In this document: one piece after another, positions 1 to 24,965 of the stretch
Layout of the letters: each line of letters opens with the position of its first letter
How positions within the stretch are numbered: the stretch's first letter is position 1
From: a virus
Virus record (IMG/VR): IMGVR_UViG_3300047546_000455
Coordinates: 1 to 24,965 of that record
DNA length: 24,965 nucleotides
Reading direction: 5' to 3' (one strand)
Position numbers and translations under genes: made by a program
The notes under the pieces: generated by a model
Told to the model about the DNA's origin: nothing
The model's database searches: none
Seen by the model: only the letters and a program-made list of their open reading frames with translations

Positions 1-385
1 AGGCACGATACTTGTCGCGGCTTCCGGTCATGTTGTCCGTGGCCGCTACGCCTTTGCCAGAAAAGTCTTTGATGTTTCCCAGGTTGTTAGTGCCGGGGAT
101 AACCGACTTGCCCCACCCGGTTTCCAAGCCCCACTGTCCAATGACAGCCTCGACCGGAACATTCAACCGCTGCGCTACACGCAGAGCGGCAGGCGCAACG
201 CTTTGAACAAACTCATCGACGTTACCGGAGCCGGTTGAGTCGGTGCTGCCGGACGGCTGTGATTGAGCCTTTGACCTGCTGTTTAGCAGCGACCCAATAC
301 CATCGTTGTTGTCTTGCCTTGCCCCCGAAGGACTCGAACCGGAGAAATCATTGAGAATGCGGCCAAGGTCTTGATTCGAGTCCAT
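1..385 (-). CDS. Internal virion (DNA ejection) protein with N-terminal peptidoglycan hydrolase domain, partial
   Basis: The gene starts at an ATG (385-383), 15 bases after the stop of the preceding ejection-type gene, and runs off the left edge, so only about 128 residues are visible. A polar, Ser/Gln/Asn-rich stretch (about residues 1-55) is followed by a hydrolase-like segment: AQRLNVPVEAVIGQWGLETG, then WGKS, then GTNNLGNIK. This matches the glucosaminidase/FlgJ type (GH73-like), in which the Glu of the LETGWGKS motif would be catalytic. In podoviruses such domains sit at one end of a large internal protein ejected into the periplasm to open the cell wall for DNA entry. The Shine-Dalgarno match upstream is poor. 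Hydrolase class is fairly sure; the role as an ejection protein is inferred from position after two ejection-type genes. Confidence 0.8.
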   Translation of the reverse strand, partial: MDSNQDLGRILNDFSGSSPSGARQDNNDGIGSLLNSRSKAQSQPSGSTDSTGSGNVDEFVQSVAPAALRVAQRLNVPVEAVIGQWGLETGWGKSVIPGTNNLGNIKDFSGKGVAATDNMTGSRDKYRA

Positions 386-400
386 GAGGCGTCTTATTGG

Positions 401-1477
401 TTAATTGATGCCAAGGAGGGATTCCAGCTCAGGGTCCATCGTACCGGGGGCTGGGGTATTTGCCCCTCGTGCGGGCGCGGGCGCCCCTGGTTGCTGCTGG
501 TTTTGGCGAAGGCTGTCGTAAATTTGCCCCGCCTGCTCCGCTACCTTTGGTGCGTCCTTAGCGCTAAACGCATTCTTTGCTACAAAGTCTGCGATAAAGC
601 TGTTGCGAGTTTTTTCACGCGACGAACGAACCATTTCCCAAGCCTGCTGGGTGTTCTGGGCCACACCCTTACTAACCAGATACTCCATGGTTTGAATTTC
701 TGCTGGCGTGTGCTGCCCGCGCAACACCTTGGGATCTCCCTTGTGCGTTTGCGTGACAGCGCCAGTCCTCTTGTTGGCAGAAAACACGCTGCCGTCGCTC
801 GTATGCAGGAATTGGTATTCCTTAGATTCGAGTTTCTGCATTGCGTCGTAGATTGCCGACGTGGGCACAAACACCTTATTGCCGTCGTCGGTGTGGAATT
901 CGTACCCATCGCCTTTGGCGCCTGGAACAATGTCAGTAAAGGTCTTGCCGTTGGTGTTTGGCAGGATGTTGCCAACTTTGGCAATCTTGTTGGCAAATGC
1001 CAGCGCCCCGGCTTTGTCATGACGGGACATAATTCGCCCTATGGTGCCTAACACCACATCGCTTTGGCCTTGCTGGTCAATCACGCCTTGAGTGGCGGCG
1101 CGAGAAAGCTTGTCTGGCAAGCCTTGAACTTCAAACTCCGAAGTTTCGGCCTTCACTTTGGCATCGCTGACTGCTGCCCGCCGTTCAAAAGGCTGAGTCT
1201 GTGCCTTGGTGTCCAATCCAAAACCCTTGATTTGTTGCTCTCGAATCGTATTCGCAGTCGCGCCCGGCAGCACTTCAAGACCGGCTTCGCTTTGTGCCTT
1301 GCCGAGCTTGAGCCTAGATCGCTCGCTATCCGTCTTGTCACCCAACAAAGACAGATCCGCCTCCTTCTGCTGGCGCTCCCAATTGAATCGCTGAGCCTCG
1401 CGGTCGCGTATTTCCTGGCGTTTCTGCTCCTCTATCGCAGCCGCGCCGGCAATCATGCCCAAACCTAATCCACTCAT
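401..1477 (-). CDS. Probable internal virion / ejection protein
   Basis: This 358-residue protein begins MSGLGLGMIAGAAAIEEQKR: a short Gly/Ala-rich hydrophobic start followed by a long charged helical region (about residues 15-60, rich in Glu/Arg/Gln/Lys). The middle (about 140-260) looks globular, and the C-terminus has a Pro/Ala/Gln-rich linker and the acidic end MDPELESLLGIN. I do not recognise a named domain. It lies between a gp14-like small internal protein and a large protein with a cell-wall hydrolase domain, and podovirus ejection proteins are usually encoded as such a three-gene set. The role as a core or ejection protein is therefore inferred from position and helical composition. 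Confidence 0.6.
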   Translation of the reverse strand: MSGLGLGMIAGAAAIEEQKRQEIRDREAQRFNWERQQKEADLSLLGDKTDSERSRLKLGKAQSEAGLEVLPGATANTIREQQIKGFGLDTKAQTQPFERRAAVSDAKVKAETSEFEVQGLPDKLSRAATQGVIDQQGQSDVVLGTIGRIMSRHDKAGALAFANKIAKVGNILPNTNGKTFTDIVPGAKGDGYEFHTDDGNKVFVPTSAIYDAMQKLESKEYQFLHTSDGSVFSANKRTGAVTQTHKGDPKVLRGQHTPAEIQTMEYLVSKGVAQNTQQAWEMVRSSREKTRNSFIADFVAKNAFSAKDAPKVAEQAGQIYDSLRQNQQQPGAPAPARGANTPAPGTMDPELESLLGIN

Positions 1478-1491
1478 GTTGTGCCTCTGCG

Positions 1492-2181
1492 TTATCCGAG
1501 CATGCTCAAATCAGGCGTGCCGCCCATCGGCGTGGAACCCGACCCACTGCCCGAGCCGCCAAGCCAGCCCCCGACCTTCTTCATGTTGTCAGGCGTCAAA
1601 ATGCTGCCAACCACTTGGCCGGTGGCTGCCGCCTCGGTGTTTGCCTGTTTCTGAAATCCAGCGCCCAAGCCAGCTTGCGTACCGGCGGCAGACGCCAAGC
1701 CGGAGGTGGCTTGTGCAGGCATGTTCTTGCCAAGGCTCAGGGCATCGGTCTTGCGCGCGAAAGCCGCGTCCTTGACCTTCATGCGCGCCGCGTTCTGCTG
1801 CACTGCGTTAGTGGCCGCCTCGGACAATCCCAGGTTAGTCATGCCGGCCTGATACGCCCCGCTCGATGGGTCGAGGCCCGGCGTGCGCATAAGCTGCTCG
1901 CGCGCCTTGCTGAACTGACTGGCAACCGTGGCCGATGCGTCACCGGCAGCACGGGCGTAGTTCTCGGGAGAGTCGTACTGCTGCGCCTCGTTAACGTAGC
2001 TGCGCTCAAGGGGCTCGTAAATCGACTTGTACCGGTCCCACTGATCTCTTGCGATTTCAGTCTGCAACCGCGCGGAATCAGCCGCCGCATTGTTGGCGTT
2101 TTTGGCGGCCTTGTTTGCCGACCTGTTCATCAGGCCGCTAACGACAGTTGATCCGATTGTTGCTGCTGCGGCAAAAGACAT
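1492..2181 (-). CDS. Small internal virion protein (gp14/gp7-like ejection protein)
   Basis: This 229-residue protein begins with an Ala-rich, weakly hydrophobic segment (MSFAAAATIGSTVVSGLMN), followed by an Ala/Asn helix and the motif QWDRYKSIYEPLE around residues 47-60. That combination is common in small phage core proteins that are ejected and inserted into the outer membrane (T7 gp14-like in role). The rest is Ala/Gln-rich and helical, and ends in a Gly/Ser tract (WLGGSGSGSGST). The gene starts one base after the TGA of the upstream cupin-like gene, suggesting translational coupling, and is followed after 14 bases by the next ejection-type gene. Function is inferred from motif and neighbours. 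Confidence 0.65.
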   Translation of the reverse strand: MSFAAAATIGSTVVSGLMNRSANKAAKNANNAAADSARLQTEIARDQWDRYKSIYEPLERSYVNEAQQYDSPENYARAAGDASATVASQFSKAREQLMRTPGLDPSSGAYQAGMTNLGLSEAATNAVQQNAARMKVKDAAFARKTDALSLGKNMPAQATSGLASAAGTQAGLGAGFQKQANTEAAATGQVVGSILTPDNMKKVGGWLGGSGSGSGSTPMGGTPDLSMLG

Positions 2182-2182
2182 T

Positions 2183-2710
2183 TCAATCCCTTTCGGTCAA
2201 CAACCGCGCGCAGAATGCCTCGTACTCGGCATAGGTGCGGGTTGTCAATTCATCTTCCAAAACGTCAACATCCGTGGTGTGCGTTCCGCATACCGTCATC
2301 CACACCGTGTCCTCATGGGCGTACCCAGCCCGCTTGGTCCCGGCCGGTGACTGAATGACAAACGGCGCCTTGAGTCGCTGAATGCCCGATTCCGTGAGCA
2401 CGGAAATATCGCCGCGCAGCAAAATGTTGATCTGGCTGTATTTGTGAATCCGCCCGGTCAGCACCGTGCCCTTGGGCAGAAACAACTCGCGCGCGTACAC
2501 GCCCCGAGAAAACCAGTGCGTGAGCGGCAAGTCAGCTTGCGGCAACTCCGACAGCGCTTCCTCCAGGCGCTCCAGCTTCCCGCGCCAATCACTGCCTTGC
2601 GCCAGCGCAGCAAACGGGCCATGCTCGGACACAACCGGCAAAGCCTCCACGCGCCCCGCAAACGGGTCCAGGACAAGCTGGTCAATTGGCGTTTTAACGT
2701 CCAGTCTCAT
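2183..2710 (-). CDS. Cupin-like phage structural-module protein
   Basis: The chosen ATG at 2710 has AAGGA ten bases upstream and gives 175 residues beginning MRLDVKTPIDQLVLDPF. An upstream TTG at 2737 overlaps the previous stop but lacks a ribosome-binding site. The C-terminal half looks like a single-domain cupin or RmlC-like barrel: YARELFLPKGTVLTGRIHKY, then INILLRGDISVLTESG, then PFVIQSPAGTKRAGYAHED and a final Thr/Asp-rich strand. Small cupin-type proteins of this kind occur in structural modules of many podoviruses and siphoviruses. Their biochemical role is not settled, and no full metal-binding set is evident. Its neighbours are an XkdW-like protein and the ejection proteins. Confidence 0.6.
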   Translation of the reverse strand: MRLDVKTPIDQLVLDPFAGRVEALPVVSEHGPFAALAQGSDWRGKLERLEEALSELPQADLPLTHWFSRGVYARELFLPKGTVLTGRIHKYSQINILLRGDISVLTESGIQRLKAPFVIQSPAGTKRAGYAHEDTVWMTVCGTHTTDVDVLEDELTTRTYAEYEAFCARLLTERD

Positions 2711-2733
2711 GCCGGTATTGTCCTTGCCCGTGC

Positions 2734-3084
2734 TCAATTTGACGGCTTGGGGAAGCGCTGCTTGACGGCCAGAATCTCGGAGTAGAAGGGCTCGATCCTG
2801 GCCGTGTCACCGTTGTTCATGGCGTGCCACAACATGTCCATCTGCTCCCCTACGCTGGGATAGGCACCCCTGCGCTTGGTCTGATACGTGGCCTCGAATA
2901 TAGGCTCCTGGGTGTCCACAACCTTGCCATCAACGAGCAATTGCCGAGTGGCGCCCAGCGTCGTCGCTACGCCAAAGTGCAATGCGCAACCATCCGGCAC
3001 TTGGATCAGGTCGGCGTTGCCGTCTTGCACGATGCCGCTGCCGACAATCGTGCCGCCTGCATCAACAATTACGTATGGTGTCAT
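2734..3084 (-). CDS. Small tail-associated protein, XkdW-like motif
   Basis: This 116-residue protein overlaps the end of the gpJ-like fiber gene by four bases (ATGA), a sign of translational coupling. The N-terminal half is short beta strands (MTPYVIVDAGGTIVGSGIVQ). The C-terminal half carries RRGAYPSVGEQMDMLWHAMN, a YPS-x-x-x-Q-hydrophobic-D-hydrophobic-L/W motif seen in small phage tail proteins of the XkdW type. Its placement directly after a fiber gene fits a fiber-associated or assembly role. No enzymatic motif is visible and the specific function is unknown. Confidence 0.55.
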   Translation of the reverse strand: MTPYVIVDAGGTIVGSGIVQDGNADLIQVPDGCALHFGVATTLGATRQLLVDGKVVDTQEPIFEATYQTKRRGAYPSVGEQMDMLWHAMNNGDTARIEPFYSEILAVKQRFPKPSN

Positions 3085-4805
3085 CGTTTCCCCGCCGTGG
3101 CTGTGGCATAGGCCACCGTGGTCAGAGTCTTGGTCGGGCCGCCACCAGACTCCGGCGCCGTGCGCAGCTTGACGGCGATGGTGTGCGTACCGTCGGGGAC
3201 ATACCCGAACCCGACGGCAGTGTGCGACAGCCCGTTGTCCCCGATTGTTGTTCCGGCCCCGCCGACCCTCACGCCGTTGATTTCGATAATCAGCTCCATC
3301 GTCACATAGTCGCTGTTGGACGGGTACATGCTGACCACCACCGTGACGATTACCCCTGCCTGCGGGCCCGATCCAAGGCCCGCAATGGTGAATGGCATGG
3401 TCATCAGGGTAAACGGCGTGGTGCCGAAGTTGGTCAAGCTGGAAAACGCCGTGCCGTACACCGGGACCGTTACCGCGTTGCCGGCGATCTTCAGCGTGTC
3501 CACCGAGGCGTCTTTGATCTTCGCCGTGTCGATGGTCGCGTTGCCAATGAATGCCGACTTGATATAGGCCCCTGGCGGGTTGCCCGCTCCGTCGGTCGTT
3601 GTGGTCACAATGAACGGCACGGTCGGGGTAATGCTTGGGCCGCTGGGGCTGGCAATGGCAAACCGATCCGCCCGGACAATGAACTCGGAAAACGGCGTGG
3701 AATTGTTGGCCGTGCTGATGAGCCCGAACCCGGTGACGTAACCGTTGTTGTCGATCTTGACCGAATACTTGCCGTAAATGTCGTTGTCGGCGTTGACCCG
3801 CGCCGTGGCTTCGGTCTGGATGGCCAGCGTGTTGCTGCCCGTCGTGGCTTGCAGCGTCGATACCGTGCTGCTCAGCGCGGCCACGCTGTTCGCCGTGGTC
3901 GTTTGACTGGTCTGCAATGCAGCTATGCTTGAATTGACGGTCGCAAATTGTGTGTTTACCGTCGTAGTGATCGCGTTGTCAGCGTTGGCCCGCGCGTTTG
4001 TCTCGTTGGTCAGGCCGGTTTCCACACTGCCCACTCGCACCCCGAGGCTGCTCAGCGAATTGGCTTGGTTCGCGGTCGTTGTGTTGAGCGTGCTGATGCT
4101 CGATTCCGCTGCGCCGACCCGGGTGGTCAGGCTGGTCAGGCTCGATGCCTGGGTGGCGGTCGTCTGTTGCAGGTTGGTGATGTTGGATTCCGAAGTGCCA
4201 ACCCGCGTGGTCAGGCTGGTCAAAGCCGTGGCCTGGGTGGCCGTCGTGCTTTGCAATCCGATGATGGTCGATTCCGCCGACCCGATCCGGGTGGTTAGCC
4301 CGGTGATCTGGGTGGCCTGGGTGGCGGTGGTCGTTTGCAACGTGGCAATCTGGGCGCCCTGGGCTGTGTCGAACCCAAGGCGGGTTGCCGCCTCCGCCGC
4401 CAAGTCATCGGCCACCGACTGCACGGCCGCGATCCGCGCGTTTTGCTCGGCCACTAGGCCAAGGTCGATGGTGTTGACCCGCTCGCCCAACTCCTTGAAT
4501 AGCTGCGACTCAATAACCTGGGCTTGCAGGTCATTGATGATGCGCGAAATTTCACCGGGCTTGAGCCGGCTGGACGCGCTCTCGGTCAGGTTCAATACCG
4601 AATTGCGCAGGCCGCCCAGCTCGCCGCTTAGCTTGTCCACCTCTTGCTTGGTGACAAAGGCGTTATCGCCCTTGCCGCTCGTGCCGTTGCGCACGTGCCA
4701 GCCATCGACAATCGAGCGCAAGACCAGCTTGGTATTCTGGTCGGTGATGGCGTCGAGCGCGCCAATTGGGATTCCTGGAACGCCTCGCTTGGTGTCGATT
4801 GCCAT
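3081..4805 (-). CDS. Tail fiber protein with coiled-coil repeats and gpJ-like (DUF1983-type) domain
   Basis: This 574-residue protein has three parts. The N-terminus (about 1-150) is a helical attachment region. Residues about 145-345 are Thr/Ser/Ala/Gln-rich, with a 28-residue repeat typified by TATQATALTSLTTRVGTSES, consistent with a trimeric coiled coil. From about residue 335 there is DIYGKYSVKIDNNGYVTGFG, then FIVRADRFAI, then GAYIKSAFIGNATIDTAKIK and DTLKIAGNAV. This is the segment found at the C-terminus of lambda gpJ-type central fiber proteins. A final beta-rich domain (about 455-574) may contact the receptor. The gene starts one base after the stop of the gp10-like gene. The domain call is strong; virion location is inferred. 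Confidence 0.8.
   Translation of the reverse strand: MAIDTKRGVPGIPIGALDAITDQNTKLVLRSIVDGWHVRNGTSGKGDNAFVTKQEVDKLSGELGGLRNSVLNLTESASSRLKPGEISRIINDLQAQVIESQLFKELGERVNTIDLGLVAEQNARIAAVQSVADDLAAEAATRLGFDTAQGAQIATLQTTTATQATQITGLTTRIGSAESTIIGLQSTTATQATALTSLTTRVGTSESNITNLQQTTATQASSLTSLTTRVGAAESSISTLNTTTANQANSLSSLGVRVGSVETGLTNETNARANADNAITTTVNTQFATVNSSIAALQTSQTTTANSVAALSSTVSTLQATTGSNTLAIQTEATARVNADNDIYGKYSVKIDNNGYVTGFGLISTANNSTPFSEFIVRADRFAIASPSGPSITPTVPFIVTTTTDGAGNPPGAYIKSAFIGNATIDTAKIKDASVDTLKIAGNAVTVPVYGTAFSSLTNFGTTPFTLMTMPFTIAGLGSGPQAGVIVTVVVSMYPSNSDYVTMELIIEINGVRVGGAGTTIGDNGLSHTAVGFGYVPDGTHTIAVKLRTAPESGGGPTKTLTTVAYATATAGKR
4033..4368. repeat. 84-bp tandem repeat, four units, encoding a 28-residue coiled-coil repeat
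   Basis: Within the gpJ-like fiber gene, near-identical blocks begin at 4033, 4117, 4201 and 4285, a constant 84-base spacing. Each starts with an A-[CT]-[CT]-CG-like sequence followed by GTGGTCAG or a variant, and contains CTGGGTGGC or a variant. The encoded unit is 28 residues (four heptads) with the pattern TTTATQA..LTSLTTRVG..ES. It is coding DNA and not a CRISPR. Confidence 0.8.
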
Positions 4806-4806
4806 A

Positions 4807-6747
4807 TCAAACCCGCGCCAATTCGGCCGCGGTGCTGGCCATGCGCAGCTCGCGGAACCGGCCTGCCCCGGTTATGCGCATCTTCCAGCGGTCGGACATG
4901 AACCCGCCAGGGAGCCGGAAGTTCGTGACTGACTGCGTGATTGCCTGCGTGTGCCGCAACACCCCGTCGGCGTAGAACTCAATGGACCACGTGCCGGTGG
5001 CAACGGCCTGCGCAAAACCGAAGTTGGTCGGGCGCTCTATCACGTACTCCTTGGATTGCCACACCGATGACTGATCGGCCCCGCCGTTGAACTGGTACAG
5101 CGTATTGCCAAGCACGTAATAGAACTGGTCGGACAACGGGCTGATAAAAGCGCACGTGCTCACAAAGCCGGGCAGATCCGTCAGCGTGCCGTCTGCCTCG
5201 TCCATGCGGATCATAAACGGGGTAAACGCATTGGAGCCCGAAAAGACAATCAGGCGCCCGTCCCACACGGCAAAGCGCATTGACGACAGCCCGGCGCCGT
5301 AGCGTTGCCGCCACACTTCACGGGTGAAGAACTTATGGCTTTGCAACAGGCTGCCGGCCCCGCCGTTCACGACCACGAGCCCATCGTTGCTTGCGTAAAT
5401 GGCAAGCCCATCCACCACGGCAAGCGACCATTTCGACACCCCGGCCTGATCCACGTTAAGCCTTGCCGTGGTCATTGAATCCGGCGACACCCCCGACACC
5501 AAGTACGGCTGCGTCGTGGTCGTGACAACGGCGCCGGTGCCGTGGGCAATCCCACCCACGATGGCGTTGGGCAGCGGTTTGACGTAGGCAGGCGGCCAAG
5601 CCCACGGCTTGTACGCTTCCGAGAAGTGCAACTCGTTGCCTTTCCAGGCGCAGAGAATCCCGTTGGGCAAGGTCATCAGCCCGACCAAAGCCTGATCCGG
5701 TGGGTAGTAGTTCTCCGACGCCAGCGCCTCGTTAAGCTGCTCGCCTTTCACGTTGTCGTAGAACGTGAAGGTCGTGCCCGGCTCTGTCAGCACCAGGATC
5801 GACCCGACATAGAAATAGTCGGCAATGGTCGATCCGGTGGGTGTGCGGTACACGCGGATCTCTTTGATCGGCGCGTAGCCCGTCGCCGCGTCCTTGGTGA
5901 CAGTGACGTTGACCGGGATAACCGGGGAAGTCGTGACGGTTGCTGCGTCACTCGGCGGGCCTTCCTCGTTGTAGGTGTTGACGTAGGTGTAGACGTAGGC
6001 GCGAGTCTCTTTGTCCGCCTCCTTGACGCCAAACTCCAATGTCACCGTGTAGGCATCGCTGCCGGAGTCCTTGGCCATCGACAGCGAGTAAAGCTTGCTC
6101 GTGCTCTCGAACGACGAATTGTTGGTGTAAACGTCGAACACCTGGGACTGATCGGCCAATGATGTAGCCGTCATGCGCAGCACAGGGAAAGCCTGCTCGT
6201 TGGTTTCCTCCGCGCGCGGTGGCGGGATGAACCGATACACCTTGCCATCGGTCACAAGGTCCGGGCTTACGTCCTGCTCTTGATACTTGACGCCGCCATA
6301 CTCCCAATGAAACTTGAAAGCGAAGCTCGCAGTCGCACTGGTTGCCTCGGTCTGGGGGATCGCCAAGACAGGGGCCGCGGCGGGTCGAGGCACGCCCACC
6401 AGATACGCCGACCCAGGCGGCCCGCCGTTGACGCGAGTGCCCGAGCGGCTGGCCACCTTGAATCCGCCATCGCCGGTGTAGTACAGCCGATTGAACGTGT
6501 CCTTGGTGATCGGTGAGCGCACCGCATTAACGTCGGTGGTCCACGAATAGAACGTCAGGCCATCATCGGTGTAAAGCGAGGCCGGGGTGTTGCTCATGGC
6601 GGCCAAGGCAAACCCCGCCTTGGTGTTGCGCAATTCGCCATAGGCGAAGTCGCAGTTCTCGGAAATGGTGGCCGCGCCCTCCGGCAACAGCGATTCAGGC
6701 ATCCGCGGACGAATACCTGAGAACATGTTGAGTTTGAACGCGGCCAT
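4807..6747 (-). CDS. Packaged-DNA stabilisation / tail hub protein, gp10-like
   Basis: This 646-residue, beta-rich protein begins MAAFKLNMFSGIRPRMPESL and contains the segment SENCDFAYGELRNTKAGFAL. This N-terminus is typical of the phage structural family that includes P22 gp10-like packaged-DNA stabilisation proteins, which close the portal channel and form the tail hub. The remainder is regularly spaced strands (for example HWEYGGVKYQEQDVSPDLV, RAYVYTYVNTYNEEGPPSDA, WSLAVVDGLAIYASNDGLVV) suggesting fibronectin-like and beta-propeller domains. It follows the holin-like gene after five bases. The family call is fairly confident; the exact place in the tail is inferred. Confidence 0.7.
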   Translation of the reverse strand: MAAFKLNMFSGIRPRMPESLLPEGAATISENCDFAYGELRNTKAGFALAAMSNTPASLYTDDGLTFYSWTTDVNAVRSPITKDTFNRLYYTGDGGFKVASRSGTRVNGGPPGSAYLVGVPRPAAAPVLAIPQTEATSATASFAFKFHWEYGGVKYQEQDVSPDLVTDGKVYRFIPPPRAEETNEQAFPVLRMTATSLADQSQVFDVYTNNSSFESTSKLYSLSMAKDSGSDAYTVTLEFGVKEADKETRAYVYTYVNTYNEEGPPSDAATVTTSPVIPVNVTVTKDAATGYAPIKEIRVYRTPTGSTIADYFYVGSILVLTEPGTTFTFYDNVKGEQLNEALASENYYPPDQALVGLMTLPNGILCAWKGNELHFSEAYKPWAWPPAYVKPLPNAIVGGIAHGTGAVVTTTTQPYLVSGVSPDSMTTARLNVDQAGVSKWSLAVVDGLAIYASNDGLVVVNGGAGSLLQSHKFFTREVWRQRYGAGLSSMRFAVWDGRLIVFSGSNAFTPFMIRMDEADGTLTDLPGFVSTCAFISPLSDQFYYVLGNTLYQFNGGADQSSVWQSKEYVIERPTNFGFAQAVATGTWSIEFYADGVLRHTQAITQSVTNFRLPGGFMSDRWKMRITGAGRFRELRMASTAAELARV

Positions 6748-6752
6748 GAGGT

Positions 6753-6947
6753 TTATTCACTCATCTGGGCAGGTTTATCGAACAGAGGCTTGGTCGTGAC
6801 CGAGCGCAGATAGGCCACAATCGCCGCGACAACAGCGCCGACAAGCCCCTGCAACTCGGGGGACATAGGCACTTGCAGCACGAACCCCTGCGCAACGGAC
6901 AGCACTGCCAGGACTGCGGAGAACCACATCGTCTTGGACTTCAGCAT
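6753..6947 (-). CDS. Small membrane protein, probable holin
   Basis: This 64-residue protein has two hydrophobic stretches, about residues 8-27 (WFSAVLAVLSVAQGFVLQV) and 32-49 (LQGLVGAVVAAIVAYLRS), separated by a short polar turn (PMSPE), with charged ends (MLKSKT and LFDKPAQMSE). Size and topology fit a class II holin, which would permeabilise the inner membrane at the end of infection. A strong Shine-Dalgarno AAAGGAG lies seven bases before the ATG. The gene sits between the long tail fiber and the gp10-like gene. No endolysin or spanin is seen nearby, so a different two-helix membrane role cannot be excluded. Confidence 0.7.
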   Translation of the reverse strand: MLKSKTMWFSAVLAVLSVAQGFVLQVPMSPELQGLVGAVVAAIVAYLRSVTTKPLFDKPAQMSE

Positions 6948-7009
6948 TTCATGCTCCTTTGTTGTGCGCCGGGGGCGCGGTTGCTGCGGGAAAGCTCGAG
7001 TTAATCGGG

Positions 7010-10000
7010 TCAGAGTTCAGCGTTAAAAGTTACGTCGCCAGTCCATTCCGCTGCACCGGCTGCGCCAGAACTAGTAACGCTTCTGGCTGTGCGATAGTCA
7101 AGTATGCCAACCGTAAACGAAGACACGTTGTTTGTATAACTAGCCGACCAACTTGCAGACGGAGCGGCGCGCATGGTACGTGGGTAATAAAACATCGCCA
7201 CCGAAGTCCCGCTGGCTATGCTTACGTAGGCGGAGTGATAAGTTGTGTAATAGTACCTCTGACACAACGCCAACTCATCCCCATAAAAACGTCGCTCAAA
7301 CGGCGTTGCCACCGCCCCCACCTCAAGCTGAACTCCGACTAACTCAAACTGGTTTCCTGCTTGATCAATGCAGTTTACTTGTGCAGCCGTCCCAAAAAAG
7401 TTGCCAGTCTGCCATGCACCTGCGGTTGTTTGGTAATTAGAGCCAGCTATTAAAGTAAAGCAAACAGCCACGCCAATTAAATTCCCGTAATCCCATGTGC
7501 CGGCGGTTATTAAGCCACCCGTAACCGTGATTGTTTTGTATTCCCAGGTATTAAATGAATTTACTGTGTAAGTTGCAACATAGGACCTGTCGCTTGCTCT
7601 GTTTTTGAATGAAACGCAATGTGTTCCTGTTTTGGGGCTTTTAACCCAGAACGACAGCGTGAATGTTCTGCCGGTCAAGTCACGAATGTTAAAGCCTTCA
7701 ATCCTTTGCTCAATAGCAACCACATCAGTCGCGGCCACCGATGCGTCACCAGTGGTTACCGTAAGCCGTAAATTTTCCGGCAGCGCTGATGTTGCGCTTC
7801 CGTTAGCAAGGCCAACATTAAATTGGGCGCTAGTGCTTTTTGAAATTGCCCATCTATCTAGTGTGTAGGAGCCATCTGCCGGATTAATAAAACTAAGACC
7901 GCGCTGACTAATCTCCATCGCACCATTAATGATCTTGTTGCGCGACCCAGCCAACTGCCCGCCGTTGTAAGACCCCGCAGAAATGCTCGCAGTCTGAACA
8001 TCCGACCAGCGTTTGCTTGCGCTGCCAAGGGTCTGCGCGTTGTCTACGGACGGGGTGATATTGCCGCTGGTGTCCACCACGGCCCGCTCTGCACCGCCGA
8101 CATAGATTCCCAATGGCACGAATGAGCCCGTGCCGGTTTTGTCGCTGCGTAGCTGGGCCTGGGAGGCCGTCACGCCTACGTACATGTGGGACGAGTTGTC
8201 TACGTCAGATGCGTTGTGGGTGATGAAGTAGGAGCCTGTGGCGGTGCCGTTGGGCTTGGCCGTCACCACCGTAATGCCGTTGGCCGTGCTGGACTGGAAG
8301 GCCGTGCGAAGGCTGTTGGTGGCGTTGGTAAAGTCGCCCTGAATGACCCGGCTTGATCCGCTAAAGACAAGGTTAGCGGCCAAGGTCTGATTGGCGGTGA
8401 ACGTGTTGGCGAAAGCCAAGCCAGGGAAGTCGGTGCCGGCGACCGCGGCGGTAAACGCACTTGTGCCATTGCCCTTCACAATCCCGGTCAGCGTGCCCAC
8501 GCCAGTGCCGCCCTTGGCAACCGTCAGCGTGGTGATGGCAGGTTCATACGCCGTCGAGGCCGTGAATGCCGCGCTGCCCAGCGTCCCGCCGCTCCCGATA
8601 TTGAGGGTCGAGCCATCCGTGCCCGCAAGCGTCAGGTTGTTGCTGACTGCCAAGGTCTTGGCCGTTGTGCCGCCCGCAATCTGGAACCCGGTGGCGTTGG
8701 CCGTGAGAGTCAGGCCGTTGTAGGTCTTGCCAGTCAGCGCGCTCGGCAAATCGCCGTCCACAATGGCATTCCACCCAGGCGCGGCCGATACCGTGCCGGT
8801 GCCAGTTTGCGTCAGGAACCGCTTGGCCGTGGTGGTGTTGCCGGCGAGGCGCACGTTGTCCACGCCATCGCTGTAGATCAGATCGCCCAGCGTGATGGCA
8901 GGCGACAGCGCGTCAAACGCCGTGACCTTCGAGGTGGCGCCGGTGCCGCCGTAGGAGATACCGATGGCGCTGCCCGTCCAAGTGCCGCTGGTGATTGTGC
9001 CCAGCGTCGTCACGCTGGCCGAGCCTGCGGCCGGGGCGTAGGCCGTGCTGGCCGTAAACGCCGCCGATCCAAGCGTGCCGCCGCCGCCAATGTTGAGTGT
9101 CGATCCGTCCGTGCCGGCTAGGGTCAGCGTGTTGCTGACGGTCAGAGTCTTGCTCGTTGAGCCGCCCGCCACCGTAAAGCCAGTGGCCGCCGCCGTCAGG
9201 GTCAAGGCGTTGTAAGTCTTGCCGGTCAGCGCCGACGGAATGTCCGGGTCGGTCAAAGTATCCCAGGCCGGGGCGGCCGATACGGTCCCGGTGCCGGTCT
9301 GACGCAGGAAACGGCGCGTCGTGGTCGTGTTGCCCGCCAAGCGCACGTTGTCGGTGCCGTTGCTGTAAATCAGGTCGCCTAGCGTCGTAGCGGGGGAAAG
9401 CGCATCAAAAGCAGCCAGCGCCGTCGTGGCGCCCGTGCCGCCCTTGGCAATGCCGATGGTCGTGGCATTCCACGTTCCGGTGGCCACCGTGCCCAGAGTG
9501 GTGATGTTGGCGGAGCCCGCCCAGGTTGAAAGCGCCGTATTTTCGACGTTGCCCAGGCCCACATCAGCCTTGGCCACAGCGCTCCACACAGGAGCCGCGC
9601 CGTTGGTGCCCGTGCCGGTCTGCGACAAAAACTGTTTGGTCGTCGTGACGTTGGGCGAAAGCAGGGTCGTCGTGTCGGTGTTGGACTGATACCCGATGGC
9701 CCCCAGCAGCGTCGTGTTGTTGCCGCCGACCAAGTTGGTCGCTTTGGTGGCCGTGGTGGCGGTGGTCGCAGATCCGGCTGAGCCGTCGATGCTTACCCCC
9801 GTCAATGACAGCGACGCCGACGTGCGGTTGATTGCCACGCTGGTCGTGCCGATGAACATCGTTTGATTGTTCAGCGCCACGGTCCCGGTGGTGGCCGGCA
9901 GCGTGATCGTGGTGCCGTCAGTGCCGGCCAGGGTCACGCTGTTGTTGATTGTGAGTGTCTTGCTGGTCGTGCCGCCAGACACCGCAAAGCCGGTGGCGTT

Positions 10001-10921
10001 GGCCGCCAGCGTCAGCGCGTTATAGGTCTTGCCGGTCAGGGCCGAAGGCAAGTCCCCATCGACAATGGCCGAGGCCGACCATGTATCAACCCCGGTGCGC
10101 CGCACAAAGCCCGTGGTGGCGATGCCTTCAACGGCCGCCAAGTCGTTGGCCAGGGCCAGGGTGGGATTGCCCGAAACCCCGTCGCCGTTGCTGACCGTAA
10201 GCCCAGCGGCAGGCGCGGTAATGCTTCTCACGCTAACGGTCCCGGCTCCAGTGCGGGCAATCAGGCCATTGGCAGCAAGCCCGGCAAGGGCAGTCAGATC
10301 GGAGTCGAGGGGCTGATACCCGGCCGTCAGGTCGGCCAGCAGGGCAATGGTCCCGCTCGCGTTGGGAACTGTCAGCGTGCGCGTGGTGCCGGTCGTGACG
10401 CCAGACACCTCAAACGCCACTTTCTTTGTGGAGTCCGCGTTGTCAGCAATAGTTGTTGTGGAGTCCACTCCGGTAATCGTGACTCCGCCAATCGTGCCGC
10501 CAGTGATGGCCACTGCGCTCGCGTCTTGCGTGGCCATGCTCCCCAGGCCCAGATTCGTGCGCGCCGTGGCCGGAGTAGGCAGGTCTGACAAGTTGTTGTC
10601 TTTTTGCAACATCTGTTGCGCCGACGCTGCGGTCATGCGCTGCTCGATATAGCAGGTTGCAATGCCGTCCCGCGCCCGCCCGGTCGTGCCGTCCTGCGCG
10701 CGCACGATGGTCCAGTTGTTGCCGCTTACCGCCGTGACTTTGACAATCTCGATGTTGATTTCATCGTGCCCGGAAACCTCGTACATCGTGGCGTAGAAGT
10801 AGTCGCCCGCAGCAGGCACCGGAAACGCGGTGCCCGACACAACGGTGATTGAGGTCTGGCTGTTGTTAATCGACCCCGAGAGCGTGGTGCTCGCGTTGTT
10901 CTTGAACTGTAAAGTTCCCAT
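7010..10921 (-). CDS. Long tail fiber protein with repeated shaft and receptor-binding tip
   Basis: This 1303-residue protein has three parts. The N-terminal attachment region (about 1-110) begins MGTLQFKNNASTTLSGSINN. A long Thr/Gly/Ala-rich shaft (about 110-960) has repeated motifs such as SALTGKTYNALTL, TLAGTDGSTLNIG, GTWNATTIGIAKGGTGATT and FDALSPATTLGDLIYS. The C-terminal tip starts near residue 995 with SRNKIINGAMEISQRG, followed by YTLDRWAISK and a carbohydrate-binding-like beta domain. The NKIINGAMEISQRG segment is widespread at the start of receptor-binding tips. DNA for the tip (about 7010-7930) is clearly more AT-rich than the shaft, suggesting exchange. The ATG lies one base after the stop of the adaptor gene. 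No intramolecular chaperone motif is evident at the C-terminus. Confidence 0.85.
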   Translation of the reverse strand: MGTLQFKNNASTTLSGSINNSQTSITVVSGTAFPVPAAGDYFYATMYEVSGHDEINIEIVKVTAVSGNNWTIVRAQDGTTGRARDGIATCYIEQRMTAASAQQMLQKDNNLSDLPTPATARTNLGLGSMATQDASAVAITGGTIGGVTITGVDSTTTIADNADSTKKVAFEVSGVTTGTTRTLTVPNASGTIALLADLTAGYQPLDSDLTALAGLAANGLIARTGAGTVSVRSITAPAAGLTVSNGDGVSGNPTLALANDLAAVEGIATTGFVRRTGVDTWSASAIVDGDLPSALTGKTYNALTLAANATGFAVSGGTTSKTLTINNSVTLAGTDGTTITLPATTGTVALNNQTMFIGTTSVAINRTSASLSLTGVSIDGSAGSATTATTATKATNLVGGNNTTLLGAIGYQSNTDTTTLLSPNVTTTKQFLSQTGTGTNGAAPVWSAVAKADVGLGNVENTALSTWAGSANITTLGTVATGTWNATTIGIAKGGTGATTALAAFDALSPATTLGDLIYSNGTDNVRLAGNTTTTRRFLRQTGTGTVSAAPAWDTLTDPDIPSALTGKTYNALTLTAAATGFTVAGGSTSKTLTVSNTLTLAGTDGSTLNIGGGGTLGSAAFTASTAYAPAAGSASVTTLGTITSGTWTGSAIGISYGGTGATSKVTAFDALSPAITLGDLIYSDGVDNVRLAGNTTTAKRFLTQTGTGTVSAAPGWNAIVDGDLPSALTGKTYNGLTLTANATGFQIAGGTTAKTLAVSNNLTLAGTDGSTLNIGSGGTLGSAAFTASTAYEPAITTLTVAKGGTGVGTLTGIVKGNGTSAFTAAVAGTDFPGLAFANTFTANQTLAANLVFSGSSRVIQGDFTNATNSLRTAFQSSTANGITVVTAKPNGTATGSYFITHNASDVDNSSHMYVGVTASQAQLRSDKTGTGSFVPLGIYVGGAERAVVDTSGNITPSVDNAQTLGSASKRWSDVQTASISAGSYNGGQLAGSRNKIINGAMEISQRGLSFINPADGSYTLDRWAISKSTSAQFNVGLANGSATSALPENLRLTVTTGDASVAATDVVAIEQRIEGFNIRDLTGRTFTLSFWVKSPKTGTHCVSFKNRASDRSYVATYTVNSFNTWEYKTITVTGGLITAGTWDYGNLIGVAVCFTLIAGSNYQTTAGAWQTGNFFGTAAQVNCIDQAGNQFELVGVQLEVGAVATPFERRFYGDELALCQRYYYTTYHSAYVSIASGTSVAMFYYPRTMRAAPSASWSASYTNNVSSFTVGILDYRTARSVTSSGAAGAAEWTGDVTFNAEL
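8535..9530. repeat. Two tandem copies of a ~495-bp shaft module in the tail fiber gene
   Basis: Corresponding segments recur about 490-495 bases apart. The KTYNxLTL-coding block occurs near 8715 and 9208, the LAGTDGSTLNIG-coding block near 8600 and 9095, and the FDALSPA-coding block near 8905 and 9395. A more diverged third copy of the KTYNALTL/LAGTDGT part lies near 9910-10030. The repeat encodes about 165 residues of fiber shaft. Boundaries are approximate because they were read by eye. Confidence 0.6.
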
Positions 10922-10922
10922 G

Positions 10923-11231
10923 TCAATCGTCCTTTACGCGAACCACAAACTCAACTTGCTTTACGATCCCGGCGTTGGTGGTCACAGTCAGCGTGATCTT
11001 GTACTTCACCCCGTCCGTGCCGCCCGACAGCCATTGCTTAACGGTCTTGCCGTTGAGCACAAACGTCGGGCCCAGGGTCAAGCCGGTGGGCGTGACGGTC
11101 ACGTTGAGCGGGGACGGCACCGGCGGATTGCCAGTGGTGAGAATCGTGTCGGCCTCGGACAAGAACTCTGAAAAGTCGATGTCATAGTCCAGTGTTTCGG
11201 CTGGCTGCTTGTAAAACCTGTCAAGAATCAC
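10923..11231 (-). CDS. Probable fiber-tail adaptor protein
   Basis: This 102-residue protein starts at a GTG that overlaps the TGA of the previous gene by four bases (GTGA). It begins ILDRFYKQPAETLDYDIDFS, a motif (KQPxExxDYDIDFSEFL) seen in small phage proteins that precede tail fiber genes and are sometimes called fiber-tail adaptors. A Pro-rich turn is followed by an immunoglobulin-like strand pattern (VTVTPTGLTLGPTFVLNGKT and YKITLTVTTNAGIVKQVEFV). Its stop is one base before the long tail fiber ATG, which supports a role in joining that fiber to the tail. Confidence 0.6.
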   Translation of the reverse strand: MILDRFYKQPAETLDYDIDFSEFLSEADTILTTGNPPVPSPLNVTVTPTGLTLGPTFVLNGKTVKQWLSGGTDGVKYKITLTVTTNAGIVKQVEFVVRVKDD

Positions 11232-12169
11232 TCCGTCACCTCCATCCGGCGATTGGATGCTGGCACCTTCATCAGCCTTTCGGATGGGGCCGGCATAGCC
11301 GAGGCAAAATCAGAAGCAGCGGATTGCGCAATTGCACTAGCAACAGCCGAACCCGACAAGCTGTATTTCAATGCGATTGTGGCATTGGCAAAGGCATTTG
11401 CCTGTGTCGGCGCGGCAAAAACCATCCGTCGGATCGGATCAATGTCAAAACACGTGGCAACGGCCGATTGCGCTATCAAGGCAAGATTAAGGTTGCGTCG
11501 CGCCGAAACCACGGACGTTGCCACGGGCACCGTGGATGCCCCGGCGCGCAAGTTGAACCGGGTTGACGCCGTTGTTAATGCTTCCGGCTCGGTCGCGGCA
11601 ATCAGCCTGCTCTTGAAGGTGATCCCGGCCACGCCAGCCACATACGCGCTGCCCGTGGCCTCACTTGGCACTTTTCTGAATGCCGTAACGGCGGGCAACG
11701 CCGATGGCGTTGTGATTGCATCGCGGTAAACCAGGGTTCTGGCTGCGGTGGTCTGCGCGGTGGCGCTGCAAGTCGCGCTTGCCCCGCGGGGTACAGACAA
11801 ATAATCATTGCTCGCAGAGGCCAGCGCAGTGCCCGACGTTGTAGCGCCAGACCGGTAGGCTAGCCCTACTCCCGCGCTTGTCGTGCAAACCGCCACGGCC
11901 GAGGCGCCATGCTTGCGGTTGACTAAAGCCGCGGCGCTTGTGAAGGCGCTGGCCGAAGTCTGGCAATCAAACTGCGTGCGCTTGGTCGTGGAGGCTGAAC
12001 CGGCGGCTCTGGGCTGTGTCGTTGCGAATGCGGTAAGGCGTAACGAAACCGACGGAATAGAGCACGTGACTTCGACCGTTCCAATCAATTGAACTAGCGA
12101 TAGCCCGGCCTCAGCACCTGGAAACGATACTGCGTTGATTGCGCCGCCGTTGATCGCATTGATTGTCAT
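11228..12169 (-). CDS. Ala/Thr/Ser-rich structural protein of unknown function
   Basis: This 313-residue protein begins MTINAINGGAINAVSFPG and is dominated by Ala, Thr and Ser (A-x-A and T-T patterns) with regularly placed Arg residues, suggesting irregular beta-strand repeats. It ends ERLMKVPASNRRMEVTE; an R-x-hydrophobic-x-V-P-A-x-x-R-x-hydrophobic-x-V ending recurs in phage tail proteins. I do not recognise a domain of known function. It overlaps the gene before it by four bases (ATGA) and the gene after it by four bases (GTGA), so it is translated within the fiber cassette and is probably a tail component. Confidence 0.55.
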   Translation of the reverse strand: MTINAINGGAINAVSFPGAEAGLSLVQLIGTVEVTCSIPSVSLRLTAFATTQPRAAGSASTTKRTQFDCQTSASAFTSAAALVNRKHGASAVAVCTTSAGVGLAYRSGATTSGTALASASNDYLSVPRGASATCSATAQTTAARTLVYRDAITTPSALPAVTAFRKVPSEATGSAYVAGVAGITFKSRLIAATEPEALTTASTRFNLRAGASTVPVATSVVSARRNLNLALIAQSAVATCFDIDPIRRMVFAAPTQANAFANATIALKYSLSGSAVASAIAQSAASDFASAMPAPSERLMKVPASNRRMEVTE

Positions 12170-12597
12170 TTGATGGTTAAGGCAATGTTGCCCTCGCTCA
12201 CAACCACGCTGTCACCGGTCAAGATCAATCGAGAAGAACCCAGCGCGCCGGAAAATAGGATGTTGCCGTCGCCCGCGGTCGCGCTGTCCCAGATTGCCCA
12301 ATGCGTGATGGTCTGCCCGGCCGGCCCGGTGGACTCTGGAAACACCACCTCGGCGCCGTTGGTGACGAAAATATCCACATCGCCGTTGGCTGTTTCTGGC
12401 AACGGGTTCGCCGTCAAACTGTTGAGAGGCTGCCGCTCGTACCCGCCGAAAGTCGCTTCGCTGCCATACGTGGAGTCGCTTGGCGGCGCGGTGTGCAGCG
12501 CCAGCCACAACCCGACGGGGGGCGTAAAGCTTGCCCGCACCGGGTTGAGCGCCATGTTGAACAGCGCCAGCGCCAGATACTTCGACAGGCCGGCCAT
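12166..12597 (-). CDS. Small tail protein, second copy of a tandem paralogous pair
   Basis: This 143-residue protein is clearly related to the product of the gene immediately upstream. Both share a helical start (GLSKYLALALFNMAL here, GFSKALAQSIFDATL there), a LHTAxPxD motif, GxEATxxGYxR, FPxSTG, QTxTHWAIW and the end GNIALTIK / GQLLIDLT. The family resembles small phage tail-fiber-type structural proteins with an HTAxP...G.NE...GYxR core. It ends overlapping the next gene by four bases (ATGA). Virion association is inferred; the exact role is unknown. Confidence 0.6.
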   Translation of the reverse strand: MAGLSKYLALALFNMALNPVRASFTPPVGLWLALHTAPPSDSTYGSEATFGGYERQPLNSLTANPLPETANGDVDIFVTNGAEVVFPESTGPAGQTITHWAIWDSATAGDGNILFSGALGSSRLILTGDSVVVSEGNIALTIK

Positions 12598-12599
12598 GG

Positions 12600-13028
12600 T
12601 TAGGTCAGATCGATCAACAGTTGGCCGGCAGGAATCACCACCACGTCACCCGACTGCACGCTGCGGCTGGACGACAGCGAGCCCGAGTACATCAGATAGG
12701 CACTGGTGCCGAGCGTCTGGTCCGACCAGATCGCCCAATGGGTCACGGTCTGCGTGGCACCGGTCGAGGCGGGAAAGTTAATGTCGCCCGTGTTGGTGGC
12801 GCGTACCGTCTGCTCCGGCGCCGACCCGGTTGTGCTTGAGGTCATCAAGCTGGCAATGTTGACTCGCGCGTAACCGGAGTAGGTGGCCTCGTTGCCGCCG
12901 CTGTTGTCATCGGGCGCAGCGGTGTGCAAGCTCATCCACACGCCGGGCTTGGCGCTCAGGCTCGAACGGGTCGAGGCCAGGGTGGCATCAAAGATGGATT
13001 GCGCGAGGGCTTTGGAAAATCCGGGCAT
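12600..13028 (-). CDS. Small tail protein, first copy of a tandem paralogous pair
   Basis: This 142-residue protein begins MPGFSKALAQSIFDATLAST and carries SLHTAAPDDNSGGNEATYSG, YARVNIASL, NFPASTGATQTVTHWAIW and a terminal beta hairpin. It aligns along its whole length with the next gene downstream, two bases away, so the two look like an old tandem duplication. A good Shine-Dalgarno (CAGGAGC) precedes the ATG. It is the first gene after the head-tail adaptor genes, which suggests a role at the start of tail or fiber assembly. Confidence 0.6.
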   Translation of the reverse strand: MPGFSKALAQSIFDATLASTRSSLSAKPGVWMSLHTAAPDDNSGGNEATYSGYARVNIASLMTSSTTGSAPEQTVRATNTGDINFPASTGATQTVTHWAIWSDQTLGTSAYLMYSGSLSSSRSVQSGDVVVIPAGQLLIDLT

Positions 13029-13053
13029 GATTTGCTCCTGTTACATTGGGTTG

Positions 13054-13710
13054 CTAGGGGGCGGCAGAGGCTTTGGGATCAGGATTAGCAGCGGCCTCCG
13101 CCTGTGCCCTGCCAGTGATCGCGCCGACAAACGACTGAAAATGTCCGGTTGCACGGGCGCTATCCGCAAACTCGGTGTCCTTGCTGAAGGCGCGATACAG
13201 CACGTAGTCGATCAGCGCCGTGGAATAGATGTTGTCTACGGAGATTGCCGCGTTCAACGTGGTGTCGGGCGGCTCCGCGCCATACGACAATTCCACGTAC
13301 CCGGTGCCGGTGTTGGGCGGGTAAACAAAGAACGTCTTGGGGGTCAACACCGAATAGGTGAAGTGCTGAACATCAACGGTCGGAGTGGCCGAGTGCCAGT
13401 TCGGCACCCTTGCGTCCAGCATGCCATGCTCGACCGGGCGGATGGCGCGGCCAGGGGTGACGCCCGTGGCCCCGAGGTTGCGCGGGACCGAGAAAAGCTG
13501 CACGCAATCGGCCGGCAACGATTGCCGCGTGCCCGATGCGCACAAGAACGGCACATTGCGGACGTAAACATTGGGCTTGTACAGCGCGATATTGCGCTGC
13601 CCATCGTTGAGCCAAGACAGCAGCTCTGCATCGCTCCAGCGCACGCCGGAAACGTCCTGCAAGACCGTCTGCGCCTTGTCGATGATGGTGTTTGAAACAA
13701 TGGTCCCCAT
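13054..13710 (-). CDS. Phage adaptor / connector protein (DUF6682-like)
   Basis: The ATG at 13710 is preceded by GAGGG at good spacing and gives 218 residues; an earlier in-frame start at 13782 would overlap the upstream gene without a ribosome-binding site. The N-terminus has a helix ending TVLQDVSGVRWSDAELLSWL followed by NDGQRNIALYKPNVYV. This RWSDAELLxWLNDGQRxIxxxKP pattern is typical of the DUF6682-type adaptor family found after capsid genes. The rest is mixed beta (TVDVQHFTYSVLTPKTFFVY) and a C-terminal helix. It lies seven bases after another connector-like gene, fitting a head-tail adaptor role under the portal. Confidence 0.7.
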   Translation of the reverse strand: MGTIVSNTIIDKAQTVLQDVSGVRWSDAELLSWLNDGQRNIALYKPNVYVRNVPFLCASGTRQSLPADCVQLFSVPRNLGATGVTPGRAIRPVEHGMLDARVPNWHSATPTVDVQHFTYSVLTPKTFFVYPPNTGTGYVELSYGAEPPDTTLNAAISVDNIYSTALIDYVLYRAFSKDTEFADSARATGHFQSFVGAITGRAQAEAAANPDPKASAAP

Positions 13711-13717
13711 GCCGCCC

Positions 13718-14356
13718 TCAGTGATGCGACTTCGTGTGAATTTCAGCGCGGGCCAGGGACCGCACGGCCGACGCCCGGGCATTGTTCATGCCCGCCTCAA
13801 ATGCAGCTCGCCGCGCCGCACCGTTGATTAGATCGGTCCACGGCTTGTTCGGCATAATCATCAGCCGCGCGATGGCGCCGTTGGCCAGATCCTCAAAATA
13901 CTGGTTGCCGATCCACGAAGGGAACCCGGTGGCGGACTGGCTGGGTTGCAGTGCCAGGGTCATTGATAGGCCGTTGGTGACGCCATAGTCAGGAACAGGC
14001 GCCAGCACAATCTGCTCGCTATCAACCTGCGAGAAGTATTTGGGCGTCCCGGCCGTCGTGCGCCACCTGGGCAGTTCAACATCCAACCATTCAATTGGCC
14101 GATGCGTCAGCGGCACGCCGTCCAATGCAACGTGCATGACAACGGCCACATCGGCTCCGGTTGGCGGCTCAAGGTCATAGAACGATTCGCCGGAGAGCGT
14201 GGTAATGGTGTCTGGCAGGTACTTCCATATCCAACTGCCAGCACAGAACTCGATCACGGTGCGCTTGATGGCGTTCTCCGTGACCGGGTTTGACGGATCG
14301 GCGGCCAGATACGGCAGTACCTCGTCCAGCAAATCAACGTATTTGGTGGTTGCCAC
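13718..14356 (-). CDS. Probable head-tail connector protein
   Basis: I chose the GTG at 14356 because GGA lies eight bases upstream; a GTG at 14371 is also in frame but has no Shine-Dalgarno. The 212-residue product begins VATTKYVDLLDEVLPYLA with an N-terminal helical bundle (including TVIEFCAGSWIWKYLPD), a central beta region (GESFYDLEPPTGADVAVVMH) and a long C-terminal helix (FEAGMNNARASAVRSLARAE). This helix-strand-helix layout and its place between a head protein and a DUF6682-like adaptor fit a connector ring protein. No family is certain. Confidence 0.6.
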   Translation of the reverse strand: MATTKYVDLLDEVLPYLAADPSNPVTENAIKRTVIEFCAGSWIWKYLPDTITTLSGESFYDLEPPTGADVAVVMHVALDGVPLTHRPIEWLDVELPRWRTTAGTPKYFSQVDSEQIVLAPVPDYGVTNGLSMTLALQPSQSATGFPSWIGNQYFEDLANGAIARLMIMPNKPWTDLINGAARRAAFEAGMNNARASAVRSLARAEIHTKSHH

Positions 14357-14419
14357 GGCGCAGTTCCGCACGGTGCTATCTAAGTGGCACCATTATCGGC
14401 AAGCCGGCGCTATTTGATC

Positions 14420-14833
14420 TTACTCAGGCACGCCGACCATTACGTCCAAGTCACGCTCAAATTCTTCAATCTGGTCAATCAGCGACTTGGTGGACTTGCG
14501 GGCGTCAAGCTCCTTGCCCCATTTGTTCGCGGCATAGGCTTTCAGCTCCGCCTTGCTCATTTTTTCCAGCGGCTTGCCCAGGTCGTCAGGGTCAATCGAC
14601 ACCGACTCCCCATCCTCGTCCGTGACTTGAATCGACACCGGGGCCATCACTGCCGCTTGGTCGCCGGCATCGGCCAGCACCCACTGATCCGGGTACTTAA
14701 TCAAAGCCCTTGCCTGGGCGTCGCTGACGTACTGAACGTCGCCTTTGCCATTCCAGGTAACGCCAGAGCGGGCCACGTTGTCGTACGCGGCCAGTTTGTT
14801 GCCGACGTACCGCACTGCAATTAGCTTTGCCAT
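14420..14833 (-). CDS. Head-associated protein with C-terminal SAP/LEM-like helical segment
   Basis: This 137-residue protein starts MAKLIAVRYVGNKLAAYDNV (beta), continues through ARALIKYPDQWVLADAG, and has an acidic linker (VTDEDGESVSIDPDDLG). It ends in a helical segment (KMSKAELKAYAANKWG...KSLIDQIEEFERDL) that resembles the small two-helix SAP/LEM-like motif often appended to phage head proteins. It begins 13 bases downstream of a rho-independent terminator, so its expression is probably lower than that of the capsid genes before it. Its function is otherwise unknown. Confidence 0.6.
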   Translation of the reverse strand: MAKLIAVRYVGNKLAAYDNVARSGVTWNGKGDVQYVSDAQARALIKYPDQWVLADAGDQAAVMAPVSIQVTDEDGESVSIDPDDLGKPLEKMSKAELKAYAANKWGKELDARKSTKSLIDQIEEFERDLDVMVGVPE

Positions 14834-14845
14834 GTCTCAATCTCT

Positions 14846-14874
14846 AAAAAAAGGGGCGACACAGCGCCGCCCCT
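14846..14874 (-). terminator. Rho-independent terminator after the capsid/decoration genes
   Basis: On the minus strand a seven-base stem AGGGGCG/CGCCCCT (14874-14868 with 14858-14852) closes a nine-base loop and is followed by six T (14851-14846). It lies about 30 bases past the stop of the small head protein gene and 13 bases before the next ATG. The position suggests partial termination after highly expressed capsid genes. Confidence 0.85.
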
Positions 14875-14901
14875 AAACCTACTCAGACAGGAGCACCCTA
14901 C

Positions 14902-15309
14902 TTACTTGCCTTCAAACTCGAAGGTAGTAATCACATCAAGCTGGCCGGTTGCCGTGCCGCCGCCTACCGTGGCGGTGATATAGGCGTCATACGCCAGCGT
15001 AATCGGGGCGATGGCGCCCTGCCGGGTGGAGGCCGCGGCAGAGGTCGAGGTCGCAGCCAGCAGGGCCGTGGCGCCGCCGCCAGCTTCCCCGTTGACGTAC
15101 TCGAAGCCAAGCGACACGGTGGTGCTGGCGCCCAAAGCAGCGTTGACCATCCGCACGTCGTAAATCTTGGTGCCGGCGTAAACCCGGTTCAAACGGATCT
15201 TGTCGGCCGCGGGGACGGCTGCAAGCGTCATGTAGCCGTGAGCGTTGGCCAGCGGGCAAGGGCCGCTGTACACAACGTCTTGCAGCGAAGGGGCATTGAG
15301 AGTTGCCAT
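14902..15309 (-). CDS. Small head protein, possible capsid decoration protein
   Basis: This 135-residue, beta-rich, Ala/Gly/Thr-rich protein begins MATLNAPSLQDVVYSGPCPL and has strands such as KIRLNRVYAGTKIYDVRMVN and LDVITTFEFEGK. It follows the major capsid gene after a hairpin-containing gap of 46 bases, starts with a clear GGAG ribosome-binding site, and ends just before a strong terminator. It therefore probably shares a high-level transcript with the capsid. Position, size and composition fit a decoration or minor head protein; no named domain is recognised. Confidence 0.55.
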   Translation of the reverse strand: MATLNAPSLQDVVYSGPCPLANAHGYMTLAAVPAADKIRLNRVYAGTKIYDVRMVNAALGASTTVSLGFEYVNGEAGGGATALLAATSTSAAASTRQGAIAPITLAYDAYITATVGGGTATGQLDVITTFEFEGK

Positions 15310-15335
15310 TTTTGAATCTCCAAATAGTTTTAGAA

Positions 15336-15350
15336 GGGGGCAAAGCCCCC
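15336..15350. other. GC-rich hairpin between capsid and small head protein genes
   Basis: A perfect GGGGGC-AAA-GCCCCC inverted repeat lies between the capsid stop and the next start. It is not followed by a T-tract on the minus strand, so it is not a convincing terminator. It could stabilise the 3' end of a processed capsid message or modulate downstream translation. Confidence 0.6.
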
Positions 15351-15355
15351 ATCAA

Positions 15356-16624
15356 TTACGAGCCAAGCAGGGTGCGGCCAGCAGCGGACGCGGGGTCCGG
15401 CGCGTAGCTGTCCAGAACCGCAACACCGAAGTCGGTGTCGGCGTCGTCGATCTTGAAGCGGATCTTCGCAGAGCCGCACATCGACGCGCACACGGTTTCG
15501 ATGCTATTGCCGTGGTCCACTTCCTTCTCCGACCAATCGTAGAAGTAGTCGGAGGCCGACTTGCCGTAAGCCTTGGCAAGAGCCTGGGCACCCACGATGA
15601 TGGCGCGATCAACCGGCTGAGCGGTGGTCGCGTTGGCTTCCGTGTAGGTGCCGCCGTCCGCGCCGCCCGTGTCGTAGGTCACGCTGGTGCCGGTGTTGAA
15701 ACGGATTGCGTAACGGTTCATGCGCTTGATGAGCACGCCGTTCCACATGATCGTTTCGTAGGCATCGAACAGCGGGTGCTTAACGCCCGACGATTTACGC
15801 TCGAAGGCGTACTGCACAGCCTGACGCCACGTGGTCTGGCTGGTCCGCGCTTGCAGGTACAGCCACTGACGCTCGGTGACAAACATCACCCACAGCGGAT
15901 CATTCCAGGCGCGGTCATCGCCCTTGATCTTGACCGACTGCATGACCACCGGGGACTCGCGCAGTTGAGCCACAACGCGGTCAATATCTTGCAGGGTAAG
16001 CGCATCGTTGGTCCCAATGTCACTAGGCAGCGTGGCGTCGTTGGCGTAGAACTGGCGATTCTTGGTCGGGGCTTTGACGCTGTTGACCATGATGCTGGCA
16101 AAGTCCGGGTCGCTGGCCAGGGGCACAACCCAATCCGAGGTGCTTTGCGTGCCACGGGCACCGGCCAATTGCACCAGCGCGGTTTGATCCTCAAGGCGCT
16201 GCATCCAGGACTGAAGGCCGGCCATGCTGATGTTGCGCAGGTTGTGCACCGTGCGCTTTTGGGTCATCCGGCCGCCCGAGTCAGCACCGCCCCGCACTTG
16301 GTCAATCCGCACGTCCATGCTGGAGTACGTGAGCTGCATCATGCGGCCCTCGATGCGGGTGTCACCCATCACCGGTTTGCCTTGCAGGATGTTGAACAGG
16401 TCGATGCTGACCGTATCGCCCGCGCCTTTGGCCAGATCACCGGCCTTGACGATGGGGTAGTCGGGGCTGGTTTGGCCCTTGGTCTTGGCGGCAAACGAGC
16501 CTTCCTTGGGCATTTCACCCGAGAGAAGATTCATGAAGCCGGGGGCATGCTGCACGCGGGTAAACAACCCCACGGAATAGATTTTCCGCGCTAGGGCGGA
16601 GCCGACTGGCACATTGGTAGCCAT
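15356..16624 (-). CDS. Major capsid protein, N4-gp56 family
   Basis: This 422-residue protein begins MATNVPVGSALARKIYSVGL and contains GFMNLLSGEMPKEG, VSIDLFNILQGKPVMGDTRI, RMMQLTYSSMDVRIDQVRGG and QKRTVHNLRNISMAGLQSWM. The order and wording of these segments match N4-gp56-type (DUF4043-like) major capsid proteins, which have the HK97 fold. The C-terminal half has DPLWVMFVTERQWLYLQART and RAIIVGAQALAKAYGKS. A GAGG ribosome-binding site precedes the ATG. It follows the scaffold gene by 19 bases, the usual capsid-assembly order. A high-confidence call. Confidence 0.9.
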   Translation of the reverse strand: MATNVPVGSALARKIYSVGLFTRVQHAPGFMNLLSGEMPKEGSFAAKTKGQTSPDYPIVKAGDLAKGAGDTVSIDLFNILQGKPVMGDTRIEGRMMQLTYSSMDVRIDQVRGGADSGGRMTQKRTVHNLRNISMAGLQSWMQRLEDQTALVQLAGARGTQSTSDWVVPLASDPDFASIMVNSVKAPTKNRQFYANDATLPSDIGTNDALTLQDIDRVVAQLRESPVVMQSVKIKGDDRAWNDPLWVMFVTERQWLYLQARTSQTTWRQAVQYAFERKSSGVKHPLFDAYETIMWNGVLIKRMNRYAIRFNTGTSVTYDTGGADGGTYTEANATTAQPVDRAIIVGAQALAKAYGKSASDYFYDWSEKEVDHGNSIETVCASMCGSAKIRFKIDDADTDFGVAVLDSYAPDPASAAGRTLLGS

Positions 16625-16643
16625 TTTCTAATCCTCGTAATGG

Positions 16644-17651
16644 TTAAAGTGTTCGGAAATACGCATCCATTTGGTCAGGCGTCATCGCGGCGAACTTCTC
16701 GGCCAATTGCAGGGCGGTCATGCTCTCTGCGGCTTCTCGTTCATCCTGCGCTACGTGCTGGCCAACCGGGAACTCGGAAAGCGAAGTCGGCACATTGGTC
16801 CGCCCTGCTTTCACCGCGGCATCGGCTTTTGCCTTGGCTGCGGCTTTCAATTCCTCGGCACTTGGTGAAGTGGACTTACCACCCGGAAGATCAATTGGAC
16901 CCAGCGCGGCTTCTACCATTTCGGCAACTTTGGCGAATCGCTCTTGCAAAGGTTTGCCAGCCCACGCGCTTTGCGTCTTGAGCGTGGCGTCGAACTGCTT
17001 CGCCAACTCAAACGCCTCGGCGTTAGTCGCCTGGATATGCGCCAGCTTGGGCACCGCATCAATCGCGTCCTGCACCGTTTCCGTTGCGGATCGCGCTTGC
17101 TCAGCCTCGGCACTGCGCACGCTTTCCTCTACCGGTTGCAACTTGGCTTCAAGCTGCGCGGCTTTCGCCATGGCCGCCTGCACCGCCTTGTAAACCGTAG
17201 GAAAGTCCTCTTTCAGAGCTTCCAAGTCGTCCGACGATAGGTCGCTAACAGTCTGCTCACTGGCATCGGTGCGGGCGCTCTCACCATTGTTCGCCCCTTG
17301 ACTGGCTGCCTTAACCGCTGCCTCAAGCGCCTCCACTCGCTCCCGCATTTCATTGGCCAATTGCTCGGCCCGTGACGCGCGGTCGCGTTCGCTCTTGAGC
17401 ACCGAGTACGGAATGACGTGCTTTCCGTCCTTGGTGGCGATGCCTTGCGGCTCGCTCTCCGGCTCAGACTGACCTTGCCCGGCTTTCTGATCGTCCTCGT
17501 TCTTCGGGTCATTCTTGACTTCAGCGCCCTTTGACTCGTCCGCCTGGGGCTCGGGGGCTTTGGGTTCGCCGCCGGCTTCAAGCTGCTCAAAGACTTTCAT
17601 CAAGTCCTCGGGATTACTCGAAAGGTTGCTTGCGTCAAGGTTCAAATCCAT
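16644..17651 (-). CDS. Capsid scaffolding protein
   Basis: The ATG at 17651, with GGAG seven bases upstream, gives 335 residues (MDLNLDASNLSSNPEDLMKV). A longer frame begins with a TTG at 17705 but has no ribosome-binding site. The N-terminus is acidic, disordered and Pro/Glu/Lys-rich (about 15-70), followed by GKHVIPYSVLKSERDRASRA and a long Ala/Glu/Gln coiled coil (about 80-210). The C-terminus is helical and ends FAAMTPDQMDAYFRTL. This layout and its position directly before the major capsid gene are typical of scaffolds that fill the procapsid and leave before DNA packaging. The 130 bases before it hold a terminator but no promoter I would name. Confidence 0.8.
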   Translation of the reverse strand: MDLNLDASNLSSNPEDLMKVFEQLEAGGEPKAPEPQADESKGAEVKNDPKNEDDQKAGQGQSEPESEPQGIATKDGKHVIPYSVLKSERDRASRAEQLANEMRERVEALEAAVKAASQGANNGESARTDASEQTVSDLSSDDLEALKEDFPTVYKAVQAAMAKAAQLEAKLQPVEESVRSAEAEQARSATETVQDAIDAVPKLAHIQATNAEAFELAKQFDATLKTQSAWAGKPLQERFAKVAEMVEAALGPIDLPGGKSTSPSAEELKAAAKAKADAAVKAGRTNVPTSLSEFPVGQHVAQDEREAAESMTALQLAEKFAAMTPDQMDAYFRTL

Positions 17652-17783
17652 TGCTTCACTCCACTTATCGCGTTGGCTTGCGGAAATCCTGATTGGTCGT
17701 GCCAATAACCCATGACGGGGAAAACGGCCTTACAGGTATGGCGAATCTAAACCGAGTGCAGCAATTTGACTGTTTTGGGCAAC

Positions 17784-17803
17784 AAAAAACCCGCCGAAGC
17801 GGG
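17784..17803 (-). terminator. Rho-independent terminator between the adhesion cassette and the scaffold operon
   Basis: On the minus strand CCCGC-TTCG-GCGGG is followed directly by six T. The UUCG tetraloop makes this a very stable hairpin. It begins nine bases after the stop of the gene at 17812-18201 and ends the terminase-portal-LamG transcript before the scaffold and capsid genes. Confidence 0.9.
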
Positions 17804-17811
17804 CTCTCTGT

Positions 17812-18201
17812 TCAGGCTTGCATTTCAAGTGGCGGCGGAAACCAGTCCGGGTTGTATTCCTCCTCCACAAAGCCTGTCACGCCAGCCATAAGGGCGTCGG
17901 ATGGCTTCGGGAACACAGACTTGGAATCCGTCACACGCTGCTGCGGCACCGCCCATGCGGTTGTGTAACCGCTTACGGTGTCGAGTTGTTGCGTGGCTGC
18001 ATTCTTCCCAAATATGGGGTAACGCCGGTTACCCGCATTCACTTTGACAGCTTGATCGGCGGGCAACTGATCCTTGTCCACAGTCGATCCAGTCTCAACA
18101 TTTAACAGGTCCGGAGACTCAACACCAAAGATCATGTTCTGATAGATCTTCTCGAGCGCCGCTTCAGCTTGTTCTAACGTGCCAAATACTAAGTACATCA
18201 T
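17812..18201 (-). CDS. Conserved-looking phage protein of unknown function
   Basis: This 129-residue protein starts at ATGATG with AGGT upstream. It opens MMYLVFGTLEQAEAALEKIY (strand then helix), continues through LLNVETGSTVDKDQLPADQA and ends with an aromatic, acidic tail (EEEYNPDWFPPPLEMQA). It follows the second LamG gene by eight bases and is the last gene before a strong terminator, so it belongs to the adhesion cassette. I do not recognise a family; a fiber-associated or chaperone role is possible but unproven. Confidence 0.5.
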   Translation of the reverse strand: MMYLVFGTLEQAEAALEKIYQNMIFGVESPDLLNVETGSTVDKDQLPADQAVKVNAGNRRYPIFGKNAATQQLDTVSGYTTAWAVPQQRVTDSKSVFPKPSDALMAGVTGFVEEEYNPDWFPPPLEMQA

Positions 18202-18209
18202 AAAATTAC

Positions 18210-19016
18210 CTACACGGTCGGGGGTGTGTTTTTATACGGGTGCCCGGATGGCAGCGAACCTTCTAAGGCCCACTTCCATGCTAAGTAGCCTTCTAGTCTC
18301 TGGCGGTCGGCTGTGGCAACGGCAGACCTCGTAAATACGATTTCGGCTATATCGCCTGCAAACATAAACGAGTAATCATGTCGGGAACCGATTTTGATGC
18401 TTGCATCGGCGGCATTTAGCGGCCTTAACACTGGCGTCCCTAGAACTCCGTTTATCCTTGACGCGGCGTCTATTTGCCCAGAACTTGGCGAGCAGTGAGA
18501 TTGATAAAGAGCCGCGCCAGTAGTTCCGCCTATAATTGCGTCGGCATAAGGAGATGCGTTGTAAATTGTCCTCAAAAATGCAGAGCCAGCGGTGTGCGCT
18601 TCGTAAGACTCCAACCCGGAAGAATATAAAAAACATGGGTTGCTTGAAGTAACTCTAGCCACGAATAACGCGTCATACCCGGCCAGGGTGTTGATTCCCA
18701 ATGTGCCTGTTGAGGGTATTGTGAAAAAGTCGTTATCGAATAAGACACATGGCTTACCGCTGAGCCCTGTTGTGCTGTAGGTTGGTTGGCTTGCTGCCGT
18801 CGGCTGAGTAGCGTGGTTGCTGCCGCCGCTTTTGTCCGACCACTGGCTGACCGTCGAGCCATTGAGCGTGATCGTGCCGGCATCCTCTGCGTCAAGCCAT
18901 AACGCAAGCGCCGACCCTAAATTGCTTGGTCGCCACAACTTTGGTCCACCAAACAAAGTGCCATCCCAGCGGTATGGATGGCCGTATGGCAATTGCCTCA
19001 CTAGTTCCATGCTCAT
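18210..19016 (-). CDS. LamG/concanavalin-like adhesion protein (second of a pair)
   Basis: The ATG at 19016 overlaps the preceding stop by four bases (ATGA) and gives 268 residues. It begins MSMELVRQLPYGHPYRWDGT, then has a concanavalin A-like domain from about residue 38: LGSALALWLDAEDAGTITLN, GSTVSQWSDKSGGSNHATQP, ASQPTYSTTGLSGKPCVLFD, ending DRQRLEGYLAWKWALEGSLP and SGHPYKNTPP. LamG-like domains of this type bind glycans. The first 20 residues look like the C-terminal LPxGHPY ending of another LamG domain, which is missing from the gene just upstream. This suggests that the two genes were once one. Base composition is more AT-rich than the neighbouring head genes. A receptor-binding role is inferred. 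Confidence 0.7.
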   Translation of the reverse strand: MSMELVRQLPYGHPYRWDGTLFGGPKLWRPSNLGSALALWLDAEDAGTITLNGSTVSQWSDKSGGSNHATQPTAASQPTYSTTGLSGKPCVLFDNDFFTIPSTGTLGINTLAGYDALFVARVTSSNPCFLYSSGLESYEAHTAGSAFLRTIYNASPYADAIIGGTTGAALYQSHCSPSSGQIDAASRINGVLGTPVLRPLNAADASIKIGSRHDYSFMFAGDIAEIVFTRSAVATADRQRLEGYLAWKWALEGSLPSGHPYKNTPPTV

Positions 19017-19738
19017 AACCCACCCCACTTCCACGCCAGATAACCTTCGATTCGTTGCCGGTCTTGAGTAGAGATCGAGCCGCTGACAAATATCCACTCA
19101 CTTACAGAGCCGCGAAAATTACGAATGCTCGACAGTGGAGAATATTGGAGGTTTGTTGATTGAATAACGTCCGCGAGACTATCGCGCCGGAATCTCATTG
19201 ACGTTGGCGGCAATGGAAGTAACGCATTTGTACCTACCGGGCTGCCGTTTTTGTATACGGTGCCCGTGAAGTTGGCCCCGTCGATATAAGCAAGCATTGT
19301 AGCCGTCCCGACGACTACAATAACTCGCTCGTAGTTAAAACCACCAGGGCCAGAAAAAATAGTGTTTATATTGGTCGACAGTGTCTCAGCCCCGTCGCCG
19401 TAATACCCAACACAATAGACCTCTTGATATGCAGCACTCGGCGTCGTTAAACCAATCAAGCCAGCATCGACGGGGACGTTAACCGTGGGCTTGTTGTACA
19501 GGATTGGATCGGACGCAATGTACGTGGGCTGACTTGCAGCAGTCGCTTGCACAGCGTGCTTACTATTGCCGCTTTTGTCATCCCATTGCGCAACAGTCGA
19601 GCCATTAAGCGTGATAGTGCCGGCATCAGCCGCGTCAAACCACATCGACACGACCGACGAGCCAAGCTGGGCAGGGGTCCAGCGTGACCCACGCGACCCC
19701 TGAGAAATACCCGCTAGCCGAGTAGCCCGGAGTCTCAC
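19013..19738 (-). CDS. LamG/concanavalin-like adhesion protein (first of a pair)
   Basis: This 241-residue protein starts at a GTG overlapping the previous stop (GTGA). It contains the same core as the following gene: LGSSVVSMWFDAADAGTITL, NGSTVAQWDDKSGNSKHAVQ and AASQPTYIASDP, then a diverged beta sandwich, then STQDRQRIEGYLAWKWGGL at the C-terminus. LamG domains of this kind normally continue past LAWKWG into an LPxxHPY motif. Here a stop follows at once and that motif reappears at the start of the next gene. Probable glycan-binding virion protein. The variable middles of the two copies suggest different ligands. Confidence 0.7.
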   Translation of the reverse strand: MRLRATRLAGISQGSRGSRWTPAQLGSSVVSMWFDAADAGTITLNGSTVAQWDDKSGNSKHAVQATAASQPTYIASDPILYNKPTVNVPVDAGLIGLTTPSAAYQEVYCVGYYGDGAETLSTNINTIFSGPGGFNYERVIVVVGTATMLAYIDGANFTGTVYKNGSPVGTNALLPLPPTSMRFRRDSLADVIQSTNLQYSPLSSIRNFRGSVSEWIFVSGSISTQDRQRIEGYLAWKWGGL

Positions 19739-20169
19739 GACAACTCCGTCACTTCAAGTGTACCGTCCGAAGTTCCGGCCCGGATCACGGCAATGTTTGG
19801 AGTGGCCGGGACGTCAATGTCCAAACGCTCGCCGGCGGCAATAAAATGGCTTGTTGCGCTGGCTGTCTGAGAGGTGCTTCCGACCACGTAGCGAATGTCA
19901 GCGTTTCTCGCGTACATGCTGATACGGGCCACACCAACGGTAAGCGCTGTGTTGGCACTGGCCGCGCCTGCCGTCAATTGCCTTGCCACTCCAGGAACGC
20001 CAAGGGGCTCGACATTTATTCGTTGATACTCAGAGCCACCGGTGCCGACAATCGAGACTGGGAGCCCGCCGGTTGCCGTCGAGTACGGTTCCCCCGTGGT
20101 CGGATTGACCGCAACCACGCCATCAGCGATCCGGCTGTCTGGCAACTGAACCTTTTTATCCTGCCACAT
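19735..20169 (-). CDS. Small beta-rich phage protein, probable virion component
   Basis: This 144-residue protein begins MWQDKKVQLPDSRIADGVVA with AAGGGGA upstream of the ATG. The N-terminal third is loop-rich (NPTTGEPYSTATGGLPVSIV). The rest is regular beta strands, including ISMYARNADIRYVVGSTSQT, HFIAAGERLDIDVP and IAVIRAGTSDGTLEVTEL. The arrangement resembles small accessory structural proteins of phages, but I recognise no characterised family. It is translationally coupled to the first LamG gene by a four-base overlap, so it may anchor the adhesion proteins to the head or tail. Confidence 0.55.
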   Translation of the reverse strand: MWQDKKVQLPDSRIADGVVAVNPTTGEPYSTATGGLPVSIVGTGGSEYQRINVEPLGVPGVARQLTAGAASANTALTVGVARISMYARNADIRYVVGSTSQTASATSHFIAAGERLDIDVPATPNIAVIRAGTSDGTLEVTELS

Positions 20170-20189
20170 GAATGTCCCCTTGCGGCCGC

Positions 20190-20561
20190 TCAGGCCAGAA
20201 ACGTTAGTTTGTAGATCGTCCTGGCGTACAGCCCTTCGATCTCGTCAATGATGTTTTGCAGGCACGTGTCCTCCTTGGGCACTGCCTTGTAACGGTTTTC
20301 GCCTATGTAGTCGCTTTGCGCATCAAGCAAGGCAAGTATCTCCATGTCGCCTTTGTTGCTCGTCAACGGAATGGACAACAATTGCCGATTGCGCCCCTGC
20401 CATGTCTCGGTGAACTTGTCGGCAAGCTCGGTAATCCCCGTGTAGAACTCCTCCAAGGCCACGTGGCGCGAGTATCTGGTCGCGCTAAGGTGCTCACGAT
20501 GGGCCAGCTCGCGGGCGAGAAACCACACGCCCACTAACATTCCAGCCTCTTTTGCTGCCAT
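20190..20561 (-). CDS. Small helical phage protein, DUF5856/ferritin-like type
   Basis: This 123-residue, all-helical protein starts nine bases after the portal stop. It contains LAHREHLSATRYSRHVALEE followed by FYTGITELADKFTETWQGRN, then DMEILALLDAQSDYI and a C-terminal helix pair (LQNIIDEIEGLYARTIYKLT). The H-x-x-T-x-x-Y-x-x-H-x-A-L-x-x-F-Y-x-G-I pattern resembles small ferritin-like phage proteins of the DUF5856 type, whose function is unknown. Its His/Glu residues are compatible with metal binding but no full di-iron site is evident. It lies between portal and adhesion genes. Confidence 0.55.
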   Translation of the reverse strand: MAAKEAGMLVGVWFLARELAHREHLSATRYSRHVALEEFYTGITELADKFTETWQGRNRQLLSIPLTSNKGDMEILALLDAQSDYIGENRYKAVPKEDTCLQNIIDEIEGLYARTIYKLTFLA

Positions 20562-20570
20562 ATTGGATCT

Positions 20571-22727
20571 CTACGGGGAAATATTCGGGGCGGACACGTC
20601 CACCTGAGGCGTGCGCACAATGGGCTCGAACTTGGCCCGCCGCGTTTCGGCCATCGCCTTCTCGGCCTCGGCGTTGATCTTGCGAATACGGGCCGCACGC
20701 TCGGCCGCGTCCAGCACGAAGGTCTTCTGCGCAATGTCTTGCTGCATAGCCTGGGCCTGCTGCTGCGCCTCGGCCTGGGCCTGCTGCTGCTCGGGGTCTT
20801 GGATGCCCACCGCGGCGCGCAACCGGTCAGCAAGCTCGTGCCGGCTGGGCAGGTCCGTGGCCTCGATCACAAAGTCGATCACAAAGCCCTGAAGCTGCGG
20901 CGGCAGGCTCTTGGTGATTTCGGTGAGCATCTGCAATTGCTGCATCCGGTAGGTCGGCGTGCTCGGCACATCGTCCAGCACCACCTTAGCCTTGACCTTG
21001 GCCACGTCGTTGATCGTGACCATTTCCCCTGTCTCGGGGTCTTGCGCCTTGGCGTTGAGCACAATCACCTTCTGCTGCTTGCCCTCGCCAATCTTGACCT
21101 TGACCGGGCCTTGCATCAGGTTTTGCTTGACCAATTCAAACAACATTTCGCCCACCAGCCGGCGGGAATAGCGGAAGTTGTCGTTAATCTCGGCCAGGGT
21201 ATTCAAGCCCTGCTCGACCAGCGAGTTGATGGCCAGCCCGGACGTGGCGCCCGACTGCTGGCCCTGCATTGACTTGTGGATGCCCGAAGCCTCGGATATT
21301 TCCTGCTTGGCCTCTTGCATGACCTGGAACTGCTGCGCCGCCAAGTCCGCGCCGGGCTCGACCCGGAAAGTGCTGTTAGGCTTGCGGTTGGCGTTCAGGA
21401 TCACGTAAGCATCGGGCCGCGCCACCTCCTGCATGGTGCGGCTGTGGTCCAGCACCGCATCAGAATCGGCCACCACGCGCCGGCTGTTCAGACTCCACAG
21501 CATCTTGGACTTGCGCGCGTTGATCTCTTGCTGCGGAGAAATCATGGCCCGGATCAGGCCATAGGGCACGTTGGTCAGATCCTCGCGGTAGCCGAAGAAG
21601 GGCACGTAAGGAAAATGGCCATGCTTGTACGGGCTCGGCACGTCATACAAGAAGTGCGGCCCCGTGTACCAAGCCAGTCGGACTTTCTGGAAAGTGGCTT
21701 GCTTGATCGTGGCAATTCCGGAAACGATGGCCTCGTTGTGGCGCGGGTTGTCGAAGTCGGCTTCCATCGTGGTGCCGTTGGGCAAGGTCATCACGTACCC
21801 GCGCACCCACTTACGATACCAAATCTCGTACAGGCAAATGCGCATCCGTTGAATGTCGCGCCAATCCACCGCGGCGATCCGGGTGTCGCGCTCAATTTCC
21901 CACGACTGCACCAAGCGGCTGTCCTGCTCCAACAAGGGATCGAACCCAGCCCACCCGCCCGTGGTCATGCGAAACAGGCTCGCGTACTGCGGCATCAGCG
22001 CGATGGCGTGCTCAAGCTCCAGCCAGCGGCGGCGAATCAGGTAACGGGCGTCCGACAAGTCGGGCTGCTCGGCCCGCCAGTCCCAGAAAATCTCCCGGCG
22101 ATGCACGTAGCGCACACGATAGGGGCACTTGAACGGGTCATGCTCCCGTGCCACCTCGACCCAGCCCAGCCCCGCCTTGAGTTGGCCGGCGTAGGCGTCG
22201 GACACAGCGCGGTCGGCCCGTGACTCAATCTCGGCGTGCTTGAGCTTGACCGAGAGCGCCTGGGCCATTTCGTCCTCGCACTCGTCATCATCTTCTTGCC
22301 GCACGACCCAATCGCTACGTGACTTGGCCTCGATGCCAAGCACCGTGTCCACGGTCGGCTTGATAATGTTGGTAATGAGTGGGGGCTGGCCGCGGTCCTT
22401 GAGGGTTTCCACATCCTCTGGGGAGAGCTGGTTGCCATCGTAGAAGTCGGCGGCCCGGTCAGCTTCGCGCCTCCAGTGAGGCTGATGCTTAATCTCGCGC
22501 AGGAACATCTCCACCTGAGCACGTGGCAGCGCAGAGTTCTCAAGGTCGTCGGGTATCTGACCGGGGGACTGAGTGTCGGTGGGCGCTTCCCCAATCACGA
22601 CATTGCCCGTTGGCTTGTCATCATGCTGATACTGCTTGGCCATAGTCGGCCCGCCAGCGTTGGCGCCTGGGTAGCCTTCGCTGTCGCGCTCTATGGCTTC
22701 GCTGTTCAACTGAATGTTGCCAATCAT
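20571..22727 (-). CDS. Portal protein, P22-like
   Basis: This 718-residue protein is close in length to the P22 portal (about 725). Motifs typical of the family include HWRREADRAADFYDGNQLS (about 85-103), PPLITNIIKPTVDTVLGIEA (about 114-133), AGLGWVEVAREHDPF, EIFWDWRAEQPDLSDARYLI, HFPYVPFFGYREDLTNVPYG and SGATSGLAINSLVEQGLNTL. The C-terminus is a Gln/Ala-rich helical stretch (QQQAQAEAQQQAQAMQQ), which would form the portal barrel. It forms the dodecameric DNA channel, recruits the terminase and nucleates the procapsid. It lies 65 bases after the terminase stop. The first ATG has only a weak ribosome-binding site, and an internal ATG about 28 codons later (MAKQYQHDD) is an alternative start. 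Confidence 0.9.
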   Translation of the reverse strand: MIGNIQLNSEAIERDSEGYPGANAGGPTMAKQYQHDDKPTGNVVIGEAPTDTQSPGQIPDDLENSALPRAQVEMFLREIKHQPHWRREADRAADFYDGNQLSPEDVETLKDRGQPPLITNIIKPTVDTVLGIEAKSRSDWVVRQEDDDECEDEMAQALSVKLKHAEIESRADRAVSDAYAGQLKAGLGWVEVAREHDPFKCPYRVRYVHRREIFWDWRAEQPDLSDARYLIRRRWLELEHAIALMPQYASLFRMTTGGWAGFDPLLEQDSRLVQSWEIERDTRIAAVDWRDIQRMRICLYEIWYRKWVRGYVMTLPNGTTMEADFDNPRHNEAIVSGIATIKQATFQKVRLAWYTGPHFLYDVPSPYKHGHFPYVPFFGYREDLTNVPYGLIRAMISPQQEINARKSKMLWSLNSRRVVADSDAVLDHSRTMQEVARPDAYVILNANRKPNSTFRVEPGADLAAQQFQVMQEAKQEISEASGIHKSMQGQQSGATSGLAINSLVEQGLNTLAEINDNFRYSRRLVGEMLFELVKQNLMQGPVKVKIGEGKQQKVIVLNAKAQDPETGEMVTINDVAKVKAKVVLDDVPSTPTYRMQQLQMLTEITKSLPPQLQGFVIDFVIEATDLPSRHELADRLRAAVGIQDPEQQQAQAEAQQQAQAMQQDIAQKTFVLDAAERAARIRKINAEAEKAMAETRRAKFEPIVRTPQVDVSAPNISP

Positions 22728-22792
22728 GGGCCTAAGTCCGGGTGCTATCCGCCAAGGGTATTTTGGACGCGCGGCGGCTATTTGACCTTTGG

Positions 22793-24965
22793 TCAGACAC
22801 GCCAGTTATGGTCCCTTCGCGGGTTAATCATGGTGGTTTGGGGGTCTGGCGGGGTCGATGCGTACCGTTTCATGACATAGGCGTACCGGGTGGCGGACAA
22901 CAGGTCGTCTTGCAGCTTGACGATAAGCCCGTCCTTGCGGTGGTACAGGCGGAACTCCGCGAACCAGTCCTCCAGCCCCCGGAACACCTTGAACTTGCCA
23001 CGCTTCATGTCGTCGAACATGAGCGTCACACCTGCTTCGACACTGGTGCGGCTGGTCTTTTTGCCTTCCTCGTCGCCCGTTTCCGGGAGCTGCGCGTATT
23101 CGTGCAGCATCTTGGCGCCGTGCGCACGGTACTGCTCGGCCAACTGGATGCCGTCACCCTTGGACCGTTGCAAACCGTCCGCCGGCCAAGCCACCGGCAC
23201 CCAGTCGCCACGCTGTTTGATCCTCGGGACAATCTGCGCCGGGGTTTCGTTGCTAACCCGGTAGGTGTCGTACACGTACACCGTGTCGGTGTCGCGGTCC
23301 CAAGCCAGCCAAGCCCCCGCGCTCGGGTGGTCGATGCCGAAGTCCACCCCACAAATGATCGGCCAATGGTCTGGAATGGGGAACGGATCGACACTGATGG
23401 CGCTTTCGGCAATCGGCCACACGCGCCCACTGCCCAAGATGGGCACGCCCTTGGCCCGTGCTTCACGCTCGTGTTCCGGGTATGAGGCAATGATGCGCTG
23501 CCGGTCTTCCTCGCTGTAGTGGCCAACATCTTCAATAGTCATGTTGGTATCTGACCGGTCGGGCGTCGGGTTTTGCAAGAACAAGCGCACGACCTCGGAC
23601 ATACCAAGCAACGGGGTGAAGGTGATCCACACAATCCCCTTGGTCGCGTTGGTCCGGGTCAGCACCTCGGTGTAAATATCACTTGGCGGTTCCTCGTCCA
23701 GTGCGGCGAAGTCCAGCGTCTCGCCTTGGAGCTTGGATCGGCCCTTTTCGTAACTCTTGAAGTACAGGCGCGATACCAAGCCGCTCACGTGCTTGACGAA
23801 AACAGCGTCCACCGAGTCGGCAACACCCTGCGCGCGTTTGATCTCAATGATGAGTTTCTCGGGGATGGTGCCAGTGCCCCACTCCCCAGGCCGGCCCAGA
23901 ACTAAGCGTTGCAGGGTGTCGCGGGTCGATTCCATGGATTCGCCCAGCGCCCAGCCCGTCACACCCCGATTCCAGCGCTTGCCACGCCACCATTCTGGAT
24001 AAAGCCCGGTGAGGTGCATGGCAATCTCGTAGGCACTGCTCCACGTCTTGCCGCAGTTGTGGTGGTATATCCCTGCCGCTTTGTAGTTGTGCGTGTCTGG
24101 CACTTGAGCGTCTACTATCGGCTGGAAACCAATAGGCAGGATTGCTATAATCTCACTATTGCCGACTAGCTTAGGGGAAGATTGTGGGAAGAATATCGCC
24201 GCTTGCCGGTCATCACGAACAAATGCTGCGGTGGAATGCCCAAGGCTTAGAGCGTCAAGAGATTGCACAAAAGCTGGGAGTGTCAAAGCACACTGTGCAG
24301 GCGTATTTGCAGCGCCGCGGCATTCGGCCGGTGACGATGCGGGGCAAGGCGCTGTTACCCCAGGCGGATAGGGTCCGTCACATGGTTGAAGTCCTGCGTA
24401 TGACGCAAGCGCAAATTGCCGCAGAGCTTGGTGTGCATTTGACAACGGTAGAACGTCTGTGTGCATCGCTGGGCCTGCAAACGATGCGAACAGGGCCGCG
24501 CGCAGCGCATGGTCATTGTCAGCGGTGGGCAGGCGGTCGAATGCTTGAAAAGCATTGGTACATTGCTGTGTTCGTGCCTCTGCATCCGTACGCGAGAAGG
24601 ACAGGGTACGTTGCAGAGCATCGTTTGGTAGCTGAAGTGATGCTAGGGCGCTATCTTGATGAATCGGAAGTTGTGGATCACATAGATAGCCACACTCAAC
24701 ACAACTGGCCTGCCAATCTTCGAGTTTTCCCCAAAAACGCAGACCACTTGAAAGCGACATTAACTGGTCGAGAGAAATATAGCCGTGTTCGGTCAATATT
24801 CGGTGACTGGACGAGCAATCGACAAAGCGACCCTGTGCCGTCACTAAACGAAACGCTGGCTCAATGCCCTTCACAAACCCGTTTAGCAGTGGAGCATCAC
24901 ATTCGTATTCACCAGCCCACGAACGAACACGCACACCTTTCTCGAAGAAAGCTATGGCGCTCAGG
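22793..24965 (-). CDS. terL: Terminase large subunit interrupted by an intein, 5' end outside the window
   Basis: The frame is open from the right edge to a TGA at 22795-22793. The last 420 residues are the C-extein, starting CGKTWSSAYEIAMHLTGLYP: the end of the Walker A P-loop of the packaging ATPase. Counting from that Cys, Walker B is LDFAALDEE (about 114-122), the coupling motif is TFTPLLG (145-151), the nuclease domain begins CGVDFGIDHPS (235-245, first acidic residue D238), and DDLLSATRYAYV (383-394) holds the last acidic pair. Everything before the Cys codon (24055-24053) is intein. A GTG at 24934 is not a real start because the frame continues upstream with intein-like sequence. The mature enzyme powers DNA translocation and cuts concatemers, so its activity must depend on intein removal. 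Confidence 0.9.
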   Translation of the reverse strand, partial: LSAIAFFEKGVRVRSWAGEYECDAPLLNGFVKGIEPAFRLVTAQGRFVDCSSSHRILTEHGYISLDQLMSLSSGLRFWGKLEDWQASCVECGYLCDPQLPIHQDSALASLQLPNDALQRTLSFSRTDAEARTQQCTNAFQAFDRLPTADNDHALRAALFASFAGPAMHTDVLPLSNAHQALRQFALASYAGLQPCDGPYPPGVTAPCPASSPAECRGAANTPAQCALTLPAFVQSLDALSLGHSTAAFVRDDRQAAIFFPQSSPKLVGNSEIIAILPIGFQPIVDAQVPDTHNYKAAGIYHHNCGKTWSSAYEIAMHLTGLYPEWWRGKRWNRGVTGWALGESMESTRDTLQRLVLGRPGEWGTGTIPEKLIIEIKRAQGVADSVDAVFVKHVSGLVSRLYFKSYEKGRSKLQGETLDFAALDEEPPSDIYTEVLTRTNATKGIVWITFTPLLGMSEVVRLFLQNPTPDRSDTNMTIEDVGHYSEEDRQRIIASYPEHEREARAKGVPILGSGRVWPIAESAISVDPFPIPDHWPIICGVDFGIDHPSAGAWLAWDRDTDTVYVYDTYRVSNETPAQIVPRIKQRGDWVPVAWPADGLQRSKGDGIQLAEQYRAHGAKMLHEYAQLPETGDEEGKKTSRTSVEAGVTLMFDDMKRGKFKVFRGLEDWFAEFRLYHRKDGLIVKLQDDLLSATRYAYVMKRYASTPPDPQTTMINPRRDHNWRV
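24123..24151 (+). promoter_or_regulatory. Extended -10 sigma70-type promoter for the antisense HNH gene
   Basis: A perfect -10 TATAAT (24146-24151) is preceded by TGC (24143-24145), forming an extended -10. A partial -35, TGGAAA (four of six to TTGACA, 24123-24128), sits at a 17-base spacing. Transcription would start near 24158, about 26 bases before the GTG. The element lies within codons of the C-terminal Hint part of the intein on the opposite strand. Confidence 0.75.
24173..24178 (+). promoter_or_regulatory. Shine-Dalgarno sequence setting the GTG start of the HNH gene
   Basis: AGGGGA (24173-24178) lies five bases before the GTG at 24184 and just overlaps an in-frame TAG (24172-24174). 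The next in-frame ATG (24223) has no such site, so the GTG is preferred. Confidence 0.7.
24184..24965 (+). CDS. HTH-HTH-HNH homing endonuclease encoded antisense to the TerL intein, 3' end outside the window
   Basis: From the GTG, 260 residues are visible with no stop. Residues 24-47 form a helix-turn-helix (RQEIAQKLGVSKHTVQAYLQ RRGI) and residues 73-98 a second (TQAQIAAELGVHLTTVERLC), probably for DNA recognition. The HNH nuclease follows: GYVAEHRLVAEVMLGRYLDE (141-160), SEVVDHIDS (161-169, catalytic-type His166), HNWPANLRVF (173-182, conserved Asn178) and HLKATLTGRE (188-197). This matches the HNH_3-type domain of phage homing endonucleases. A polar tail (198-260 and beyond) lies opposite the N-terminal Hint codons. 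The gene has its own extended -10 promoter and ribosome-binding site and is the only plus-strand gene in the window. By inference it cuts intein-free terL alleles and so drives spread of the intein. The nuclease family is sure; the homing target is inferred. Confidence 0.88.
   Translation, partial: MGRISPLAGHHEQMLRWNAQGLERQEIAQKLGVSKHTVQAYLQRRGIRPVTMRGKALLPQADRVRHMVEVLRMTQAQIAAELGVHLTTVERLCASLGLQTMRTGPRAAHGHCQRWAGGRMLEKHWYIAVFVPLHPYARRTGYVAEHRLVAEVMLGRYLDESEVVDHIDSHTQHNWPANLRVFPKNADHLKATLTGREKYSRVRSIFGDWTSNRQSDPVPSLNETLAQCPSQTRLAVEHHIRIHQPTNEHAHLSRRKLWRS

Follow-up and report, generated by a model that had tools for sequence, protein, structure and literature searches.

The TerL gene of this virus very likely carries a mobile intein with a homing endonuclease gene lying entirely inside it on the complementary strand, a reading to which we assign a probability of about 0.85. 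Both coding frames, their conservation, the empty site, a gene-conversion-like footprint and the recurrence of the arrangement are shown by sequence analysis; splicing, cleavage and antisense transcription are inferred. The window we analyzed is a whole viral contig of 24,965 bp (IMG/VR record IMGVR_UViG_3300047546_000455), and its right end cuts through the TerL gene. The minus-strand ORF at 22793-24964 reads intein sequence first, ending HHN/CGKT (the slash marks the junction), and then TerL, as identified by Pfam matches to Terminase_6N (3e-29) and Terminase_6C (2e-16). The plus-strand HNH ORF spans 260 codons from a GTG at 24184 and is truncated by the contig end. A second IMG/VR contig (L002, IMGVR_UViG_3300043395_001230) equals the window over 5,782 nt at 100% identity and extends past its end. 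There, TerL is one continuous 845-aa ORF with a 318-aa intein between RAGNQ and CGKT. Based on L002, the full intein occupies the window-equivalent positions 24056-25009 and the full HNH ORF 24184-25005 including the stop (273 aa), with both start and stop inside the intein. A first-pass annotation, made from the sequence alone, had proposed an antisense HNH gene fully within a TerL intein. This held, with the full extent supplied by L002. The interval given for the intein, 24056-24965, needs a small correction, as it stops at the contig end rather than at the intein end. Features within the window are listed in Table 1.

Table 1. Positions of the nested intein, the opposite-strand gene and associated signals in the window.
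Feature	Position	Strand	Basis and remarks
TerL C-extein	22793..24055	-	Starts CGKTWSSAYE (rest of Walker A); stop codon 22793-22795; Terminase_6N and Terminase_6C; uninterrupted homologues at 98% aa identity
Divergent, co-conversion-like tract, C-extein part (+1 to +80 relative to the insertion)	23976..24055	-	Mismatch map against intein-free L096-L099
Intein, truncated by contig end	24056..24965	-	Boundaries from L002; invariant Hint residues; PDB and fold matches to DnaB inteins
C-terminal splice junction, H-H-N codons	24056..24064	-	Sequence; H317 and N318 invariant in 41 relatives; +1 Cys at 24053-24055
Promoter-like site for the HNH gene, TGGAAA-17 bp-TATAAT	24123..24151	+	Extended -10 TGC at 24143-24145; p 0.07 for the locus alone; stronger across relatives
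Shine-Dalgarno-like AGGGGA, 5 nt upstream of the GTG	24173..24178	+	Sequence; such sites enriched before HNH starts family-wide
Putative antisense HTH-HTH-HNH homing endonuclease gene, truncated by contig end	24184..24965	+	Pfam; codon-position bias; invariant catalytic residues; AF2 mean pLDDT 84.7
First helix-turn-helix, residues 13-44	24220..24315	+	HTH_23 2.8e-10
Second helix-turn-helix, about residues 58-96	24355..24471	+	HTH_Crp_2 stretch 58-96; HTH_IclR 72-96
HNH nuclease core, residues 118-195	24535..24768	+	HNH_3; invariant columns; D165-H166 at 24676-24681, N174, N178, N185, H188

The element in TerL is an intein, as shown by its residues, its Hint fold and its absence from close relatives; that it splices is inferred. 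It interrupts the Walker A motif (RAGNQ/intein/CGKT). C1, the block B histidine (H69), H317 and N318 are invariant in the intein across 41 relatives, and the residue at +1 is C, S or T among family members. An intein profile matched DnaB inteins in the PDB at 2e-17. In the AF2 model, residues 1 to about 85 and about 280-318 form a confidently predicted Hint fold (pLDDT at least 90), and Foldseek matched this model to DnaB inteins (E 2e-6) as well as RecA mini-inteins. The linker encoded by the DNA opposite the HNH gene was mostly modeled at low confidence, with pLDDT around 40 over much of its length and some helices scoring higher. No recognizable nuclease domain was found with Pfam in the intein frame, the host ORFs of relatives having also been examined, and the first-pass claim that the intein lacks a nuclease in its own frame thus held. 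A bifunctional intein with an in-frame endonuclease was rejected because no nuclease domain lies between the Hint halves and the linker is largely disordered in the model. A split intein or fractured gene was rejected given the single TerL ORF. A group I intron at the insertion was also rejected, with no Rfam match up to E 1 (L002 4500-6300).

The HNH gene is very likely real and under selection, with nuclease activity inferred from sequence. The encoded protein matches HNH_3 (6.4e-7) and HTH domains in two stretches in Pfam, and six residues of the D-H, N, N, N, H pattern (D165, H166, N174, N178, N185 and H188) are invariant in 47 HNH proteins. The best fold match is the homing endonuclease I-HmuI, but this match is weak (E 0.42). 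The closest relatives outside the nested family are free-standing HNH genes. The free-standing HNH gene of Halobacterium phage phiH (MK002701; L088 2947-3567) is related to the nested family and could help to place its origin. A chance antisense ORF was considered and rejected on the basis of the domain matches, the invariant residues, the codon-position bias and the free-standing controls.

The same DNA is constrained on both strands, though not equally. In 57 nonredundant loci, stops across the HNH ORF were counted in the three antisense frames, giving 0 in the frame of the host and 698 and 593 in the other two. Free-standing HNH relatives (n = 6) carry 5-17 stops in the antisense frame corresponding to the host frame. 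Substitutions in the HNH core number 1736/1310/4295 at codon positions 1/2/3 (101 pairs, which are not independent), and the most substituted HNH position 3 is codon position 2 of the terminase or other host. Protein identities from the same DNA were 98% for the HNH protein versus 76% for the intein in one pair, and 91% versus 49% in another. Outside of the overlap, TerL shows the usual third-position bias. Between Amona and Sabo, both cultured Pectobacterium phages, the overlap shows 2, 15 and 3 differences at terminase codon positions 1, 2 and 3, compared to 1, 0 and 27 in the C-extein. The substitution pattern by codon position therefore indicates that the HNH frame is kept by selection on its protein and that the opposite strand mainly has to stay open. 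Some HNH copies are decayed, with two stops in L013 and an internal deletion in the HNH frame of L003, while the TerL frame remains intact. Such broken copies suggest that the HNH frame closes when selection lapses. The plus-strand frame could alternatively be a fossil or expression-silent remnant, open only because the opposite strand is coding. The broken copies in L013 and L003 and the lack of RNA data would be consistent with this. However, the codon-position bias favors the HNH frame even between closely related phages, the catalytic residues are invariant and Shine-Dalgarno sites are enriched, which makes a fossil frame very unlikely.

The HNH gene seems to be equipped with a promoter and a ribosome-binding site of its own; the evidence for the promoter is statistical, and antisense transcription is inferred. 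Shine-Dalgarno sequences of the AGGAG or GGAGG type precede about half of the HNH starts (28/57, some of them nearly identical copies), compared to 12 of 1,580 control ATGs (0.76%) on the same strand of the host gene. Scored for promoter-like sites, the region upstream of the HNH gene ranks in the top 10% of windows on its strand in 33 of 46 loci, and the distance from the -35 site to the HNH start clusters at 55-63 nt. Against a null preserving the intein protein with synonymous codons shuffled, the combined z was 7.7, the loci being related. Individually significant sites under synonymous shuffling were restricted to only 10 of 48 loci, and the site in the window itself is not among these (p 0.07). 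The promoter-like site of L080 reads TTGACA-17-TATAAT. Promoter-like and ribosome-binding sites thus precede the HNH start in many loci. In the absence of RNA evidence, they lend support to the first-pass proposal that nuclease expression does not depend on the terminase transcript.

The nested arrangement recurs widely among phages. The HNH protein was used as a query against phages and IMG/VR; the IMG/VR scans returned 256 and 300 relatives, and the best 80 of each were retrieved, yielding about 95 distinct contigs. The same nesting in the same phase was found in these approximately 95 other viral contigs, eight Pectobacterium/Dickeya phages and Pseudoalteromonas phage PHS3. All retrieved family members have the HNH ORF antisense to a long host ORF and in phase 0, meaning that codon position 1 of the HNH frame pairs with position 1 of the host, and codon position 3 with host position 2. 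Host ORFs nearly always read [HNS]HN/[CST] followed by the rest of the P-loop. The first-pass reading would have been refuted by homologous TerL inteins lacking an opposite-strand HNH frame with conserved catalytic residues, or by an absence of constraint on that frame. The frame recurs in homologous inteins, the residues are invariant and the codon-position bias reveals the constraint. Hosts of antisense-nested inteins include Terminase_6 and Terminase_3 proteins, a RecD2-like helicase (L039) and a strawberry-notch helicase (L217; Intein_splicing 6.5e-14). The two helicase hosts indicate that the common target is Walker A coding DNA and not the terminase. The antisense-nested inteins in helicase P-loops are located on the minus strand within L039 2814-5288 and L217 5-6517. 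The L039 helicase intein had no close relatives beyond itself and one distant family member. The HNH protein of L050 had no match in plasmids at E 1e-8, and a scan of genome contigs recovered one relative.

Several cultured phages carry the element without matching annotation. In the GenBank record of PHS3 (KX912252; L007 1041-3167), the terminase is annotated as truncated at 1041-2216, with the full ORF encoding 708 aa with the intein, and the annotated HNH gene is antisense within this intein-bearing terminase ORF. In the Pectobacterium phages Ymer (L006 1460-3724), Amona, Sabo and Taid, a 754-aa hypothetical protein beside the portal gene is the intein-bearing TerL, and the antisense HNH gene is unannotated in all four GenBank records. 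An apparent second intein is located elsewhere in the minus-strand TerL ORFs of L010, L013, L049, L056, L069 and L079. The second intein of L010 has a LAGLIDADG-like block in frame and is absent from the otherwise near-identical terminase of L009.

Empty sites are part of the evidence for mobility. The intein-free terminases L096-L099 are 96-98% identical to the C-extein of the window and read RAGNQ/LGKT. Compared to L096, the window has 29 mismatches from -73 to +80 around the insertion, including a Leu to Cys change at +1, and no mismatch in the flanks from -214 to -74 or +81 to +154. The resulting divergent tract of about 154 bp is centered on the insertion, and no such dip is found against more distant relatives. 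The tract likely represents the footprint expected of recent homing with co-conversion, although ordinary recombination near the site could in principle explain it and no donor was identified among the loci compared. Hint and HNH regions are about 50% identical or more in pairs whose TerL C-exteins share just 16-19% identity. With TerL controlled for, the distances of Hint and HNH still correlate (partial r 0.64). The first-pass annotation had suggested that the nuclease travels with the intein, which is supported by the correlated divergence and the co-conversion-like tract, in the absence of evidence for activity.

Two further explanations for the nested gene bear on this interpretation. The HNH gene might be an independent homing gene using the intein linker as a safe site, with a target elsewhere and without mobilizing the intein. 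The nearest outside relatives being free-standing HNH genes and the lack of a mapped cleavage site are compatible with such a scenario. However, all family members are found within inteins, and both the type of site and the phase are shared throughout. Hint and HNH also diverge together, the divergent tract is centered on the intein insertion, and intein-free terminases of 98% identity exist. Hence, we consider an independent homing gene unlikely. The HNH protein might also be a packaging-associated nuclease working with TerL and nested in the intein by accident. HNH genes beside terminases are common in phages, and most hosts in the nested family are terminases. This explanation is very unlikely, though, given that near-identical terminases lack the intein and hence the nested gene, that the same element occupies RecD2-like and strawberry-notch helicases, and that some HNH copies decay while TerL stays intact.

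We favor the mobile intein with an antisense homing gene and propose the following mechanism. The Hint halves would fold across the floppy linker, splice the intein out and restore the TerL ATPase. The plus strand of the linker DNA encodes the two-HTH HNH nuclease, which would be made from its own promoter. In mixed infections, a related co-infecting phage without the intein would have its Walker A coding DNA cut by the nuclease. Repair from the intein-bearing copy would then carry the intein across, together with the nuclease gene and flanking DNA. A bolder reading, which we regard as likely, is that these loci represent a widespread class of mobile inteins invading the Walker A motif of unrelated P-loop ATPases. 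In this class, the same base pairs would encode the splicing element on one strand and the homing endonuclease, as a separate protein, on the other, in one fixed phase. The antisense promoter would lie within the sequence coding for the C-terminal splicing region.

The nested inteins share features with several known systems. Bifunctional inteins with in-frame LAGLIDADG or HNH endonucleases similarly have a Hint domain, a conserved-motif site, homing and an endonuclease between the Hint halves. In the nested family, by contrast, the nuclease is a separate opposite-strand protein with its own start and Shine-Dalgarno sequence, and the in-frame linker is predicted to be largely disordered. The TerL intein of mycobacteriophage Thibault, used as a control, has a LAGLIDADG in frame and no antisense HNH, and represents the ordinary bifunctional case. 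The nuclear group I introns Dir.S956-2 and Dsq.L2066 contain antisense homing endonuclease genes suspected to have their own promoter (PMC9548176). As in the nested inteins, the homing gene is antisense inside a mobile element, with a shared risk of antisense interference with the host transcript. However, the host strand in these introns is a peripheral intron segment removed by RNA splicing and need not code for protein. In the nested intein, the host strand has to remain an uninterrupted reading frame in a single fixed phase, with the same bases coding for two proteins. In the split inteins of fractured genes, the two halves are reported to flank a free-standing endonuclease (Dassa et al. 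2009). There, too, the nuclease is translated as a separate protein within the intein locus, but the host gene is broken in two, whereas the host of a nested intein is one continuous ORF. HNH homing endonucleases similar to I-HmuI share the HNH core and HTH DNA-binding parts, consistent with the weak structural match, but the nested family has two N-terminal HTHs and is carried by an intein instead of a group I intron. The first-pass annotation had suggested a distinct architecture. In the open-access literature searched, we found antisense homing genes described only for group I introns and none reported within an intein. Inteins, HNH homing nucleases and antisense homing genes in introns are each already known, and the novelty lies in a highly unusual intein architecture.

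The nested inteins are an example of dual-coded DNA, where one strand encodes a splicing protein and the other would encode the enzyme spreading that splicing protein. They are also an instance of long genes overlapping in antisense in phages, where there is clear evidence that selection acts on the nuclease frame and that the opposite frame is forced to stay open. Nested inteins are largely unannotated in GenBank, and the existence of examples in cultured phages makes expression, splicing and homing directly testable. Possible tools include linker-tolerant Hint domains and HNH enzymes that may cut Walker A coding DNA. If the proposed reading is true, the nuclease would depend neither on late transcription of the terminase nor on folding within the host precursor, and would still move together with the intein as one unit.

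Follow-up and report, generated by a model that had tools for sequence, protein, structure and literature searches.

A TerL intein of phages with a putative homing endonuclease gene and its candidate promoter on the opposite strand

How might a nuclease gene be expressed when it overlaps an intein and is read from the strand opposite to the host gene? The question is raised by a linear viral fragment, IMG/VR record IMGVR_UViG_3300047546_000455, which we analysed over its entire 24,965 bases (hereafter, the window). Its terL gene lies on the minus strand, extends to the record end and carries an insert in the Walker A motif; opposite the insert, an HNH reading frame is preceded by promoter-like sequence. 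Taking the window together with its relatives, we put at about 80% the probability that the insert is an intein whose homing endonuclease is a separate, opposite-strand gene, with its own σ70-type promoter lying in codons of the C-terminal half of the splicing domain (Hint-C). Many related phages retain this Hint-C promoter, which probably turns the nuclease on separately.

The TerL insert is a predicted intein

A separate contig (L004) is identical to the window over an overlap of 7170 bases and reaches past its end, giving the full TerL open reading frame (ORF) and the full antisense ORF, as well as the first cysteine of the intein (Cys1) and the N-extein, which lie past the window's record end. 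The intein has 318 amino acids and sits in the TerL Walker A motif between RAGNQ and CGKTW. On the minus strand of the window, the C-extein runs from the +1 Cys of CGKTW to the stop codon (22793–24055) and matches Pfam Terminase_6N and Terminase_6C. Hint-C follows at 24056–24163, ending in His-His-Asn (HHN, 24056–24064) and placed by an intein alignment (A4) and by its predicted fold. Filler encoded at 24164–24745 (intein residues 89–282) separates Hint-C from the N-terminal half (Hint-N; residues 16–88, 24746–24964), which was assigned from the intein alignment, its predicted fold and a weak match to an NCBIfam model of an intein-bearing DnaB.

Ten relatives (L005–L014) carry the uninterrupted, intein-free site RAGNQLGKTW, so the insert is absent from the equivalent site. 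Compared with L004, four of these (L005–L008) are 91.5–92.8% identical in C-extein DNA past the first 150 bases and match at 69–90% over 150 bases of N-extein. The profile of alignment A4 matched DnaB intein structures (4.2e-13), and the predicted structure of the window intein matched 4o1r (E = 2.1e-6), with DnaB inteins among the matches. Cys1 and HHN are conserved in 26 of 26 aligned inteins, in which the +1 residue is Cys, Ser or Thr. The Pfam model Intein_splicing stayed below cut-off for L071, L110 and L032 and gave no match to the window at E 0.1. Together, the Hint fold, Cys1, the terminal Asn and the empty-site relatives identify the insert as an intein that is predicted to undergo protein splicing. 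Pfam terminase families were matched by the window and by two of the three other C-exteins searched (L110 and L125), and the third (L071) had no Pfam match.

In the structural model of the sense-strand intein, the regions near residues 1–88 and 284–319 are confident and the filler between them mostly has a pLDDT below 50. Domain searches of the filler returned no endonuclease domain, and no confident fold was predicted for it. The endonuclease is thus not translated within the intein, as it is in a classical endonuclease-bearing intein; the HNH frame is on the opposite strand. The low pLDDT and the substitution pattern described below indicate that the sense strand encodes a Hint domain split by filler of about 190 amino acids, the filler being a helix-turn-helix (HTH)–HNH gene read from the reverse strand.

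An HNH gene lies antisense to the intein

The plus-strand ORF begins at a GTG codon and stays open up to the record end (24184–24965), where it runs off; in L004 it is complete at 273 amino acids. It encodes a predicted HTH-HTH-HNH endonuclease: Pfam searches found helix-turn-helix and HNH_3 domains (the latter at residues 146–186), and the HNH core motif, EVVDHID...HN...NL...NADHL, is complete at 24667–24762. The protein matches phrog_10730 (E = 6.6e-19), as does its counterpart in Pseudoalteromonas phage PHS3 (E = 1.1e-152). Its structural model is confident over two HTH regions and the core, and poor from residue 197 onward, largely opposite Hint-N; the best fold match of the HNH model is I-HmuI, a weak one (E = 0.094). 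With an HNH motif and a DNA-binding domain, the ORF has the make-up of a homing endonuclease and is predicted to cut the insert-free allele. The original prediction of a nuclease gene antisense within a TerL intein is thus borne out by the domains, the phrog_10730 match and the relatives that keep the layout.

Among these relatives, Pectobacterium phage Ymer and phage PHS3 have an equivalent layout. Searches with the HNH protein added 6 loci, 80 of 239 viral-contig relatives and 6 contigs from genomes, among them those of Enterobacter cloacae and Acinetobacter, and 97 loci, some of them redundant, were examined. An antisense ORF spans over 80% of the HNH match in 96 of the 97, and occurs together with a junction of HHN and [CST]GK[ST] in 92 of the 97, again with some redundancy. 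The five outside this count are L034, which is without such an ORF; L126, with a short antisense ORF; L101 and L115, in which the junction was not found; and L124, where NHN is followed by SGKS. The pattern for the HNH core motif matched 55 of 57 loci. Searching with the sense intein, we took in 80 of 102 relatives, many from contigs already in the set; all 80 had an antisense HNH signal of some kind and 79 had the core (L154 being the only one without), in a search whose query contained the filler and which is therefore biased towards HNH-bearing inteins and limited as a source of HNH-free controls. The stretch containing the Enterobacter element was matched by 14 of 5426 E. coli genomes, in one of them over at least 80% of its length.

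Selection on both strands

In each of the 54 non-redundant loci for which a start was called, the two frames share a single antisense phase: HNH codon position 1 lies opposite sense position 1, 2 opposite 3, and 3 opposite 2. When HNH codons were shuffled among synonyms, 7.18 sense-frame stops were expected per locus and none was present in any of the 54, all of which had been required beforehand to have a covering ORF, a filter that took out 1 of 97 loci. For the window, 5.0 stops were expected and the probability of none was 0.0035. An accidental openness of the sense frame was ruled out on these counts.

Substitutions were compared in 13 pairs of our own choosing, 12 of them informative (L079 and L083 are identical). 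Opposite the HNH core, the HNH wobble base is the most substituted in 12 of 12 informative pairs, and in the C-extein it is the sense wobble base. Between the window and its nearest relative, L003, the HNH core has 39, 59 and 41 substitutions at sense positions 1, 2 and 3. On this HNH-wobble bias, the idea that the HNH frame is a mere artefact of reading the other strand was rejected. On these patterns, selection holds both frames open, with the nuclease frame better conserved over its core and the sense frame in the extein. The predicted structures mirror this selection: on the sense strand the Hint halves are confident and the filler is low, and on the other strand the HTH and HNH regions are confident and the part opposite Hint-N is poor.

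A promoter-like unit in Hint-C codons

The original prediction described a promoter and ribosome-binding site on the plus strand at 24123–24184, and the unit is where it was said to be. It consists of a −35-like TGGAAA (24123–24128; 4/6 consensus), a spacer of 17 bases, an extended −10, TGC-TATAAT (24143–24151; TGC at 24143–24145 and TATAAT, 6/6, at 24146–24151), a Shine–Dalgarno-like AGGGGA (24173–24178) and the GTG at 24184. It falls within the C-terminal Hint codons, antisense to terL; the −10 lies opposite Ala-Ile-Ile codons, and the sense codons over its hexamer are Ile-Ile (ATT ATA) inside Glu-Ile-Ile-Ala (24143–24154), also as predicted. With 10/12 consensus bases in the two hexamers, 17-base spacing and a TGn element, the site has the features of a σ70-type promoter, and it ends 32 bases upstream of the HNH start. 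Both the ribosome-binding site and the GTG start are weak; many relatives have the stronger GGAGG in place of AGGGGA, and no exact match of at least 4 bases to the complement of the anti-Shine–Dalgarno (anti-SD) sequence was found before the GTG.

The prediction had also held that a full TATAAT was unlikely to arise here by chance. That argument fails: the window has two (18531 and 24146) against 1.75 expected over both strands in 40 first-order Markov simulations, so TATAAT was rejected as an improbable element. In the same simulations, sites with at least 10/12 matches were no more frequent than expected (1 against 2.48), and TGnTATAAT was the only rare element (1 against 0.10). A promoter scan of 20000–24965 gave 2 sites against 1.5 expected. 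Whether the promoter bases exceed what the TerL codons require is borderline in the window alone (synonymous-codon null, P = 0.046; P = 0.057 over a shorter stretch). By itself, then, the window provides modest evidence for a promoter; what makes the site stand out is that a real gene begins 32 bases downstream of it and that relatives conserve it.

Promoter bases are conserved across the family

For the family, HNH starts were picked by ribosome-binding site, start codon and distance, leaving the promoter score out. Three loci (L003, L041 and L090) received no start, which reduced the start-based set from 57 to 54; an earlier run on all 57 had used starts near the start of the match, which were wrong for L102 and others. 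Scoring relied on the generally known base frequencies of σ70 promoters and the anti-SD sequence. Ahead of the HNH start, the spacing of the best σ70-like site is 17 bases in 45 of the 54 loci, a spacing that the score itself favours, and the site ends 26–31 bases upstream of the start in 39. A ribosome-binding site matching the anti-SD complement exactly over at least 4 bases is present in 48 of the 54. Loci of the PHS3 type have TTGAC[AT]-17-[GA]ATAAT, often with AGGAGGT.

Most loci have the promoter at one position; in the PHS3 type its distance from the end of the intein is about 16 bases greater. In a 16-row alignment of Hint-C, the −10 and −35 columns of the window are common to 10 of the 14 other marked rows; the promoters of the PHS3 type (L032, L036), Ymer (L031) and L123 are in other columns, and L003 is unmarked. 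In a 70-row alignment the window −10 is in place, in the codon columns of the family −10 and with TATAAT complete, and its −35 is beside a gap. L003 has TGC-AATAAT at the place of the window −10 and a best score of 10.0. From these positions, the unit at 24123–24184 is best read as the predicted promoter and ribosome-binding unit of the family.

The promoter likeness could instead be a by-product, arising from Ile-Ile read backwards and a chance TATAAT, with the HNH protein made from a read-through antisense transcript or hardly expressed at all. This is the strongest of the alternatives, and we consider it improbable. In its favour are the window results given above (a TATAAT count as expected and P values of 0.046–0.057) and the family null: with the protein fixed, mean scores are mostly 4–9 and real scores mostly 8–13, so the null is already high and the amino acids themselves account for much of the resemblance to a promoter. 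Some loci also have an intact HNH frame and a promoter that is weak or missing ahead of the start called for them (L103, L110, L117, L122 (Enterobacter cloacae type); L111, L123 and L125, each with an open HNH frame).

Against it, real sites exceeded the synonymous null, with protein and codon usage fixed, at P < 0.05 in 27 of the 54 loci and at P < 0.01 in 11, although shuffle P values ignore ancestry shared among loci and are thus too confident; in the earlier run the figures were 26 of 57 for the loci and 5.1% for 1094 control windows. More specific is a test of single columns, in which the hexamer columns were set by the protein alignment and 70 non-redundant loci with an intact HNH were compared with 300 synonymous shuffles. 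Three of the four testable synonymous hexamer positions exceeded all 300 shuffles: −35 G3 (42/59 against 15.6 expected), −35 A6 (24/70 against 12.9) and −10 T1 (37/70 against 18.8). The fourth, −10 A4, was not enriched (27/70 against 24.0 expected; reached in 74 of 300 shuffles), and −35 T2, a partly synonymous first position, was slightly low (42/70 against 44.4). The PHS3-type promoter, moreover, sits over other codons, and ribosome-binding sites are frequent (48/54). Third-position conservation was also seen around GGATATGGAGG ahead of the start in a table of 35 loci that is biased, having been picked partly by the position of the best promoter; its hexamer part is what was repeated on the 70 loci.

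The check set by the original prediction, conservation of promoter bases beyond codon needs, thus came out in favour of a promoter at the family level for three of the four third-position hexamer bases, −10 A4 being the one that did not follow. We regard the predicted promoter as well supported, and the nuclease promoter and ribosome-binding site as encoded in part by synonymous positions where Hint-C begins.

Promoter scores where HNH is broken or lost

Across 79 non-redundant loci, the median promoter score was 10.2 where HNH is intact (n = 70) and 6.4 where it is broken or lost (n = 9; one-sided Mann–Whitney P = 0.006). Four loci with a broken HNH nevertheless scored 9.4 to 12.7 (L003, L041, L090 and L204), and among intact loci L190, L186, L117 and L148 scored below 6, with others also low. 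In several of the loci with a broken HNH, a deletion has removed the region of its start, and the promoter may have been lost along with the gene.

L003 was the single diverged relative of the window subtype found in viral contigs, and its HNH core is damaged, with part lost. Such loss in the same subtype, like the GTG start and weak ribosome-binding site of the window, would fit a decaying HNH gene whose promoter is a remnant. We consider decay in the window phage somewhat less probable still than a by-product, given that its HNH core motif is complete and the core well predicted, that the HNH-wobble bias holds even against L003 (59 against 39 and 41) and that the −10 is at full consensus. 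By position the transcript would be complementary to the intein part of the terL mRNA, which would fit a true promoter that serves mainly to make an antisense RNA damping terL. We consider this very improbable, since downstream of the promoter lie a ribosome-binding site and an HNH frame that is open and under selection, and promoter scores are lower overall where HNH is broken.

Discussion

The preferred reading, a spliced TerL intein with a separately expressed antisense nuclease, suggests the following course. Host RNA polymerase would transcribe the nuclease from the Hint-C promoter, independently of terL; the nuclease would cut intein-free TerL DNA at Walker A, and repair would then copy the whole intein into the cut allele. 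Protein splicing would restore TerL and discard the filler. Expression may be early or constitutive, so that the nuclease is made before TerL, a weaker step than the others that follows solely from the promoter being of host type.

It also seems fairly likely, though less so than the reading of the window, that these TerL Walker A inteins form a family widespread among phages and built on strand separation, in which the splicing domain goes with the late packaging gene and the nuclease is independent on the antisense strand, driven by a host-type promoter of its own within Hint-C codons. Our confidence is tempered by the promoters that lie over other codons in some subgroups and by TerL identity having been checked in few loci. 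If strand separation holds, the nuclease would be timed independently of the host gene, and about 600 bases would serve as a nuclease gene on one strand and as spliced-out filler on the other.

Where a free-standing endonuclease gene lies between the halves of a fractured gene with a split intein, the endonuclease is likewise a separate protein; such systems have a broken gene and an intein in two parts, whereas in the window a single continuous ORF runs through the antisense gene. Classical endonuclease-bearing inteins, including those in TerL (for example Mic1; PMC7156551), also have Hint at a conserved motif within a phage gene, with endonuclease DNA between its halves, but there the endonuclease is translated in frame as part of the intein rather than as a separate opposite-strand protein.

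Antisense homing endonuclease genes are described in nuclear group I introns of Didymium (PMC9548176), where the endonuclease is likewise opposite the host gene, its own promoter is presumed and antisense interference is discussed. Those are RNA introns in eukaryotic rDNA, and the strand opposite the endonuclease needs no open protein frame; in the phage intein, the opposite strand is predicted to be translated and spliced as protein, and the σ70-type promoter to lie in codons of the splicing domain. Similarly, the hidden HNH of the ShiLan type, in a phage DNA methylase, overlaps a host ORF that remains open across the insertion, and its expression is left unexplained in PMC11855218. It is described there as out of frame, has no splicing domain, and no ribosome-binding site was found; the HNH gene of the window, by contrast, is antisense, inside a Hint intein, and has a candidate promoter and ribosome-binding site. 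With such elements nameable, the question of hidden-HNH expression (posed in PMC11855218) becomes directly testable.

The passages of PMC11855218 that were searched make no mention of an antisense arrangement, and no antisense endonuclease inside an intein was found in the open-access literature searched, including passages of PMC11855218, PMC9548176, PMC7156551, PMC5418858, PMC6293099 and PMC6669764. The antisense protein belongs in or near phrog_10730, whose entry reads 'HNH endonuclease' only and gives no antisense intein context. An intein with a homing endonuclease is known, and the arrangement on two strands is apparently new. A fully overlapping antisense endonuclease gene would be a further route to a mobile intein, and the loci offer a natural set of long double-coding sequences for measuring selection on each strand.

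Relatives occur in isolated phages, E. coli and Enterobacter, and as annotated they retain one of the two genes, with the other broken or missing. In the GenBank record of PHS3, the HNH gene is annotated and TerL is called from after the intein. For E. coli MEI003, the HNH gene is annotated and TerL is called incomplete, though its ORF is uninterrupted. In Ymer and Taid, the long ORF is annotated as a hypothetical protein and the HNH gene is missing.

Antisense HNH gene and TerL intein

The HTH–HNH endonuclease gene that runs antisense inside the TerL intein (window plus strand) encodes an additional N-terminal HTH in the window (24184–24471), which the PHS3- and Ymer-type proteins lack. Among the related loci, the HNH gene forms a decay series (L142, L145, L146, L149, L153, L154, L204 and L090) in which its start is truncated or, in L154, its core is lost, and the Hint intein ORF remains open. 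In one of these loci, L142, the Walker A motif after the intein reads TKT (from position 2335) instead of the GKS or GKT found in other loci; TerL may be impaired here, or the difference may come from a sequencing error.

Existing annotations treat the two overlapping genes unevenly. In Escherichia coli MEI003 (NZ_CP071263.1) and phage PHS3, the HNH gene is annotated; TerL is labelled incomplete in the former and given a start downstream of the intein in the latter. Despite these annotations, the ORF runs without interruption across the intein in both loci. The error in phages Ymer and Taid is the reverse: the antisense HNH gene is absent from the annotation, and the long ORF at the TerL position is listed as a hypothetical protein. 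Beyond Ymer and Taid, matches were also found in six more Pectobacterium and Dickeya phages.

Other ORFs in the window

Two overlapping minus-strand ORFs (18210–19097 and 19013–19738) share the repeated motif LDA.DAGTITLNGSTV.QW.DKSG and look as if they arose by tandem duplication of a lectin-like module, the name of the module being a guess. A repetitive minus-strand ORF of 1,303 amino acids (7010–10921) appears tail-fibre-like by eye, and its C-terminal part lies in the kilobase of the window with the lowest GC content (0.49).
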